The position numbers and the translations under genes are program-made. Source: an uncultured Saprospiraceae bacterium (lineage in GTDB: Bacteria > Bacteroidota > Bacteroidia > Chitinophagales > Saprospiraceae). From it: 64,000 nucleotides of DNA. The notes beneath the pieces were generated by a model that made no database searches, had not been told where the DNA came from, and saw nothing but the letters and a program-made list of their open reading frames with translations. Below, one piece after another: positions 1 to 64,000 of this stretch. Position 1 is the first letter of the stretch; every line of letters starts with the position of its first letter. Where the stretch lies: assembly GCA_938002665.1 (NCBI GenBank), contig CALLAE010000069.1, positions 1-64,000 of the forward strand, written 5' to 3'.

Positions 1-3000
1 CAAGATGGTACCTATGTTCTAAGGATAGATGCATCAGATGAGGTAGACAACGAAAGTTCTCATTCTATAACCTTCTCTGTGGATGGGATAATGGATGCAG
101 ATAATGATGGTGTCTGTGATGCAGATGATCTGTGTCCAAATTTTGATGATAACTTAATAGGCACTTCTTGTGATGATGGAGATGCTTGTACAACAGGAGA
201 GACCTATGATGCTAACTGTGATTGTTCAGGTGGTACTATCCCAGATGCAGATAATGATGGTGTCTGTGATGCGGATGATGTTTGCCCTAACTTTGATGAT
301 GCTCTGATAGGCACTTCTTGTGATGATGGAGATGCTTGTACAACAGGAGAGACCTATGATGCTAACTGTGGTTGCTCAGGCGGAATATTCCAAGATGCAG
401 ATAGCGATGGTGTCTGTGATGCTGATGATCCTTGTCCTAACAATCCTCAAAATGATTGCAATATCATAGAGCCTTGTACAATCTCAACAACAAGCACGTC
501 TTATGAATATATTCAGAGAGTGACTCTAGAATCCATTTCAAATAATTCAGGAAATGACTCAGGTTATGGAGATTATACTCAGCTTAGTGTTAGCTTGGTT
601 ATAGGTCAAGCTTATAGTATTACTCTAACACCAGGATTTCAAAATCAGGCATACAATGAGGTGTGGACTGTGTGGGCTGATTTAGATGGAAATGGAGACT
701 TTGATGGTGCTTCTGAAACCTTGTTCACTGGAAATAGTACCTCAGAGTTAGAAGGACAAATTACGATACCTGCTGGTACGCCTTTCCTTACTACGACCTT
801 GAGAGTTGCCATGCAATATAACTCAGCACCACCTTCTTGTGGAACTTTTACTTATGGAGAGGTAGAAGATTATACCATTATAATAAGTTCAGGATGCACA
901 CAGGGTAGTCCTTGTGATGATGGAGATAATTGCACAACTAATGATGTTTACGATATAAATTGTAATTGTGTAGGGACGGCAATGATAGATTCTGACAATG
1001 ATGGTATCTGTGATGTTGAAGATCAATGTCCAAATTTTGATAATAACTTAATAGGTACTGCTTGTGATGACAATGATAATTGTACCACTGGCGAGACTTA
1101 TGATGCTAATTGTGGTTGCTCCGGTGGCACTTCTCAAGACTCAGATAATGATGGAGTCTGTGATACAGAAGATCTGTGTCCAAATTTTGATGATAGTCTT
1201 ATAGGCACAGCTTGCAATGATAATGATAACTGTACAGCTAATGATGTGTACACTAATGCATGTAATTGTACAGGGACGCCAGTAGCAGATGCTGATAATG
1301 ATGACGTATGCGATGCCAATGATCTCTGCCCAGATTTTGATGACAACTTAATAGGTCAGCCTTGTGATGATGGAAATGCCTGCACATCAGGAGAGACTTA
1401 TGATGTTAATTGTGGTTGCTCAGGTGGTATATTTCAGGATGCGGATAATGATGGTGTCTGCGATGCAGAGGATCTTTGTACTAACTTCGACGATAGTCTA
1501 TTAGGGTTGCCTTGTAATGATAATGATAATTGCACATCGGGTGATGTCTATACTGCTGACTGTGCTTGTGCAGGAACAGCTGTTTCAGATTCTGATAATG
1601 ATGGTGTCTGTGATACAGAAGATCAATGTCCAAATTTTGATGACAGTCTCATAGGCCAAGCTTGTGATGATGGGAATGCCTGTACAACTGGTGAAATCTA
1701 TGATGCTAACTGTGGATGTACAGGTGGTATAGTTCAGGATTTTGACAACGATGGAGTCTGTGATGCAGAAGATGCATGTCCTGGAGAGGATGATAATATA
1801 GATCTAGATAATAACGGTATTCCAGATGGTTGTGAAAACTGTCCTGCTTACAATTTTAATGTTACACCTATCATCGGTTATGACCCTGGACAAGACCTAG
1901 GTAATTTTGAGATTCAGGATGAAGGGTCCACTGTGTATATAGAGAAAAATTCTTGGAAGGCCTTAGACATAGGATATACTGTCACTCCTAATACAGTATT
2001 ATCTTTTGATTTCAAGAGTACAGTGCAAGGTGAGATACATGAAATTTCGTTTGATAATGATTTGTCCTTAGCACCATTACATAGATTTGTTTTATTTGGA
2101 TCACAAGGTTATGGTGGCGATTATTCAGTAGGCACCTATAGTAACTTGGGACAGTGGGAGACGTTTACTATTCCAGTCGGCACCTTATTCAGTGGTAGTT
2201 TCCAGTACTTAGTGCTTACCGCTGATGATGACAATTTTGTAGTAGGAAATTCCTTCTTTAGAAACGTCAGCTTATTTGAGGATATGAATAACGACCTCAG
2301 TTGCGATGAGGACTGTGTGCCAGGTGCTAGTTGTGATGATGGTGATCCTTGCACATCTGGAGAAACTTATGATGCGCTATGCGGCTGTGTAGGTGGCTCG
2401 CTAAATCTAGATAGTGATGGTGATGGTGTCTGTGATCTCATAGATGTCTGCCCTAACTTTGATGATGGCCTGATAGGGACAGACTGTGATGACAATGATC
2501 ATTGTACTATAGGAGAAACCTATGACTCATCATGTGGTTGTTCTGGTGGCCAACTAGTAGATAATGACAATGATGGTGTTTGTGCAACAGAAGATCCAGA
2601 TGACAATGACAGTTGTGTGCCAGATGATTCTAATTGTACTGGCTGCAATACCTACGACTTTAATGATTTCGAAGATGGACTTGGAATCTGGAATGATGGG
2701 GGTTCTGATGCAGCTATAAGTTCTAATTTTAGTTCTTATGCTAAATCTGGTTCTGTCGCTGTAAGAATAAGAGATAACTCAGGTAACTTTTCTTCTATCT
2801 ACACTGACGTGTTGGATCTAAGTAGCTATTCTGGTGTAGACTTTTCGTTTTCATTTGTTCCTAATTCTATGGAGTCTAATGAGGATTTCTTCTTGGAAGT
2901 TTCATCTGATGGAGGGGGTCAATATATGATAGTAGAGGAATGGAATTCTGGTGTAGAAATGACAAATAACGTCAGGCAAGATGTATCGGTCAATATTCCA

Positions 3001-3402
3001 GGAACGCTACTTTCTAGTACCACGGTGTTCAGATTGAGATGTGATGCCTCTACTAATAGTGATAGGGTATATCTGGATGATATACTTATCGAGACTTGTT
3101 CTAGCAGTTTAGATTCTAATGTACAGTTGAGAGCTGGTCAAGATAGAACTTCTATAAGTTCATTATCCGTTTATCCTAATCCTGCTCAAGATGAGCTATT
3201 CTTAGAATTAACTGACGTAGAGAATTTGACAATCAAATCTGTCAAGATTATTTCTTCTTTCGGTAAAGTAATTATGAAACATGATATAGGTAGAACTAGC
3301 ACAGTTAGATTAAATATCTCAGAGTTAGGGAGCCAGGCTTATTTGATAATAGTCGAAGATTCGGAAGGCGCGACGATGGTAGAGAAGTTTTTGAAAATAT
3401 AA
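1..3402 (+). CDS. T9SS-secreted protein with thrombospondin-3-like Cys/Asp repeats (5' end outside window)
   Basis: The reading frame is open from base 1, so the true start and signal peptide lie upstream; a GTG at 79 is only an internal codon. About a dozen units of roughly 50 residues alternate an acidic loop (DADNDGVCDADD type, a Ca2+-binding thrombospondin type 3-like motif) with a Cys-rich half (CDDGDACTTGETYDANCGC type). Three beta-sandwich inserts interrupt the array: a GEVEDY-type domain at about 480-890, an unrecognised one at about 1850-2280, and a jelly-roll-like one at about 2645-3110. The last ~85 residues, with 'SVYPNPAQDELFLEL' and a terminal 'VEKFLKI', form a type A sorting domain, which directs export by the type IX system and anchoring or release at the cell surface. 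A Ca2+-stiffened surface or adhesive role is inferred, not shown. The gene ends just before a strong hairpin terminator. Confidence 0.85.
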   Translation, partial: QDGTYVLRIDASDEVDNESSHSITFSVDGIMDADNDGVCDADDLCPNFDDNLIGTSCDDGDACTTGETYDANCDCSGGTIPDADNDGVCDADDVCPNFDDALIGTSCDDGDACTTGETYDANCGCSGGIFQDADSDGVCDADDPCPNNPQNDCNIIEPCTISTTSTSYEYIQRVTLESISNNSGNDSGYGDYTQLSVSLVIGQAYSITLTPGFQNQAYNEVWTVWADLDGNGDFDGASETLFTGNSTSELEGQITIPAGTPFLTTTLRVAMQYNSAPPSCGTFTYGEVEDYTIIISSGCTQGSPCDDGDNCTTNDVYDINCNCVGTAMIDSDNDGICDVEDQCPNFDNNLIGTACDDNDNCTTGETYDANCGCSGGTSQDSDNDGVCDTEDLCPNFDDSLIGTACNDNDNCTANDVYTNACNCTGTPVADADNDDVCDANDLCPDFDDNLIGQPCDDGNACTSGETYDVNCGCSGGIFQDADNDGVCDAEDLCTNFDDSLLGLPCNDNDNCTSGDVYTADCACAGTAVSDSDNDGVCDTEDQCPNFDDSLIGQACDDGNACTTGEIYDANCGCTGGIVQDFDNDGVCDAEDACPGEDDNIDLDNNGIPDGCENCPAYNFNVTPIIGYDPGQDLGNFEIQDEGSTVYIEKNSWKALDIGYTVTPNTVLSFDFKSTVQGEIHEISFDNDLSLAPLHRFVLFGSQGYGGDYSVGTYSNLGQWETFTIPVGTLFSGSFQYLVLTADDDNFVVGNSFFRNVSLFEDMNNDLSCDEDCVPGASCDDGDPCTSGETYDALCGCVGGSLNLDSDGDGVCDLIDVCPNFDDGLIGTDCDDNDHCTIGETYDSSCGCSGGQLVDNDNDGVCATEDPDDNDSCVPDDSNCTGCNTYDFNDFEDGLGIWNDGGSDAAISSNFSSYAKSGSVAVRIRDNSGNFSSIYTDVLDLSSYSGVDFSFSFVPNSMESNEDFFLEVSSDGGGQYMIVEEWNSGVEMTNNVRQDVSVNIPGTLLSSTTVFRLRCDASTNSDRVYLDDILIETCSSSLDSNVQLRAGQDRTSISSLSVYPNPAQDELFLELTDVENLTIKSVKIISSFGKVIMKHDIGRTSTVRLNISELGSQAYLIIVEDSEGATMVEKFLKI
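91..2640 (+). repeat. In-frame ~150-bp repeats encoding Cys/Asp-rich units
   Basis: Tandem coding repeats share segments such as 'gatgctaactgtggttgctc' and 'aatgatggtgtctgtgatgc'. Some neighbours are nearly identical at the DNA level (around 91-240 and 241-390), suggesting recent duplication or gene conversion. Two classes of Cys half alternate: 'GETYDANCGCSGG' and 'NDVYTNACNCTGT'. Inserted domains split the array into three blocks. Confidence 0.85.
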
Positions 3403-3420
3403 TTCCTAAGGGATATAACA

Positions 3421-3467
3421 AAAAAAGGGCTGAACGGTTTCAATTCGTTCAGCCCTTTTTTGTTTTT
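3421..3467. terminator. Bidirectional intrinsic terminator
   Basis: Stem gggctgaacg / cgttcagccc with a 9-nt loop is flanked by an A-run on the left and a T-run on the right. It therefore can end the T9SS gene on the plus strand and the DUF423-ung-esterase operon on the minus strand. Confidence 0.9.
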
Positions 3468-3480
3468 TCTTACATGAAAA

Positions 3481-3885
3481 TCAGTCTGTCTTTATTCTGA
3501 TCACAGTAAAGAAGATTGCTGCCCATGCGCCCATGAGTCCGAGGCCACCTAAGGGGGTCACTAAACCAAAAACTCTCGGTATAGGCCAACCCATATAATC
3601 TTTCAAGGCTAAGATGTATAAGCTGCCTGAAAATAATAGGATACCTCCTAGAAAATAGAGGCCTACATAGAACAGCCCTTTTATCCTGTAGATTCTATAT
3701 AGTAAAGCTGTACAGAACATCGCTAGAGTATGATAGAAGTGATAGTCTACACCAGTCCTAAATGCACTCAGAGATTTGGGTTCTAATCTCTCAGCTAGAT
3801 AATGACTACCAAAAGCACCAAAGATGATGGCTATCGCGCCCATGGCAGAAGTGAGGAGTATCAGTATTTTGAATTTGGACTGCAT
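3481..3885 (-). CDS. DUF423 family small membrane protein
   Basis: A 134-residue protein with four predicted hydrophobic segments (about residues 7-27, 45-65, 70-92 and 103-128). The N-terminal 'GAIAIIFGAFGSHYLAERL' pattern and the 'FRTGVDYHFYHTLAMF' stretch are typical of DUF423/YgdD-type inner-membrane proteins, and the length is normal. The biochemical role of the family is not established. It is the last gene of a three-gene minus-strand set, 9 nt after the stop of ung, and is followed by the terminator at 3421-3467. Family assignment is firm; function unknown. Confidence 0.8.
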   Translation of the reverse strand: MQSKFKILILLTSAMGAIAIIFGAFGSHYLAERLEPKSLSAFRTGVDYHFYHTLAMFCTALLYRIYRIKGLFYVGLYFLGGILLFSGSLYILALKDYMGWPIPRVFGLVTPLGGLGLMGAWAAIFFTVIRIKTD

Positions 3886-3894
3886 AGCTATGAA

Positions 3895-4575
3895 TCAATC
3901 TAGACTCCAATCTATTTCTTTCTGACCATTATTCCGAAGAATTTCATTTGTTTTTGAGAAATGCTTGCAATCATTAAAGGCATTTCTGGCAAGGGGAGAG
4001 GGATGGGCCGCTTTTAGTATATGGTGTTTGCTGGTATCTATGAGCTCTGCTTTACTTTTTGCGAAGTTTCCCCAGAGAAGAAATACGATACCTTCTAGGG
4101 AGTCAGAGATGTTTCTGATCACCGCATCAGTAAATTTCTGCCATCCTATCTTACTATGAGAGCCTGCCCGCTTGTGCTCTACTGTAAGCATTGCATTCAG
4201 TAGCAGGACGCCTTGTCCAGCCCATCTGGTCAGATCGCCATGAGATGGGATAGGGTGGCCTAAGTCTCGTTCTATTTCTTTATAGATGTTTTTTAGAGAA
4301 GGCGGTATCCTTACAGTAGCTGGAACAGAAAAGCAAAGCCCCATGGCTTCGCCAGGGTTGTGATAGGGGTCTTGGCCTATAATTACAGCTTTGAGTTGAC
4401 TTACTGGTGTCAGAGTAAAGGCACTAAAAATTAAGTTACCAAGTGGATAGATAGTCTTGCCAGATTTTTTGGCCTCATGTAAGTACTTACTGAGTTCGTC
4501 AAAGTAGGGTTGCTCAAACTCTGAATGAAGCAGCTTCTTCCATGACGATTCTATGTTGACCTCAGTAGGCTTCAT
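3895..4575 (-). CDS. ung: Uracil-DNA glycosylase (family 1)
   Basis: Removes uracil from DNA to start base-excision repair in the cytoplasm. The water-activating motif GQDPYH lies at residues 67-72 (catalytic Asp69), the uracil-stacking 'GLCFSVP' follows at 79-85, and the DNA-intercalation loop HPSPLA is at 191-196 (His191). The 226-residue length matches Escherichia coli Ung. The ATG at 4575 overlaps the upstream esterase stop by one base (TAATG), implying translational coupling. Pairing a DNA-repair enzyme with a secreted esterase is probably operon convenience, not shared function. Confidence 0.97.
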   Translation of the reverse strand: MKPTEVNIESSWKKLLHSEFEQPYFDELSKYLHEAKKSGKTIYPLGNLIFSAFTLTPVSQLKAVIIGQDPYHNPGEAMGLCFSVPATVRIPPSLKNIYKEIERDLGHPIPSHGDLTRWAGQGVLLLNAMLTVEHKRAGSHSKIGWQKFTDAVIRNISDSLEGIVFLLWGNFAKSKAELIDTSKHHILKAAHPSPLARNAFNDCKHFSKTNEILRNNGQKEIDWSLD

Positions 4576-5522
4576 TATAGCTTTACTATCTTTTTGATAA
4601 GGGGTTTGTTATTTGATAAGATTGTAATAAGTACTGTTCCTCCGAAATCCGCATCTAACAAAATGCTATTTTGATTCACCTCATAAGATATTGCTCTTCC
4701 CCAAAGATCAGTTACAATGAGATTTTCCTCATTAATAGCTATGCCTTCTATAGTTACATTGTGAGTTGTAGGGTTAGGATAAATAGTTACTTTATTTTCT
4801 ATTGTAGTTGTTGATGAGCTTTCGCAATTTGTTTCTTTAAGCCAATTATAAGCATCGTTTAGTATCTCATTCCTATTTGGAAAATCTATGGTATGTCCTA
4901 CACCTTGCATCAGTATAGAATTAGTACAGGCCTGTACACCATCTAGAGCAGCTAACAGTGGCTCGTATCTGGTGCTAGGTGTATCATTGCTACCATGGAC
5001 TAAATAGAATGCTTCGTCAGTTGCATTAGGCATTACATCGACAACTTCATTCAGAGTGATGGCTGCTCCTATAATTAGATAGCCCTGAAACTGAGATGTT
5101 CTTCTAAGTCCGTATGAATAAGTAGTCTTGCCACCCCAGCTAAAGCCCATGATATATTTTTCATCTTGATCTATGTTGTACCACACATTCATAGAATCTA
5201 AAAGCACTGTGGTAAAAGAAGTATCTATACTATCATCCACTCTTCCATCAGGCCCACCGTCTGGACAGACGAGCAAGAGTCCGTTATCTTCAGCAAATAC
5301 AATTAAGGTATCTCTCCAAGATTTTGCATCCCACCTGCTTGTATTAAGAGGGTGGAAACCGAGCATCATGGAATTTGGGATAGCATCATCATAGCTGGAC
5401 GGAACATAGATAGAATATTTTTTTGCTGGATCTGTATCGAATGCAAATGCCCCATCTATGGCTTGTGATGATAAAGCAAAAGAAAGCAGAGAACTCAAAA
5501 GAGCGATGTAGATAATTTTCAT
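4575..5522 (-). CDS. Secreted alpha/beta-hydrolase (esterase/depolymerase-like) with T9SS type A domain
   Basis: A 315-residue protein starting with a signal peptide (about residues 1-21). The hydrolase domain carries GFSWGG at 126-131 (nucleophile Ser128), a candidate acid at Asp180 in 'VHGSND', and His210 in 'GVGHTI', the arrangement of feruloyl-esterase or polyhydroxybutyrate-depolymerase-like enzymes. The end (about 245-315, beginning 'VTIYPNPTTHNVTIEG') is a T9SS sorting domain, so the enzyme is expected outside the cell. The substrate cannot be told from sequence. First gene of the esterase-ung-DUF423 set; no clear -7 box was seen in front of it. Confidence 0.85.
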   Translation of the reverse strand: MKIIYIALLSSLLSFALSSQAIDGAFAFDTDPAKKYSIYVPSSYDDAIPNSMMLGFHPLNTSRWDAKSWRDTLIVFAEDNGLLLVCPDGGPDGRVDDSIDTSFTTVLLDSMNVWYNIDQDEKYIMGFSWGGKTTYSYGLRRTSQFQGYLIIGAAITLNEVVDVMPNATDEAFYLVHGSNDTPSTRYEPLLAALDGVQACTNSILMQGVGHTIDFPNRNEILNDAYNWLKETNCESSSTTTIENKVTIYPNPTTHNVTIEGIAINEENLIVTDLWGRAISYEVNQNSILLDADFGGTVLITILSNNKPLIKKIVKL

Positions 5523-5619
5523 TATGAACTTTTTATTGAGCTCTAAGATGCATTAAAATTCCTAGCTAGAATGTCTTCATCTGACAAGAATAAATTAAAA
5601 TTCAAATGATTTTATTTAG

Positions 5620-5646
5620 TAAAAAAGGCCAGCGTCGACACTGGCC
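5620..5646 (-). terminator. Intrinsic terminator of the Cys-peptide gene
   Basis: Read on the minus strand: an 8-bp stem (GGCCAGTG / CGCTGGCC, one wobble pair) with loop TCGA followed by six T. It sits 12 nt past the stop of the 31-codon gene and separates it from the esterase operon, which supports that gene being a real transcription unit. Confidence 0.9.
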
Positions 5647-5657
5647 CATCTTTTATA

Positions 5658-5753
5658 TTAGCAGCATGCACCACCTGCACAACAAGGCAGGTCACAACAT
5701 GCTATTGCAGCTAGACTTACTAAGCCTATCATTGCAAACATCAATTTTTTCAT
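5658..5753 (-). CDS. 31-residue exported Cys-rich peptide, ArsR-linked
   Basis: The encoded peptide has a basic start (MKK), a hydrophobic core (residues 4-18) ending in AIA, an Ala-x-Ala signal peptidase site, then a 13-residue tail CC-DLP-CC-AGGA-CC. Six of those 13 residues are Cys in three vicinal pairs, a likely soft-metal or arsenite ligand set (inference). Reading Cys19 as a lipobox Cys is possible but the box would be weak. Support as a gene: its own terminator (5620-5646), an upstream palindrome (5816-5831) almost identical to the one at the arsR start, and the adjacent ArsR repressor. I do not recognise the family. The product could buffer or sense metal in the periplasm. Confidence 0.7.
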   Translation of the reverse strand: MKKLMFAMIGLVSLAAIACCDLPCCAGGACC

Positions 5754-5815
5754 CTTTTGCATTTTAAGAGTTAAGAAATAGAACTTAAGACTTCTTCTTA
5801 GTTCTTTATATTAAC

Positions 5816-5831
5816 ATCGTAATATTACGAT
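5816..5831. promoter_or_regulatory. ArsR-type operator upstream of the Cys-peptide gene
   Basis: A perfect 16-bp palindrome, ATCGTAATATTACGAT, lies between the arsR stop and the small peptide gene, 62 nt before its start. It differs at one base from the palindrome abutting arsR (6178-6193). Two near-identical copies flanking a regulator gene is the usual sign of its operators. Confidence 0.75.
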
Positions 5832-5859
5832 AGCTATAGCCAAAAAAATAGCCATTAGA

Positions 5860-6177
5860 TCAGCAGCATTTTGCTTTTGAAAAAATCGCTCTGAGTTGTT
5901 GCATAAGTAGTTTACAACTATCCATGTCTATACAGTAACATCTGTATGGTCCATCTACTTCTCCTTTAATAATTCCCGCTTCTTTCATTGCTTTCAAATG
6001 CTGAGAAACGGTAGACTGTGATAAGGGCAACTTAGATACAATATCCCCACAGACACAACTTCCTTCATTGATTATGTGTTCTAGAATAGCTACGCGGGCT
6101 GGATGCCCTATGGCTTTGGCCATGATTGCTATTTTGTTTTGATAATCAGTAAAAAGTTCTGTTTTGGTCAAACCCAT
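5860..6177 (-). CDS. ArsR/SmtB family metal-responsive repressor
   Basis: A 105-residue winged-helix repressor. The DNA-recognition region '[19 protein letters not shown]' is at about 50-68. Cys41-Val-Cys43 corresponds to the 'ELCVCD' inducer motif of ArsR/CadC, and further Cys occur at 80, 82, 88, 104 and 105, so the inducer is probably arsenite, antimonite or a soft divalent metal. The ATG at 6177 gives the common Bacteroidota N-terminus MGLTKTE. The operator at 6178-6193 touches this ATG and covers the -7 box, so the gene is likely autoregulated and nearly leaderless. No arsenite pump or reductase lies beside it; the apparent target is the Cys-peptide gene. Confidence 0.9.
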
Positions 6178-6193
6178 ATCGCAATATTACGAT
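6178..6193. promoter_or_regulatory. ArsR-type operator at the arsR start
   Basis: ATCGCAATATTACGAT, a 16-bp palindrome with one mismatched pair, directly precedes the arsR start codon and differs at one base from the copy at 5816-5831. It overlaps the predicted -7 element, fitting repression by promoter occlusion. Confidence 0.75.
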
Positions 6194-6212
6194 TTTATTG
6201 GTAATAAGCCAA
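6182..6212 (-). promoter_or_regulatory. arsR promoter
   Basis: On the minus strand, TTG (6212-6210), a 20-nt spacer, then TAATATTG (6189-6182), one base from the Bacteroidota TAnnTTTG consensus. The -7 box ends 5 nt before the start codon, so transcription would begin at or next to the ATG. Confidence 0.55.
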
Positions 6213-6241
6213 TTAATAAAAAATATACTGCTTTAAAGGAG

Positions 6242-6249
6242 TATATTTG
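6242..6249 (+). promoter_or_regulatory. -7 box TATATTTG before the repeat lipoprotein
   Basis: An exact TAnnTTTG match 62 nt before the start of the gene at 6312. No TTG is present at the expected -33 distance, so it is a partial promoter match only. Confidence 0.45.
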
Positions 6250-6311
6250 CAGCCCTCTACAAAAATACAGGTCAATAACCTATCTTCTCCTAACACATTT
6301 AAATAAAATTT

Positions 6312-6878
6312 ATGATTAATTTGTTTTCATTGAAAACCCTTAGTGTTCTGCCTTTTGTTTTGCTTCTGTCTTTTATGTTTCAGGGCTGCTCTAGTCAGAA
6401 TTCGCAACAAGGAGAATGGTTAGTAGATTACGTTCCTGCGCAAGGGGAGAACTATGCTGCCATTCATGTATTTTCATCTAAAACGGGTGCTTACTCACAA
6501 TTGTATGCACATGAAGGAAAGTGGAACAAGAACCCTAACTTCCCTTCAGTCAGCTCTACAGTTACGAAAGGGAATATGCGTATGCAGTATCTAGCTCCTT
6601 CACCAGGAGTATTGCCTGGGCTTATTGTCTACTCGGCAAGTACTGGCCAGTGGGAGCAGTTTTACTTAGAAGAAAAAGCATGGAAGAAGAATCCTAATTT
6701 TCCTCAGCCGAAGATTTCTATCTCTAAGCAAGACCTGAATATGGAATTCATCCCTGGTTCAGAAAATGGATTAGCAGGCCTTGCAATTTCAAATAGTAAA
6801 AAGGAATTTGAGATGCTATACTTAGATGGCAAAGAGTGGAAAGTTAATACTGCCTTCCCGACAGCTAAAAATTTATAG
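6312..6878 (+). CDS. Three-repeat lipoprotein of unknown function
   Basis: A 188-residue protein with a lipoprotein signal peptide; the lipobox FQGC places the acylated Cys near residue 26. The rest is three related units of about 45-50 residues. Each has a short beta-strand set followed by 'Y/F-x-x-(E/D)-x-K-x-W-K/N-x-N-P-N-F-P' (for example GKWNKNPNFP and KAWKKNPNFP; the third is worn to EWKVNTAFP). The pattern could form a small blade-like or beta-solenoid surface, but I do not recognise the family. Monocistronic: -7 box at 6242 and terminator at 6900. Confidence 0.75.
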   Translation: MINLFSLKTLSVLPFVLLLSFMFQGCSSQNSQQGEWLVDYVPAQGENYAAIHVFSSKTGAYSQLYAHEGKWNKNPNFPSVSSTVTKGNMRMQYLAPSPGVLPGLIVYSASTGQWEQFYLEEKAWKKNPNFPQPKISISKQDLNMEFIPGSENGLAGLAISNSKKEFEMLYLDGKEWKVNTAFPTAKNL

Positions 6879-6899
6879 AAGTAGAAAAATATCTTTTCT

Positions 6900-6935
6900 A
6901 TGGCTAGACTTTTCTGAGGTCTAGCCATTTTTGTT
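6900..6935 (+). terminator. Intrinsic terminator
   Basis: Stem atggctagac / gtctagccat with a 9-nt loop, then TTTTTG. It lies 22 nt past the lipoprotein stop. Confidence 0.85.
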
Positions 6936-7080
6936 TGTGCTCTGTACACCTTAGCTATATACTGAGTTGCCTCCACTAATAAGCACAATATGAGAGACAA
7001 ATACTTCCTTGCACGAGGAATTACTTATCTCAAATTAATGCAGAAAGTGCATTAGACTAGCTATATCTTTATGATCTATT

Positions 7081-8976
7081 ATGCAAGAACGAAGACCTAC
7101 ATCAGATTGGTTGCCCATCACCAAAAAGGAATTAGAGTATAGAGACTGGTCAGAACTGGATGTGGTCTTGATATCTGGAGACGCTTATGTGGACCACCCC
7201 GCTTTTGGTACAGCTGTTATCGGTAGAATACTGGAAGATATGGGTTTGCGGGTAGCTATAGTGCCCCAGCCCAACTGGCAAGATGATTTAAGAGACTTTA
7301 AGAAGTTTGGTCAACCAAAGTTGTTTTTTGGTGTGACTTCGGGTTGCATGGATACCATGGTCAATCACTATACTGCAGGAAGAAGAAAGCGTTCTACAGA
7401 CGCCTATACGCCTGGTGGTAAGGCAGGGTTCAGACCCGACTACAGCAGTACCGTCTATTGCAAAATACTCAAGGACTTATTTCCTGATGTTCCTGTGTTG
7501 CTAGGTGGCATAGAAGCCTCCCTCAGAAGAGTCACGCATTATGACTACTGGGCAGATAAGTTATTTGCCAATATATTGACTGAGAGTGGCGCCGACATGC
7601 TGGTGTATGGAATGGGTGAGATGCCACTGAGAGAGCTTGTGCGCCTACTGCAAAAAGGAGTACCTTTCTCTTCTATCAAGACAGTCCCACAGACGGCTGT
7701 GCTACATCCACGCCAAGAGGAGTTGCCTAAAATAAAAGTGTGGGAAGATCTGAAATTGCATTCGCATGAGAAATGTCTCAGGGACAAGCTTGCCTTTGCC
7801 GCTAACTTTAAGCATGTAGAGCAAGAATCAAATAGGGTACAGGCTAAGCGACTTATTCAAGGGGTAGGGGATCATAATCTGATTATCAATCCGCCATACC
7901 CTCCCATGACCGAAAAAGAAATAGATACCTCTTTTGATCTGCCTTATACCAGACTTCCACATCCCAAGTATGATAAAAGGGGTAGCATACCAGCCTACGA
8001 AATGATACGCTTCTCTATCAATATGCATAGAGGTTGTTTTGGTGGTTGTAGCTTCTGTACTATCTCTGCGCATCAGGGAAAGTTTGTAGCCAGTAGGTCT
8101 GAAGCTTCCATCCTGAAAGAGGTGGAAGCAGTAACAGAAATGCCCGGTTACAAAGGGTATATAAGTGACCTAGGTGGACCTTCCGCTAATATGTATCGGA
8201 TGAAGGGTAAGGTACAATCTATCTGCGATCGTTGTGTAGCACCCTCCTGTATCCATCCAGTTATCTGTAGTAATCTGGATACCAGTCATAAACCATTGAC
8301 AAACATTTATAAGAAAGTGGATGCACATCCGAAAGTCAAAAAAGCATTCGTCAGTAGTGGCATCAGATATGATCTTGTAGTGGATGATTACAATAAAGAG
8401 AATGACGGAAGCCTAGATGAGTATATGGATCAGCTCGTGAGTAGACACGTCTGCGGAAGGCTAAAGGTAGCACCAGAACATACTTCAAATGAGACGCTGA
8501 AAGTGATGCGAAAACCATCTTTTAAGCACTTTCACCAGTTCAAGAAAAAGTATGATCACTATAATAAAAAGCATGGGCTTAGTCAGCCTCTGATCCCTTA
8601 TTTCATATCCAGTCACCCTGGTAGTACAGAAGAAGAGATGGCAAATCTCGCTGCGGAAACAAAGGAGATGGGATTTAAATTGGAGCAAGTCCAGGACTTC
8701 ACACCTACGCCTATGACGGTAGCAACTGTCATCTATTATACTGGCGTTCATCCATATACTTTAAGACCTATTTATACAGCCAAAACCTCCAAACAAAAGA
8801 AAAACCAGCATCTTTTCTTCTTCTGGTACAAGAGGGAAAACTACACAGTTATACGTGATAAGCTCAATAATATGGGTCGACCTGACCTGGCGGACAAATT
8901 AATCGAAGACCGCAAGAAGCAGCAAAAGAAGGAAATAATAAAGGCAAGAGGGAAGAATAAAAAGCGAAAAAGGTAA
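7081..8976 (+). CDS. ygiQ: YgiQ family radical SAM protein (UPF0313)
   Basis: A 631-residue cytoplasmic protein. The N-terminal part opens with 'RRPTSDWLPITKKELE' and has cobalamin-binding-like strands. The radical SAM motif is RGCFGGCSFC, with Cys319, Cys323 and Cys326 as the [4Fe-4S] ligands. The C-terminal third contains 'PYFISSHPGSTEEEM' and 'QVQDFTPTPMTVATVIYY', characteristic of YgiQ, and ends in a Lys/Arg-rich tail. Length is slightly below the usual 650-750. The reaction catalysed by this widespread family is not known to me. Single gene with no close operon partner. Confidence 0.93.
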   Translation: MQERRPTSDWLPITKKELEYRDWSELDVVLISGDAYVDHPAFGTAVIGRILEDMGLRVAIVPQPNWQDDLRDFKKFGQPKLFFGVTSGCMDTMVNHYTAGRRKRSTDAYTPGGKAGFRPDYSSTVYCKILKDLFPDVPVLLGGIEASLRRVTHYDYWADKLFANILTESGADMLVYGMGEMPLRELVRLLQKGVPFSSIKTVPQTAVLHPRQEELPKIKVWEDLKLHSHEKCLRDKLAFAANFKHVEQESNRVQAKRLIQGVGDHNLIINPPYPPMTEKEIDTSFDLPYTRLPHPKYDKRGSIPAYEMIRFSINMHRGCFGGCSFCTISAHQGKFVASRSEASILKEVEAVTEMPGYKGYISDLGGPSANMYRMKGKVQSICDRCVAPSCIHPVICSNLDTSHKPLTNIYKKVDAHPKVKKAFVSSGIRYDLVVDDYNKENDGSLDEYMDQLVSRHVCGRLKVAPEHTSNETLKVMRKPSFKHFHQFKKKYDHYNKKHGLSQPLIPYFISSHPGSTEEEMANLAAETKEMGFKLEQVQDFTPTPMTVATVIYYTGVHPYTLRPIYTAKTSKQKKNQHLFFFWYKRENYTVIRDKLNNMGRPDLADKLIEDRKKQQKKEIIKARGKNKKRKR

Positions 8977-9153
8977 CTAAGTATCTTATTTTCATTCTCT
9001 TATACATTAATATATTATCTAATGTGTTGTGCCCTTGGATTAAGCCCTTCATCTAGACGAACTGTTAATTTTTGTTATCCTTCAACGAAATGTAACTTTT
9101 TAACGTTTATATAGTCATAATACTATATATAATATTCTGACAAAGAATAAGTT

Positions 9154-9600
9154 ATGAAGAATACAACCTTTGTTAATACAAGAGAAAGCCTAGATGTTGT
9201 TGTTGAATTGCATTCACATCACAGAAGATTCCACTCTTATCTAGATAAGTTGGCGGCAAGTTCTAATGAAGTAGCTGTAATAGAATTACTTATCGAGATT
9301 AGAAAATACAATATGGACTGTATAGAGAAATATAGCGGTCTGATTTCTAGAGGTAAAATCAAGACTAAGTTATCAGTCAAAACTTCTTTTTCTGAAAATA
9401 TAACAGGACTTAGAGAAGATGATATGACCTTATGGAATATACATGGTCAGCTGGCTCGTCTCATTCCTGTTTATCTACAAGCGCTCAGGAATAAATCTAT
9501 CAATAAAGTTGTAAGAGCAATTATCAGCAACAACTATGACCAGCTTATTCTTATCAAGGATGACTTATTGCATCCTTTGCCAGCGTTAGAGCATGCCTAG
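9154..9600 (+). CDS. Unknown helical protein, 148 aa
   Basis: No recognised motif. The composition predicts an almost all-alpha protein: helices at about 10-35, 38-60, 85-110 and 115-140, with several His near the start ('ELHSHHRRFHSYLDKL'). This could be a hemerythrin-like or ferritin-like small bundle, but the ligand spacing is not convincing. No signal peptide or membrane segment. The stop codon shares the bases CTAG with the stop of the convergent gene at 9597. An ATG start at 9154 follows a 177-nt AT-rich gap after ygiQ, so it probably has its own promoter. Confidence 0.6.
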   Translation: MKNTTFVNTRESLDVVVELHSHHRRFHSYLDKLAASSNEVAVIELLIEIRKYNMDCIEKYSGLISRGKIKTKLSVKTSFSENITGLREDDMTLWNIHGQLARLIPVYLQALRNKSINKVVRAIISNNYDQLILIKDDLLHPLPALEHA

Positions 9601-10796
9601 CATTCTGGCGGCATAAATTCATCTTCTTTACAGCAGTCAGGTACATCATTGATACAGACCTTTAGATAATCGTAGTCCTCACCACTTATAGGAAAGTCTA
9701 TAATTTCTATGGGAAGGTCAGATAGTTTGAAATAGTCGATAAGGATTCCTTGTCGGATGTAAACATCGAAAAATTCATTTCCAGCATTCTCATATTCAAA
9801 ATCTAAAACAATATTATAAGTACTATCAGAGGTGCATTCCTTTACCTCGATGACTAAGTCATATATCTCACATTCATTTTCCTCACATGAGGGAGGCATG
9901 AACTCTACTTCTTTGCAGCAATCAGGGTTATCAGTCATGCAAATCTTTATAAAATCATATTCTTTCCCACTAAGAGCAAAGTCATCTAATTCTAAAGGAA
10001 GTGTCGAAAGTGGGTAATTAGCTATCCTTTCGTTATTCCTTATGAAAACTTCAAAATTGCTATGTGTAGCGTTGTCATACTCAAAATTTAAAGTAAGCTC
10101 ATAAGTCTTTTCTGAGGTGCAATCACCCAGCTCTACTTTGAGGTCTGAAATTTCACAATCCGTTTCTTCACATATAGCAGGCATGAATTCTATTTCTTTG
10201 CAGCAATCTAAGTTGTCGTTGATACAGATTTTTAAGTAGTCATACTCTAGACCACTTGTTTCGAATTTAGTTAGGCTAAGAGGTAGGTCTGATAACTTAT
10301 AATAATCTATAAGTTCTCCATTTCTAATAAATAGATCGAAAAAGTCATTTGTTGCATTTTCATATTCTAAGAAGAGATCAAGACTGTATATTCCTTCAGT
10401 AATGCATTCTCCCACTTCTACCTCTAAGGCAGTAATCAGACAATCTCCCGTTTCTTCTTTACAATCTGGGGGAAAGAATTCTATTTCTTTAGTGCACTCA
10501 TCGTCTTCATTTAGTCGGACTTTTAGATAGTCATCGCTCAGTCCGCTCATCTCAAATTTGTCAATGGTAATGGGAAGGTCAGCTAATTTATAATGACCAA
10601 CGAGCATATTATTTCTAGAGAATAATTCAAAGTATTCCGAATCTGATCCTTCTGCAATAAAGTTGACTGTCAACGCATAGGAGTCCTCACAACTGCATTC
10701 GCCGACGGTTACTTCTAGATCTCTGATAAAACAAACATCTCCCCCACAACTTAAAAGCGAGATTAATAAGAGGATAGTGAATATTCTTAAGAACAT
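9597..10796 (-). CDS. Lipoprotein of four ~95-residue Cys-bounded repeats
   Basis: A 399-residue protein with a short lipoprotein signal (MFLRIFTILLLISLLSC; lipid Cys at about 17). The rest is four tandem units. Each runs from a Cys before 'I-x-D-L-x-V-E-V-G-E-C-T', through 'FEYENA', 'FIRN', 'YKLSDLPL' and 'SGxxYDYLKICIND', to 'CCKEIEFMPP-C'. Six conserved Cys per unit suggest disulfides between flanking strands, so each unit is probably an Ig-like beta-sandwich facing the periplasm or exterior. The first unit is most divergent and lacks the CC pair (ECTKEIEFFPP). No known family recognised. The terminal Cys is the last residue, so the array ends flush with the gene. Confidence 0.75.
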   Translation of the reverse strand: MFLRIFTILLLISLLSCGGDVCFIRDLEVTVGECSCEDSYALTVNFIAEGSDSEYFELFSRNNMLVGHYKLADLPITIDKFEMSGLSDDYLKVRLNEDDECTKEIEFFPPDCKEETGDCLITALEVEVGECITEGIYSLDLFLEYENATNDFFDLFIRNGELIDYYKLSDLPLSLTKFETSGLEYDYLKICINDNLDCCKEIEFMPAICEETDCEISDLKVELGDCTSEKTYELTLNFEYDNATHSNFEVFIRNNERIANYPLSTLPLELDDFALSGKEYDFIKICMTDNPDCCKEVEFMPPSCEENECEIYDLVIEVKECTSDSTYNIVLDFEYENAGNEFFDVYIRQGILIDYFKLSDLPIEIIDFPISGEDYDYLKVCINDVPDCCKEDEFMPPEC

Positions 10797-10902
10797 CTGA
10801 AATAGGTTTAGTTATGTGCAAAGTTACAATGTAGTTATACCTCTGCTAAGCTAGACGTTGCGTTCAGAAAGAAAAATAATTAATAAAGGGGATAGGCTGG
10901 CT

Positions 10903-11565
10903 CTATGGGGCTAATCTATCTACTGTCCATTTGCCATCATCAGCTGCACGATACCTGAAGCGATCATGCATTCTGTGTTCTCTTCCTTGCCAGAACTCTA
11001 GTATGGAAGGCTTGAGAATGTAGCCTCCCCAGAAGTGGGGTAGTGGGATGGGGTCTACGTCTGCAAAACGATTCTCTACTTCTGCTTTCTTTTCTTCTAG
11101 GTAGTGTTCTTTGATTTCTTGACTTTGAGGAGAAGCCCAGGCACTCAGTTGACTGCCTCTAGGCCGAGAATGAAAGTAACTTATGGAAGCGTCTTCAGAA
11201 GCTTTTTCCACTACGCCTTGTATCCGCACTTGCCTCTCCAATTCTTTCCAGTGAAAGACTAGTGCAGCTTGTGGGTTGGCAGCAAGTTCTTGTGCTTTTT
11301 GACTTGTGTAATTTGTGTAGAACGCAAAGCCCTTAGGGCCGAAACCTTTCAGTAGGACAATTCTGGCAGAGGGTAGGCCATGCAGATTGGCAGTAGCGAG
11401 GGTCATAGCATTAGGCTCGTCTATGCCTGCTTTTTCTGCATCTTGATACCAGCGCTCAAATTGTATAACTGGATCAGAAGAAAGGTTTTGTTCTTCTAAT
11501 AGATCTTTCTGGTAACTCTTACGTCTATCTGCTAAATCTCCCATTTGTCCATTTTCAGTTTGCAA
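10903..11565 (-). CDS. pdxH: Pyridoxamine 5'-phosphate oxidase
   Basis: An FMN-dependent enzyme that oxidises pyridoxamine or pyridoxine phosphate to pyridoxal phosphate in the cytoplasm. 220 residues, the normal length. Family marks: 'DRRKSYQKDLLEE' near the start, 'SARIVLLKGFGPKGFAFYTN' for FMN binding, 'RIQGVVEK', 'SRPRGSQLSAWASPQS' for substrate binding, and the C-terminal 'RLAP'. From ATG 11565 it overlaps the efflux-pump gene by 11 nt; ATG 11544 (MGDLADRRKSYQ) would leave a 10-nt gap and also fits the family. Either way it is the last gene of the tetR-efflux transcript, an unusual place for a vitamin B6 gene. Confidence 0.96.
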   Translation of the reverse strand: MQTENGQMGDLADRRKSYQKDLLEEQNLSSDPVIQFERWYQDAEKAGIDEPNAMTLATANLHGLPSARIVLLKGFGPKGFAFYTNYTSQKAQELAANPQAALVFHWKELERQVRIQGVVEKASEDASISYFHSRPRGSQLSAWASPQSQEIKEHYLEEKKAEVENRFADVDPIPLPHFWGGYILKPSILEFWQGREHRMHDRFRYRAADDGKWTVDRLAP

Positions 11566-14500
11566 TAATACTGGCTTTTGGCTTGCCGATACTCATAAAT
11601 CGCCGCTTAATTCTAAAGGCCAGCCAGTACATGACAGGAACAACAATTAAGGTCAAGAAAGTTGCAAATATTATCCCATAAATAATCGTCCAGGCCATCG
11701 GCCCCCACATGGCTGTATTATCTCCACCCAAGAAAAATTGTGGATCTAAACTTTTTACAAAAGAAAAGAAGTTAAAATTAAATCCTATCGCTAAAGGTAT
11801 CAATCCTAACACCGTCGTAATAGCCGTCAAGAGTACGGGACGTAATCTTGTCGCTCCTCCCTCTATGATGCATTCCTTAACTATAGTCATATCCATGTCA
11901 TTCATGGAATTAAGACCTAAGCTTTCCCGCTTTCTTTTTATCACCAGATTAATATAATCTATAAGAACGATAGCATTGTTGACGACTATACCAGCAAGGG
12001 CAATAATGCCCACACCAGTGAAGATTACATTGATAGTCATGCCAGAGATAGTATAACCTAAGAATACGCCGATGGTACTGAACAGTACAGAGAGAATAAT
12101 AATAAAAGGCGAAATGAGAGAATTAAATTGTGTGACGATGATAATAAATATGATAAACAAGGCCACTAGAAAGGCCATGCTCAGAAAAGCAGAATCTTCC
12201 GCTTGCTGTTGTTGCTCTCCTGTAAAGGCATAAGTGATGCCGTCTGGAAGAGGGTAGGATGACATGTACTCCTCTAGGTCTGCATTTATTTCGTTTGCAT
12301 TGTATCCATCTAGTACATTGGATGCGACGGTGATTACTCGTTGTAGCTCAGATCTTTTTATCGCATTGTAGGTGGAGGAATATCTGAATTTAGCTACAGA
12401 TGAAATAGGTACTTGTTTTATCCTTCCATCTGACTGGTCTCTGAAAGTTATCCTTTGATTTATAAGACCATTGATATCATTTCTGGAGTTTTCGTTCAGA
12501 CGTACAACGATGGGGTATTCATCTTCTCCCACTTTGAACTTGGAAACTTCCTTACCGAAGACTGAGGTTCTCAGAGTAGAAGCCACTTGGCCTGTGCTGA
12601 TTCCATAGCGTCTAGCAGCATCTCTATCTATATCTACAAGCAACTCTGGTTTTTCTAGTTCTACATCTGCCTTTAGTTCTTCTATGCCTCCGATGTTAGA
12701 ATTATTGATATCCTTTATGACTTGACTGGATAGTACGATCAGAGAATCTATATTCTCACCTCTTAGTTCTAGATTGACTGCTTTGCCTGTAGGAGGTCCA
12801 GAGGCGTTTTGATCTACAGAGACAACGACTCCAGGGTAGCCTTTTATTTCTTCTCTGATTTCGTTGAGAATCTTACGAGTGGAGACACCTCCTCTGAATT
12901 TGTACTCCAGAAAAGTAATAGTAATCCTTGCCTTATATGGTGTTACTCCAGGTACAGGAGGCTGATTGGGATCTGAAGTATTTTCTCCTACTAGAGTTAG
13001 TACTGATTCTACGATATCTTCATAGGGCTCTATGACTTTCTTGATTTTGTCTTCCAGTTCCGCAGCTGCTTTGTTAGTGAATTCTATATCACTACCGAAG
13101 GGTAATTCGACAAAGACATTCACATATAGTGGGTCTGCCTCTGGGAAGAATTCTATTACTGGCTTACTCATAACAAGTAAGGCAATAGCCCCAAACATCA
13201 ATAGAAAAGTACAGATAAAAGCAAGCGGTGCATTTATACCCTTTAGTACAAATCTGATCACTTTGTTGTACCCTTTTTCCAGGACTGGGAGAACTCTGTT
13301 CTGAAAACCAAAGGAGGCAGGTCTCAAAATAAAATGATTGAGCAACGATAGTAGTGCCACGATAATCATAATATTTCTCAGCCATTCTACTTTTATAAGG
13401 TGTGCTACTACTGCTATTAGAAGCATAAGCAAAGCACCGACTAAAACGTTTCTGGATTTCCTTCTTTGGGCCATCTGGTCTTCAGACTTTGTATCTACTT
13501 TCATGAAGCGACTCGTGAGCACAGGATTGATAACTAGAGCGACAAAGAGGGAAGAGGAGAGCACTATAATTAAGGTCTTAGGTAAGTACTGCATAAATAC
13601 TCCCATCATACCTGGCCAGAACATGAGCGGTAAGAAGGCAGCTAGGGTAGTAGCCGTAGAAGCTATGATAGGCCAGGCGACCTCACCTGTTCCAAACTTT
13701 GCAGCATCCATCCCTGAAGAGCCATTTTGACGATACCTGTAGATGTTCTCTACGACCACGATCCCATTATCTACTAGTAAGCCTAGCGCTAGGATAAGAC
13801 CGAAAAGCACAACGATATTCATCGTTACACCTGAGAGATATAGAATCATGATACCTGTCAGCATGGATAGTGGAATAGCGATCCCTACAAAGAGGGCATT
13901 CCTAAGTCCTAGAAAAAAAAGAAGTACCATTATGACTAGTATGACACCTGAGATGATACTGTTCTCAAGATTACTCACCTCATTTCTGGTGTAGATAGAA
14001 ATGTCATTAAAAAGTTTTATTGTAATACCAGAAGGTAGCACTTTTTCCTCTTCAGCTAAGACTGATTTTATTTTTTCTGCTGTAGACAAGAGATTTTCTC
14101 CGGATCGTTTGATGATCTCAAGTGAGATGACTGGTTGTCCATCAGATCTAGAATAGGAAGTCCGTTCTTCAAAACCGTAAATAACTTCCCCTATATCTTT
14201 TAGGTATATCGGTCTTTGGTTTTCTGCTTTGATTATGAGATTACGCAGTTCCTTTACTGATTCGAATTTTCCTACAACTCTTATCGCTCTTCTATTGCCA
14301 TTAGTGACCAGTTCTCCACCAGACATGGTTACGTTTTCTCTTGCGATAGCGGTTTCTACATCGCTATAGCTGACCTGTAGTGCTTGCATTTTGAGGAGGT
14401 CCATATTCACCTTTACCTCACGTTCTTGATCGCCGCTCATTCTTGCTTCTGAGACTTCTGAGATGTCTTCTATCTTATCTTGAATATATTCTGCATGACC

Positions 14501-14989
14501 TCTTAAAATGTCCATGTTGTAGTCTCCTGAAATGTTGACTGACATGATAGGAATCTGAGAAAAGTCTAGATCTTCTATCGCTGGATCTTGGTCTAAGTCC
14601 GAGGGAAGATCGGCTTTGTCTACTGCGTCTTTGACTTTAAGTAGAGCTTTGTCAGAGAGCATATCAGACTGGAATTCTGCAACGATGACGGAGAAGTCTT
14701 GGATGGAATTGGATGTCAATTTTTTTAGTCCTACAATAGAGTTTATTTCTTTCTCTATCGGCCTTGTGATTAGATTTTCTATCTCCTCAGCAGAGTTGCC
14801 AAAGTGCGGTGTCGTAATAGTAATAGTCGGCATGGCAGCATCTGGATACTGCTCCTTAGGCATGTCTGTGTAACTCTGTACTCCAAAAAAGAGTATCATA
14901 AAGGTGAGTAAAAAGACACTGGTAGAATTGTCTATAGCGAGCGAGCTAAGACTAAATTCTTTGAGGCTTTTAGTAATTTTATTCTCCAT
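11555..14989 (-). CDS. RND-family efflux permease (AcrB-like inner-membrane pump)
   Basis: 1144 residues with the standard RND plan: TM1 near residues 17-38, a large periplasmic loop (about 40-330), a bundle of hydrophobic segments (about 335-540), TM7 near 600, a second periplasmic loop, and a terminal TM cluster. The proton-relay stretch in TM4 reads 'GLLVDNGIVVVENI'. Compared with AcrB 'LVDDAIVVVENV', the second Asp is Asn, a variant I recall from many Bacteroidota pumps. Drives proton-coupled export with the adaptor and outer-membrane genes just upstream. Start overlaps the adaptor stop by 11 nt. Substrates unknown. Confidence 0.95.
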   Translation of the reverse strand: MENKITKSLKEFSLSSLAIDNSTSVFLLTFMILFFGVQSYTDMPKEQYPDAAMPTITITTPHFGNSAEEIENLITRPIEKEINSIVGLKKLTSNSIQDFSVIVAEFQSDMLSDKALLKVKDAVDKADLPSDLDQDPAIEDLDFSQIPIMSVNISGDYNMDILRGHAEYIQDKIEDISEVSEARMSGDQEREVKVNMDLLKMQALQVSYSDVETAIARENVTMSGGELVTNGNRRAIRVVGKFESVKELRNLIIKAENQRPIYLKDIGEVIYGFEERTSYSRSDGQPVISLEIIKRSGENLLSTAEKIKSVLAEEEKVLPSGITIKLFNDISIYTRNEVSNLENSIISGVILVIMVLLFFLGLRNALFVGIAIPLSMLTGIMILYLSGVTMNIVVLFGLILALGLLVDNGIVVVENIYRYRQNGSSGMDAAKFGTGEVAWPIIASTATTLAAFLPLMFWPGMMGVFMQYLPKTLIIVLSSSLFVALVINPVLTSRFMKVDTKSEDQMAQRRKSRNVLVGALLMLLIAVVAHLIKVEWLRNIMIIVALLSLLNHFILRPASFGFQNRVLPVLEKGYNKVIRFVLKGINAPLAFICTFLLMFGAIALLVMSKPVIEFFPEADPLYVNVFVELPFGSDIEFTNKAAAELEDKIKKVIEPYEDIVESVLTLVGENTSDPNQPPVPGVTPYKARITITFLEYKFRGGVSTRKILNEIREEIKGYPGVVVSVDQNASGPPTGKAVNLELRGENIDSLIVLSSQVIKDINNSNIGGIEELKADVELEKPELLVDIDRDAARRYGISTGQVASTLRTSVFGKEVSKFKVGEDEYPIVVRLNENSRNDINGLINQRITFRDQSDGRIKQVPISSVAKFRYSSTYNAIKRSELQRVITVASNVLDGYNANEINADLEEYMSSYPLPDGITYAFTGEQQQQAEDSAFLSMAFLVALFIIFIIIVTQFNSLISPFIIILSVLFSTIGVFLGYTISGMTINVIFTGVGIIALAGIVVNNAIVLIDYINLVIKRKRESLGLNSMNDMDMTIVKECIIEGGATRLRPVLLTAITTVLGLIPLAIGFNFNFFSFVKSLDPQFFLGGDNTAMWGPMAWTIIYGIIFATFLTLIVVPVMYWLAFRIKRRFMSIGKPKASIIAN

Positions 14990-16154
14990 CTTTAGTAGCT
15001 GTCTCTATAGGAGTTATCAAATCATTTTCTGACAAGTTCATGCCACCCGCAGTGACTAGCTTGTCGTTTTCGTCTAAGCCTATAATTACGACTACTTCAG
15101 AGCCATTGCTTTCGCTTATTTCGATAAGTCTTTTTTCTGCTCTTATTTTATTGCCATCTTTTTTTGTGACAAAGACAAATTTGTTGCCTCTCACATCTTC
15201 CTGGATGGCATCTATAGGTATAAGGATAGAGTTCTTTTGTGTTAGGTCATTGAATTTTACGGTGGCCATAAGATTCGGCTTGAGTTGTCCACCCATGCTG
15301 CCAGTATTGATTTCTATTTTGAAGGTACGATTGGTGGGGTCTATGGTCCTTCCTATCATGCTTATAGAACTATTGATAGTTTTATCTAGAGAAGGAAGAT
15401 ACACCTCTACTTTATCACCTTTTTTGACAGAGCTGAGCATAGACTCCTGAAGGTCAGCTACTACTTTTAGCTTGGAAGAATTGAGTATTTGTACGATAGG
15501 CATGCCAGGTCCTGCAGTTTCGCCCTGACTTAGAAATTCTTTATCCACGATGCCACTGATAGGAGCATACACATTTTTCTTTGCTATCTGACTATTGAGG
15601 GTGGAGAGCGATTTCTCTAGCCTTTCTTTACTGTTTTTTGCTTCTAGAAATTGCAATTCAGAACCTATATTTTGTTTCCACAATCTTTCTTGTCTTTCAA
15701 AGACTGTAGTAGCTAGTGAGAGAGAAGTATTTATTTCAGCGATTTGTGTTTCTAGGGTACTCATGTCAGTCGTAGCTATAAGTTGACCCCGATTGACATA
15801 GTTTCCCTCTTGCACATTGAGACTCATTATTCTACCTCCTATGTCAGAGCTCACATTGACAATGTCATCAGCCATGACCTGGGCTTGTACGTCTATGTAG
15901 CGATTGAATTCTTTAGCTTTTAGTAAAAGGGTTTCTACTTGGACAGGCGCTTTCTCTTTGGGAGGATCTAGTTTTAGAATTTCGTTATTTACTTCATTAA
16001 TATGTGCCTGTAATTCTTTAAGCTCTTTTTTCTTGGTTACCAGGTATTTTCTTTTGCCATCTAGATCTTCTGGGATACCCGCTGGTTTTTTACAGGAGTT
16101 AGAACTTGCTAGAATCAGACTAAGGAATAGAAGTTTGTAGTGTAATGTTTTCAT
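14979..16154 (-). CDS. RND efflux periplasmic adaptor (membrane fusion protein)
   Basis: 391 residues with a lipoprotein signal (lipobox 'SSNSC', lipid Cys near 21), an early coiled coil (about 30-60), a biotinyl-lipoyl half 'VSSDIGGRIMSLNVQEGNYV', a helical hairpin (about 135-190), the second lipoyl half 'NVYAPISGIVDKEFLSQGE', then beta-barrel and membrane-proximal domains ('VKKGDKVEVYLPSL'). This is the usual HlyD/AcrA-type order. It bridges the pump at 11555-14989 and the outer-membrane channel at 16160-17536. Five nt separate it from the channel gene. Confidence 0.93.
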   Translation of the reverse strand: MKTLHYKLLFLSLILASSNSCKKPAGIPEDLDGKRKYLVTKKKELKELQAHINEVNNEILKLDPPKEKAPVQVETLLLKAKEFNRYIDVQAQVMADDIVNVSSDIGGRIMSLNVQEGNYVNRGQLIATTDMSTLETQIAEINTSLSLATTVFERQERLWKQNIGSELQFLEAKNSKERLEKSLSTLNSQIAKKNVYAPISGIVDKEFLSQGETAGPGMPIVQILNSSKLKVVADLQESMLSSVKKGDKVEVYLPSLDKTINSSISMIGRTIDPTNRTFKIEINTGSMGGQLKPNLMATVKFNDLTQKNSILIPIDAIQEDVRGNKFVFVTKKDGNKIRAEKRLIEISESNGSEVVVIIGLDENDKLVTAGGMNLSENDLITPIETATKDGE

Positions 16155-16159
16155 ATCGT

Positions 16160-17536
16160 TTATAGTTCGCCTAGTGCAATGTCTAGGTCAGTTTTTGTAA
16201 TGAGCAATTGGTATAGAGCATTTATATATTCAGCTTGTGCTTGGAATAATGAATTTTCCGCTTGAGTTACTTCTATGCTTGATCCTACACCTTCTCTAAA
16301 TTTGATCTGCGTAGTCTCATATATTTCTTCATTGACTTCTAAAATTCTTTTAGAGTTTGCCAAAGTTTTTTTCGCATTGATATATTGCAGTTTGGCAGTC
16401 TGTACTTGCATTGTTATCCCTCTTTCAAATTCTGCTTTTTGGATAGCCACTTTTTCTTTTTCTATCTCAGCTCTTTGTATTTGTCCTTTTTTGAGTTTGC
16501 CATCTGTGATAGGAATATTTAGCGCTAGGCCAGCATAGACAGTGGGTAGCCATCCTGCTTCACTACTATCGAAGAGTTTGTTCCGTTGCAGTGATTCGCT
16601 GACACCAGCTCGGGCTACTAGGTTAGGCAAGTAACCTTTCTTAAGTCTTTCTATATTCAGTTCATTAAGTTCTTGACCCATCTCTATTTCAGCATACTGA
16701 GCTTTTTTATTGAAGTCTATTTCTTGTTCTAGAGAAACCGCTTCTGCACTAAAAGAGTCTACCAGTGTTTCGAGATCTTCTGTCAGTTTTATAGGCTTGT
16801 CGATAGGGTAGGACATTTGAAATTTCAGTAGATCATGACTAAGCTGTATTAGTTGTTCTACTTTTTCTATTTCCGTTTCGAGAGATTCTAGAGATAGCTC
16901 TATACGCGTTACCTCTAATTTTTCTATAAAGCCATTTTCATAATATGCCTTAGCTTCTTTGAGTGAGCTAGAGATCGTTTTGATGTTTTTATCTAGTGTT
17001 GCAGCATTTTCCTCAGCTATTAGGATATTCATGTAGGCCTTAGTAACCTGCGACTTTATTTCCTCTTCTCTGACTGCTCTTCTTTTTTTAGTCAGTTCTT
17101 TATAGAGTTTTGCAGCCTTTAGACCAGTGAGGTAGGAACCATCAAATAGTAACATACTACCATCTATTTTAGCAGTTAAGTTGTTTTTAGTGAAGAAGGA
17201 AAACTCGAAAGTTTGAGGTGGGCCTGGTGGCGCCTCTACTTCATTAGGAAATTCATCTACTAGCACTTCATAGATTACTGGAGAAATAAAGTCTTCTACA
17301 GGTGTTACTGGCGTATAGAAATATCTATTGAAATCTACGCCGGCATTTACCTTTGGTAGGCCTATGGATCTATACTCCGTGATCTGGGCTTCTGCGTCTC
17401 TGACATCCAGATCAGATAGCTTTGTTTCGGCGGATTCCTTTACAGCAAAAGTGATAGCTTCTTCTAGGCTAAAAGCTTGTTGCCCTTTAGCCTGTAGGCT
17501 TAAAAGAAAAAGTATGGTTATTAATGTTGTTCTCAT
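16160..17536 (-). CDS. TolC-family outer-membrane efflux protein
   Basis: 458 residues: signal peptide (about 1-18, ending 'LQAKGQQ'), then two repeats of long amphipathic helices with 'A/V-x-x-A-x-A' patterns and the conserved ends 'TQIKFREGVGSSIEVTQAEN' and 'YINALYQLLITKTDLDIALG'. A short insert at about 85-110 is Pro/Glu-rich ('EVEAPPGPPQTFEF'). Forms the outer-membrane exit duct of the tripartite pump. The start overlaps the tetR stop by 4 nt, so it is the second gene of the operon. Confidence 0.92.
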   Translation of the reverse strand: MRTTLITILFLLSLQAKGQQAFSLEEAITFAVKESAETKLSDLDVRDAEAQITEYRSIGLPKVNAGVDFNRYFYTPVTPVEDFISPVIYEVLVDEFPNEVEAPPGPPQTFEFSFFTKNNLTAKIDGSMLLFDGSYLTGLKAAKLYKELTKKRRAVREEEIKSQVTKAYMNILIAEENAATLDKNIKTISSSLKEAKAYYENGFIEKLEVTRIELSLESLETEIEKVEQLIQLSHDLLKFQMSYPIDKPIKLTEDLETLVDSFSAEAVSLEQEIDFNKKAQYAEIEMGQELNELNIERLKKGYLPNLVARAGVSESLQRNKLFDSSEAGWLPTVYAGLALNIPITDGKLKKGQIQRAEIEKEKVAIQKAEFERGITMQVQTAKLQYINAKKTLANSKRILEVNEEIYETTQIKFREGVGSSIEVTQAENSLFQAQAEYINALYQLLITKTDLDIALGEL

Positions 17537-18147
17537 TCGTTTTCCAATTTGAGATATTTAGCTAATTCTTTACGGCCTTTGTTATTGATGATGGCTGATA
17601 GATGGTAAGTAATTACTGTATGATAAAGATCTACTTGACTGATAGTTTTTAGTGATCCATCTGTTTCTGCGACTAGTTTTGCTAGGGTAACATAGATTTT
17701 TGGAATGAGATCTACTCTCAGATTTTTTCTGTAATAACCTTCTTCTATGCCTCTTACTATATTGTTTTCCACACTTTTTTCGATAAAGGCAAAATGGTTA
17801 CCTTCTACTAGCTGCCAAGTGGAGGGATGATATTTTTTAAGATCGTAGGTGAGGGAGGGCTTCATGGATTTTAGTGTTCCCTGTACATGTTTTGCTATTT
17901 GAGTAATTTCTTCTAGGGCATTTGAGGATTTCTTGGTGATTTTCATCATTGTTCCTTCCTCTTCTTTAATGAAAGATTTTACGACTGCGTGGACTAAACT
18001 TTTTTTGTTGGCTACGAAATTATAGATGGTCTTTTTCGAGATTCCTAGTAAACTGGCCAGGTCATCCATAGAGACACTTTTGATTCCATATCTTAGGAAT
18101 TGTGATCTGGCTGAACTTAGTAGGGATTCTTGAGTAAGCTCTTTCAT
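17533..18147 (-). CDS. TetR/AcrR family repressor of the efflux operon
   Basis: 204 residues from the ATG at 18147. The N-terminal helix-turn-helix contains 'SMDDLASLLGISKKTIYNFV' (about 25-44), typical of TetR. The C-terminal ligand domain is not conserved with a named member. I prefer ATG 18147 over the in-frame TTG at 18156 because that TTG lies inside the -7 box. It is the first gene of the efflux operon and very likely represses it through the inverted repeat at 18177-18204, with a pump substrate as inducer. Confidence 0.9.
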   Translation of the reverse strand: MKELTQESLLSSARSQFLRYGIKSVSMDDLASLLGISKKTIYNFVANKKSLVHAVVKSFIKEEEGTMMKITKKSSNALEEITQIAKHVQGTLKSMKPSLTYDLKKYHPSTWQLVEGNHFAFIEKSVENNIVRGIEEGYYRKNLRVDLIPKIYVTLAKLVAETDGSLKTISQVDLYHTVITYHLSAIINNKGRKELAKYLKLENE

Positions 18148-18153
18148 GCACCA

Positions 18154-18161
18154 CAAATTTA
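18154..18161 (-). promoter_or_regulatory. -7 box of the tetR-efflux operon
   Basis: TAAATTTG on the minus strand, an exact TAnnTTTG match, ends 6 nt before the ATG at 18147. The transcript should start at or within a base or two of the ATG. No TTG at -33; the operator occupies that region. Confidence 0.6.
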
Positions 18162-18176
18162 CCTCTTATAAACTAT

Positions 18177-18204
18177 GGAAACTAATCATTGTGTGATAGT
18201 TTCC
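18177..18204. promoter_or_regulatory. TetR-type operator
   Basis: A 28-bp inverted repeat, arms GGAAACTA and TAGTTTCC separated by 12 nt, 30 nt upstream of the tetR start and covering the -33 region. Arm length and spacing fit binding by a TetR-family dimer. Confidence 0.7.
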
Positions 18205-18329
18205 GCAGTATATCAGACTACTGTAAAGTTCTTGCTCATTAAAATTAGTAGAAGAATAAGTGTAGGACAACGGGTTTGTGCTGAACTGTCAGATTAGTTG
18301 GTTGGACTGTTCGTTTTCGATGACGCTAA

Positions 18330-20987
18330 TCAGTTAAGCAGGGTAATACTACCTGTCTTGTAACTGCTTTGTAAGGGTAGAGCGCCTTCACTCATTTCTA
18401 TAACATAGATGAATACTCCAGCTTTTAGGGCTTGTCCGTTATATCTACCATCCCAAGAAGGATCAGTGCCATCTGTCTGATGAATTAAGTTTCCCCATCT
18501 GTCATATATAGATAATGAACTGATAGAAGATGTTCCAGGTCCAGAGATGGTAAATTTTTCATCTTCAGCTAATCCAGAAAGTGCAAAGATGGTCGGGATG
18601 TAAAGGTCCTTAGGTGGATCTACGATGACTTCTGTTTGGAGTAGGTATTCGCAGTCTGTATTGGCTTGCTTTGCATAGAATTCATAGATAGTTGTTTCTT
18701 CTACAGTTATGATAGAAGAGCTGCAGTTATCTGGGCATAGAGGTAGTCCATCTTGCGCCCAGTAGTATAATTCAAAAAGACTTAGATCAAGGGAGGCTGC
18801 TAAGCTTAACATATCTCCAGCTATAGCTGTAAGTGATGGAGGCACTTCTACTGGGAGATTAGGCGCTACTCTCATTTCAATAATTATCTTTTCTACATGA
18901 TCATTTTCGGTAGTTAGAATTAGTTCATAGTCGCCTTGCGCAAGGTTAGAAATGTCGATATTAGTATCAGTTTCATCATATACTGCACTGAAGAAGTTGT
19001 TGCCAGTCATATCATATAGCTCTACTGCAACCGGAAAGTAAGCTTGTAATATTTCTAAGTTGTAGTTGCCATCCCCGCTACCTTCACAACTAGCATAAGT
19101 ATACTTACCTTGATAGCCTATTCCACACTGTATCTCATTGTCTAGCGAAATAGTATAGACGACTATGTCATCACAACCACTTGCATTAGGAATGATTACC
19201 TCTTCTATGCCCACACTATCAGGATAGCAAGTCAGTACATTTACTTGCTGGATGTTTTGTTGTAATACAGACACCATAACTGAGCTACTTCCGGTGCAAC
19301 CATTGATATCTGTGACAGTCACAGAATAGACCCCTGCATCACTTGCTATCCTTTCTTGTTCAGTAGAGCCATCTTGCCACAAGTAGTTTAGAAGGTCATC
19401 TGCCACACTGATGGTGTTAGTTTCGCCTTCACATATTTCTATTTTTCCTGTTATTGTAGGATTGAGCTGATCTGAAACTGTTACAGTTTGTGAGGTGGAT
19501 GAGGTGCAACCGTTTAGGTCTGTTACGACCACAGTATAATCTCCTGCTGTATCGACCATAATTGTGTTACTTGTTTCTCCTGTATTCCACTCGTAGCTCA
19601 CATAGCTTTCATTTATAACGAGAGGGATGGGTATGCCCGCACATATGTTGTTCTTACCGCTTAAGGTAGGATCAGGAAGTGTATGTTGTTCTACGGCTAT
19701 CATACTTGAACCGGTGCATCCATTGGCATCGGTTACAGTTAGGAAATAGTCTCCTGTTATGCTCACAACTAGCGAGGCTTCAGTACTGAGATCATTCCAT
19801 AAGTAAGAGGCATAATTCTCTATGAGCATAAGTGTAGTAGAATCTCCCTCGCAAAAAGTGGCATCCCCAGTTATCATGGGTTGTGGTAATAAAGATTCAG
19901 TAATTATCAATGAATCACTTGAAGCACATCCATTAGCATTCGTGAGGGTGACGACGTATGTGCCGGCTGTTGCTATTGTTATGGTGTCTGTAGTTTCTCC
20001 AGTGTTCCATAACGTCTGATTGGATCCACTTACAGCAATGAGCTGGGTGAAGCTTTCCGAACAAAAAGTATCTTCTCCTTGTATAATTAGGCTCGGTGAT
20101 GGATTTTCAGCGATGGCTATTTCGGCAACTTTAGTGCAGCCATCTATAGAAGTTACGGTAATGGTATAGATGCCGGCGGTGTCTATTTTTAGGTTAGAGA
20201 GATTAGATCCATCATTCCAGAGATAAGTCTGGAAGCTTTGGTTGAGACTAAGTTCTTGTTCTTGACCTGGGCAGATTGCTGAAGGGCCATTAATCTGGAC
20301 GTCTATAGGGTCATAGAAAGTTAAGTCTATATTGAAAATAGTATCACAGAAGTTAGGCAAGCCAGCCACCATGAAGTTATCCTTAGGATTGTCAAAGTGG
20401 TAGTTGTTGTTAGAAATATACAAGGTGTCAGTAGCACAGATGGGTCCTAAGAAGTCTATGGTCAGTTCTCCAGCGAAAGTGATTTGTAGCTCATAGTTGT
20501 AAGTCATACAACCACCCACATCCAAGGTTCCAGTATCCATTAGAAAGTTAAAAGTATGAATGCCTGTGCTGTAGTTGTCATCAAAGAGAATATTATAGGT
20601 GCTACATTGGTTATTGAGAAAGTTACTGGATTTCTCATACGTATCAGCTCTTACGTCATAGGATTCCATCTCTATAGGGAAAGTACCTAGTGTGAAAGAA
20701 TTAGAAAAGTTACCGCAAGGATTCACGGTTATATTGAAATCTATAGCCACACTGTCTTGAGGGCCCGTGACCTGAGATTGATCGCCATAGTGGGAGTTGT
20801 AGATTCTGTCGTCAGCCAGCTCAAAAAGATCCAGACTAGCATCGATCCCTCCTCCATCATTAAAATTACATCCTGACTTATAATTGATGGAGGTAAAAAC
20901 AACTTTTACTGTTCTAGTACACTGCCCAGCTAAGTATGAGCTTGATACAAGATAGAAGAGAACTAAAATAGTATGTCGTATCATCAA
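18330..20987 (-). CDS. Secreted multi-Ig-like repeat protein with T9SS type B (gliding-type) sorting domain
   Basis: 885 residues. Signal peptide at about 1-21. Residues ~22-220 form a unique N-terminal domain with several Cys. Then six Ig/PKD-like units of about 75-80 residues repeat the pattern 'G-x-x-x-(I/F)-C-x-G-(D/E)-x', 'Y-x-W-(N/Q)-D/T-G-S/E-T' and 'G-x-Y-x-V-T-V-T-D-x-N-G-C-T'. A further Cys-rich region follows. The last ~90 residues hold 'IYDRWGNLIHQTDG', 'WDGRYNGQALKAGVFIYV' and 'TGSITLLN', the type B C-terminal domain used by gliding-motility-associated proteins. Exported and probably surface-bound; an adhesin-like role is an inference. Likely a single gene. Confidence 0.88.
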   Translation of the reverse strand: MMIRHTILVLFYLVSSSYLAGQCTRTVKVVFTSINYKSGCNFNDGGGIDASLDLFELADDRIYNSHYGDQSQVTGPQDSVAIDFNITVNPCGNFSNSFTLGTFPIEMESYDVRADTYEKSSNFLNNQCSTYNILFDDNYSTGIHTFNFLMDTGTLDVGGCMTYNYELQITFAGELTIDFLGPICATDTLYISNNNYHFDNPKDNFMVAGLPNFCDTIFNIDLTFYDPIDVQINGPSAICPGQEQELSLNQSFQTYLWNDGSNLSNLKIDTAGIYTITVTSIDGCTKVAEIAIAENPSPSLIIQGEDTFCSESFTQLIAVSGSNQTLWNTGETTDTITIATAGTYVVTLTNANGCASSDSLIITESLLPQPMITGDATFCEGDSTTLMLIENYASYLWNDLSTEASLVVSITGDYFLTVTDANGCTGSSMIAVEQHTLPDPTLSGKNNICAGIPIPLVINESYVSYEWNTGETSNTIMVDTAGDYTVVVTDLNGCTSSTSQTVTVSDQLNPTITGKIEICEGETNTISVADDLLNYLWQDGSTEQERIASDAGVYSVTVTDINGCTGSSSVMVSVLQQNIQQVNVLTCYPDSVGIEEVIIPNASGCDDIVVYTISLDNEIQCGIGYQGKYTYASCEGSGDGNYNLEILQAYFPVAVELYDMTGNNFFSAVYDETDTNIDISNLAQGDYELILTTENDHVEKIIIEMRVAPNLPVEVPPSLTAIAGDMLSLAASLDLSLFELYYWAQDGLPLCPDNCSSSIITVEETTIYEFYAKQANTDCEYLLQTEVIVDPPKDLYIPTIFALSGLAEDEKFTISGPGTSSISSLSIYDRWGNLIHQTDGTDPSWDGRYNGQALKAGVFIYVIEMSEGALPLQSSYKTGSITLLN

Positions 20988-21055
20988 TCGAAGTGGTTGT
21001 TCAATTTAGACGAAAATTAATACAAAGGTTACAGGCTGAAAAGCATTATAACGAG

Positions 21056-21088
21056 AAAAGCCACATATCATGATAATATGCGGCTTTC
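21056..21088 (-). terminator. Intrinsic terminator of the 21109-24638 unit
   Basis: Stem of about 12 bp (aaaagccacatat / atatgcggcttt, with one wobble pair) and a 7-nt loop, ending in TTTTC on the minus strand, 21 nt past the stop of the T9SS gene. Confidence 0.7.
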
Positions 21089-21108
21089 CTTTGATTTATA
21101 AATGCTTG

Positions 21109-24100
21109 TTATTGCTTGACTACTCTGAGCATATGATTGTCATTGCCTAATTCAAAATTGAGGAAGTAGGTGCCTACTGGGTGATGGATCAAAGAGACTA
21201 CACCTTTGTAAGTTGAACTGTAGTTGGTCAAAGTTGTATTTTGTATCTTTCTTCCATCCAGATTATATACCTGAACTGGAATTCTTAATATTTCAGAATT
21301 ATATCCTCTAATTTCTATATCAACAATTCCGCTAGTAGGGTTAGGGAAAATGATAATCTCTTTTTCATTTGCTATCTTTTTTACAGCACTTGTTGCATCT
21401 ATCAGCTCTACAATATTTTCTGTAATACAGCCGTAGTCATCTTTAACTACTACAGAGTATGTGCCAGCTTCTAAATTTTCAAAAATATTAGATTCGCCAA
21501 AGGTGGCTCCTCCATCAAGACTATATTGGAATACCGGTCCTGCCCCGTTTGTGACTTCTATGATGATAGTTCCATCTTGGTTAGAAGTAACGTTTTCTAC
21601 CATAATATTGGCTTCCAGGTTGCACTCATAATCTACGCAGAAAGAATTACGTTCTTCTGTCCCAAATCCAGGATCTAGAATCCCCACGTATACTTGGTCA
21701 TTATCATCATATAGTTGATAGGACCCTGAGGGATTGAGAAATGAGCTCAGTCCATCTCCTATGTCATCATATATAGCAAAGGTGTAGCACTCGTCTGGGT
21801 CTAAACAAAAGTTTGAGAATAGGGTTACCTCCTGAAGGTCATTGGCGAGATTACCATTGCTTGAGTATACACTTTCATTATTAGAATTTAGAAGTTCCCA
21901 ACTGGTCTCGCCAGGATAACTATCCGTTAGTAATTCTAATGTAATACTTACACCATCCACCATGACTTCCACAGAAGTAGCAAAGGTATTATTAGACGAG
22001 ATTTGGTCCATTGATCCATTAGGAGCGCTTGCTGTAATTTCTATTTGATTAGTTCCTTCTGTAAGATTACTGACAGAGGCTGCTAACTCGACTGATTCTC
22101 CAGGCGAGAGTCCAGCACTGTAATTCAAAGTTTCAACTAGGACACCATTTACTTTAATTTCTATATCCGCAGATGTAATATTATCAGTACCAAGGTTACT
22201 CAGTACGTAAGTCAGATCTGATTCTGTACCACATACTTCGGGAAAGGTAGTCTCAATGTTAAAAACTCCAAGATCAAGTCTGGCTTGATTTTCAAAAGTT
22301 GCAAATATGGTATCGTTTAAGACAGTTTCGTCTTGAACATAGGTAGTAAATAATTTCAATTGATAATCACCTAGTTTCGAAGCATCTATAGTTGTGGAAA
22401 AAGTATGTTGAAACTCAGCATCAGGAGCTAAAGCTGTATTTATTTGCTCTTCAAAAATAGGCCCATTGTCTAGCTGATATCCTACTGTGTATTCTGGAAC
22501 TTCATTTAGTCCAAGATTTTTTACCACAATTCTGACTGCTTCATTAGTGCTGAGGTCAGGCGATGATTGGGGCTGAACTAAGACTGTAGGACCTATATCA
22601 AAATCATTTTTAGCGACTTTGAAAGCTAATATTCTTGTCGCGGAAGTGCTGCCTTTAGCATATTCAGAAGTAAACCAAAATGTGGTATTGTCTACGGGGT
22701 CTATAGTAATATGAGGATAATCTCCAAATCGTCCTCCTGCATTTATGGTACCAGTCCCTTCTATAGCTATGTTTTCTTCTAAAGTCATTATGCCTAATTC
22801 ATCCCCAGCTAGTCTGCCAGTAAATCTCAGGCTAGCATAGTCATCCTGAGAAGAAGTACTATAAGCCATACCCATATTGCCTTGTCCATCTAGTGCTATA
22901 CTCCCCATAAATCTGTGCAAGCCATCATCTGGAGCAAAAGTACCTTCTTGATAAAGTGCCCAGTCTGTACCGACAGTTCTCCTGAGTTCTATCCATCTGA
23001 TTCCAGCTAAGTCATCTCCATCTGTAACATCTGTTATAAAATTGAATACCACTGCCTCATGGGTTCCGAAATTTCTATAATGTGGCTGGAAAGTTATGAT
23101 TTCTGGAAGGCCATCTAGCCCATTTCCATTTTTTTGGGGTACACAAGCAAATCCAAAACCTGGCGCTCCGCACGGATTGGCATCGTATGGAGAAACTGGA
23201 ATTTGGATTATAGAAGCCTCCACACTTTGGCTATCCCAATTTACCTCAAATGAGTTAACATTTATCATGTCCTCAGTTTGATTATTAGTCCATGACGCAT
23301 CTGCAAGACTTAGGACGAAAGGGTTGCTATCAGCGGGAGGAGGTGATGCGCCTGACCAGTCAACCGGTGTCGCTACTATAAAACTTTGTTCTGGGTTATT
23401 AGGTCCATCCACACTAGTTCGGATTATCGTAACATTTTCGGCTCCATCTATAAGCTCTTGCCTATTAATAAAATATGTATGTAGCTCACCGAAACCTGCT
23501 TCATTAGTCGTAACTACATAGGCATTATTCCAAATTGAATATTTTGGATAATCTGGAAAGCGTGGCGTGCTAAAATTATAAACATTATATTCTCCTAAGG
23601 GATCAGAGGTTTCAGAAATAGCTACCAAAAGAAAATTCGCGAAAGAGGGAAATTCTGTGATTATCCATCTATTTGATTCCTGATCATAAAGAATAATAGG
23701 ATCCCCTCCTGCAGCCAGATTAAATTCATTCCACAGACTATTAGTTCTAAACTGATCTACAAATGCGCCATCCTTTGAGTAAACCCCAATATTGGTGGAA
23801 TTGACAGCTTGCATGTAGTAATTGATTCCAACATCTCCAGAAGGGTCTTGGGGAGAACTACCATTGTCTAGGCCATCTTGATTGACCAAAATCTCTATAG
23901 GAAGTCTCTTTCCTTGAAATATTTGTTTCTGCCTCAGTTTATCAGGCCCGAGATGCTCTAGTTCTTTATTGACAATCTTTTTAGGGAATCTACCTTCAAA
24001 ATTCTTTGGCTTTTTAAAATCTCTTTTTGAAAGTTTAATTTTTTCTGGGGAAAGTATGTGATCAGATTCTGTAATAGAAATAGGTTTTACTGTCCCTAGC

Positions 24101-24216
24101 TTTTTTGCATAAGTTACTTCGGATTTTGAATCCAGAGTGATTGATGATTGGTTGTAAGCGATGCTAGTATTCAGCAATCCAAAGATAATTAGCAATGCTG
24201 TCGTGATATTTCTCAT
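21109..24216 (-). CDS. Large T9SS-secreted protein with CARDB-like domains
   Basis: 1035 residues. Signal peptide at about 1-20. Residues ~100-530 form an unrecognised domain common in Bacteroidota secreted proteins, with 'GDPIILYDQESNRWIITEF' and 'SIALDGQGNMGMAYS', perhaps a beta-propeller. Residues ~545-760 look like two CARDB-type Ig domains ('VKNLGLNEVPEYTVGYQLDN' and 'LSNLGTDNITSADIEIKVN'). Next comes a domain with 'CYTFAIYDDIGDGLSS', then an SprB-like repeat 'YSLDGGATFGESNIFENLEA', and a type A sorting domain ('IIIFPNPTSGIVDIEI'). Expressed after the small lipoprotein at 24237-24638 (20-nt gap). Role unknown; domain calls are from memory. Confidence 0.8.
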   Translation of the reverse strand: MRNITTALLIIFGLLNTSIAYNQSSITLDSKSEVTYAKKLGTVKPISITESDHILSPEKIKLSKRDFKKPKNFEGRFPKKIVNKELEHLGPDKLRQKQIFQGKRLPIEILVNQDGLDNGSSPQDPSGDVGINYYMQAVNSTNIGVYSKDGAFVDQFRTNSLWNEFNLAAGGDPIILYDQESNRWIITEFPSFANFLLVAISETSDPLGEYNVYNFSTPRFPDYPKYSIWNNAYVVTTNEAGFGELHTYFINRQELIDGAENVTIIRTSVDGPNNPEQSFIVATPVDWSGASPPPADSNPFVLSLADASWTNNQTEDMINVNSFEVNWDSQSVEASIIQIPVSPYDANPCGAPGFGFACVPQKNGNGLDGLPEIITFQPHYRNFGTHEAVVFNFITDVTDGDDLAGIRWIELRRTVGTDWALYQEGTFAPDDGLHRFMGSIALDGQGNMGMAYSTSSQDDYASLRFTGRLAGDELGIMTLEENIAIEGTGTINAGGRFGDYPHITIDPVDNTTFWFTSEYAKGSTSATRILAFKVAKNDFDIGPTVLVQPQSSPDLSTNEAVRIVVKNLGLNEVPEYTVGYQLDNGPIFEEQINTALAPDAEFQHTFSTTIDASKLGDYQLKLFTTYVQDETVLNDTIFATFENQARLDLGVFNIETTFPEVCGTESDLTYVLSNLGTDNITSADIEIKVNGVLVETLNYSAGLSPGESVELAASVSNLTEGTNQIEITASAPNGSMDQISSNNTFATSVEVMVDGVSITLELLTDSYPGETSWELLNSNNESVYSSNGNLANDLQEVTLFSNFCLDPDECYTFAIYDDIGDGLSSFLNPSGSYQLYDDNDQVYVGILDPGFGTEERNSFCVDYECNLEANIMVENVTSNQDGTIIIEVTNGAGPVFQYSLDGGATFGESNIFENLEAGTYSVVVKDDYGCITENIVELIDATSAVKKIANEKEIIIFPNPTSGIVDIEIRGYNSEILRIPVQVYNLDGRKIQNTTLTNYSSTYKGVVSLIHHPVGTYFLNFELGNDNHMLRVVKQ

Positions 24217-24236
24217 TATGTTGATTTGGAATTTCC

Positions 24237-24638
24237 TTATTTAGTTAATACACCTTTCTTTTTGTCTCCACTTTTGGATACAGTAGCTCTTGTCTGAGAT
24301 TTTCTAAAGGGATCGGCTGCGATGATATCTTTATCCTTTTCGAGAAGTGCTACGAGATCAGGACTAGATATAAGACTATCATTAAAAGTGTATACTAACT
24401 TATTCTCTTTCTTGCTACTCATGCCTCTGTACTTGAGATCATAAGCCTTATGTCTTTTTTCTATTGCTATAGGATTAATACCTTCCACACCGGTGATGGT
24501 AACCTTATTAGTGAAAATACTTCTAGCTTTTTCTATGCTCATGGCAGCTGTGGTGTCAGAGCTACTTAGCTCATTTTTTGTCTTACAGCAACACAGGCTT
24601 GCAAGAACTAAAAAGGTCATAAGAATTTTGTTCTTCAT
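24237..24638 (-). CDS. Small lipoprotein, unknown function
   Basis: 133 residues with a lipoprotein signal; the Cys run 'SLCCCKTK' near 16-19 is the acylation site. The mature part is charged and Lys-rich at the end, with 'SIEKARSIFTNKVTITGVEG' and 'NKLVYTFNDSLISSPDLVAL'. No family recognised. The 20-nt gap to the next gene and the lack of a terminator between them suggest co-transcription with the large secreted protein at 21109-24216, so the two may act together at the envelope. Confidence 0.6.
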   Translation of the reverse strand: MKNKILMTFLVLASLCCCKTKNELSSSDTTAAMSIEKARSIFTNKVTITGVEGINPIAIEKRHKAYDLKYRGMSSKKENKLVYTFNDSLISSPDLVALLEKDKDIIAADPFRKSQTRATVSKSGDKKKGVLTK

Positions 24639-24704
24639 GCTTTAAAGATAACTGATTATGTACGGACAACCTGCAAAAGCTTGCACTTTTGTCTTGTGGG
24701 CTAA

Positions 24705-25718
24705 TTAGAATGATAAAACACCATATTCGAGAGTTAAGTCCCTGCTTTTTGTAAAGATATCTACCATTTCTTTGAGACTAGTATCTATGTCTCTATAGTT
24801 TAGCTTGAAAGTTTCTTGTGAAAGTGAATTATCATAAAATCCATTTCTATTAGCAGCTTCTAAAGATTGCTTAGATAGTTTTCTTTTTCTTCTTGAAAAT
24901 TTGGCCAGCAAGTACTCTGTAATCACAGCTATAAGAATAAGTGGCTTAGTCAAAGGAATAGAAGGCACTTTCCCACCAATGTGAAGAGCGATAGTTGAGA
25001 AAAAATCTTTATAACTTTTGTTCTCAGCTGAGATTATAATGCGAAGTCCAGAATATGGTAGATCTATCGCGGCTATACAGAAGTTAGCTACATCCCTGAC
25101 ATCCACAAAGCCAGTGGAGCCAGTGGGGTAAAAAGGGAGACATTTGGCACCGTTGTCTATCATGGCTGGAGAACCTTCTGCCCAGTAGCCAGTACCTATA
25201 ATCAGAGCAGGATTAAGTATGACCATGTCTAAGCCCTCAGCGCTGCCTCTCCATACTTCTCGCTCCGCGAGTTGCTTAGATATGCCGTAATCTGTATTGA
25301 GAGAACTGTCTTGCCATTCTGCATTTTCATCTAGCTCCTCATCATTTTTGTGTCTACCTAGAGCTGCGATAGAGCTGATATGTACAAACCTTTTTATTTT
25401 ATTTTGTAAAGCTAAATTTACCAGGTCTCTAGTCGCCTCTACATTGACTTTGTACATGAGCGCTTTATCCTCCGACTGGAAAGAAACGACTGCAGCACAA
25501 TGAATAACTACTTCCACCTCCCTCATTACTTGCTCTATAATAGCCAAGTTTTCTAGATCTCCTTCCACCCACTTTATCTGTCCTCTGACTTCTTTTACTA
25601 AGTCAAACCGACTAGTTTTTCTATAAGTCGCTGTGACCTCATATCCAGACTTGACGAGTAATCGAGCAACATAAGAACCTAGAAATCCAGTAGCACCTGT
25701 GAGAAAAACTTTTTTCAT
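24705..25718 (-). CDS. NAD(P)-dependent epimerase / dihydroflavonol-reductase-like SDR
   Basis: 337 residues from ATG 25718 (MKKVFLTGATGFLG). The Rossmann motif GATGFLG is at 7-13 and the catalytic Tyr-x3-Lys pair is in 'DYGISKQLAE' of an extended short-chain dehydrogenase. The middle 'LNPALIIGTGYW' and 'FVDVRDVANFCIAAI' match dihydroflavonol-4-reductase-like members. The substrate cannot be told; bacterial relatives act on sugar nucleotides or aldehydes. The chosen start overlaps the anmK stop by 4 nt (ATGA), which argues against an in-frame ATG 39 nt upstream. Confidence 0.88.
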   Translation of the reverse strand: MKKVFLTGATGFLGSYVARLLVKSGYEVTATYRKTSRFDLVKEVRGQIKWVEGDLENLAIIEQVMREVEVVIHCAAVVSFQSEDKALMYKVNVEATRDLVNLALQNKIKRFVHISSIAALGRHKNDEELDENAEWQDSSLNTDYGISKQLAEREVWRGSAEGLDMVILNPALIIGTGYWAEGSPAMIDNGAKCLPFYPTGSTGFVDVRDVANFCIAAIDLPYSGLRIIISAENKSYKDFFSTIALHIGGKVPSIPLTKPLILIAVITEYLLAKFSRRKRKLSKQSLEAANRNGFYDNSLSQETFKLNYRDIDTSLKEMVDIFTKSRDLTLEYGVLSF

Positions 25719-26767
25719 ATCGTACTGAAAGGTGGAAGATATATTGCACCTCCGCAAACATCAGCACTAGCGCCAGTCGCTTCGGAAATAAAATTATTCT
25801 CTCCCCTCATTCTTAGGTAAGCACAATAGGAGATGAGTATCGCTTCTTTGTAGTCTACAGTTTCTACAGGCGGTACATAGACTGCTGTATTCTTGGCCTG
25901 TAATTTTTCTTCGATGAGTTCTATGAGGTAGTCATTTTTAGATCCTCCACCACTAACAAATAATCTACCGCCACTGCCCTCTAAGGAGCTGGAAATCACC
26001 TCAGAAATGAACTCTGTTATCGTTCTCAAGTATTCAGAAGGCGGAAGTCCTAACACCTCGATTTTGTTTATGAGTTCTGTCTGGATGTAGCTATTGTCTA
26101 GGGACTTGGGTGGTGTCATCTTCAGGTATGCGTCGCTGTGTAGTAGCTGAAGCAACTCTTGATTGAGCTTACCTGTTCTTGCAATACCACCTCCGCTGTC
26201 ATATTCCATATCCAACTTCAAGCTATAATAGTTGAGTAACTGATTGCAAGCACAAAGGTCGTATGCTACCCAGAGATCATTTGATTTATAACTGATATTT
26301 GCAATACCACCTAGATTGACATAATACTGATGTCCGGGGTATAAGTCTCTATCTGCAATAACTGCCATAGGAGTGCCTTGCCCGCCTAAGGCCATATCTT
26401 GATTTCTAAAATCGCAGCTCACAGGAAGCATGGTGAGAGAGGCAATCATTCCCCCATTTAGTAATTGCCAGCTAGTCTTAAGGTCCGGTAAGTGCAAAAC
26501 TGTATGCCCATGAATGCCTACGAGATGCACTTCTCTTTCTTCTCGGAATTTATTTATGCATGTGGCAATGAATTCAGAGTAGAGCGATTCCGTTTTAGCT
26601 AGTTCAAAGGCCGTCTGCTGGACAGAAGTTCTGAGACGGTCTCTAAGCACTGGAGGGATGTTGAAAGTGTGAGACGCTATCAGTGACCAATCTGATCCTT
26701 CAAAGCTAGTGAGGACGATATCGATACCATCCAACGAACTCCCTGACATGACTCCTATTACCTTCAA
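25715..26767 (-). CDS. anmK: Anhydro-N-acetylmuramic acid kinase
   Basis: Phosphorylates and opens 1,6-anhydro-MurNAc, recycling peptidoglycan fragments in the cytoplasm. Family marks: 'GVMSGSSLDGIDIVL' at the N-terminus, 'GIHGHTVLHLP', 'DFRNQDMALGGQGTPM', 'YYVNLGGIANISY', 'YDSGGGIARTGKLN' and 'LFVSGGGSKNDYLIELI'. A TTG start at 26767 (reading MKVIGVMSGSS) gives the usual N-terminus and 350 residues. The in-frame ATG at 26818 would add 17 atypical hydrophobic residues. Coupled to the downstream reductase gene by an ATGA overlap. Confidence 0.94.
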   Translation of the reverse strand: MKVIGVMSGSSLDGIDIVLTSFEGSDWSLIASHTFNIPPVLRDRLRTSVQQTAFELAKTESLYSEFIATCINKFREEREVHLVGIHGHTVLHLPDLKTSWQLLNGGMIASLTMLPVSCDFRNQDMALGGQGTPMAVIADRDLYPGHQYYVNLGGIANISYKSNDLWVAYDLCACNQLLNYYSLKLDMEYDSGGGIARTGKLNQELLQLLHSDAYLKMTPPKSLDNSYIQTELINKIEVLGLPPSEYLRTITEFISEVISSSLEGSGGRLFVSGGGSKNDYLIELIEEKLQAKNTAVYVPPVETVDYKEAILISYCAYLRMRGENNFISEATGASADVCGGAIYLPPFSTI

Positions 26768-26869
26768 GTGTATATAAATTTGGAATTGGCATAAAGGAAC
26801 GAAAATACCTAGAATCATTCCTTGAATACGTGATATAAGAGCAACTAATTAGAACTATAATTTGTTTTA

Positions 26870-26877
26870 TAACTTTG
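26870..26877 (+). promoter_or_regulatory. -7 box before the MoxR-type ATPase gene
   Basis: TAACTTTG, an exact TAnnTTTG match, 18 nt before the ATG at 26896. No TTG at the normal -33 distance. Confidence 0.5.
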
Positions 26878-26895
26878 AAATAATATTTAGGAATT

Positions 26896-27810
26896 ATGGC
26901 ATTAACAGAATTTTGGGAAGGATCGGAAAAATACATCTGCGATAGGGACCTTGCACAGGCCTTTCACATGGCTAGGGTGCTAGGTATGCCTCTACTTATA
27001 GAAGGGGAGCCAGGGACAGGAAAGACAGAGTTGCCGCTCAGATATGCTGAGGATAAAGACTTACCACTCTTTGTGTATGCCACGGGCAGCAAGAGTAATG
27101 TAGAGCAATTTGTAGCAAAGTTTGATCATGTAAAGTATCTGAGAGATAGCCAGATAGAAATACTCAATGCCCAGAGAGAAGAGAAAGGAATGGATACCAA
27201 ATTGTCTACAGGTGGTCGTAACTCTGAGAACTTACAGGACTATGTACTCAAGGGTCCAGCAGCTCAGGCATTCTCAAGTCCTCATTCTGTCTTACTCATA
27301 GATGAAATAGATAAAGCGCCTAGAGAATTTCCTAATGATCTATTATATGCACTGAGTCATCGCAAGTTTATCATGCCTGAGTCAGGTGAAGTCATTTCTA
27401 TCTCTGAGCAGGAGATGCCGACTATCGTTATCACCTCTAACAGAGAGCAGGAATTGCCGACCGCCTTCAAAGGCAGATGCATCTATCATTATATTCATTT
27501 TCCTGATGCAGAGTTGATGAGAGAGATCGTAGCGAAGCATTATCCGAAGATAGATGACAAGATTGTAGAGGTTGCTTTGGATGTATTTTATCATCTGAGA
27601 AATATTGGACTAGAAAGAGCACCTACGACCAGAGAGATATTGAACTGGCTAAAATATGTAAAGCAGTTTTCCAGCGATGAAGCCATAGAAAAGATACAAA
27701 AACTGGAAGGAATGGGAGCCCTGATTAAGACCCAGTCTGATCTAGAAAAAATTCAAAAGTTGCTTCTACAGAATCCTGATGATTTCAGTAGAAGAAGTAC
27801 TCAAAACTAA
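26896..27810 (+). CDS. MoxR-type AAA+ ATPase
   Basis: 304 residues. Walker A GEPGTGKT at 37-44, Walker B LLIDEIDK at 133-140, a sensor 1 region 'PTIVITSNREQELPTAF' near 171-187 and a C-terminal lid. No signal peptide. This is a MoxR-like AAA+ chaperone; such ATPases act with von Willebrand A proteins to mature or insert cofactors into other proteins. The next gene, 7 nt downstream, encodes such a partner, and the two surely form an operon. The client is unknown: no CO-dehydrogenase or methanol-dehydrogenase genes are nearby. Confidence 0.9.
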   Translation: MALTEFWEGSEKYICDRDLAQAFHMARVLGMPLLIEGEPGTGKTELPLRYAEDKDLPLFVYATGSKSNVEQFVAKFDHVKYLRDSQIEILNAQREEKGMDTKLSTGGRNSENLQDYVLKGPAAQAFSSPHSVLLIDEIDKAPREFPNDLLYALSHRKFIMPESGEVISISEQEMPTIVITSNREQELPTAFKGRCIYHYIHFPDAELMREIVAKHYPKIDDKIVEVALDVFYHLRNIGLERAPTTREILNWLKYVKQFSSDEAIEKIQKLEGMGALIKTQSDLEKIQKLLLQNPDDFSRRSTQN

Positions 27811-27817
27811 TTTTTGA

Positions 27818-29134
27818 ATGCTAGAATCGTTACCAGATAGGTTTAGAGAATATGGACTCGCAGCAGATGTGAGAACTCTATTGTTGCTCAAAAAAGCAAT
27901 GGCAAAAGGCTTAGTTAGAACCTTAGGTGATATCTATAACGTGCTAAAAGGAATCGTAGTGAAAGACCCAGAAATGATGGGGCCTTACACAAGGGCATAT
28001 TATGATTACTTCTTGAATATCGATATTCAAAATGGTGAGCGCCTAGATGATGCTATTTTGAGATCGGAGACTTTTAAGAACTGGCGCGATGACTATCTGA
28101 AAAGAAATGAGGGAAAGGATTTTGATATGGAGGATTTGGTTACCAAGTTTCTAGATGAAGTGCATCTCACTTCTTATGATATACAAGAGATAATATCGGG
28201 CAAAGAAATCTGGGATAAGGATGACCCCAATAGGATAGATGAGGATGGTAATGATACTAGTGGCCCAGCAAATAAGCATCTGGATAAGATGGCCGATTAT
28301 TCTGAGTTGAGCTTGGAAGAGTTGCTAGAGCGGATGGAAGAGATAAGAAAGCAACAGAACTCTAAGCATTCTGGGGGCAGCCATTGGATAGGTACGGGTG
28401 GCATCTCACCCTATGGTCATGGTGGCGCTGCTAAGGGCGGGATAAGAGCCGGTGGATCTGGTGGTGGAAAGATGGCAAGACGGGTAATAGGAGATAAAAA
28501 TTTCTTCCCAGTAGATATGGATAGAATAGTCAATGATGGCAATGTGGATGCCGCACTGGCCTCTCTCAAAGGCATCGTAGAAGAATCTGCTCATGACCAA
28601 CTTGATGTACCTAAAACAATTAAGGATGGTCTGAAACGAGGGGGTCTATTTATTCCTGAGATTACAAAAATCCAAGAAAAGAAATTACAAGTTCTCCTTT
28701 TCATAGACAATGGTGGCTATTCTATGTCGCCCTATGTGTATACGATCAGGGAGCTCTTCAAGAAAATGAAGACCCGGTTTGCGCATGATCTTGAAACTTA
28801 CTATTTCCATAATACGATCTACGATCGAGTATTCAGCGATCCACGCAGGTCTAAGATGGTAAAGATGGAAAAGATACTGAGCAAAGATCCTAACTATAGG
28901 GTCTTCATAATCGGAGATGCTTCTATGGCACCCTATGAGCTAAACAAACTCAGTCTTAGGACCTTCAAAAAATTAACTAAGAAATTTAAGAAAACAGTCT
29001 GGCTCAACCCTGAGCCAGAGCAATACTGGCATCATACCTTCACCATATCTATTATCAAGCATATGATAGATATGTATCCCCTTACGCCTAGAGGTATCGA
29101 GACTGCTGTGAGGGAGATGAATAGGAAGAAGTAA
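27818..29134 (+). CDS. CoxE-like von Willebrand A domain protein, MoxR partner
   Basis: 438 residues. The N-terminal half is helical and acidic. Residues ~195-225 are Gly-rich ('GGAAKGGIRAGGSGGG'), a flexible linker. The VWA-like domain begins near 290 with 'LQVLLFIDNGGYSM'. The metal-ion-dependent adhesion site DxSxS would start at Asp297, but Gly299 and Tyr301 replace the two Ser, so metal binding there is doubtful. Cytoplasmic, no signal peptide. Start ATG 27818, 7 nt after the ATPase stop. Confidence 0.82.
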   Translation: MLESLPDRFREYGLAADVRTLLLLKKAMAKGLVRTLGDIYNVLKGIVVKDPEMMGPYTRAYYDYFLNIDIQNGERLDDAILRSETFKNWRDDYLKRNEGKDFDMEDLVTKFLDEVHLTSYDIQEIISGKEIWDKDDPNRIDEDGNDTSGPANKHLDKMADYSELSLEELLERMEEIRKQQNSKHSGGSHWIGTGGISPYGHGGAAKGGIRAGGSGGGKMARRVIGDKNFFPVDMDRIVNDGNVDAALASLKGIVEESAHDQLDVPKTIKDGLKRGGLFIPEITKIQEKKLQVLLFIDNGGYSMSPYVYTIRELFKKMKTRFAHDLETYYFHNTIYDRVFSDPRRSKMVKMEKILSKDPNYRVFIIGDASMAPYELNKLSLRTFKKLTKKFKKTVWLNPEPEQYWHHTFTISIIKHMIDMYPLTPRGIETAVREMNRKK

Positions 29135-29492
29135 CTTGAATTGGTGATATGTAATTTTTAAATATCTCAATTATAAAGCTTAGAAAAGAAATAAATGATC
29201 TGTCTTCATTAAATTAGGCTTAGCTTTAATTCTCTACACATCGGTATATAAATGATTTTGATATCATTTATGGGTGAATTTATATCACTCATCTTTTATG
29301 TTTATGCGCAGGCATTAGCGACAAACCTTATAACATTACCGAGTCAATATATATTAATAATAATCATGCTATTGAAAAAGGCCTACGACCGCCCATAAAA
29401 GAGGAATCGCAGACCACTCCCGTCAGAGAGTCTGTAAACTTAAGGCTTTTGGATTTAGGTATGAATTATTTTACTTAACCAAAACAATTAAA
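29135..29492 (+). other. 358-nt intergenic region with a hairpin
   Basis: AT-rich, with no terminator T-run after the VWA gene. It contains a two-tier hairpin at 29409-29435 (outer GCAGAC / GTCTGT, inner CTC / GAG) about 60 nt before the next start, possibly part of a structured leader. A 48-codon frame at 29252-29398 exists but has no other support. Confidence 0.4.
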
Positions 29493-32400
29493 ATGAAACG
29501 TATTACATTAGTAATCAGCATTTTTTTGCTGATATTTTCCTTAGATATGGTAGGTCAAAACTGTGGCGCACCCACCAGTGACAATCCAGATCTTTCCTTT
29601 TTTGATGTTAGTAACCCTGGACAACATGGAGATTATCGGCTGAGACTCTATTTTCATATTGTAAGAGACAATAATGGTCAAGGTAATGCCTATCCATCTA
29701 ACAGAATTCCGAATAATAAATCGATAATCAACAATGCATTTAATCCTTTGGACATTTACTTTGACTATGATTGCAAAATCAGGTACCTAGACAATACCGA
29801 TAGGGCAACAAAGAGAGCAAATAGCGCAGATGCAGACTGGTGCGAATGGCAAAACATACCCATGCCCAGTGATGGAATAAATATTTTTATTGTTTCTGGT
29901 TTTAGTGGAGGTTCATTTTCAGGAAGTAGTGATGAGATTCCTGGAAGATTTATTGTACTGAACGGTGGTACAGGAACTACCAGTGTATATGAAAAGATAG
30001 AATCTACAACTGTTGTTCACGAATTGGGTCATTTATTTGGTCTACTACATATGTTTCATGGATCTACTCAAAATCAAATGATCTGGGAGCCTGGAGATTG
30101 TGTGCCTTTTAATACTGGCAATTTATGCGGAAATACTTTTTTATGTCCCTATTCAGAATTTGGATATGACTGTGCCAGTCAGCAAGTTACGAATGATACA
30201 AATGAATGTGCTGAAGACGATGTAAATGGACTTATTGCTGGAGACTATATTGCCGATACACCTCCATCGCACAGCTATGTTAAATTACATGGGACTACTG
30301 ACTGTGCTTTTGATCCTAATAAATTAGTAGTAAATGATCCTGATCAGAAACCTGCAGCCTTGCCTATCGTAGATCCGAATGGAGATCCTTACGACCCCGA
30401 TGTTACCAATTTCATGAGTTTCATTAGACCAAAGAGTTGTCGTGATCATTTTACCGATGATCAAGCTGAAGTAATGAAAAACCACATACAGGCTCATCCA
30501 GTTCTTCAGCCTTTTCATTCAACTAGACCAGACCCTATTTGTGAATGCACCTATGACAATCAAATACATATCCAAGATGCAAGTAGCTGGTCTCAGATAG
30601 TAACAGAATGTAATTTAGATCCATCCAGCATTCAAAATGTTGAAATCATTGTAGAAAATACCTTGACTATAGATATTAATTATGAATTCCGTGGGGTGAG
30701 CTTTATTATGGCTCCTGCGTCACAGATTTATGTAGATAATTCTGCTACTATGACTACACGAAAATTTGGTAATAAAAGAACAACTTATATGCCTTGTTCT
30801 GGAACATGGGGTGGAGTAGTAGTGTATAATAATTCGACTCTGGAATCGTTAGATACTGATTATTATTCTGCATCTACGGCTATCTCGGGACAGGCTGGCA
30901 GTAACCTTACTCTTACTGGTAATGTTATCTTGAATAGTAATTACAGAGGTGTTTATTTGAATGAGGTATCTAGTCTAGTTTTCAATAATAATAAGATTAT
31001 TGGAGGTGTCTATGGAATCCATGGCACTAGAACTAGCCTTTATTTGTTACTTGAGAACTCTGAAATACTCGATGTAATCACAGGTGTATATCTGTATGAA
31101 ACATCGGCTGTCATGGATAACTTAAGTATAGATGCTAATACTGGTATAAGCCTGCTTATAAGTCCAGTAACTATAGTACAAAATAGTAACATAACTTTTT
31201 CTGATACAGGGATTCGTGCATGGTATTCCAATTCATTACTTGTTACAAATACAAACGTTGGTAATCAGTGGTCTCATGGCTCAATAGGCATTGACATTAA
31301 TGTCTTTAATTTTTCAAGAATCTTTGATAATCCGAGAATATATGCAGAAGATTTTGGCATAAGGACACTTGATAGTCAAATAGATATTATCCAAAATAAT
31401 ATACATATGACTGGCACCAATCTAATGGGTGGAGGTGTACAGCTTACAGGAGGTGCATTCCTAGCTGGTAGTGGAAACTCACAGATCAATAACAATTATG
31501 TCACAGTCAATCAAAGCTCTTTCGGGATAGAAACAGTCTTTGCATCTGAGACCGATATAATGCACAATGAAATATCAGGGAGTACAGTCAGTAATTCCAA
31601 TGAGGCTGCTATCAGAACCATGGGATCTAATGGTGAAAATATCAATAACAATGTCATAGTCGGACAAGGGCATCTCATAGGTATACTCGCTCAAAACTCC
31701 TCAGGAAATCAATACACCTGTAATGAATTAGCTGAGACAGGGCTGGCATTCTCAAGTAATAACCTAGTAGGAGGTCTCTTTGTACAGTCTAATTCTGACC
31801 TACATACCATCAGAGGCAACAAGTTCTACTCATGCTTTATAGATTTTTTAACCTTATCTGAGCTCTCAGAGCAAGAATATCATGGTAATGAATTCTATAA
31901 TGGCAGGGCAAGAGCAATTGGATTATGTTTTACAGAATTACAAAATTCAAGATTTTTTGTTAATCCTAATCTACCCTTTGGAAATCCTCAGCATATGCCC
32001 GAAGATCCTGTTCCAGACAATGATCAGTGGTTTGTTCCTAGTACTCAGATCCAAACCTACTTTGATGGCTGCTCCACAGCAGGTCCTGACTGGGTGCCGT
32101 TCGGTGGTCACGATGGATCAGGGCGAATGGCGAATTACATTGCGCGCAAAACTTCCGAAACAGCGTCTGGCCTCACTAGTTCAGAAATCGATTTGCTGCA
32201 TCTGAAGCTACTTCTCAGCAAGCAAGAGGAAACCGACGGCATGACAGCTGATCTGCCTGTAGGTAGTCTGGATTTTGTATTAGAATCAAAGGAAAGATTA
32301 TCCTTGTCTGCTCATTCCACTATAGATAAAGCTAGGGTGAGACAACTTCAGGGAAGTATTGTAATGGCTTCGGGTGCATCCAGCAGCAGTGCTCTGGATG

Positions 32401-33005
32401 AATTAGGGCAATACATAGCTGATAACAGACAACTGATTCAGAGTGATCTGTCTCAAACACAAGCTGCACTTTCTTCAGAGAAAGATAGATTGTCGGGCTT
32501 AGTTACTACAGGAGAACTGGCAGGGACCTGGCGGGAGGTCATGGTACTTTATATCGATGAACTTTTAAAGGGCTTCTATCCAGAACAAGCGTCTGAAACT
32601 ACTTTTGATGATCTGACTAGTAAACTGTGTTCTGATGCCTATGGTGATGCTATTCACTTATCAAGGGCACTAGCAAATAGGTATAACAAAGACAACTATG
32701 ATGTGTATGATACTTGTCTAGAGCTGGACTTTCGAGATGCGCCTCAGGAACTGACCACAGCTGATCAGGTGACGATATCTAACTTTCCCAATCCAACAAC
32801 AGGAACGACCGAGCTCAGTTTTTCTAAACCTTTTTCTGGAAAGTTAACGCTACATAGTCTATCAGGAGAAGTTGTTTTTCAGGACCAACTTAAGAACTCA
32901 GAATCATATACTTTCACTATAGAATCTGGCTCTGGTATTTACCTGATGGAGATAAAAGAATCCAATGGTGATTCCCATAAGTTAAAAATTACAGTGATAA
33001 ATTAA
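29493..33005 (+). CDS. T9SS-secreted M43-like zinc metalloprotease with beta-helix region
   Basis: 1170 residues: signal peptide (about 1-21), then a metzincin catalytic domain. The zinc motif HELGHLFGLLH puts ligands at His176, His180 and His186 with Glu177 as base, and the Met-turn 'VTNFMSFIRPKSCRDHFT' has Met308; Cys placement matches pappalysin/cytophagalysin (M43). Residues ~370-800 carry Asn- and Ile-rich short strands typical of a right-handed parallel beta-helix, possibly substrate-binding. Residues ~890-1060 are helical with a coiled-coil stretch. The end ('NFPNPTTGTTELSF' to the C-terminus) is a type A sorting domain. An extracellular protease is well supported; substrate unknown. 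Confidence 0.88.
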   Translation: MKRITLVISIFLLIFSLDMVGQNCGAPTSDNPDLSFFDVSNPGQHGDYRLRLYFHIVRDNNGQGNAYPSNRIPNNKSIINNAFNPLDIYFDYDCKIRYLDNTDRATKRANSADADWCEWQNIPMPSDGINIFIVSGFSGGSFSGSSDEIPGRFIVLNGGTGTTSVYEKIESTTVVHELGHLFGLLHMFHGSTQNQMIWEPGDCVPFNTGNLCGNTFLCPYSEFGYDCASQQVTNDTNECAEDDVNGLIAGDYIADTPPSHSYVKLHGTTDCAFDPNKLVVNDPDQKPAALPIVDPNGDPYDPDVTNFMSFIRPKSCRDHFTDDQAEVMKNHIQAHPVLQPFHSTRPDPICECTYDNQIHIQDASSWSQIVTECNLDPSSIQNVEIIVENTLTIDINYEFRGVSFIMAPASQIYVDNSATMTTRKFGNKRTTYMPCSGTWGGVVVYNNSTLESLDTDYYSASTAISGQAGSNLTLTGNVILNSNYRGVYLNEVSSLVFNNNKIIGGVYGIHGTRTSLYLLLENSEILDVITGVYLYETSAVMDNLSIDANTGISLLISPVTIVQNSNITFSDTGIRAWYSNSLLVTNTNVGNQWSHGSIGIDINVFNFSRIFDNPRIYAEDFGIRTLDSQIDIIQNNIHMTGTNLMGGGVQLTGGAFLAGSGNSQINNNYVTVNQSSFGIETVFASETDIMHNEISGSTVSNSNEAAIRTMGSNGENINNNVIVGQGHLIGILAQNSSGNQYTCNELAETGLAFSSNNLVGGLFVQSNSDLHTIRGNKFYSCFIDFLTLSELSEQEYHGNEFYNGRARAIGLCFTELQNSRFFVNPNLPFGNPQHMPEDPVPDNDQWFVPSTQIQTYFDGCSTAGPDWVPFGGHDGSGRMANYIARKTSETASGLTSSEIDLLHLKLLLSKQEETDGMTADLPVGSLDFVLESKERLSLSAHSTIDKARVRQLQGSIVMASGASSSSALDELGQYIADNRQLIQSDLSQTQAALSSEKDRLSGLVTTGELAGTWREVMVLYIDELLKGFYPEQASETTFDDLTSKLCSDAYGDAIHLSRALANRYNKDNYDVYDTCLELDFRDAPQELTTADQVTISNFPNPTTGTTELSFSKPFSGKLTLHSLSGEVVFQDQLKNSESYTFTIESGSGIYLMEIKESNGDSHKLKITVIN

Positions 33006-33016
33006 CTTGTATAACT

Positions 33017-33050
33017 AGCAGTGAGCACAATTTTGTGCTCACTGCTTTAT
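33017..33050 (+). terminator. Intrinsic terminator after the metalloprotease gene
   Basis: A perfect 14-bp stem, AGCAGTGAGCACAA / TTGTGCTCACTGCT, with a 2-nt loop and a short T-rich end. It overlaps the first in-frame GTG (33021) of the following gene, arguing for that gene's later start at 33066. Confidence 0.8.
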
Positions 33051-33065
33051 AACTTATATATACCT

Positions 33066-34583
33066 ATGAAGTTATTATTTTTTCTTCTAGTAATTCTATT
33101 GCATCTTACTGCTTTCTCCCAGTCAAAACAAGACTATCAGTGGCTCTTTGGATTTGATGCTGGACATGTAGGCAATGGGGTTCGCATAGATTTTAATCAT
33201 AACCCCTTAGAGCCAGGGCTTGGAAGAAATGGACAAAATTTTGATAATTTCAACTGCTCAGTAAGTAATGAAAATGGTGAGCTATTATTTTTCTCTAATG
33301 GCTGTGAGATAGCTAATAAAGATGGTGATATGATGCCAGGTGGGGATAGCCTTAATTATGATAAATACCATCGTCTAGGATGGTCTTGCAGAAATGGCTA
33401 TCCAGGTCATCAGAATTGTCTCATACTTTCAGATCCTGCTTATGACCAAGGCTATTATTTATTACACAAGACTTGGCTTAGGGATTCTATCAATTTTGAT
33501 CTCAGCATGGAATTGCGGCATTCTTATATAGATATGGCACTGGATGAAGGAAGGGGGGCAGTGGTTTTTAAGGAGGTTCCTTTGTATGAGGATGATGACA
33601 TATTGAGCTCCTATCTTACAGCTATACAGCATGTGAATGAGGAAGACTGGTGGATTGTTCAACCAAAAGAAGAGAACGACTCCTTCCTGATATATAAAAT
33701 TGATCGTAATGGAATATTCAGAGAGCAGAATCAAGCGAGTGAGATATTTTTTAGCAGAGAACTGTCTAGTGCGGCTGGCACTGCGAGCTTTAGTCCAGAT
33801 GGCAAGAGGTATGCCTTATACAACTATAATGACCAGCTGAACATATACGATTTCGATAGAAATAGTGGTAAACTCAGCAATCATCAGCACATCGAAATCT
33901 ATAATGAAATTGATGTGGAGTTGCGATGGTTTGCAAGCGTAGAGTGGTCATCTGACAGCAGATTCATTTATACAGCCTCTTCAGAACACATCCATCAAGT
34001 AGATACCTGGGAAGCTGATATACAGGATGGTGTAAGAAGAGTCGCTACCTATAACGGTGGGATGGATCCCCTGAGGACTAAGTTCTTCAGCATGATACTT
34101 GGGCCAGACTGCAGGATCTATATAGCCCCCACTAACGGTACGAACTCTTATCATGTTATCCATAAGCCTAATGAGCTCGGAGAAGCTTGCAAGGTGGTAC
34201 AGAATGGGGTAAAACTTCCAGCACTAGCAGGTGCTGGTGGCATGCCTAATTTTCCGAGATATAGAGTGGATGAGGCGGATAAGTGCGATCCTGATATAGT
34301 GTCGGCCTTTGGTCCTGATGTCTTATGGCGAAAAGACCTTACGGTGTTTCCTGTTCCTACAGCAGGACAGATTACAGTAGAGCTACCTGAGGGAAAGTCT
34401 GGCATACTGAAAATAATTAGTATAGCTGGAGAGGAGGTAGAAAGTTATAGGATGCCGAGTTATGAGAGACAGTTTCAGACAGACCTTAGTGGGCTGCCAG
34501 TGGGAAACTATCTGATAGAGTTTTATCCTGATGATAATAAGGAGAGGGAATATTGGAGTAGATGGGTTGCTAGGGTGGAATGA
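33066..34583 (+). CDS. T9SS-secreted protein, probable beta-propeller
   Basis: 505 residues from ATG 33066, which begins a clean signal peptide (MKLLFFLLVILLHLTAFSQS). The mature part starts with 'DYQWLFGFDAGHVGN' and 'LLFFSNGCEIANKDG' and includes blade-like repeats such as 'GTASFSPDGKRYALYNYNDQ' and 'VEWSSDSRFIYTASS'. It resembles a widespread Bacteroidota family of secreted proteins with WD40/PD40-type strands. C-terminal type A domain from about residue 420 ('TVFPVPTAGQITVELP'). Function unknown. A separate transcript from the protease gene. Confidence 0.8.
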   Translation: MKLLFFLLVILLHLTAFSQSKQDYQWLFGFDAGHVGNGVRIDFNHNPLEPGLGRNGQNFDNFNCSVSNENGELLFFSNGCEIANKDGDMMPGGDSLNYDKYHRLGWSCRNGYPGHQNCLILSDPAYDQGYYLLHKTWLRDSINFDLSMELRHSYIDMALDEGRGAVVFKEVPLYEDDDILSSYLTAIQHVNEEDWWIVQPKEENDSFLIYKIDRNGIFREQNQASEIFFSRELSSAAGTASFSPDGKRYALYNYNDQLNIYDFDRNSGKLSNHQHIEIYNEIDVELRWFASVEWSSDSRFIYTASSEHIHQVDTWEADIQDGVRRVATYNGGMDPLRTKFFSMILGPDCRIYIAPTNGTNSYHVIHKPNELGEACKVVQNGVKLPALAGAGGMPNFPRYRVDEADKCDPDIVSAFGPDVLWRKDLTVFPVPTAGQITVELPEGKSGILKIISIAGEEVESYRMPSYERQFQTDLSGLPVGNYLIEFYPDDNKEREYWSRWVARVE

Positions 34584-34626
34584 GGAAGGGAAATATGTTT
34601 TCCTGTGATTGCAGACATGGTGCTTC

Positions 34627-35049
34627 TTACATTGTCAGAATCATGATTTGCTGGATGAGTGGATTTTCAGGATTTATGGTTGCTCTGTGATCTAAATACT
34701 TTTTTGAACTGGAGGCTATTAGAACCAAATTGATCAAGAGACCAATAGGTAGATCATATGCGGTCAGGTAGTTTTTTGCTTGAGCCAGATGCACAGCTTG
34801 AAGCTCAATGACAGCTTTTAGCTCTACCATCACCGTTCCTTCGACTACAAAGTCGGCTCTCCTGCTGCCTACTTCTATACCCTGATAGTAGATGGGGTGC
34901 TCTTGCTCTCTCACATATTGTACTCCCTCTCTATCCAACTCAATCGCCAAACACCTTTGATAAATCATCTCTTGGAATCCATTCCCAAGGGTATTATGCA
35001 CTTTCATTGCACAGCCATTAATCTTATATGTCAAAGCATCTAAAGTCAT
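34627..35049 (-). CDS. GxxExxY family protein
   Basis: 140 residues, the usual length of this family. The signature region reads 'MKVHNTLGNGFQEMIYQRCL' (here G-x-x-Q-x-x-Y), followed by 'EVGSRRADFVVEGTVMVELK', a PD-(D/E)xK-like arrangement (Asp in RADF, then E-x-K) suggesting a nuclease fold, and 'NYLTAYDLPIGLLINL'. The biological role is unsettled. The last ~14 codons are encoded by a repeat (34633-34675) that recurs just upstream of the gene at 35088-35130, so gene and repeats probably moved or amplified together. Confidence 0.88.
   Translation of the reverse strand: MTLDALTYKINGCAMKVHNTLGNGFQEMIYQRCLAIELDREGVQYVREQEHPIYYQGIEVGSRRADFVVEGTVMVELKAVIELQAVHLAQAKNYLTAYDLPIGLLINLVLIASSSKKYLDHRATINPENPLIQQIMILTM
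34633..34675. repeat. Left copy of the GxxExxY-flanking repeat
   Basis: 43 bp beginning TGTCAGAATCATGATTTGCT, matching 35088-35130 with only a few differences in the same orientation. It forms the 3' end of the GxxExxY coding sequence. Confidence 0.85.
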
Positions 35050-35087
35050 TTGCTGTGTTCATTTCCTAAACACTAACATCCTAAAAA

Positions 35088-35212
35088 TGTCAGAATCATG
35101 ATTTGCTGGATGAAGGGATTTTCAGGACTTAAGGTTGCTCTAAACTAGTTCTTGAAATCTTTCATTAGTTAATCTAGTAAATCCACGAATCCTGAAAATC
35201 CTGATTCTGACA
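35088..35212. repeat. 125-bp element with inverted ends, right flank of GxxExxY
   Basis: Left end TGTCAGAATCATGATTTGCT (35088-). The right end, read on the opposite strand (35212-35180), is TGTCAGAATCAGGATTTTCA, sharing the first 11 bases and the 'GGATTTTCAGGA' core. The element resembles a short non-autonomous inverted-repeat unit. It also separates the GxxExxY gene from the acyl-CoA oxidase operon and could act as a transcription stop. Confidence 0.75.
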
Positions 35213-35229
35213 ATTATAGAAATGGAGTA

Positions 35230-37539
35230 TCAGCTCCATTCCTTCATTGCTATAGGAGCACTCAGCAACTCATCGGGAATTGCAAATGCCTGCACCAGCC
35301 CTAGAGCATTTGGTTTGATGTTTTGGTAAAGATTAGTTATAATTCTTCTTATGGCTTTGGTCTTGCTGCCATCCATATAATCACTCTCTAAGAACCACCC
35401 CCTATTTTCCATGATGTTATCTAGTGCATACAACTGTGCGAGAGCAGTAAGCGCAGCTTTTGTCTCTGCATCTTTACAGCTATCTATGTGCTTATAGAAT
35501 GATTCCAGAGTTACTTGCTCTATGAAGGCGTCAGCCAGGTCCATCATATGATTTTGAACCTTTAAGAACACTTGATGAGAATCCACGCCTCTTTTGATAT
35601 ACTTCTGCATCCGCTCACTGAGGCTCATTAAGATTTTCCTCTTTCTGTAATTGAAGGCATGGAAGTGAAACTTCTGATCTAGTAGATGTTCTGCGTCTGT
35701 ATTTCTAGTAAAGAGAGGATTGTATTCATAGGCTTCGTGCTTAGCTTTGGTCAAGATAAATCTTAGCACTGCTCTGTAGCCATCATCATGAAAGGATTGC
35801 TTGAATTCTGTTAGAGCACCTTTAGCAACCAGTTGCATCAGTACGGTATTATCTCCCTCAAAAGTGGTGAAGATATCCGTGTCAGCCTTAAGACTAGCAA
35901 ATCTATTTTCATGTAAGTATCCTTTACCCCCACATGCCTCTCTGCATATTTGGATAGTTTTAGTTGCATGCCAAGTAGACTTGGCCTTTAGTCCAGCAGC
36001 TAGAGTTTCTACCTCCCGCATGCCATCTGCATCACTTTTGCAGTACATGTCGGCAAGGTCACGAGAAGCGAGGTAGTAGGCATACGTCTTCGCTAATTGT
36101 GGAAACAATCTTTTCTGATGAGTAGGATAATCTATGAGTAAGGTTTCTACCGGGCTATTTTTATGGCCGAACTGTCTCCTTCTGTAAGCATAATTGATGG
36201 CAATGTTTAAAGCGACTTTGGAAGCATTGAGTCCGAGCATTCCTACACAGATCCTGCCCACTACTAGGGCACCTAAGGTTGTAAAGAAACGCTTAGATGG
36301 ATTACCTATAGGAGAGGTGTATTGCCCACTGTCATCTACATCGCCATACTTATTTAGCAGATTATCTAAAGGGACTCTGACCTGATCAAACCATAGTCGG
36401 CCGTTATCTACACCATTGAGACCCATCTTGTATCCACAGTCTTCTATCTTGATACCTGGGAGGGTATTATGATTAGCATCTCTTATGGGAACTAGAACCG
36501 TATGTACGCCATGATTCTCCCCCTCTACTATCAGTTGTGCAAACACGGCTGCCATAGTACTGTGCATGGCATTTCCTATATACTCTTTGCCTGCTGAGAA
36601 GGTAGGGGAGTGCACCACGATTTCTTTGGTGCTGTGATAATAGGTGGCGGTAGTTTCTAGGTCTTTTACATTAGAGCCATGGCCAGTTTCTGTCATTGCA
36701 AAACAGCCTAGCAGGTCTCCCTTTAGAAGGGGCTCTACATATTTGAGATGATGTTTTTCAGTACCTAGTTGGAATACGGCACCTCCAAATAAGCCGATCT
36801 GTACACCGAATTTGATGGCTAGGCTCAGGTCTCCGTAACCCAAAGTTTCGAAGGCAGCGATGTGCTCTCCGTTTTTTTCTAAGCCGCCATATTTTTCAGG
36901 AAAGGCATAAGCACTGATGCCTTGGTTACATAGCTCTTTCAGTCTGGCAAGAATATCTTCTCTGTAGGCAGTTTTATCTCTGTCTTCTTTTAGTTCGAAG
37001 ATAGGATCCCTAAGCAGGGTTTTTACTCTATCTCTAACTTCATGCTCTGCGCCATCTAGCACTTTTTTCATTTCACTTACCTGGAAGCTAGAGGTATAAG
37101 AACGTTCCTGTTCTTGATTTTCTGGAAACAATTTTTTAATGAGTATAGCCTCACTGTCATCATAGAGGCCCAGAGAGTTTCTAAGGTCGAGTATAGCTTG
37201 TCTAGTCTGAGGCACATCATTAAGCTCAGACTGAGTGCCTTTGCTGGCTATCTCTAAACCTAAGCTCACCAAAGAATTTTTCATCTCAGGATTTAAATCT
37301 TTAGCAGCATTTTTTATTTCCTGTGCCCAGAATTTAAATTCTTTATCTGAGGGCGGATTGATGGGGTCTACCCACCTTAGAAGATACGATCTGTCCTCTG
37401 TAGACAAGTGCTTCATCTCTGCTATTTTCTTTTGGATAAGTTTCATCTCTGAAGGGCTCAGGACGGAGTCAGACCAGCCAACGTAGATCAGTGGCAGAAG
37501 AGATAATACATTGTTTGATAGAGAAGAAGCTTTATTCAT
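35230..37539 (-). CDS. Acyl-CoA dehydrogenase/oxidase family protein with N-terminal extension
   Basis: 769 residues. Residues ~1-120 form a helical N-terminal domain ('YVGWSDSVLSPSEMKLIQKK') that recalls TerB-like folds (inference). From about 160 the acyl-CoA oxidase-type flavoprotein begins: 'CFAMTETGHGSNVKDLETTA' for FAD and substrate binding, 'YAYRRRQFGHKN', and 'TFEGDNTVLMQLVAKGAL' holding the catalytic Glu of acyl-CoA oxidases. Likely oxidises fatty acyl-CoA in beta-oxidation, in the cytoplasm. Third gene of the ddl-GNAT-oxidase run, 3 nt after the acetyltransferase. Confidence 0.88.
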   Translation of the reverse strand: MNKASSLSNNVLSLLPLIYVGWSDSVLSPSEMKLIQKKIAEMKHLSTEDRSYLLRWVDPINPPSDKEFKFWAQEIKNAAKDLNPEMKNSLVSLGLEIASKGTQSELNDVPQTRQAILDLRNSLGLYDDSEAILIKKLFPENQEQERSYTSSFQVSEMKKVLDGAEHEVRDRVKTLLRDPIFELKEDRDKTAYREDILARLKELCNQGISAYAFPEKYGGLEKNGEHIAAFETLGYGDLSLAIKFGVQIGLFGGAVFQLGTEKHHLKYVEPLLKGDLLGCFAMTETGHGSNVKDLETTATYYHSTKEIVVHSPTFSAGKEYIGNAMHSTMAAVFAQLIVEGENHGVHTVLVPIRDANHNTLPGIKIEDCGYKMGLNGVDNGRLWFDQVRVPLDNLLNKYGDVDDSGQYTSPIGNPSKRFFTTLGALVVGRICVGMLGLNASKVALNIAINYAYRRRQFGHKNSPVETLLIDYPTHQKRLFPQLAKTYAYYLASRDLADMYCKSDADGMREVETLAAGLKAKSTWHATKTIQICREACGGKGYLHENRFASLKADTDIFTTFEGDNTVLMQLVAKGALTEFKQSFHDDGYRAVLRFILTKAKHEAYEYNPLFTRNTDAEHLLDQKFHFHAFNYRKRKILMSLSERMQKYIKRGVDSHQVFLKVQNHMMDLADAFIEQVTLESFYKHIDSCKDAETKAALTALAQLYALDNIMENRGWFLESDYMDGSKTKAIRRIITNLYQNIKPNALGLVQAFAIPDELLSAPIAMKEWS

Positions 37540-37542
37540 TTT

Positions 37543-37995
37543 CTAATTGTTTGTTTGATCATTTGTCCAGAAGTAAAAATTGTTTTCCTCTAGATTAAAC
37601 CCTTGAGATGGATATAAGTTGTTACCTATAGTATTAGACTGTTCTGTTTCTAATAAGATACCACAAGCCAGCGTTTTTTCGCAATATTTTTTTGCAGCTG
37701 TGATAAGTGCCTTGGACAGACCCTTTCCTCTATGTTCTGGAGCGACAAACAGATCATTGAGCAGCCACATTCTTTTCATTCTAGTAGAAGAAAAAACAGG
37801 GTAGAGCTGGGTAAATCCTTCTGCCTTATTGTCTACTTCCGCTAAGAATATCACAGACTCTTTGAGTTCTATCCTGTCTTTAAGAAATTGTCTCGCTGTG
37901 CTTGTGTCTGAGGATTTCCGATACCATACTCTGTACTGGTCAAAGAGTTTGACCACTTGATCCAGCTCTGCAAGAGTTGCTGTCTTTATTATCAT
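37543..37995 (-). CDS. GNAT family N-acetyltransferase
   Basis: 150 residues from ATG 37995 (MIIKTATLAELDQVVKLFDQ). The acetyl-CoA motif is 'VAPEHRGKGLSKALI', and the C-terminal 'NNLYPSQGFNLEENNFYFW' is typical of the GNAT fold. The substrate is not predictable. The start overlaps the ddl stop by 4 nt (ATGA), so it is translationally coupled to ddl; a longer frame starting 96 nt upstream would lie inside ddl and lacks family similarity. Confidence 0.88.
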   Translation of the reverse strand: MIIKTATLAELDQVVKLFDQYRVWYRKSSDTSTARQFLKDRIELKESVIFLAEVDNKAEGFTQLYPVFSSTRMKRMWLLNDLFVAPEHRGKGLSKALITAAKKYCEKTLACGILLETEQSNTIGNNLYPSQGFNLEENNFYFWTNDQTNN

Positions 37996-39086
37996 GTTAA
38001 CTGTAGGCTGTTTAGTTTTTGATGTTCCTCCTGTGCCAGCTCTATAAGTCTGGTGATCAGTGCTTCTTGTGGAAGGCCAGAATGTTCCCACAATTTAGGA
38101 TACATGCTGATATTTGTAAAGCCAGGTATGGTATTGATCTCATTGATGATGAGCTTATCATTTTCACATAGAAACATATCTACTCTGGTCATACCTCTGC
38201 ATTCTAAATTTATAAAAGTTTGCTTAGCTAGAGCTTGCACCTTAGCTATCTGATCGTTACTTAGGTCAGCGGGTATGTGGAGTTCGGCTCCTTTTTCGTC
38301 TAGGTATTTATTTTCATAAGAGTAGAACCCATCGCGAGGAACAACTTCGCCAGGGATAGAGGCATCGGGGTTTTCATTGCCTAGAACTGCACATTCTATT
38401 TCTCTGCCTACAATCTTTTCTTCCACTATAACTTTGTGATCATACTTAAGGCCTGCGGTTACTGCTTTGTGGAATTGTTCTTCAGTTTCAGTGTAGGATA
38501 CGCCTACTGACGAACCCAGGTTAGCAGGCTTGATAAATAGTTCTGTGCCTAGCTGCTCCGTTATCTTATTGTAATCACTTGTCTGTGTTTCAGTTCTCAG
38601 AGTTACCCACTTAGCTACAGGTATGCCCAATGATTGGAGGACGTGCTTCATGATATCTTTATCCATGCCGACAGCTGAGCCTAAAATGCCACAGCCGACA
38701 CAGGGGAGGTTGGCCAGCTTAGCAAGTCCTTGTACGGAACCATCTTCTCCATAGGTGCCATGTAATACTGGAAATAAGACATCTATTTCTGACAGCTGCT
38801 CTTTCCCACTAGAAGTGAGGACTCGATGTTCGTTTGTGTTTTGAGAAATGAGAACTGGGTTCTCAATGACTGCTAGAGAGATATTGTCAGCATCACCTTC
38901 ATGGAGTAGTGATAGAGATTCTTCGTTGAGGTGCCAGATTCCTTGTTTGTCTATACTCAACAAGACGGGCTGGAATTTAGTTTTATCCAGAGACTTAAAT
39001 ACATTTTGTGCTGATAGGAGTGAGATTTGATGTTCCGGTGAGCGGCCACCAAATACGATTGCAACCTTAGTTTTTTTTGAACTCAA
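37992..39086 (-). CDS. ddl: D-alanine--D-alanine ligase
   Basis: ATP-grasp enzyme joining two D-Ala for peptidoglycan. 364 residues, normal. Marks: 'VAIVFGGRSPEHQISLLSA' at the start, 'LFPVLHGTYGEDGSVQGL', 'LFIKPANLGSSVGVSYTETE' (ATP grasp and omega-loop area), 'KVIVEEKIVGREIECAVLGN', and 'CRGMTRVDMFL' to 'INEINTIPGFTNISMYPKLW' for Mg2+ and substrate binding. First gene of the run ending at 35230. Cytoplasmic. Confidence 0.96.
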   Translation of the reverse strand: MSSKKTKVAIVFGGRSPEHQISLLSAQNVFKSLDKTKFQPVLLSIDKQGIWHLNEESLSLLHEGDADNISLAVIENPVLISQNTNEHRVLTSSGKEQLSEIDVLFPVLHGTYGEDGSVQGLAKLANLPCVGCGILGSAVGMDKDIMKHVLQSLGIPVAKWVTLRTETQTSDYNKITEQLGTELFIKPANLGSSVGVSYTETEEQFHKAVTAGLKYDHKVIVEEKIVGREIECAVLGNENPDASIPGEVVPRDGFYSYENKYLDEKGAELHIPADLSNDQIAKVQALAKQTFINLECRGMTRVDMFLCENDKLIINEINTIPGFTNISMYPKLWEHSGLPQEALITRLIELAQEEHQKLNSLQLT

Positions 39087-39169
39087 CTAGATTATTTTTT
39101 GCTACACATTAGATAATAAATACCCAAAGGTAGAGGATAAGCCTATTGATAACAATCAATTATATAAAA

Positions 39170-39200
39170 GAAAAAGGGCTTCAATGAATGAAGCCCTTTC
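39170..39200 (-). terminator. Intrinsic terminator of the RRM gene
   Basis: Stem AAAGGGCTTC / GAAGCCCTTT with a 6-7-nt loop and a T-run on the minus strand, 41 nt past the RRM gene stop. Confidence 0.85.
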
Positions 39201-39240
39201 GAAAGAATATATTTTAGAATAAATATTTCTTGTTTGGAGA

Positions 39241-39537
39241 TTAGTATCTGTTTCCGCCACCTCCTCGGTAGCCACCGCCTCCGCCACCTCTGTCTTCACG
39301 AGGTCTAGCTTCTTTGACAACGATACTTCTGCCATCTAGTTCAGTATCATTAAGTGCATCTATGGCACTCTGACCTTCTCCTGAGTCTGGCATTTCTACA
39401 AAACCAAATCCTTTTGATCGGCCTGTATCTCTGTCAAAGATGATTTTTACTGATTCTACTGTGCCGAACTTTTCGAAAGCTTCTCTGACAGTATGGTCAT
39501 CAGTGTTGTAGTCTAATTTTGCTACAAAAATATTCAT
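39241..39537 (-). CDS. RRM-domain RNA-binding protein
   Basis: 98 residues: one RNA-recognition motif with RNP2 IFVAKL (3-8) and RNP1 KGFGFVEM (42-49), then a Gly/Arg tail (RGGGGGGYRGGGG). This layout is typical of small bacterial RRM proteins, which are often abundant and cold- or stress-induced. A 215-nt non-coding region upstream may be a long leader. Single gene with its own terminator. Confidence 0.93.
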   Translation of the reverse strand: MNIFVAKLDYNTDDHTVREAFEKFGTVESVKIIFDRDTGRSKGFGFVEMPDSGEGQSAIDALNDTELDGRSIVVKEARPREDRGGGGGGYRGGGGNRY

Positions 39538-39695
39538 GTATTGAAAATTAAAAAGTGATAAAAAAATAAAAATTTAAGAAGCTAAAATTAGTACTCAATG
39601 AAAGTGATAAAACAGCCTTAAATATTATGTTCAGAAGGAATCATTGACTTTTAATGACTGCCTACATATATAAAAATACAAGGTATTTAACGAAA

Positions 39696-39746
39696 AGGTT
39701 CAGTATTGCAGAATTATTTACCAAATTATGTTTGGTGAAAGAACCT
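39696..39746 (-). terminator. Possible terminator hairpin after the MerC-like gene
   Basis: Nested inverted repeats downstream of the MerC-like stop: outer AGGTTC / GAACCT, inner ACCAAA / TTTGGT with a 5-nt loop. Only a weak T-tract follows on the minus strand, so it may be a leader structure of the RRM gene instead. Confidence 0.35.
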
Positions 39747-39752
39747 AATATT

Positions 39753-40136
39753 TTAGGAATTATGACTGTGCTTTGCTCCAAATAGATTGACAAGGTGGCC
39801 AGCAGCAATCAATAATCCGCCGATAACAACGATAAAGGTGCTATAATGAGGGATAAAGTGATGAATAAGAACAAAAACCAGACCTGTAGTCGCTAAGGTA
39901 AAAGGAATAGAATTGAGCTTATTTTGGAAATAAGGTCTCACTATGGAGTAGTAGACAAATACTGATGTCAAGCCCATGATACAAAACTCCACTGCTGGAT
40001 GGCTCATGAGGGTATGAGCGCCTATAAAGCCACTAGAGAGGAGCAAAGGAAGCAATGCGCAGTGAATGGCACAAAGTATCGAGGTCGTAGAACCCCAGAC
40101 ATCCATATTTCTCATAGTGTTTTTTAAACGTAACAT
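39753..40136 (-). CDS. MerC-domain membrane protein
   Basis: 127 residues with four hydrophobic segments (about 13-33, 40-62, 78-94 and 97-117). The first contains 'SILCAIHCALLPLLLSSG', with the paired Cys-x3-Cys of MerC-type mercury/heavy-metal uptake proteins. A His-rich end (AKHSHNS) and 'LIHHFIPHYS' add possible ligands. Divergent from the Fur-family gene and probably controlled by it (palindrome at 40143-40157), pointing to zinc or a similar metal more than mercury, since no mer operon is present. Confidence 0.8.
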   Translation of the reverse strand: MLRLKNTMRNMDVWGSTTSILCAIHCALLPLLLSSGFIGAHTLMSHPAVEFCIMGLTSVFVYYSIVRPYFQNKLNSIPFTLATTGLVFVLIHHFIPHYSTFIVVIGGLLIAAGHLVNLFGAKHSHNS

Positions 40137-40142
40137 TCCAGA

Positions 40143-40157
40143 TGCAATGATGTTGCA
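40143..40157. promoter_or_regulatory. Candidate Fur/Zur operator over the MerC-like promoter
   Basis: Inverted repeat TGCAA-TGATG-TTGCA lies 7 nt upstream of the MerC-like start and overlaps its -7 box (TATATTTG, minus strand, 40163-40156). Position between a Fur-family regulator and a metal-transport-like gene makes repression by that regulator likely. I recall TGCAA-type palindromes for Bacteroidota zinc regulators, but this was not checked. Confidence 0.55.
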
Positions 40158-40163
40158 AATATA
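40156..40163 (-). promoter_or_regulatory. -7 box of the MerC-like gene
   Basis: TATATTTG on the minus strand, an exact TAnnTTTG match, ending 19 nt before the start codon. A TTG is present only at a short 13-nt spacing. Confidence 0.5.
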
Positions 40164-40185
40164 CTACTAATCACAGCAATTACGG

Positions 40186-40193
40186 TAACTTTG
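40186..40193 (+). promoter_or_regulatory. -7 box of the Fur-family gene
   Basis: TAACTTTG, an exact TAnnTTTG match ending 6 nt before ATG 40200. The transcript would be leaderless or nearly so. It overlaps the alternative TTG at 40191, arguing against that start. Confidence 0.55.
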
Positions 40194-40199
40194 CTAGTA

Positions 40200-40613
40200 A
40201 TGAGTACCAGCGTAGATATCTTAAAGCGGTCCGATCTTAGAAAAACCCCCTTCAGAATTAGGGTTTTAGATTATTTTATTCTCCAGCCCCATGCCGCAGT
40301 GAGAAATACCGATTTAGAGCAGAATATAGGCGACTTTGATAGAATTACCTTGTATAGAACCTTGAAGACCTTTGAAGAAAAGGGAATAATACACGAGGTA
40401 GTGGACGGCAGTAAGGATCAGAAGTATGCGCTATGTCATCATGACTGCAAGGTCCATATCTCAGATGGAGACCATGCCCACTTCTCATGCAAACTCTGCG
40501 GTAATACCTACTGTCTAGATAGTGTAGGAGAACTGAATATCCAGTTACCTTCTAATTATGTGCTAGACAAGGTACAGGTCATGCTCTCAGGTACTTGTGA
40601 TAATTGCAAGTAG
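40200..40613 (+). CDS. Fur family metal regulator, probably Zur-like
   Basis: 137 residues from ATG 40200. The winged-helix part includes 'DRITLYRTLKTFEEKGIIHE'. The metal region has 'YALCHHDCKVHISDGDHAHF', and structural zinc is probably held by CKLCG and CDNC at the end. The His/Cys-rich layout fits Zur or PerR-like members as well as Fur. It sits divergently next to a MerC-like gene with a palindrome between them, so zinc-responsive control is the best guess. Autoregulation is possible. Confidence 0.9.
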   Translation: MSTSVDILKRSDLRKTPFRIRVLDYFILQPHAAVRNTDLEQNIGDFDRITLYRTLKTFEEKGIIHEVVDGSKDQKYALCHHDCKVHISDGDHAHFSCKLCGNTYCLDSVGELNIQLPSNYVLDKVQVMLSGTCDNCK

Positions 40614-40624
40614 TGCTCTCCAAA

Positions 40625-40666
40625 TGACAGCTAACTGTCAATTCTCAGTATTTTCATAAAATACTG
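40625..40666 (+). terminator. Two adjacent hairpins after the Fur-family gene
   Basis: TGACAG-CTAA-CTGTCA (40625-40640) is followed 5 nt later by CAGTATTTT-CAT-AAAATACTG (40646-40666), both perfect. There is no following T-run, so termination is uncertain; they could also be protein-binding or RNA-stability elements. Confidence 0.4.
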
Positions 40667-40747
40667 TACAGACAAGAGTTGATTGTGTACAAATGGCCTT
40701 CTGTTGGTAGACTTTTTGATTTAGGTGGATAGAGAAAACCTGAAAAA

Positions 40748-42169
40748 ATGAGTTTACAATACAAAATTAGCCAGATTGCGGCATGTCTTTGTTTGCCATT
40801 TATGGCGTATGTCCAAGAGAGTAACTTGCTCAATACCTTTGAAGAAAGAGAAGATCTTAGTCACATACTTCAGCTAGATAATGATAATTATGTACTTTCT
40901 GGAAAAACCTTTGAGATCGGAAACAAATCCGATTTGGTTATTCTACTAGACAGGGCTGGAAAGGAACTAGCCAGGACGCCGATATGTAACGACTGTAATG
41001 ATGGCGGAGATATATTCTTTTCTAAGGAGACAAGTGAAGCTAAGATACTCCATGTGAGAACGACAGGAGAACTGTTCCTTTCTGAATTGGATTTGAGTTC
41101 TACAGACTTTGTGTATAATATCAAAGATCATGACCCAGAAAAGATATTTGAAAGCGTGGAAGTTTATGAAGTTCTGCAAAACCAAAGCTATATCGTAATA
41201 GTATCTTACGCCGTTCAGGAAGGTATCAGAGGTCTACTGCACACGACTATCGATACTAGAGGGAATAAACTTATCAGTCATAAGTTCAATACGTTTTTCC
41301 CTGACATTTCTGGTTCTATTGGGATCGGTCTCTTTGATGATGTAGGAGTTGTAGATGGTTATAATGAAGATATTGATGGACAGAGCATAAGTCATTTATT
41401 AAGATATAATCAGCAAAGAGATTTGGTTTGGGAGGTGGACCTAGATTGGGGAGATATAAAGCTTAATAATGTTCTCGTTGCTTTTAATCAGTCTATCTAT
41501 GCAGTAGGCACCATAAGAGATGAAGCTAACCCTGATCATATTCAAGGTCTGATAGTGCACTACAGTGGAGAGGGTGAGCTGATCTGGGAGAAGCGTTTTG
41601 ATTCGCCATATGTTGGCGAGGGTATGTTTGATACTACCGTAAAAAGCTTTAAACGGATAGAGCAGATCAAAAATGATCTTTTTGTAGTGACAGGCTCTGT
41701 AGGGGGCGAAAATGGTGGTGACGAAACGTCTAAGGCTTATGTGCTTCAGGTGTCTAGAGAAGGACAATATCTAGAAGAGTTTACCACTGAAGTTATTACT
41801 GAAAATGTAGAGGCTGTAGATGTCATAAGGAATGACAATGGTAGAATAGTGGTATTAGGGAATTCCTACTCACTAAATGGTATTGCTGGCTCATTCTTGA
41901 GTTTGACAGTTAATACAAACTCTAATTACAGTCTGCTCCCTAATGATCTTAGAGTTTTTCCTAACCCTGCAGAAGATTTTCTTGTTATAGAAAGTGAGGA
42001 TAATCTGCTAGACGCCATGGCTATAAGAATCTATGATTTGAGTGGGCAGTTAGTTATGGAGCAGAAAGGAGAAAGCAAAATAGATGTATCAGGTCTAGCT
42101 GCAGGTCATTATGTGATGACCATATACAGAAATCAAGACACCTACCGAGTTCAGTTCACTAAGAGCTAG
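40748..42169 (+). CDS. T9SS-secreted protein, beta-propeller-like
   Basis: 473 residues; N-terminal hydrophobic stretch (about 8-21, a short signal peptide), then repeating strand patterns such as 'YVLSGKTFEIGNKSDLVILL', 'LHVRTTGELFLSELDLSS' and 'VAFNQSIYAVGTIRDEANPD' that resemble blade repeats of a propeller. Type A domain at about 395-473 ('RVFPNPAEDFLVIESEDN'). No catalytic motif recognised. Monocistronic, with a terminator at 42193. Confidence 0.75.
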   Translation: MSLQYKISQIAACLCLPFMAYVQESNLLNTFEEREDLSHILQLDNDNYVLSGKTFEIGNKSDLVILLDRAGKELARTPICNDCNDGGDIFFSKETSEAKILHVRTTGELFLSELDLSSTDFVYNIKDHDPEKIFESVEVYEVLQNQSYIVIVSYAVQEGIRGLLHTTIDTRGNKLISHKFNTFFPDISGSIGIGLFDDVGVVDGYNEDIDGQSISHLLRYNQQRDLVWEVDLDWGDIKLNNVLVAFNQSIYAVGTIRDEANPDHIQGLIVHYSGEGELIWEKRFDSPYVGEGMFDTTVKSFKRIEQIKNDLFVVTGSVGGENGGDETSKAYVLQVSREGQYLEEFTTEVITENVEAVDVIRNDNGRIVVLGNSYSLNGIAGSFLSLTVNTNSNYSLLPNDLRVFPNPAEDFLVIESEDNLLDAMAIRIYDLSGQLVMEQKGESKIDVSGLAAGHYVMTIYRNQDTYRVQFTKS

Positions 42170-42192
42170 AGCTTGTATATATTGGAATTGAA

Positions 42193-42224
42193 AAAAGGCT
42201 GATTCGGAGACGAGTCAGCCTTTT
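42193..42224 (+). terminator. Intrinsic terminator
   Basis: Stem AAAAGGCTGA / TCAGCCTTTT, extended by TCG / CGA around a GAGA loop, with a T-rich end. A short A-run on the left means it could also serve the minus-strand ArsC-like gene. Confidence 0.85.
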
Positions 42225-42266
42225 CTTTTACAAGTATTTAAGTTATAGTAGAATAAAATTTAAGAG

Positions 42267-42626
42267 TTAGGCGATTTTATAAATGTCTGTAGGTGTTTTA
42301 CACAAGATGGCTTTCGTGCCCTTCATGGCTATAGGATGCCTTATAAGGTCGGGATTATTCTGAAGTATATTCAGCCAGCCATGCATATTGAATTCCTTTC
42401 CCCTGATATTGGCCTGGTAATAGGGATGTGCCTTATTAAGCAGATCCTTGGGGTGCTTTCCCAAGGATTTCAGCAATAATTTCCAGGAGGTCGTTGTAGA
42501 CCTTGACTTTCCATGTTCGTAACTGATGACCTTATGTCCAGTGCCCTTGGCATGTGCTATTGTTTTCCGATCTGCACTTAAAGAGGGATTATAATAAATG
42601 AGTAATTCTTTCTGATAGGACTTCAT
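42267..42626 (-). CDS. ArsC/Spx-fold protein lacking the catalytic Cys
   Basis: 119 residues of the ArsC thioredoxin-like fold: 'LLIYYNPSLSADRKTIAHAK' matches the arsenate reductase N-terminus, and 'LIRHPIAMKGTKAILCKTPTDI' matches the conserved RPI-x-x-KG region. Where E. coli plasmid ArsC has the catalytic Cys of NPACGTSR, this protein has Leu16 (NPSLSADR), so arsenate reduction by the usual mechanism is not expected. A regulatory, Spx-like, or other role is possible. Single gene on the minus strand. Confidence 0.75.
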   Translation of the reverse strand: MKSYQKELLIYYNPSLSADRKTIAHAKGTGHKVISYEHGKSRSTTTSWKLLLKSLGKHPKDLLNKAHPYYQANIRGKEFNMHGWLNILQNNPDLIRHPIAMKGTKAILCKTPTDIYKIA

Positions 42627-42920
42627 GGCATAAATATTTCATTAGTTAAATAAATTAATACTTTATACCAAAAATAGCAATTATATTCAAATAATATATT
42701 GATATGCATTAATAATTCAGAATATTAGTTCAGAGGTAAGTCACGCATTTAAAATTTTTATGCTCAAGAATCAAGAATTGCAGAATAATACATTTAAATG
42801 TATAGTCTATGTGGAATTAAATAAGGTAAACGATATTTTGGTCAGACTTATATCTTTTACTATCTTTTCTTTACGAACTAAAATTTTGTTATTTCTATCT
42901 AACTAAATCAATAATTAATT

Positions 42921-45050
42921 ATGGCATTATCTACTAAAAACATTCGGAACGTATGTCTGCTAGGGCATTCAGGTTCCGGCAAAACGACCTTTTCGGAGAC
43001 CATGTTGTTTGAATCAGGAGCCATTAATAGGAGAGGATCAGTGGAAGCAGGAACAACAGTGTCAGATTTTACAAACATCGAAAAGGAAAGGGGCAACTCC
43101 ATTTTCAGTACCCTTATGCATACCAAATGGAAAGAATCCAAGATTAACATTATAGATACTCCAGGCCTAGATGATTTTAACGCAGAAGTTATTTCATCCC
43201 TCAAAGTAGCTGATACTGCTATGGTAATAGTCAATGCTTCCCAAGGTGTAGAAGTCGGGACAGAATTAGTATGGGACTACATAACAGATTTTAAAACCCC
43301 TGCTATCTTCGTAATCAATCAGTTGGATCATGAGAAGGCTGATTTCGAAACCTCCCTAGATCAAGTAAAAAGTAGGTTTGGCTCAAAAGTATTACCATTC
43401 CAATTTCCCGTTAATGCCGGTGCAGGTTTTGATAGTATCGTGGATGCACTCAGAATGATCATGTATGTCTTCGATGAAAATGGCGGCAAACCCCAAAAGC
43501 AAGCCATCCCAGAAGAACATCTGAACAGAGCTCAGGAGTTACATAACCTCTTAGTGGAAGCTGCTGCAGAAAATGACGAGACCTTAATGGAAAAGTTCTT
43601 TGAGGCAGGTAGCCTGAATGAAGATGAGCTGGCGGAAGGCCTTACTATTGCTCTGGCTAATCAGCAAATCTACCCTGTGTTCTGCTGTTCCTCTACAATG
43701 AATATGGGTAGCGGAAGGATAATGGGATTTATCAATGACATCGCTCCTAGCCCATCTGATAGACCACCGTCAGAACTAGAAGAAGGTGGTATCCTGGAAA
43801 TCAGTGAGCAAGGCCCTACCGTTGCTTTTGTGTACAAGTCGATGTCAGAACCACAAGTAGGCATGGTATCTTACTTTAAAGTCTATTCAGGAAGAATGCA
43901 GGCTGGCCAAGACTTAGCTAATCAAGAGAACAGAGGGTCAGAAAGAATCAATCAAATATTCCTCTCACTAGGCAAAGCAAGAGTTTCTACTGACTCTCTT
44001 GTGGCAGGCGATATAGGTGCAACAGTGAAGTTAAAGAATACCCATACTAACCAGACCCTTGCTGGGAAAGGTGGAGAAGTAAAAGTGCGAAAGATGTCCT
44101 TCCCACCATCTAAAATCAGAGTAGCTATCAAGCCTCCTGGCAAAAACGAAATGGAGAAATTAATGAAGATGCTCCATCAGATGGAAGCAGAAGATCCGAC
44201 CTTGCACATAGAACAATCCGCCACACTAAAGCAAACCCTCCTGCATGGTCAGGGACAGTTGCACTTAGACTTACTAAAGTATCGTATAGAAAAACTTAAT
44301 GGAATAGTGATGGAGTTTGAAAAACCAAAAATTCCATACAGAGAAACCATCACAGCTTCTGCTGAGCAACATTATCGTCACAAGAAACAATCAGGTGGCT
44401 CGGGACAGTTTGCCGAAGTGCACCTCCGCATAGAGCCTTATGCAGAAGGCATGACTGATCCTGCTGGTCTGAATGTAAGATCCCGAACAACGGATGATCT
44501 GCCATGGGGTGGGAAGTTAGATTTTCTATGGTGTATAGTAGGAGGCTCTATAGATGCGAAATATATCAATGCCATAAAAAAGGGAATCATGAATAAGATG
44601 CAGGAGGGCCCACTCACTGGCTCTAACTGTCTAGATGTAAGAGTTTCTGTTTTTGATGGGAAGATGCACTCAGTAGATTCTAATGATATGGCTTTTATGA
44701 TAGCCGCCACGCAAGCCTTTAAGACTGCCTTTGAAAATGCAAGGCCACAGTTGCTGGAGCCTATCTATGACGTAGAAATTCTTTGTCCTGATGAGTCTAT
44801 GGGAGACATCATGAGTGATCTTCAGACGAGAAGAGCGATCATCCAAGGCATGGACTCAGATGGCCACTACCAGAAGATCAAGGTCAAAGTGCCACTCGCT
44901 GAAATGTATAAGTACAATGCTAGTCTGCGAGCACTTAGCCAGGGTAGGGCAAAGTATTCCAGAGCATTCTCCTCATATATGGCGCTGCCAGGTGAGCTGC
45001 AGAAACAATTAATAAAGGAAGTATCTTCCGAAGAATTAGTCGCAAGCTAA
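42921..45050 (+). CDS. Elongation factor G-like translational GTPase paralogue
   Basis: 709 residues with the EF-G domain order. G1 is GHSGSGKTT (15-23), switch area 'IEKERGNSIFS', G3 DTPGLDDF, G4 NQLD (instead of NKxD). Domain II follows from about 290, then domains III-V with 'QSGGSGQFAEVHLRIEP' and the C-terminal 'RRAIIQGMDSDGHYQKIKVK'. Changes in G3 (normally DTPGHVDF) and G4 mark it as the divergent EF-G-like branch (EF-G2-type) and not the main factor. Role is uncertain: ribosome recycling or stress translation are candidates. Confidence 0.9.
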   Translation: MALSTKNIRNVCLLGHSGSGKTTFSETMLFESGAINRRGSVEAGTTVSDFTNIEKERGNSIFSTLMHTKWKESKINIIDTPGLDDFNAEVISSLKVADTAMVIVNASQGVEVGTELVWDYITDFKTPAIFVINQLDHEKADFETSLDQVKSRFGSKVLPFQFPVNAGAGFDSIVDALRMIMYVFDENGGKPQKQAIPEEHLNRAQELHNLLVEAAAENDETLMEKFFEAGSLNEDELAEGLTIALANQQIYPVFCCSSTMNMGSGRIMGFINDIAPSPSDRPPSELEEGGILEISEQGPTVAFVYKSMSEPQVGMVSYFKVYSGRMQAGQDLANQENRGSERINQIFLSLGKARVSTDSLVAGDIGATVKLKNTHTNQTLAGKGGEVKVRKMSFPPSKIRVAIKPPGKNEMEKLMKMLHQMEAEDPTLHIEQSATLKQTLLHGQGQLHLDLLKYRIEKLNGIVMEFEKPKIPYRETITASAEQHYRHKKQSGGSGQFAEVHLRIEPYAEGMTDPAGLNVRSRTTDDLPWGGKLDFLWCIVGGSIDAKYINAIKKGIMNKMQEGPLTGSNCLDVRVSVFDGKMHSVDSNDMAFMIAATQAFKTAFENARPQLLEPIYDVEILCPDESMGDIMSDLQTRRAIIQGMDSDGHYQKIKVKVPLAEMYKYNASLRALSQGRAKYSRAFSSYMALPGELQKQLIKEVSSEELVAS

Positions 45051-45075
45051 CCGACACAATATTTAGTTTTGCCAG

Positions 45076-45112
45076 CTCCTTAGTAAGTGTATTTACTAGG
45101 GAGTTTTTTTTT
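45076..45112 (+). terminator. Intrinsic terminator after the EF-G-like gene
   Basis: An 11-bp stem (CTCC-T-TAGTAA / TTACTA-G-GGAG, one wobble) with a 6-nt loop and nine T. It lies directly before the first in-frame GTG (45113) of the next gene and argues for that gene's start at 45146. Confidence 0.9.
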
Positions 45113-45145
45113 GTGCAAATGTCTGAACATCTTTATAGCCTCAGC

Positions 45146-46243
45146 ATGGGCAAAAAACTGAAAATAGCATTTGATGCAAAAAGACTGTTCCACAATAGGG
45201 AAGGACTGGGCTCATATGCACGGACACTGGTTGCTGACCTTAAGAAGTATTACCCAGAACATGAATATTACTTATGCACAACTTCTATTTCTGAGGCCTA
45301 TTGTGATGCACGGTTTTTAGACCCTAAAAGTTATAAAATATTATCACCACCGCCTGCTGCAAACGCTAGTTTGTGGAGAGCAAGAGGAATAGTCAAGACC
45401 CTTAAGGAGAACAGTATAGATATCTACTTTGGCCTCAGTAACGAACTGCCTGTAGGTATAGACAAGTTGCCTATCAGGAAGATAGTTACCATTCATGATC
45501 AATTGTATAAGACCTTCCCGCAGCAGTTCTCTATGGTGGACAGATGGATATATGCACGAAAATTTAAGAATGCTGCAGCTAGTGCAGACATGATTTTAGC
45601 TACTAGCGAGAACACTAAGTCAGATATCATTAAGTATCAGTCAGTCATTCCAGATCGCATAAAAGTTGTATATCAAGCAGCTCCGTCAGCCTTCGACAGC
45701 TTTCCAGGGGGTAAGATGCAAGGCAGCTATTATCTGATGGTGGGAAGTCTGAATGAAAGGAAAAACCAACTAGCAATGATAGAGGCCTATCGCTTATTAG
45801 ATGCTTCTCATAGAAAGCCAGTGTATATTGTAGGTAGAGGTGAGTCTTATAAAAACCAGCTGATTGCCAAAATAAGGGCCTACGGCTTAGAGTCATATTT
45901 TATATTTAAGGAAAATCTAAGTACTTCAGAATTAGTCGGGTTGTATAATGGAGCAATAGCACTTGTTTTTCCTAGCAAATACGAGGGTTTTGGTATTCCT
46001 GTTATAGAAGCTCTGAGGGCTGGCAAACCAGTAATTACCCTTCGCACATCCTCGCTTCCTGAGCTAGTATCCAAATATGGTATAATAATTGAATATGATA
46101 GACCAGAATTGCTTAACGAAGCAATCTTGCAAATGAATGATGAAGCTTTTCGCAAAGGTCTTATGGCAGGAGTGGAAGAACACCTTCAGAAATTTGCATC
46201 AGAAAATGTCACATATCAAGTAATTCAGGCCTTATTAGGTTAG
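45146..46243 (+). CDS. Glycosyltransferase family 4-like
   Basis: 365 residues from ATG 45146 (MGKKLKIAFDAKRLF). The N-terminal Rossmann half contains 'NREGLGSYARTLVADLKKYY'. The C-terminal half has 'YYLMVGSLNERKNQLAMIEA' and 'LVFPSKYEGFGIPVIEALRA', with the E-x7-E motif of GT4 retaining transferases. Cytoplasmic; transfers a sugar from an activated donor, likely for surface polysaccharide. No other glycan genes nearby, so the acceptor is unknown. Earlier GTG/ATG (45113, 45119) lie on the terminator tail and are unlikely starts. Confidence 0.88.
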   Translation: MGKKLKIAFDAKRLFHNREGLGSYARTLVADLKKYYPEHEYYLCTTSISEAYCDARFLDPKSYKILSPPPAANASLWRARGIVKTLKENSIDIYFGLSNELPVGIDKLPIRKIVTIHDQLYKTFPQQFSMVDRWIYARKFKNAAASADMILATSENTKSDIIKYQSVIPDRIKVVYQAAPSAFDSFPGGKMQGSYYLMVGSLNERKNQLAMIEAYRLLDASHRKPVYIVGRGESYKNQLIAKIRAYGLESYFIFKENLSTSELVGLYNGAIALVFPSKYEGFGIPVIEALRAGKPVITLRTSSLPELVSKYGIIIEYDRPELLNEAILQMNDEAFRKGLMAGVEEHLQKFASENVTYQVIQALLG

Positions 46244-46552
46244 TTGTGGCAAAAATATAATAGCTAACAGTCTTCTAGTCTAAGAATAGATAATTCGTAT
46301 ATTTATCTCGACTAGAAAGTCAAAATAAATCCAGGTTTCATTCTCATTATCTTGGGGTGGTTTAAGTATCACCCCTTTTTTTATGCCCCTAACTCTAGGT
46401 CGTAATTTTGACAAATCTATTTTTTAGGCTGTCAAACTGATTCTCACCTCATAACATATTATAATTATTTTGATATATAAATATATATAATATGTATATT
46501 CGTGTCGTGATCTTGCTATATACTCCAAAGTACATATGCAAAAAACTCAGAT
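46244..46552 (+). other. 309-nt intergenic region
   Basis: Holds the glycosyltransferase terminator (46354-46383) and then about 170 nt of AT-rich sequence, with stretches such as 'atataaatatatataatatg', leading to the giant repeat gene. No exact TAnnTTTG box was found. Confidence 0.5.
46354..46383 (+). terminator. Intrinsic terminator
   Basis: GGGGTG / CACCCC stem with a 10-nt loop, followed by seven T. Confidence 0.8.
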
Positions 46553-49500
46553 ATGACTCAACATTCTCTTTCTAAGGCATTGATTTGTGCTTTGGTTGTA
46601 CTTGTATTGCTCCTCTTTTTTCCTAGCTCAGCTGTCTCTCAATCTAATTATGGCTGTCCTATCACCATAGATGGTAATGAAGACCTAGGTTCTATAAGGA
46701 CAGCACCTAGAGCCATGTCTATGGTCAGTAACTATGCTAGCCCATTTATGGAATTAAGTAACATAAGAGGAAGGGATAATCAGGTAGCGCATATAGAACT
46801 GGCAGCTAAGAAGAGCTCTGACCTCTTATATGTTAATGATTTTGGTTTTGATCTGCCTACTGGAGCAATTGTGTTAGGTGTAGAGGTGAGAGTAGTGGGA
46901 GAGGCATCTATTCCAGACGTGGTGAGAGATATGAGAGTTTCTCTAGCATCTGGTCCTGGAGTTAGCTTAGGCGCAGACAAGGCTAATAAGGCTTTCGATA
47001 AGCCATGGAGTGCAAGTGAAACATGGAGCTACGGAAGCGTCATGGATCACTGGGGTGCCAGTATCACTGCTGCCACAGTCAATAATTCTGGTTTCGGAGT
47101 TATGCTACAGATCAGTAATAGAGGAACGGAAACTGTCACAGCCTCCCTTGACCAGATTTCCATAAGACTTTATTATCAGAAAAATTTAGTGATATGTGGC
47201 CATCCATGCATCGCTATACAGACGGCGGATGATCCTACTGTGAGTTCTTACTCATGGAATGTAGGTGGCGGTCTAGTCTCAGAAGTTTCTAACCAGCATG
47301 ATAATATCGTCAATGTCTTTGCTGATCAGTCTCCCTTTGGAGAATATGAAATATGTCTAACAAGAAATTTTCAAGATGGCTCTGTCGATTATTGTTGCAG
47401 GCCTATCAGTTACAATAATTGTGAGAAGGGAAGCATAGGAGATAGAGTATGGGAAGACACTAATGGCAATGGTATTCAGGATGCGGGTGAGCCCAATCTG
47501 GATGATGTTGTAGTAAGATTATATGATGAGTCTGGAAGAGAGATAGCCTTTACTAGAACAGTGAATGGCTCTTATATTTTTACGGATTTAGATCCTGGAA
47601 ATTATGTTGTGAGAGTAGACCTACAAGATTTTGTTCCGTCTATCCATGCTGATTCCGATCCTCTATCCAATTCTGATATAGAGAATATTTATTTCTATGG
47701 ATCTACTGGTACTATTACCCTAGGATCAGGTGAGCAAAGATCAGATATTGATTTTGGTCTGACAAGAAGTGGAAGTATCTGCGGACATGCCTATAATGAT
47801 AGAAATGGTGATGGAAGTGAGAACGCAATGGATACACCATTCCCTGGAGTAGTGGTTAATCTATATGATTCTAGTTGTAATTTACTCCGATCAGTTATGA
47901 CTGATTCTAATGGTGATTTTTGCTTTAATGGTTTAGCGCAAGGTGATTATTTTATTGCGTATGACCTAGAAGAGGGTTATGTCGCTGGTGGTGTAGGCTA
48001 TAACAATTCTGTAGACATCACTACAGGAAAATTAAGAATCAATCTAGAGTATGGAGAATCATCTAATGGTAATGATGTAGGAATTTTCCGCTTATCAGAA
48101 GTGGGAGGCTTCGTATGGGATGATAGTAACAACAATGGTATTCAGGATCCAGGCGAAGAAGGTCTAGTAGGTGTAGATATAGGTCTATATACCTGTACTG
48201 ATGAACTAGTCAGAACAACTAGTACCGATGAGACAGGCCATTATGTCTTTGATGGATTAAATCCTGGTCAGTATAAAATATGTGTAGAAAATCCAGCTTC
48301 TGGCATGGTGCCCACTCTACAATCTACTGATCCTAATGGGTCTGTGGTTATGGCTGATGGCTGTTCTGCTTGTTTCGAATTACTTGACGATACTGTATTA
48401 GATAATATGGATGTAGGCCTCGTTATGGGCGCTGGAGATATTAGAGGTAATGTATGGCTGGATCTGAATAACAATGGTATTCAAGACCCGGGAGAGGGAG
48501 GCATAGGTGGTGTGAGATTGAGTCTGCAAGACTGCATGGGTAATGTCATTGCAGAAACAGTAACTGATGAAGACGGTAGTTATGTTTTCAGTGCTGTTCC
48601 CGCAGGAGATTATGTCATCTGTCTCTCAGAGGATTATGGTGATTACATGCCATCCTTAGAGACGGGTTGCACAGAATGCTTTAATCATACTGGCCAAGGC
48701 CCTCTGGATATGGATTTTACATTGGTCTATGATTTAGCTACGGTAGATACCAAGATCTGGATAGATGCAAATGGAAATGGACAACTTGAAGATGATGAAG
48801 AATTAGTAGAAGGTATAATGACTGAGCTATATACTTGTGCTGGAGCATTTGTAGTAAGTTCATTGACAGACAATGAAGGGAGTTCATGGTTTTTAGATGT
48901 GCCACCAGGAGAATATTACCTCCGTGCTATTGTGGATTCTGACTATGAGTTTATAACCAATGGTGGAACGATTACTGGACAAAATGGAATAGGAACCACA
49001 GACTGTTTTGTGATTTCTGGAACAGGGAATACTTGGAATATAGGTCTTGCTGAAGTAGAGTCGGAGGAAAGTATCCTGGCTGTAAATTTATTTGAAGACA
49101 CTAATAACTCAGGAACCTTTGATCTAGGCGAACCCGCACTTGAGTCTGTCAATGTGACTTTATACTCGTGTACAGGCTTGGCTATAGAGGAGGCAATGAC
49201 TGGAAGTGATGGTACTGTGACTTTCTCTGATTTAGCACCTAGTCAGTATTATTTGGAGGTAGAATTATTGCCTGGACTAGAATTTTATGCAGGTGGTGTA
49301 ATAGACAATAGCTTTGGCCCAGGAACATCACATTGCTTCAGCTTGGATAATGGCGCTCAGGCTATAGATATAATTTACGTTTCCACTATTCAAGCTCTTC
49401 GGTCTAGCATTGCAGGTAAAGTATGGTTAGATGATAATAAAGATGGCGTAATGGAACTTGCTGAAATAGGTATGTCACAAGTCTTTGTCAGATTGTACGA

Positions 49501-52500
49501 TGAGGATTTCAATATGCTGGTACAAACTGCTACTAATGACGATGGTGAGTATCTGTTTTCTGATCTTGGACTAGGCTCATATTATGTACAGTTTGTCAAG
49601 CCAACTAATTATTACTTCACTGAATATAGAGTTGGTAATAATGCTGAGGTAGATTCCGAAGTTATAGATGCACAATTGGGTATGACAGATGTAGTGGTGC
49701 TTTCTTCATCACAGCAGATAGAAAATATGAATGCAGGTCTTGTGTTATCTTCTGTAGGAGATTCCAGTGTGAGTGGTCAGGTATGGATAGACGAAAATAC
49801 GGATGGTCTCATAGGTGTGGATGAATTAGGGTGGTCAGAGTCTCTAGTGATTCTTTACGATGAAAATGGAACTTATCATTCTTCTACTTTTACGGATGAA
49901 GAAGGTTTTTATCTTTTCCCTTTATTGCCAGATGGTCGGTACTATATAGAATTCGAATTACCTATAGGTTATAGTTTTAGTCCTGCTCAGGTGGGGGGAA
50001 TTTCAGAAATAGATTCAGAAGTCATCGATGTACAATATGGACGTACCTCTGTCTTCGAACTGCAAATTGCAGCAGGCCTTACAGGTGTCAATGCGGGATT
50101 GCAAAAAAATACTACAGAGCCAGTCTCTATTGCAGGGAAGGTATGGATAGATGCTAATTATAATAGCTTGCTAGAAACAAATGAGGCAGGTTATACAGAC
50201 CTTCTTGTTACCTTGTATGATGCGCTCGGAAATTATCAGTTTGCTGCGTTTACTGATGCGGATGGCTACTACTTTTTTCCTCAACTGGATGCAGGAGCTT
50301 ACTATCTAGATTTTGAATTGCCTGATGGGTACACTTTCAGTTCTGCTCAGCTAGGGAATAATAATTTGGATTCAGAAGTAGTAGACTTACTTAATGGTAC
50401 TACAGATATTTATAATCTTACTGCTGGAGACAACTTAGATAATGTCCATGTAGGCTTGCAAGAAACAGTGAGGGCTAACTCTTCTATTTCAGGTCGTGTA
50501 TGGGTAGATGCTGACAGGAATAATTTAGATGATAGTTCCGAGCCTGGGTATAGAGCAATGCTTGTCATGATATTTGATGAGCTAGGAATATTTATCGGCT
50601 CGACCTATACTGACGAAGATGGCTACTATAATTTCAATCAATTAGACGCGGGCAACTACTATGTTGATTTTGAATTACCAGAAGGATATGCATACAGCTC
50701 TGCGCAAGCAGGTAACAATGGTTTGGATTCTGAAGTGGTAGACTTTATAGCAGGTACCACAGATATTTATGCCATTGGCACAAACCAAGTCTTAGAAAAT
50801 ATAAATGCAGGTCTGCATGTGCTAGACTTTAATCAAGGATCTATAGATGGAACTGTGTGGATAGACAGCAACAATAACAGTTTGCTGGACAGTGGAGAAT
50901 CAGGTTATAACGAGATGCTAGTATTGCTCTATGACGCAACTGGCAATTTTCAGGCCTCTACCTTTACTGATGTGGAAGGCTATTACAGTTTTCAGTCACT
51001 TTCAGATGGCGACTATTACGTCGATTTTGATTTACCACAGGCATATCAATTTGTAGCAGCAAAATTGTCAGGGGACTTATTAGATTCTGAGGTGACCAAC
51101 TTAGCTCTCGGGACTACTGATCTTGTTTCTGTTACGGGTAACAATATTGAAGGCGTAAATGCCGGAATAAATCTCATAACTACCACAGATGATTTTGCCA
51201 CTGTATCTGGAAGGGTATGGCTGGATAGTGATGAGGATGGTATCATGGGCCTTACTGAGTCAGGAATAGAAAACATACAAGTGGAGTTGCTTGATGATAA
51301 CAATACTGTTGTGGAAACTGTCTCTACGATATGGAGTGGACACTATGAATTTGAGGATATTACTCCAGGTCTTTATTATGTAAGATTCCAGTTGCAAGGT
51401 GACAGATTTTCGGTTCCGCAAGTAGGTGGAAGTTCTAACAGAGACTCCGAAGTAGTCAATGGTGTGGATGGAAATACAGCTCTATTTATCCTAACGGCTG
51501 GGCAAGAGCTAGGTGGTGTAAATGCAGGTATGATAGAAGATCAGATAGTAGCACTCAGCTCTATCAGCGGCCAAGTATGGATAGACGCAGATCAAGATGG
51601 ACTGATAGGAAATTCTGAAAATGGCAAAGCTGGCATTGCAGTTACTTTGATAGACGATAACAATATAGAAGTTTCTGAGACAACAACTTCTGTAGATGGT
51701 TCTTACACTTTTCCTAATCTTGAAGCAGGACTGTACTATGTAAGATTTGATGTGCCTGGATATGAATATACTTCTGCTAAAGTTGCTGGAAATTCTACAG
51801 AGGATTCTGAAGTGGTAAATGGTGTAGCTGGTAACACTGCTCTCTATGTGTTAGGACAGAATGAAGACCTTATAGGTATTAACGCTGGTCTTATAGAATT
51901 GAGTACTGCGCCATTAGGCTCTATAGCAGGACTTGTGTGGGTGGACCTTGATGAAGATGGAATGGCTGATGCTTCTGAGCTAGGAGCTGACAAGGTGGTA
52001 GTTGTTTTGCTAAATGATAACAATGACGAGCTAGCAACTATCGAGACAACCTGGACAGGCACTTATGTGTTCGAAAATCTTCCAGCAGGTCTGTACTATG
52101 TGAGATTCGAAACGACTGAGTATAGCTTTACACTACCAAAAGTAGGCGGTAGTTCACTTTGGGATTCGGAAGTGGTCAATGCTATCGGAGGAAACACCTC
52201 ACTGTATATATTATCTCAAGGTGAAGAGCTGGCTGGAATAAATGCAGGAGTGGTTGCTCTTCCTCAGACACCTGCAACCATAGCAGGAATGGTCTGGCTA
52301 GATGAAGATAGAGATGGACTAATTAGTGCTATAGAAAACGGTGCTGAAGGAGTGATCGTTCACCTTGTAGATGGGAACAACATAATAGTAGAGTCACTGA
52401 CAACAGAAGTAGATGGTTTGTATAATTTTGATAATTTGGTGCCAGGTCTATATTATCTCAGATACGAAATTCCAGACAATACCTTCTTTACCCTCGTACA

Positions 52501-55033
52501 ATCAGGAGGCAATTCTGACCTAGACTCAGATGTTGTCAATATTCCTAACGCCAATACTGCCCTCTATGTCCTCTCTGCAGGCCAGACACTTTCTGGTATC
52601 AATGCAGGCATCTACCAAGAGTCAACAGAGCCCGTTTCCATAGCAGGAAGGGTATGGCTAGACGCTGACGAAGACGGTGTGATATCTGCGACAGAGACAG
52701 GGATAGAAAATGTTGTCATAGACTTAGTGGATGAGACTAACACGGTGGTGGAAAGCACTTTTTCTGATGCGGATGGGGCTTATAGTTTTACAGATATAGC
52801 AGCAGGATTATATCATGTGAGCTTTGATATTTCTGACAACTATAGATTTACGATGCCTCAGATAGGAGGCAACTCCTCTGATGATTCTGAGGTACTGAAT
52901 TTCGCCTCAGGAAAAACAGCCAATTATGTATTAGCAGCTGGTGATAATCTTTCTGGTGTCAATGCAGGACTTATAGAAAGAGAAAACACAAGTGGCAACA
53001 CAGAGATAAGTGGTATGGTATGGGAGGATCATGATGGTGATGGAACACTAAGTGCTAATGAGTTCGGATCAGCAAGTATTCCTGTAAGACTACTAGATAT
53101 TAATCAAAACTTAGTTTCCATCGTCAGCACTAATGGCTTGGGTGAATATAATTTCGCAGGACTCAACATTGACAAGTACTACGTAGAATTCATCTTACCT
53201 CTAGATTCTAAAGCTACAATTCAGTTCTCAGGTACTAACACCTTAATAGATTCTGATATTACAGAAGTGGGAATGACAGAATTGATTGATCTAAGTGTGA
53301 CGGACGGTAACGGTGTGAATGCAGGCTATTACTATCCTGTGAGCATAGGAGATTGGGTATGGTTAGACTATAATGAAGATGGTATCCAGAGTCCAGATGA
53401 GCCAGGTGCTAATAACTATATTATCAATCTGTATGATGCTGAAAATAATTTTCTCCAAAGAGTATGGACACAGTATAATGATAATGGAGAGCCGGGCTAT
53501 TATCTATTTAATGACTTAATGCCAGGTGAGTACTACATCAAAGTCACACCTCAGTCAGGCATGGGATTTTCTCCTAGTGGACAGGCCAGTGCAGAAAATG
53601 ACTCCGACTTGACAGATGCAAATGGATTTGGTACAACAGACAAAATTTTCCTTGCTTCAGGGTCTGGTACTTTAGATATTGATATCGGACTTATCCTAGC
53701 ACCTGCTAAGTTAGGAGATAGATTATGGATAGATGAGAATGGTAATGGTATACAGGATGATAATGAAAATGGTCTGAATGATGTGGTAGTAGAACTTTAC
53801 AATTCTCTCGACATACTAGTAGGTACCACCACGACTGGGACTCAGGAAGGTGAAGATGGTTATTATCTTTTTGAGGAATTATACCCTACAGAGTATTATA
53901 TCAAGTTTCTTCTTAGCGATGAGTATATCACCACCGTAGCAGATATGGGAGGTGTAGATTCCAAAGATTCAGATATAGATAATTCTAATGGACCTGGAAC
54001 AACAAGTATCTTTTTGCTGTCACCAGGAGAGACAGATTTGGATCTAGATGGTGGTGTCTATTTTAATGCTTTCATAGGAGATAAGGTATGGCATGATAGA
54101 AACTTAGATGGGATGCAGGATAGTAATGAGCCTGGTGTGGAAAATGTGAAGATCAGTCTGTATAAACTCACTAATGGTACATCTACTTTCATAGCCTCTA
54201 CAGTTACAGATAGATTTGGAGAATATAGATTTCCTGATTTAGCGAACGGAGATTACTACCTAGTATTCGAGCCGACTGATGATTTCGAAATGACCGAAAT
54301 GGATATGGGTACTGATGAAACTTTGGATAGTGATGCTTCTAAGACAGGTGTATCTGATGTAGTGACTATCAGTAATAATACTTCCGTTGCTTCTGTAGAT
54401 GTGGGTCTCGTGAGACCAGATAATCAGTTGAGCGGTTTTGCCTGGTTAGACCTTAATAAAAATGGGACCTACGAAACTGACGAAGCACTATTAGAAGGGA
54501 TAACCATCTGGCTCATGCAAGGTGGTACTCTGATCTCCGAAGAGACTACTGGTCCTGGTGGTAGGTACTTGTTTGATGACTTAGATGATGAGGACTATTA
54601 TATGAATGTGGAACTCTCGTCCGACTATGATTTTACGACACCTAATTTTGGTATCGATGAAGATCTGGATTCTGATTTCGATTATTCGGGCAATTCAGAG
54701 ACGTTCACTTTTACAGGACAAGATGTTTTTAGAAATATCAACTTAGGCTTGATAGATATTTCTAAGAAAAAGTCAACCCTATATCCTAACCCATTAATAG
54801 GGACGACTGCTACTGTTTCTATTTATGTCTATGCAGATGACCTTGCCGGGTCTTACAAGATTCTAGACAATATGGGTCAAGTCTTCAAAGAAGGCACTCT
54901 AGCAAACAGACAGACAAAAGGAAAAGATGAGTTAATAGTCCCTGTAGAAGAACTGGACGCTGGCATCTACTTTTTAAAATTGAAAATAGGTAGACAAGTA
55001 GAACATATCAAGTTTACCAAACTAAGCAGATAA
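46553..55033 (+). CDS. Giant T9SS-secreted protein with 21 SdrD_B-type repeats
   Basis: 2826 residues. Signal peptide at about 1-30; a beta-sandwich N-terminal region (about 35-290) with 'ELAAKKSSDLLYVNDFGFDL' and several Cys. Then 21 SdrD_B/Cna_B-like units of about 100-120 residues, each opening with 'G-x-V-W-x-D-x-N-x-(N/D)-G-x-x-x-x-x-E' and closing with 'D-G-x-Y-x-F-x-x-L-x-x-G-x-Y-Y-V-x-F'. The Asp/Asn loops look Ca2+-binding. Units 3-6 carry extra Cys (YTCTDE, GCSACFEL), units 7-16 share a 'DSEVVN...INAGL' linker, and units 18-20 revert to the SIGDxVW form. Type A sorting domain at the end ('STLYPNPLIGTTATVSIYVY'). Probably a long stalk or adhesin at the cell surface (inference). Confidence 0.92.
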   Translation: MTQHSLSKALICALVVLVLLLFFPSSAVSQSNYGCPITIDGNEDLGSIRTAPRAMSMVSNYASPFMELSNIRGRDNQVAHIELAAKKSSDLLYVNDFGFDLPTGAIVLGVEVRVVGEASIPDVVRDMRVSLASGPGVSLGADKANKAFDKPWSASETWSYGSVMDHWGASITAATVNNSGFGVMLQISNRGTETVTASLDQISIRLYYQKNLVICGHPCIAIQTADDPTVSSYSWNVGGGLVSEVSNQHDNIVNVFADQSPFGEYEICLTRNFQDGSVDYCCRPISYNNCEKGSIGDRVWEDTNGNGIQDAGEPNLDDVVVRLYDESGREIAFTRTVNGSYIFTDLDPGNYVVRVDLQDFVPSIHADSDPLSNSDIENIYFYGSTGTITLGSGEQRSDIDFGLTRSGSICGHAYNDRNGDGSENAMDTPFPGVVVNLYDSSCNLLRSVMTDSNGDFCFNGLAQGDYFIAYDLEEGYVAGGVGYNNSVDITTGKLRINLEYGESSNGNDVGIFRLSEVGGFVWDDSNNNGIQDPGEEGLVGVDIGLYTCTDELVRTTSTDETGHYVFDGLNPGQYKICVENPASGMVPTLQSTDPNGSVVMADGCSACFELLDDTVLDNMDVGLVMGAGDIRGNVWLDLNNNGIQDPGEGGIGGVRLSLQDCMGNVIAETVTDEDGSYVFSAVPAGDYVICLSEDYGDYMPSLETGCTECFNHTGQGPLDMDFTLVYDLATVDTKIWIDANGNGQLEDDEELVEGIMTELYTCAGAFVVSSLTDNEGSSWFLDVPPGEYYLRAIVDSDYEFITNGGTITGQNGIGTTDCFVISGTGNTWNIGLAEVESEESILAVNLFEDTNNSGTFDLGEPALESVNVTLYSCTGLAIEEAMTGSDGTVTFSDLAPSQYYLEVELLPGLEFYAGGVIDNSFGPGTSHCFSLDNGAQAIDIIYVSTIQALRSSIAGKVWLDDNKDGVMELAEIGMSQVFVRLYDEDFNMLVQTATNDDGEYLFSDLGLGSYYVQFVKPTNYYFTEYRVGNNAEVDSEVIDAQLGMTDVVVLSSSQQIENMNAGLVLSSVGDSSVSGQVWIDENTDGLIGVDELGWSESLVILYDENGTYHSSTFTDEEGFYLFPLLPDGRYYIEFELPIGYSFSPAQVGGISEIDSEVIDVQYGRTSVFELQIAAGLTGVNAGLQKNTTEPVSIAGKVWIDANYNSLLETNEAGYTDLLVTLYDALGNYQFAAFTDADGYYFFPQLDAGAYYLDFELPDGYTFSSAQLGNNNLDSEVVDLLNGTTDIYNLTAGDNLDNVHVGLQETVRANSSISGRVWVDADRNNLDDSSEPGYRAMLVMIFDELGIFIGSTYTDEDGYYNFNQLDAGNYYVDFELPEGYAYSSAQAGNNGLDSEVVDFIAGTTDIYAIGTNQVLENINAGLHVLDFNQGSIDGTVWIDSNNNSLLDSGESGYNEMLVLLYDATGNFQASTFTDVEGYYSFQSLSDGDYYVDFDLPQAYQFVAAKLSGDLLDSEVTNLALGTTDLVSVTGNNIEGVNAGINLITTTDDFATVSGRVWLDSDEDGIMGLTESGIENIQVELLDDNNTVVETVSTIWSGHYEFEDITPGLYYVRFQLQGDRFSVPQVGGSSNRDSEVVNGVDGNTALFILTAGQELGGVNAGMIEDQIVALSSISGQVWIDADQDGLIGNSENGKAGIAVTLIDDNNIEVSETTTSVDGSYTFPNLEAGLYYVRFDVPGYEYTSAKVAGNSTEDSEVVNGVAGNTALYVLGQNEDLIGINAGLIELSTAPLGSIAGLVWVDLDEDGMADASELGADKVVVVLLNDNNDELATIETTWTGTYVFENLPAGLYYVRFETTEYSFTLPKVGGSSLWDSEVVNAIGGNTSLYILSQGEELAGINAGVVALPQTPATIAGMVWLDEDRDGLISAIENGAEGVIVHLVDGNNIIVESLTTEVDGLYNFDNLVPGLYYLRYEIPDNTFFTLVQSGGNSDLDSDVVNIPNANTALYVLSAGQTLSGINAGIYQESTEPVSIAGRVWLDADEDGVISATETGIENVVIDLVDETNTVVESTFSDADGAYSFTDIAAGLYHVSFDISDNYRFTMPQIGGNSSDDSEVLNFASGKTANYVLAAGDNLSGVNAGLIERENTSGNTEISGMVWEDHDGDGTLSANEFGSASIPVRLLDINQNLVSIVSTNGLGEYNFAGLNIDKYYVEFILPLDSKATIQFSGTNTLIDSDITEVGMTELIDLSVTDGNGVNAGYYYPVSIGDWVWLDYNEDGIQSPDEPGANNYIINLYDAENNFLQRVWTQYNDNGEPGYYLFNDLMPGEYYIKVTPQSGMGFSPSGQASAENDSDLTDANGFGTTDKIFLASGSGTLDIDIGLILAPAKLGDRLWIDENGNGIQDDNENGLNDVVVELYNSLDILVGTTTTGTQEGEDGYYLFEELYPTEYYIKFLLSDEYITTVADMGGVDSKDSDIDNSNGPGTTSIFLLSPGETDLDLDGGVYFNAFIGDKVWHDRNLDGMQDSNEPGVENVKISLYKLTNGTSTFIASTVTDRFGEYRFPDLANGDYYLVFEPTDDFEMTEMDMGTDETLDSDASKTGVSDVVTISNNTSVASVDVGLVRPDNQLSGFAWLDLNKNGTYETDEALLEGITIWLMQGGTLISEETTGPGGRYLFDDLDDEDYYMNVELSSDYDFTTPNFGIDEDLDSDFDYSGNSETFTFTGQDVFRNINLGLIDISKKKSTLYPNPLIGTTATVSIYVYADDLAGSYKILDNMGQVFKEGTLANRQTKGKDELIVPVEELDAGIYFLKLKIGRQVEHIKFTKLSR
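47428..54745 (+). repeat. 21 coding repeats of ~340 bp (SdrD_B units)
   Basis: Period about 330-360 bp at the protein level. DNA identity between neighbours is moderate, so the copies are older than those in the gene at 1-3402. Three sequence classes occur as contiguous blocks, suggesting block duplication. Confidence 0.85.
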
Positions 55034-55075
55034 TTATTCTAAAATAAAGGTTTCAATTCAAGAATGTTGAGAGAG

Positions 55076-55103
55076 GTCAGGACGCAAGTCCTGACTTTTT
55101 TTT
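55076..55103 (+). terminator. Intrinsic terminator of the giant repeat gene
   Basis: A perfect 8-bp stem GTCAGGAC / GTCCTGAC with loop GCAA, followed by eight T. Confidence 0.95.
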
Positions 55104-55106
55104 GCC

Positions 55107-56267
55107 CTAATCGAAAGAAATATTCTCCACTATCTCGAGACCATAACCAATCAAGCCCACTCTCTTTCGCGGATTATTAGTGAGTATTCTGAGCTTAGAA
55201 ATGCCTAGCTCATTTAGAATCTGAGCGCCTATGCCCAGGTCCCTTTGTTGTTTGCTCTGTGGCGCTGAAGGCAGCTTTTCAGTGGCGCCTCCTGATTCAT
55301 TCATTTTCTTGATAGCCTCTATACTGGATAGCACTGGATCTTCACTTTCATCTTGTCTGAGATAGATCAAGACACCTTTCCCTTCTTTCTCTATGGTCTG
55401 TAGTATTTTATGCAGTTGTACACCATGGCCGTAGAGTAGAGCTCCTATTATATCCATAGTATTCGTCGAGGAGTGCACTCTTGTCAGTACAGGTTCGTCA
55501 GCCTCCCATTCACCTTTCTTGATGGCGAGATGTGTCAGGCCAGAATTTGTTTCTTGGAAAGCGATGATTCTGAAGCTCCCATATTGCGTATTGACATCTA
55601 CAGAAGAGGCTTCTTTTATTAGGCGCTCTGTTGCCATTCTATAGGCTACCAGATCTTTTATAGAGATTATTTTGAGATCATGTTTTGCAGCTAGCTTGAC
55701 TAACTGTGGAAGTCTGGCCATAGTCCCGTCATCATTGAGTATTTCTACCAGGGTGCCGGCAGGAGAAAAGCCCGCCATCCGTGCTAGATCTACAGCAGCC
55801 TCCGTATGTCCTGTTCTTCTAAGTACGCCACCATTCTCAGCGATGAGTGGGAAGATATGCCCTGGTCGGGCATAGTCACTGGCTTTGGTAGTAGGGTTGA
55901 CTATGGCATTGATTCCTGTCGCTCTATCATAGGCAGATATTCCGGTGGAGCAGCCTTGGCCTATAAGATCTATAGATACAGTGAACGCTGTCTCATGCAG
56001 GGCCGTGTTACTACTCACCATCTTATTCAGTTCTAGCTCTGCCGCTCGCGCCACGGTGATGGGAGTGCAGATGAGCCCTCTGCCGTGGGTAGCCATAAAG
56101 TTGATTATTTCCGGAGTCACCTTCTCTGCCGCACAGATAAAGTCCCCCTCGTTTTCTCGGTCTTCATCATCTACCACTATTATGATCTTTCCACTTTTGA
56201 TATCTTCTATGGCATCCTGGATAGAGTCTAGCTTTATTTCTTCGGTTGTATTATGATCTGCTATCAT
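55107..56267 (-). CDS. ribB: 3,4-dihydroxy-2-butanone-4-phosphate synthase with degenerate GTP cyclohydrolase II domain
   Basis: 386 residues. Residues ~10-212 are RibB, which makes the four-carbon unit of riboflavin from ribulose 5-phosphate: DDEDRENEGDF at 33-43, 'HGRGLICTPIT', 'YARPGHIFPLIAENGGVLRR', 'GHTEAAVDLARMAG' and 'MARLPQLVKLAAKH'. Residues ~225-385 have the RibA fold ('RVHSSTNTMDIIGALLYGHG', 'DLGIGAQILNELGISKLRIL', 'NNPRKRVGLIGYGLEI'). The zinc Cys of the 'RVHSECLTGD...RCDCG' site are all absent (region 263-283), so GTP cyclohydrolase II activity is unlikely. I recall the same decay in Flavobacteriia, where a separate RibA would be needed. No FMN riboswitch was seen upstream. Confidence 0.92.
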   Translation of the reverse strand: MIADHNTTEEIKLDSIQDAIEDIKSGKIIIVVDDEDRENEGDFICAAEKVTPEIINFMATHGRGLICTPITVARAAELELNKMVSSNTALHETAFTVSIDLIGQGCSTGISAYDRATGINAIVNPTTKASDYARPGHIFPLIAENGGVLRRTGHTEAAVDLARMAGFSPAGTLVEILNDDGTMARLPQLVKLAAKHDLKIISIKDLVAYRMATERLIKEASSVDVNTQYGSFRIIAFQETNSGLTHLAIKKGEWEADEPVLTRVHSSTNTMDIIGALLYGHGVQLHKILQTIEKEGKGVLIYLRQDESEDPVLSSIEAIKKMNESGGATEKLPSAPQSKQQRDLGIGAQILNELGISKLRILTNNPRKRVGLIGYGLEIVENISFD

Positions 56268-56430
56268 AAGTGTGGCTTATTAGAGGTTCTTTTGATAAAA
56301 ACTGCCCAAAAATACTTCTATATCCTAAATAACCTAGATCACTTATTGTTTAGCTGCCAGTCCTTTATCAGAATTTCCTATTACATTTATCTATGAAAGA
56401 CTTAATTACCTTAATCATAATATTCTGGCT

Positions 56431-56982
56431 ATGAAAAATCTGTTGCTTTTATTGATGGCAATAAGCCTATCCTTTGCTATAACTTCATGTGGAGAGAGAG
56501 AAGGCTGCACAGACCCCAGTTCTGCTAACTATGACCCTGAAGCCGAAATAGACGATGGTAGTTGTACGAGTTACAACCGAGATAGATTTTATGGTACATA
56601 TCTAGGCACCTTCCTCTGTAATAATACTTTGCTCAAACCCGCCTTAGATAATGATAGCCTAATATTTGAGATTAAGGAACCCGTTAGTCCGGACGACTAT
56701 AAGCATGTTATCATGGTCATTTTTATAGATGGCCTACCTGTGGAGCTAGATGGCAGTATTTCTGGTAATGCCTTGACGATAGATGATACACAGCCAGGCC
56801 TTAAGGTGCCGGATTTTCCAGCTGAAGGTGTTGATACTGAAGTCAATGTCATAGGCCTAGGTAATGCCACCTTTTCTAGTGATGAGCGGACTTTAGATGG
56901 AGAGCTTAAGCTGACTCTGGAATTTGCGGATGGATCAGGCTCAGCAGAAGACACCTGTGCTCTGACTGGAGTCAAACAATAA
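56431..56982 (+). CDS. Lipoprotein with 'CTDPxxxNYDPxAxxDDGSC' motif
   Basis: 183 residues; lipoprotein signal with Cys at about 20 ('AITSC'). Directly after it comes the motif 'GCTDPSSANYDPEAEIDDGSC', reported here by its landmarks CTDP, NYDPEA and DDGSC (about 25-45). This is a short two-Cys module I recall from many Bacteroidota surface proteins. The remainder (about 50-183) is a beta-rich domain with a Cys pair, resembling small lipocalin-like or Ig-like envelope proteins. Function unknown. Confidence 0.75.
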   Translation: MKNLLLLLMAISLSFAITSCGEREGCTDPSSANYDPEAEIDDGSCTSYNRDRFYGTYLGTFLCNNTLLKPALDNDSLIFEIKEPVSPDDYKHVIMVIFIDGLPVELDGSISGNALTIDDTQPGLKVPDFPAEGVDTEVNVIGLGNATFSSDERTLDGELKLTLEFADGSGSAEDTCALTGVKQ

Positions 56983-57098
56983 AACCCATATTATGTCTGG
57001 ATCACAACAGGAATGTAAGTCTTGTTCATGATCTGAATGATTCTAAAGAAATACCGGTTGCTTAGACTTACAGAAAAAAAGGATAGTAAAATGGGTGC

Positions 57099-57126
57099 TT
57101 GCTAAATTATATATCCGTTATATTTG
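57099..57126 (+). promoter_or_regulatory. Promoter of tRNA-Arg
   Basis: TTG (57099-57101), a 17-nt spacer, then TATATTTG (57119-57126): a full match to the Bacteroidota promoter pattern, 19 nt before the mature tRNA. Confidence 0.8.
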
Positions 57127-57145
57127 CATCCGCTTCCAAAAAGCA

Positions 57146-57219
57146 GGTCGCATAGCTCAGCTGGATAGAGCATCTGCCTTCTAAGCAGACGGTCCCAGGT
57201 TCGAATCCTGGTGCGATCA
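57146..57219 (+). tRNA. tRNA-Arg (anticodon UCU)
   Basis: 74 nt fold as a cloverleaf: acceptor GGTCGCA / TGCGATC (one G-T pair), D-arm GCTC...GAGC, anticodon stem TCTGC / GCAGA with loop CTTCTAA (anticodon TCT, decoding AGA), T-arm CCAGG-TTCGAAT-CCTGG. Discriminator A at 57219; CCA is not encoded. Own promoter and terminator. It borders a run of accessory genes and an integrase remnant. Confidence 0.96.
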
Positions 57220-57226
57220 CTTACTT

Positions 57227-57267
57227 AAAAGCCTGACATTCAGTTAGCTGAATCGTTAGGCTTTTTT
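57227..57267 (+). terminator. Terminator of tRNA-Arg
   Basis: Outer stem AAAAGCCT / AGGCTTTT and inner ATTCAG / CTGAAT with a TTAG loop, followed by a T-run. Confidence 0.85.
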
Positions 57268-57344
57268 GATTTAGATGACTTCTAAATTGATTTGATACAT
57301 TTTTTGATATAATCACTATCAGATAACTTAAATCTCCAGTAATC

Positions 57345-57635
57345 ATGAAAATTCGATTTGAAGGCAATCAGGCAGCCCAATTCTTGCTAGGGCTTAAAGT
57401 TATTAATGCAGCTCATGGAGGAGATGAGGGTCTAGATTTAGCAGTTGAACTGAAAAAAGAGATTGCCTCTATATTAGGACTATTCGAAGATCATGCTAAA
57501 AAATGCAGTGCTATTACTAGCATTCCATCCAGTAGTCAATTTATAGAAGAAATACTGCCCCTTGTACAAACAGCTACATCGAGTAGAGTGAGGCAGGGTT
57601 GTGAGATATTGGAACTTGCTATCGTAGAAGATTGA
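57345..57635 (+). CDS. Unknown protein, 96 aa
   Basis: No family recognised. No signal peptide or membrane segment; predicted mostly alpha-helical after a beta-like start ('MKIRFEGNQAAQFLLGLKVI'). Two Cys. It stands alone between tRNA-Arg and the acetyltransferase pair, in a patch that looks acquired. Start ATG 57345. Confidence 0.5.
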   Translation: MKIRFEGNQAAQFLLGLKVINAAHGGDEGLDLAVELKKEIASILGLFEDHAKKCSAITSIPSSSQFIEEILPLVQTATSSRVRQGCEILELAIVED

Positions 57636-57964
57636 TTGAACTTTTCACAAACTACATACTGTCAATCTTAACACCTTCTTGTAGAGACTCAAAATGTAAG
57701 TACCAGCTATGTAGCTATAAACGACAACATTATCCATCTAAGGATTTTGGATAGTCTGGATTAGTTATCAGGATTACTGACTTTTTAGGTACCCTAATTA
57801 GTTAATTGTCTACTAAATGTCAGTTACTTAGAAACTATAAAAGGACTAATTTTTGTTATAAAACCAATTTGTAAAGTGATGTAATGAAAAGAAAAGTAAT
57901 TTACATTTGTGATCCTTTTGGAAAAAGGTATATTTTTATCTCACTTCATCATAATTTCTAAACA
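57636..57964 (+). other. 329-nt intergenic region
   Basis: AT-rich. Near its end it has an exact -7 box TACATTTG (57902-57909), a likely promoter for the 56-aa/GNAT pair about 55 nt downstream. A 25-codon frame (57883-57960) is not otherwise supported. Confidence 0.45.
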
Positions 57965-58135
57965 ATGGCTATCACAATACGTCCAACACCTGTTCTTTCA
58001 GGAGCTGATGCTGAGAAATTCATTGAAAGTATCTCAGAAAGCGTTTCTACTGATAAGAGTTTTGATAAAGAAATTTCTATCGCTCAGAAGATTTTAGCAA
58101 AAGCTAAGACGGCTAAGGACAATAAGCAAGGGTAA
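57965..58135 (+). CDS. 56-residue protein, putative partner (antitoxin-like) of the GNAT protein
   Basis: Protein of 56 residues: an N-terminal 'MAITIRPTPVLSGADAEKFI', an acidic Ser-rich middle and a Lys-rich C-terminal helix ('AQKILAKAKTAKDNKQG'). It is not a ribbon-helix-helix (DUF1778) antitoxin by eye. The stop is 2 nt before the GNAT start, so the two must be co-translated. I recall short proteins opening with a similar 'RPTPVL' motif next to such acetyltransferases in other Bacteroidota, but this is from memory. The antitoxin role is inferred from context only. Confidence 0.65.
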   Translation: MAITIRPTPVLSGADAEKFIESISESVSTDKSFDKEISIAQKILAKAKTAKDNKQG

Positions 58136-58137
58136 TT

Positions 58138-58767
58138 TTGCCCAATCTTAGTCTGCTTCATGATTGTACTCTCCATCAGTTGTCAGAGACGACAAGGATA
58201 GATTTATTTGATTGTGGTGACGATGACCTCAATGAATTTTTTCGCATCGATGCCCTACCTCATCAAAAAGCCTTAATTGGAAAATCCTACTACTTCACAA
58301 TAGACGAAGGAAATAATCCTACTCCTATTTGTGCTTTTACTGTATCTAATGACGCATTAAGAGTAGTTGATTTACCAAATGCAAGGAAGAAAAAGGCAGC
58401 GAAAAATATCCCTGGTGCAAAAAGGCATTATCCTTCATATCCTGCTGTTAAAATTGGTAGACTTGGGGTACATGAGAATTATAAAGGCAATGGAATAGGC
58501 TGGCAGTTAATGACATTTATAAAAGGTTGGTTTGCTGATGCTGAAAATAAAACTGGTTGTCGATTTGTTGTTGTGGATGCCTATAATAATGGGGTTTCGA
58601 TTGGGTATTACGAAAGAAATGAGTTCAAATTCCTATTCCACACAATAGAAAGCGAATTAGCTTACGTAAATAAAGCTAGAGAGAAAAAGAAAACTACGCT
58701 TGATACGAGGATTATGTATTTTGATTTACTGCCATTGAAGTCTTCATCTAACCAGCCTTATGACTAA
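58138..58767 (+). CDS. GNAT acetyltransferase, toxin-like (TacT-type architecture)
   Basis: 209 residues from TTG 58138 (no ATG before residue ~120). The N-terminal 'LFDCGDDDLNEFFRIDALPH' corresponds to the 'F-x-C-G-x-x-x-L-(D/N)-x-(W/F)-L/F' opening of tRNA-acetylating GNAT toxins. The acetyl-CoA site is 'LGVHENYKGNGIGWQLMTFI', and the catalytic-area Tyr lies in 'GVSIGYYERNEFKFLF'. Somewhat longer than TacT (~160). Directly follows a 56-aa gene, the layout of a toxin-antitoxin unit, but no RHH antitoxin is present, so a housekeeping acetyltransferase is possible. The 3' end overlaps the convergent integrase remnant by 20 nt. Confidence 0.8.
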   Translation: MPNLSLLHDCTLHQLSETTRIDLFDCGDDDLNEFFRIDALPHQKALIGKSYYFTIDEGNNPTPICAFTVSNDALRVVDLPNARKKKAAKNIPGAKRHYPSYPAVKIGRLGVHENYKGNGIGWQLMTFIKGWFADAENKTGCRFVVVDAYNNGVSIGYYERNEFKFLFHTIESELAYVNKAREKKKTTLDTRIMYFDLLPLKSSSNQPYD

Positions 58768-59016
58768 CATTCAGCTCAGACTTATACCCCATGTCTATTG
58801 ATCTAGTACTGTACTCCTTTACTTTGTTTTCTTGCATGTTATCAAGATAGTTCTGAGTTGTTTCCAGATTGCTATGGCCGAGAGCTTGAGAAATAAAGTC
58901 GACACTGACTCCAGTGTTTATTAGAATGGTGTTATAAGAATGTCTAGCACACATGAATGTAGGGAGCACATCAAAACCAAGTAACCAGGCAATTAGCTTG
59001 ATCCATTTTTTAATAT
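58748..59016 (-). pseudogene. C-terminal remnant of a tyrosine recombinase/integrase
   Basis: The frame from 59016 to the stop at 58748 encodes only the C-terminal catalytic part. It has 'ARHSYNTILINTGVSVDFIS' (Arg and His of the catalytic set), 'QALGHSNLETTQNYLDN' (second His and the nucleophile Tyr). An in-frame TAA at 59017-59019 precedes it and the N-terminal ~70% including the first catalytic Arg is gone. It is 1.5 kb from tRNA-Arg, supporting past integration of a mobile island here. Confidence 0.85.
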
Positions 59017-59084
59017 TTATGATTTGCTGTTTACAAGACTAATATCTTTCTAAGTTACTGACTTAGAGGGCTTTTTATATTTAG

Positions 59085-59092
59085 TATATTTG
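59085..59092 (+). promoter_or_regulatory. -7 box before the McrB-N-like gene
   Basis: TATATTTG, exact TAnnTTTG, 42 nt before the ATG at 59135. No TTG at -33. Confidence 0.45.
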
Positions 59093-59134
59093 TAATATAA
59101 TAATTTACCTCCTTAACTAACTTTTCCTACCATT

Positions 59135-59818
59135 ATGAAGGTCGACAAGATCAATGCTTATAAAGATGTTTTTAAGAATCATCTAACCGTCACGCAGAGC
59201 TACAATGAACTGTACAAATATGAATGTCTACAGAATTTTGTAAGCCACTGGGATCTCTCTGCACTTGATCTAGGAGCCGTGTATGATAAGAGCTTTATCA
59301 GTAGTATTTCTGGTAGACTATGGGGTGGCAGTACTAATTCTGCTAAATCCATGATGCTAAAGTTTCTGGCGATGGACAGAGAATTTGTCAGGTCTATGTT
59401 CAGAGACCTATACAATGAAGAGCGAGACCTGAGTATGCGGATCAATAGATTTAAGTTTCATTGTGATCAGTTGCTAGAGCAATTGCAACAAACAGAAAAG
59501 AGTCATAACAATCATTTTCATGGAGATGAAGAGGTCGCTCTTTACCTAGCATTCAATGATCCAATGACTTACAATCTCTTTAACTATGGCCCATTCAGTA
59601 TTATGATGACGAGGCTAGAAGCGAAGAGTATACCGGAAGAATATGAGGTAGAACGGTATTTCAAGTTGTGTAAAGGGCTTAATACTATGTTGTCCAGAGA
59701 TGCGGAATTAGTAGATCTCCATAAGGCTAAGCGCTCTGATGCACTCTATTATGGTGATAATACGATGCTTATGGTTCATGATTTTCTAGTCATTTGCAGC
59801 CAAAAACCTAGTCTTTAA
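59135..59818 (+). CDS. Stand-alone protein resembling the N-terminal domain of McrB-like ATPases
   Basis: 227 residues, cytoplasmic, helical. Segments 'YECLQNFVSHWDLSALDLGA', 'FVRSMFRDLYNEERDLSMRI', 'EEVALYLAFNDPMTYNLFNY' and the end 'YGDNTMLMVHDFLVICS' follow the pattern I remember from the domain that precedes the AAA+ GTPase in McrB-like restriction proteins. There it is followed by the Walker A domain; here the protein stops. It may be a remnant of a restriction gene or a free domain with its own role. Located next to an integrase remnant. Homology is from memory and moderate. Confidence 0.5.
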   Translation: MKVDKINAYKDVFKNHLTVTQSYNELYKYECLQNFVSHWDLSALDLGAVYDKSFISSISGRLWGGSTNSAKSMMLKFLAMDREFVRSMFRDLYNEERDLSMRINRFKFHCDQLLEQLQQTEKSHNNHFHGDEEVALYLAFNDPMTYNLFNYGPFSIMMTRLEAKSIPEEYEVERYFKLCKGLNTMLSRDAELVDLHKAKRSDALYYGDNTMLMVHDFLVICSQKPSL

Positions 59819-59940
59819 GCCGAGTTAGCCCATACTCAGCTTTCAAAAGAGCCTGAATCACAGATTTTAACAAATTAAACTATTATTTAATATGTAGTTA
59901 TCGGAAAAACAGCTATCTTCATATTATAGATTATAGTCAT

Positions 59941-60225
59941 ATGTTCTCTTACGAAAACTACTTACCGATTTCTTCCTTCAATGAATCCAGCATATTCTTT
60001 AAAGCCTCAGAGGTTTTTAGATATGGTTTTTTACTTGCTGATACCAGTGAAGGAGATATTTTCAAGCAATTGTATTCATACCACAACTACTATATCGAAA
60101 TAGAGTTCGGTGAGAACTACGAAGAAATAAAAACAATCGACGCTATAACTATCGATGAGGCAATTCCAAAGTATCTGGACGAACAGATATTGGATAATGC
60201 ACTCATTGATTTATTTGTTGTCTAA
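59941..60225 (+). CDS. Unknown protein, 94 aa
   Basis: Not recognised. Acidic and aromatic-rich, with 'YSYHNYYIEIEFGENYEEIK' suggesting a small alpha/beta fold. The C-terminal half ('DEAIPKYLDEQILDNALIDL') looks helical. No signal peptide. Follows the McrB-N-like gene by 122 nt; acidic small proteins in such places are sometimes immunity or antitoxin proteins, but nothing here shows it. Confidence 0.5.
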   Translation: MFSYENYLPISSFNESSIFFKASEVFRYGFLLADTSEGDIFKQLYSYHNYYIEIEFGENYEEIKTIDAITIDEAIPKYLDEQILDNALIDLFVV

Positions 60226-60276
60226 AAAAGAGTCATGGGGTTCTAGAAACCCAAGTTATTTTTCAGACTGGTCCTT

Positions 60277-61761
60277 TTAGTATTTTGCTGATCTTCCTTT
60301 ATGGTAACTTCCAGAGATAAATTCTCTGAGGTCATTATTTGCAGTCTTGAGATCTTCTCTACGCAGATACATCATATGACCACTTCTATATCCTTTAAAA
60401 TCTAAGCGCTCTTTCATCTTTCCACTGGGATCTATTTGCCACATGGTATACTTGGCATTGAAATAAGTAGTCGCACCATCATAGTAGCCTGACTGGAAAA
60501 GCACATTCAGGTAGGGATTCTGTGCCATGGCTTGACGTAGGTTGTCTCTGGTATTATCTTTTCTTCTGTCCCAAGGATGCACGGGCCCGAACATATTATA
60601 TTTCACATCTGTCTTGAAATTCAGATGCTCTCTGATGTAATAATTGATAGCAGGTGTGAAAGAATGTAACCATGACTTCAGTTCTGCATTAAAATCCGGC
60701 CTGCTGCCCGCCTCTTTTTTATCCAGTCCCAGATATCGTGAGTCAAGTCTTCCTATCGTATTTCCTGTCTCATCTCTCAGTAGCTCTTTCCAAAAATAAC
60801 TCGTCGGCACATCTAGATTATGCTGAAGAATGGACTTCTGAGAGAGGCCAGAGTAGTAGGCCATCTTCTCTGCTACAGCTTCTCTTTCTTTCTCTGCTAT
60901 AAAGCCACCCTTGGCCAGCGCAGGTATCAGTTCATTGATAGCATAGCTTTCTACTTCGGGTAGGACTTCTAGCAAGTCTTTCTTTTGTAGGGCATCGGGT
61001 AATGCCTTGTGATACCAGGCTGCTGCTGCAAAGTAGGGGAGGTTTAGCCCAGAAGAAAGCGCATTATCAGCGCCATAGGATTTGTAATCAGCAGGGGAGA
61101 CGAGAATGACCCCATTGAGATACATCCACTGTCTGTCTTGTAGTTCTAAAGCGAGGCCAGAAACTCTAGTGCCGCCGTAACTTTCTCCTATCAGATATTT
61201 AGGAGAGAGCCATCTGTTATGTCTGGTTACAAAGGTGTTGAGCCATTCTGCGAGGTATTTTATATCTGCATTGATGCCGAAAAATTTATCTCTATCCACT
61301 TCCTTTCCGCTTTCGGGTATAGTCCTAGAGTAACCTGTGTTGACTGGATTCACAAAGACGATATCGGCTGCATCTAATACTGAATAGGGATTATCTTTTA
61401 CACCGTAGGGCTGGATAGGGTAGCCTTCGTCATCTATCTTGAGAATCTGAGGACCTGTATAAGCGACATGCATCCACACTGAGGCAGAGCCTGGTCCACC
61501 ATTAAAAGAGATGAGCAGTGGTCTCTCAGCACTATCCGTAATATTATCTCTTTTGTAATAGGTATAGTAGAGAGTGGCGATGGGGTCTCCCATCTCATCC
61601 CATAAGGGTTGGGTGCCTGTGGTAGCAGTATAACTTACGGCCTGTCCATTAATGGTGGTCTTATGCTTCGTTACTACAGTAGTGTCTATAGGGATACTTC
61701 TTTTTTGAGCCAGTAAGGAGGAAGTGCATAGGATGAGACTCAGGAAGATTAGCTTTTTCAT
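60277..61761 (-). CDS. Secreted serine carboxypeptidase (peptidase S10)
   Basis: 494 residues with a signal peptide (about 1-19, 'LCTSSLLAQ'). S10 marks: 'LLISFNGGPGSASVWMHVAY' (oxyanion region, NGGPGSAS 87-94), GESYGG with nucleophile Ser194, the acid in 'FQSGYYDGATTYF', and the His in 'YRSGHMMYLRRED'. Length is typical. Expected to trim C-terminal residues of peptides in the periplasm. It lacks a T9SS domain, unlike other exported enzymes here. Single gene. Confidence 0.93.
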   Translation of the reverse strand: MKKLIFLSLILCTSSLLAQKRSIPIDTTVVTKHKTTINGQAVSYTATTGTQPLWDEMGDPIATLYYTYYKRDNITDSAERPLLISFNGGPGSASVWMHVAYTGPQILKIDDEGYPIQPYGVKDNPYSVLDAADIVFVNPVNTGYSRTIPESGKEVDRDKFFGINADIKYLAEWLNTFVTRHNRWLSPKYLIGESYGGTRVSGLALELQDRQWMYLNGVILVSPADYKSYGADNALSSGLNLPYFAAAAWYHKALPDALQKKDLLEVLPEVESYAINELIPALAKGGFIAEKEREAVAEKMAYYSGLSQKSILQHNLDVPTSYFWKELLRDETGNTIGRLDSRYLGLDKKEAGSRPDFNAELKSWLHSFTPAINYYIREHLNFKTDVKYNMFGPVHPWDRRKDNTRDNLRQAMAQNPYLNVLFQSGYYDGATTYFNAKYTMWQIDPSGKMKERLDFKGYRSGHMMYLRREDLKTANNDLREFISGSYHKGRSAKY

Positions 61762-61793
61762 TGTCTTGGTTTGTAATTCTAAAATAGCAATTA

Positions 61794-62792
61794 TTAGCTT
61801 GTATACAATGTTGAGGCTTTTGCAAGTCGCTTAGCCAGTTTTGTTTGTAAGGATTTCGGACTTAGAATCTTGATGTTTTCACCATAAGATAGAAGGACAC
61901 TTTCTAACTCAAAATTTGGGATCAGTTCTAGTTCGAAGACGCCATCTCTCACTTCTTTTTGGGTAGCATGCAGGTGTTTGGTTCGGATGTAATTGACAGT
62001 ATTGCCTTTTACTTCGAAGGTGATGGTTTGGACTTTTTTATTAGGTTCTAAGGTAATGCCTATAATGTCTTTGAAGTATTGTTCTGGTTGGAAGTTTTCG
62101 GCTGGTTGGTATTCTTGCAAGGTAGTACTGAGGGCGGTTATTCTTTCCAGTCCATAAGTTCTCAGACCTTTGTCATGGTTCTTAGCATAGAGGTACCACC
62201 TGTTGTCAAATTCTTTTAAAAGATAGGGGCTTATAATACTCGTAAAGCCTTCTTTGTCAAAGGGCTTGTATTGCATGGTCAGTGCCTTTTCTTCTTTGAC
62301 GGCATCGTACAATTGATCTAGCCACTTTTGTCCGGGGATGATGGCTGGCTGCGCAAGGTGGACGATATTCTTGGCCTTAGTCGTAGATTCATAGGCCAGT
62401 AATTCTAATTTCTGAACGATATTTTCTATCCCTTCTAGATGTTGAAAGCCAGTAAATTGTCTGAGCAAGCCTATCACATTTTTAAGTTCATTACTATCTG
62501 ATCTGTTGAGTGGTGCTTCTGTGATGGAGTAGCTTCTGTCCGAATAGTAGTAAGATTTTTCAGCTCTATCATATTCTATGGGTGCATAATAGCCTAGTGC
62601 ATTATTGACCCTCATGTTGTTTAAGTCTCCCTTTATTGTTCGCTCTGAGAGGGTGGTGGTCTTATTAGTGACCTTTTCTATTTCAGTGGAACATGCCTCT
62701 GCCAAGGTCTTCCAGTTCCATGCTTTATCTACTTGTCTGAGGCACTTGTCTATGACTCTATACCTTATAAGGGCATGTTTATTAGTGGACAT
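61794..62792 (-). CDS. WYL-domain transcriptional regulator (YafY-like)
   Basis: 332 residues from ATG 62792. The N-terminal winged helix (about 1-85) includes 'RTIKGDLNNMRVNNALGYYA'. The WYL domain (about 150-235) has 'ALTMQYKPFDKEGFTSIISP' and 'LLKEFDNRWYLYAKNHDKGL', including the W-Y-L triplet, and a WCX extension ends the protein. Binds a ligand, possibly nucleotide or nucleic acid, and controls nearby genes. A small gene lies divergently at 62900, the most likely target. Confidence 0.9.
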   Translation of the reverse strand: MSTNKHALIRYRVIDKCLRQVDKAWNWKTLAEACSTEIEKVTNKTTTLSERTIKGDLNNMRVNNALGYYAPIEYDRAEKSYYYSDRSYSITEAPLNRSDSNELKNVIGLLRQFTGFQHLEGIENIVQKLELLAYESTTKAKNIVHLAQPAIIPGQKWLDQLYDAVKEEKALTMQYKPFDKEGFTSIISPYLLKEFDNRWYLYAKNHDKGLRTYGLERITALSTTLQEYQPAENFQPEQYFKDIIGITLEPNKKVQTITFEVKGNTVNYIRTKHLHATQKEVRDGVFELELIPNFELESVLLSYGENIKILSPKSLQTKLAKRLAKASTLYTS

Positions 62793-62814
62793 TCTAGATA
62801 GTTTTTTTATCGTG

Positions 62815-62822
62815 CAAATATA
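62815..62822 (-). promoter_or_regulatory. -7 box of the WYL regulator
   Basis: TATATTTG on the minus strand, an exact match, ending 22 nt before ATG 62792. It lies downstream of the in-frame ATG at 62828, so that longer start would not be on the transcript. Confidence 0.6.
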
Positions 62823-62899
62823 TTGCATGATTAATTAGATACTTGTATTGTTATCAATAAATAATCAATCAATCATCTGAATTTAAAAAAATCTTAATC

Positions 62900-63211
62900 A
62901 TGAACAAGAACTGGCAAGTACACATCAACCAAGAAGGCAACCTCCTCATTCAAGGCAAGCAAGGATCTAACGGAATGATCAATCTTTTCGGAAACCAAGA
63001 AGTAGAATATGGCATCTGTGTCTATGCTCACTACCTCAGACCAGTCAGAAAATTATTATCTTCTCTATTTCCTAATTCTGGAATCAGAAGCATAGAAGCG
63101 ATGGAGGCTATTATCAGGGAGGAGTTCTGTGAGAATAGATCAGTAAGTATTTTCAAGAGCATTCTGGAGAAGGCAGATATCCCCTATAGGACTTATAGTA
63201 ATGCGGCTTAG
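62900..63211 (+). CDS. Unknown protein, 103 aa, divergent from the WYL regulator
   Basis: Not recognised. The N-terminal half has beta character ('NWQVHINQEGNLLIQGKQGS'), and the C-terminal half is helical ('IRSIEAMEAIIREEFCENRS'). No signal peptide. The shared intergenic region with the WYL gene makes control by that regulator plausible. Start ATG 62900. Confidence 0.55.
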   Translation: MNKNWQVHINQEGNLLIQGKQGSNGMINLFGNQEVEYGICVYAHYLRPVRKLLSSLFPNSGIRSIEAMEAIIREEFCENRSVSIFKSILEKADIPYRTYSNAA

Positions 63212-63261
63212 CTCTGCTAAATGATATATTTAATATTATAAAAATATATAATATGTTTAGA

Positions 63262-63292
63262 TTGATATAGAGCCCATAAGCCGCTATTTTTG
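63262..63292 (+). promoter_or_regulatory. Promoter of the patatin-like gene
   Basis: TTG (63262-63264), 20-nt spacer, TATTTTTG (63285-63292): full Bacteroidota-type match, 16 nt before ATG 63309. Confidence 0.7.
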
Positions 63293-63308
63293 CAGTCCAA
63301 ATTGCTAC

Positions 63309-64000
63309 ATGCACAAAGCTCTATTTTTCTTATTTCTATTTAGTTTTTCCTGTGCTGTCTATGGACAAGTAGGAGAATCAGTAGTCCGACCGAAGATAGG
63401 TCTGGCTCTCTCAGGAGGTTCTGCTCATGGCTTTGCACACATCGGTGTTATAAGATATCTAGAAGAGCTGGGAATAGAAGTAGATTATGTGACTGGTACT
63501 AGTATGGGAAGTATCATAGGAGGTCTGCATGCGATGGGATTTGATTCTTATGATATAGAGAAAGTAGCTTCAGAGCTGGACTGGGACATGATTATGAGTA
63601 ATGATATTCCTCTCAATGAGGTAGCGCCTATAGAAAAAACCTTTCATGGCAGAATACCGCTCTCTGTTCTTTGGACTAACAATTCTTTCAGACTACCCAA
63701 GGGCTTTATCAGAGGCCAGAAGCTGGATCTTGTAATTTCTAAAGTTTATTGCCCCGCCCATTCGGTTTCAGATTTTGATGCCTTCCATAAGCCTTTCAGA
63801 TGTGTAGCAGTTAATATTGAGGATGGATCTGTAGAAGTATTTGACAAAGGATACTTGGGTAATGCTATCAGGGCAAGTATGTCCATTCCCACTATTTTTC
63901 CACCTAAAGAACTCAATGATAAACTATATGTAGATGGAGGACTGATTAGAAATTTTCCAGTGGAGGAAGTCATAGATGTAGGAGCAGATTTTGTTATAGG
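63309..64000 (+). CDS. Patatin-like phospholipase (3' end outside window)
   Basis: Start ATG 63309; signal peptide (MHKALFFLFLFSFSCAVYGQ). The frame stays open to the window end (230 codons). Patatin marks: oxyanion stretch 'GLALSGGSAHGFAHIGVIRY', nucleophile Ser65 in GTSMG (63-67), and Asp209 in DGG completing the Ser-Asp dyad. A signal peptide puts it in the envelope. I recall similar Bacteroidota proteins carrying a beta-barrel after the patatin domain; whether this one does cannot be seen. Lipid hydrolase activity is well supported, substrate unknown. Confidence 0.92.
   Translation, partial: MHKALFFLFLFSFSCAVYGQVGESVVRPKIGLALSGGSAHGFAHIGVIRYLEELGIEVDYVTGTSMGSIIGGLHAMGFDSYDIEKVASELDWDMIMSNDIPLNEVAPIEKTFHGRIPLSVLWTNNSFRLPKGFIRGQKLDLVISKVYCPAHSVSDFDAFHKPFRCVAVNIEDGSVEVFDKGYLGNAIRASMSIPTIFPPKELNDKLYVDGGLIRNFPVEEVIDVGADFVI

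Follow-up and report, generated by a model that had tools for sequence, protein, structure and literature searches.

The window analysed here (the whole 64,000-nucleotide stretch of DNA from an uncultured Saprospiraceae bacterium) exhibits a two-gene locus that we consider, on balance, to be an arsenic-response cassette consisting of a repressor and an exported thiol peptide, with its inducer, topology, ligand and protective role predicted from sequence comparison. The repressor is of the ArsR/SmtB type, and its partner is a six-cysteine peptide, probably a miniature arsenic-trapping peptide. Both genes are on the minus strand, where arsR is followed after 106 nt by the peptide gene and then by a terminator hairpin. 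The features of the locus are as follows.

6178-6193: operator 1, ATCGTAATATTGCGAT as read on the minus strand, immediately adjoining the start codon of arsR.
5860-6177, minus strand: ArsR/SmtB-type repressor of 105 aa, assigned by Pfam and NCBIfam matches and by the clade tree.
5832-5848, minus strand: block TTTTTTTGGCTATAGCT, which immediately precedes operator 2 and is conserved across homologous loci.
5816-5831: operator 2, ATCGTAATATTACGAT, perfectly palindromic and separated by 62 nt from the ATG of the peptide gene.
5658-5753, minus strand: six-cysteine peptide gene of 31 codons (96 nt with the stop), assigned by homologue comparison.
5700-5753, minus strand: signal-like segment MKKLMFAMIGLVSLAAIA, with a basic start, a hydrophobic core and A-I-A before the first cysteine.
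5661-5699, minus strand: presumed mature part CCDLPCCAGGACC, its six cluster cysteines invariant in 17/17 homologues.
5626-5647, minus strand: intrinsic terminator, with a stem of 9 pairs and a T run after it.

Re-reading of the coordinates agrees with an earlier, sequence-only reading of this locus, which had reported an ArsR gene 106 nt upstream of a 31-codon gene, near-identical 16-bp palindromes at both gene starts (one is perfect, the other one change away), a terminator of the peptide's own (the 9-pair stem and T run at 5647-5626) and no adjoining pump or reductase; the first 14 kb of the window contain no arsenic gene next to the unit. Operator 2 lies 28 nt past the arsR stop. In the whole 3.76 Mb genome the two operators are the only sites within one mismatch of the operator 2 sequence, which excludes a chance origin of both palindromes. 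An upstream in-frame ATG at 5762 would give an alternative peptide of 34 aa. Since a relative (G004) exhibits an ATG directly followed by TAA at the matching position, this longer reading is unlikely and the start is placed at 5753. A sigma-70 scan of the locus gave matches near the shuffled level and fixed no clear Bacteroidota promoter; the conserved block before operator 2 is probably part of the peptide promoter.

Other genes of the window include a putative secreted hydrolase (4575-5522) just downstream of the peptide terminator, with a weak match to a Por secretion tail below the Pfam cut-off; in G004 and G009 a homologue occupies the corresponding position. A putative lipoprotein of 399 aa (9597-10796) exhibits four Cys-patterned repeats of about 90 residues, and a homologue lies near the corresponding ArsR unit in G004. 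A large protein (1-3402) is built of repeated DADNDGVCDADD/CDDGDACTSGETYDANCGCSGG units and ends in a sorting-like C-terminal tail.

Homologues of the peptide (17 including that of the window, 28-34 aa) were identified at Saprospiraceae loci from several genera. They come from loci beside ArsR orthologues, from profile searches, from one loose DNA-pattern match and from one named Saprospiraceae MAG (L087, JAHDHJ010000016.1), the ArsR of which falls in the clade described below. All share a basic start, a hydrophobic stretch and a CC-x3-CC-x3/4-CC cluster; the window peptide reads CC-x3-CC-x4-CC, with six cysteines among its final 13 residues, and the variant in G195 is exactly CCPGCC-APG-CC. 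The 105 cysteine codons of the 17 homologues all encode cysteine, 58 as TGT and 47 as TGC, a mixture indicating synonymous drift of the codons while the residue stays. The residues around the cysteines and the hydrophobic parts are poorly conserved, the Cys cluster alone being invariant, and the signal-like segment is kept in type rather than in sequence in 17/17 homologues. Stem-loops can be read after the peptide stop in nearly all of them. The sequence-only reading had staked the gene on whether its small frame is conserved beside related ArsRs or frameshifted there; the frame is intact in 16 relatives. These comparisons indicate that the small gene, which carries no annotation, is real. 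The peptide belongs to no Pfam family and has no NCBIfam match above cut-off, known metallothionein families included.

Export of the peptide, and the placing of its Cys cluster, are predicted from the N-terminus. The residue before the first cysteine is often small (AIA in the window, AxA in many members), with T, L or I in some, and a PS51257-like lipobox at the first cysteine is found in 11/17 homologues and is absent in six. The Ala-x-Ala site previously proposed as a cleavage site is thus present as A-I-A, but cleavage by signal peptidase I is one candidate route among several: the product could also be processed as a lipoprotein or stay as an uncleaved anchor, the signal being too short to distinguish cleavage from anchoring. 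Two further Cys-pair peptides, each preceded by an operator, have no signal segment. One, MKTWLSNLLGGGGCCGGSGCC, is found in G036 (L014:2049-2114), and the other, MRNSISFQTSTTEGGCCGTGCGNGCC, lies at 4386-4466 of L166 inside an ArsR-DUF6428-GNAT operon. If these are true relatives, export is not universal.

The window ArsR scores 45.2 bits against PF01022 (cut-off 22) and 64.9 bits against NF033788 (cut-off 55). Among solved ArsR structures, only distant homologues were found for it. Its cysteines are those of CVC (41-43, within SCVCGD in the recognition region), CYC (80-82), C88 and a C-terminal CC (AKCC). An ArsR adjoins 16 of the 17 peptide homologues, and in a tree of 114 ArsRs these 16 peptide-linked sequences form, with those of G036 and G007, one clade of 18 with a support of 100/95, apart from the 96 other ArsRs; the tree is based on few columns and its inner forks are weak. 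The cysteines of CVC, CYC and the C-terminal pair are invariant among the peptide-linked ArsRs. Release of the repressor had been attributed to Cys-x-Cys. The CVC is indeed there, but it is not the sole candidate sensor site, because all peptide-linked ArsRs also carry CYC and end in a Cys pair.

In 16/16 arsR-linked loci with a signal-bearing peptide, the palindrome ATCGYAATATTRCGAT precedes arsR by 0-5 nt and recurs in the interval that separates this gene from that of the peptide, the second copy lying 18-41 nt past the arsR stop. G069 has one extra operator copy, and the first operator of G728 exhibits two mismatches. In each of the 16 loci a T-tract immediately precedes the second operator, and 12 of them also retain GGCTATAGC. 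At the level of sequence, ArsR thus has a palindromic operator at its own promoter, and the pair of operators in the 16 loci supports the earlier proposal that the repressor would control both itself and the peptide. Several genomes preserve the two-gene unit among flanking genes that bear no relation to one another.

We compared the unit with 80 named ArsR relatives, from Bacteroidota and a few Balneolota, Ignavibacteriota, KSB1 and Acidobacteriota. The palindrome, with at most one mismatch, lies upstream of arsR in 67/80 of them, and a second copy (at most two mismatches) just after arsR in 35/80. Twin operators are therefore present in the window as had been reported, but they are an ordinary trait of the ArsR subfamily and not a special design. 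Downstream of the 80 arsR genes we found ArsC-type proteins (52), DUF6428 (43), Acr3 (33), ArsM (26), acetyltransferases (13) and MIP channels (9); ArsN is also among the genes under the subfamily operator in Bacteroidota ars operons. Cluster representatives score 447 bits for Acr3 (cut-off 283), 353 for ArsM (cut-off 263) and 139 for ArsN2 (cut-off 125); that of ArsC has an arsenate-reductase model as its best match, at 160 bits just below the cut-off of 174. Pfam confirms LMWPc, DUF6428, SBF and MIP in these operons. By its distribution, the palindrome is the operator that this ArsR subfamily generally uses in Bacteroidota. Genes for efflux, reduction or methylation are absent at the window locus and in the peptide clade, and present in the wider subfamily with the shared operator.

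Since the same palindrome and ArsR subfamily run acr3/arsC/arsM operons elsewhere in the phylum, the regulator subfamily is an arsenic one, and the peptide unit is most likely induced by As(III)/Sb(III). The "metal- or arsenite" response proposed from the sequence alone is accordingly narrowed to arsenite or antimonite. The same cassette might nevertheless serve another soft-metal ligand (Cu(I), Cd, Hg, Bi or Zn); the ArsR would then be a general thiol-metal repressor and the peptide an exported mini-metallothionein. Any thiophilic ion can be bound by Cys pairs, no arsenic gene adjoins the unit in the first 14 kb, and there is a precedent in AzuR-NmtA, where the metallothionein protects against cadmium (PMC8790569). 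We regard this alternative as unlikely, as the closest well-defined relatives that share the operator belong to acr3/arsC/arsM operons.

Two natural dissections of the unit bear on its regulation. In G007 (L008:1482-1868), arsR, with a GTG start, and both operators are kept and no Cys-pair frame follows; read from this arrangement, the locus is a loss of the peptide with arsR kept. In G085 (L212:1797-2050), the peptide gene is intact and the two operators are separated by 79 nt from which arsR is missing, an arrangement that is an arsR deletion scar. The operators of G085 read ATCGCAATATTGCGAT and are identical to the operator between arsR and DUF6428 elsewhere in the same genome (L216:1850). 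This identity suggests that an arsenic-type ArsR acts on the peptide gene in trans, and it again argues against another soft metal as the ligand of the orphan peptide.

Cysteine pairs recur at the ends of arsenic proteins. In the 80 named loci, CC occurs within the last 12 residues of 41/43 DUF6428 proteins and 21/26 ArsM-like proteins (e.g. CCTPGGGCC, CCAPGCC), against a rough background of 8/62 for unclustered neighbouring ORFs. The clustered ArsRs end in CC in 74/74 cases, an outcome favoured by their ranking on similarity to CC-ending queries. As like tails recur on cytosolic ars proteins, the peptide may be a free-standing exported Cys-pair tail. It might alternatively be a small membrane peptide that modulates a partner under arsenic stress (e.g. 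an aquaglyceroporin or an exporter), its Cys pairs acting as a redox or metalloid switch. The short hydrophobic core fits uncleaved anchoring, no clean cleavage site precedes the first cysteine in several members, and MIP-type channels occur in related ars operons (9/80 loci). The poor conservation of the hydrophobic parts beside an invariant Cys cluster, and the occurrence of Cys-pair tails on soluble ars proteins too, make such a modulator rather improbable.

In the genome of the window, a paralogous ArsR is accompanied by DUF6428 and by an acetyltransferase resembling ArsN1, whose best NCBIfam match is the ArsN1a model at a score below cut-off. Neither Acr3 nor ArsB was found in this assembly, which is 87.5% complete, nor was any ArsM above cut-off. 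Acr3 exceeds its cut-off in 1/14 peptide-bearing genomes searched, G036 being counted (the one is G023), and ArsB is absent from 13/13. The scarcity of pumps, with the AxA that precedes the first cysteine in many members, might suggest a secreted carrier, a cleaved 13-mer leaving the cell with bound arsenite in place of a pump. Among the genus-mates without the peptide (G001, G007, G008, G011 and G013), Acr3 exceeds the cut-off in G008 only. We thus rejected the absence of Acr3 as a sign that the peptide replaces the pump and, cleavage sites being not uniform either, regard a secreted carrier as quite improbable.

A Cys-sensing leader peptide or nascent-chain attenuator with no functional product would account for a short ORF rich in cysteine codons behind a regulator gene, and a nascent exported protein is reported to regulate translation upon copper in another bacterium (PMC9973294). 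Here there is nothing to attenuate, because a terminator directly follows the stop and the downstream gene differs between genomes; with no regulated gene downstream in the same transcript, this reading is very improbable and was rejected. A precursor of a modified peptide (RiPP) or an antimicrobial peptide, to which the leader-like part and the Cys-rich core could point, is scarcely credible and was also rejected, given that no constant modifying enzyme or dedicated transporter adjoins and that the operator belongs to an arsenic regulator subfamily.

The trait is narrow and patchy. We found no convincing peptide member outside the family in overlapping samples of 395 phylum, 398 order and 395 class genomes; outside the family, profile searches of the phylum and class samples returned signal-peptide-like noise or nothing. 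Within the family, the first peptide profile matched 11/328 genomes; most members searched are without the peptide, which is therefore optional. A DNA pattern of three Cys pairs, applied to 298 family genomes, was too loose and was abandoned: most matches were out-of-frame CTG/TGC repeats, the G195 locus being the sole useful new one. The family is assigned to Saprospiraceae on the strength of two entries so named, L087, which belongs to the ArsR clade, and L117, whose ArsR is identical to that of the family genome G028.

Under the arsenic-response reading, an ArsR dimer would sit on both palindromes and repress itself and the peptide. As(III) or Sb(III) would bind the ArsR cysteines and the repressor would leave the DNA; both genes would then be transcribed, the transcript ending at the hairpin. 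The signal-like N-terminus would carry the 31-residue product to the inner membrane with its basic start inside, and the CC-x3-CC-x4-CC cluster would face the periplasm, whether cleaved, lipidated or as an uncleaved anchor. There its vicinal thiols would hold soft metalloid ions, above all arsenite, with Cd, Cu(I), Hg and Bi as further candidate ligands. The main chemical doubt is that periplasmic thiols may be oxidised to disulfides in aerobic cells. We propose more tentatively that the exported part of about 13 residues is an arsenite-binding "mini-metallothionein" through which alone this ArsR would answer arsenic, that it is a natural form of the tetracysteine (FlAsH-like) motif, and that its design is akin to that of the Cys-pair tails on DUF6428, ArsM and ArsR in Bacteroidota ars operons.

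Cys-based As(III) sensing is a known property of ArsR repressors, including R773 ArsR, AfArsR and CgArsR. The As(III) site of R773 ArsR is made of Cys32, Cys34 and Cys37, and its CxC is like the CVC of the window ArsR. That of AfArsR consists of Cys95, Cys96 and Cys102, with vicinal cysteines near the C-terminus (PMC13236881), which the C-terminal CC of the window ArsR resembles. Unlike these three repressors, the window ArsR combines CVC, CYC and CC as candidate sensor sites.

Some of the closest known parallels are in cyanobacteria, where the SmtB-SmtA system has an ArsR/SmtB repressor controlling the gene of a small Cys-rich protein. Likewise, the cyanobacterial ArsR/SmtB repressor AzuR regulates the metallothionein NmtA; metallothioneins are described as cytosolic (PMC8790569). 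The window unit shares the pairing of an ArsR/SmtB repressor with a small Cys-rich protein gene and differs in the length of the product (28-34 aa), its signal-like N-terminus, the lack of any Pfam or NCBIfam match and the ars-operon operator. With Bacteroidota ars operons it shares the ArsR subfamily, the palindrome, often its twin placing before and after arsR, and Cys-pair tails on the partners; in contrast to them it has no pump, reductase or methylase, an exported peptide being the sole partner. The biarsenical tetracysteine tag FLNCCPGCCMEP (PMC5638890), with its core CCPGCC, exhibits the same CC-x2/3-CC spacing, and the G195 peptide holds CCPGCC exactly. The tag was engineered for dyes with two arsenic atoms, whereas the peptide is natural, has a third Cys pair and mostly a three-residue spacer.

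Pairs of a repressor and a metallothionein (PMC8790569), and vicinal-Cys As(III) sites in ArsR (PMC13236881), were thus already known. Our search of the open-access literature turned up no account of DUF6428 or of an exported Cys peptide linked to ArsR. If the proposed reading is true, an exported peptide binder would join efflux, reduction and methylation among the known bacterial arsenic defences, with an effector gene of only 96 nt lying outside every Pfam and NCBIfam model. The engineered tetracysteine tag would then have a counterpart in nature, and the operator, repressor and peptide would make a ready-made biosensor part. The recurrent Cys-pair tails of Bacteroidota arsenic proteins would also become worth testing.
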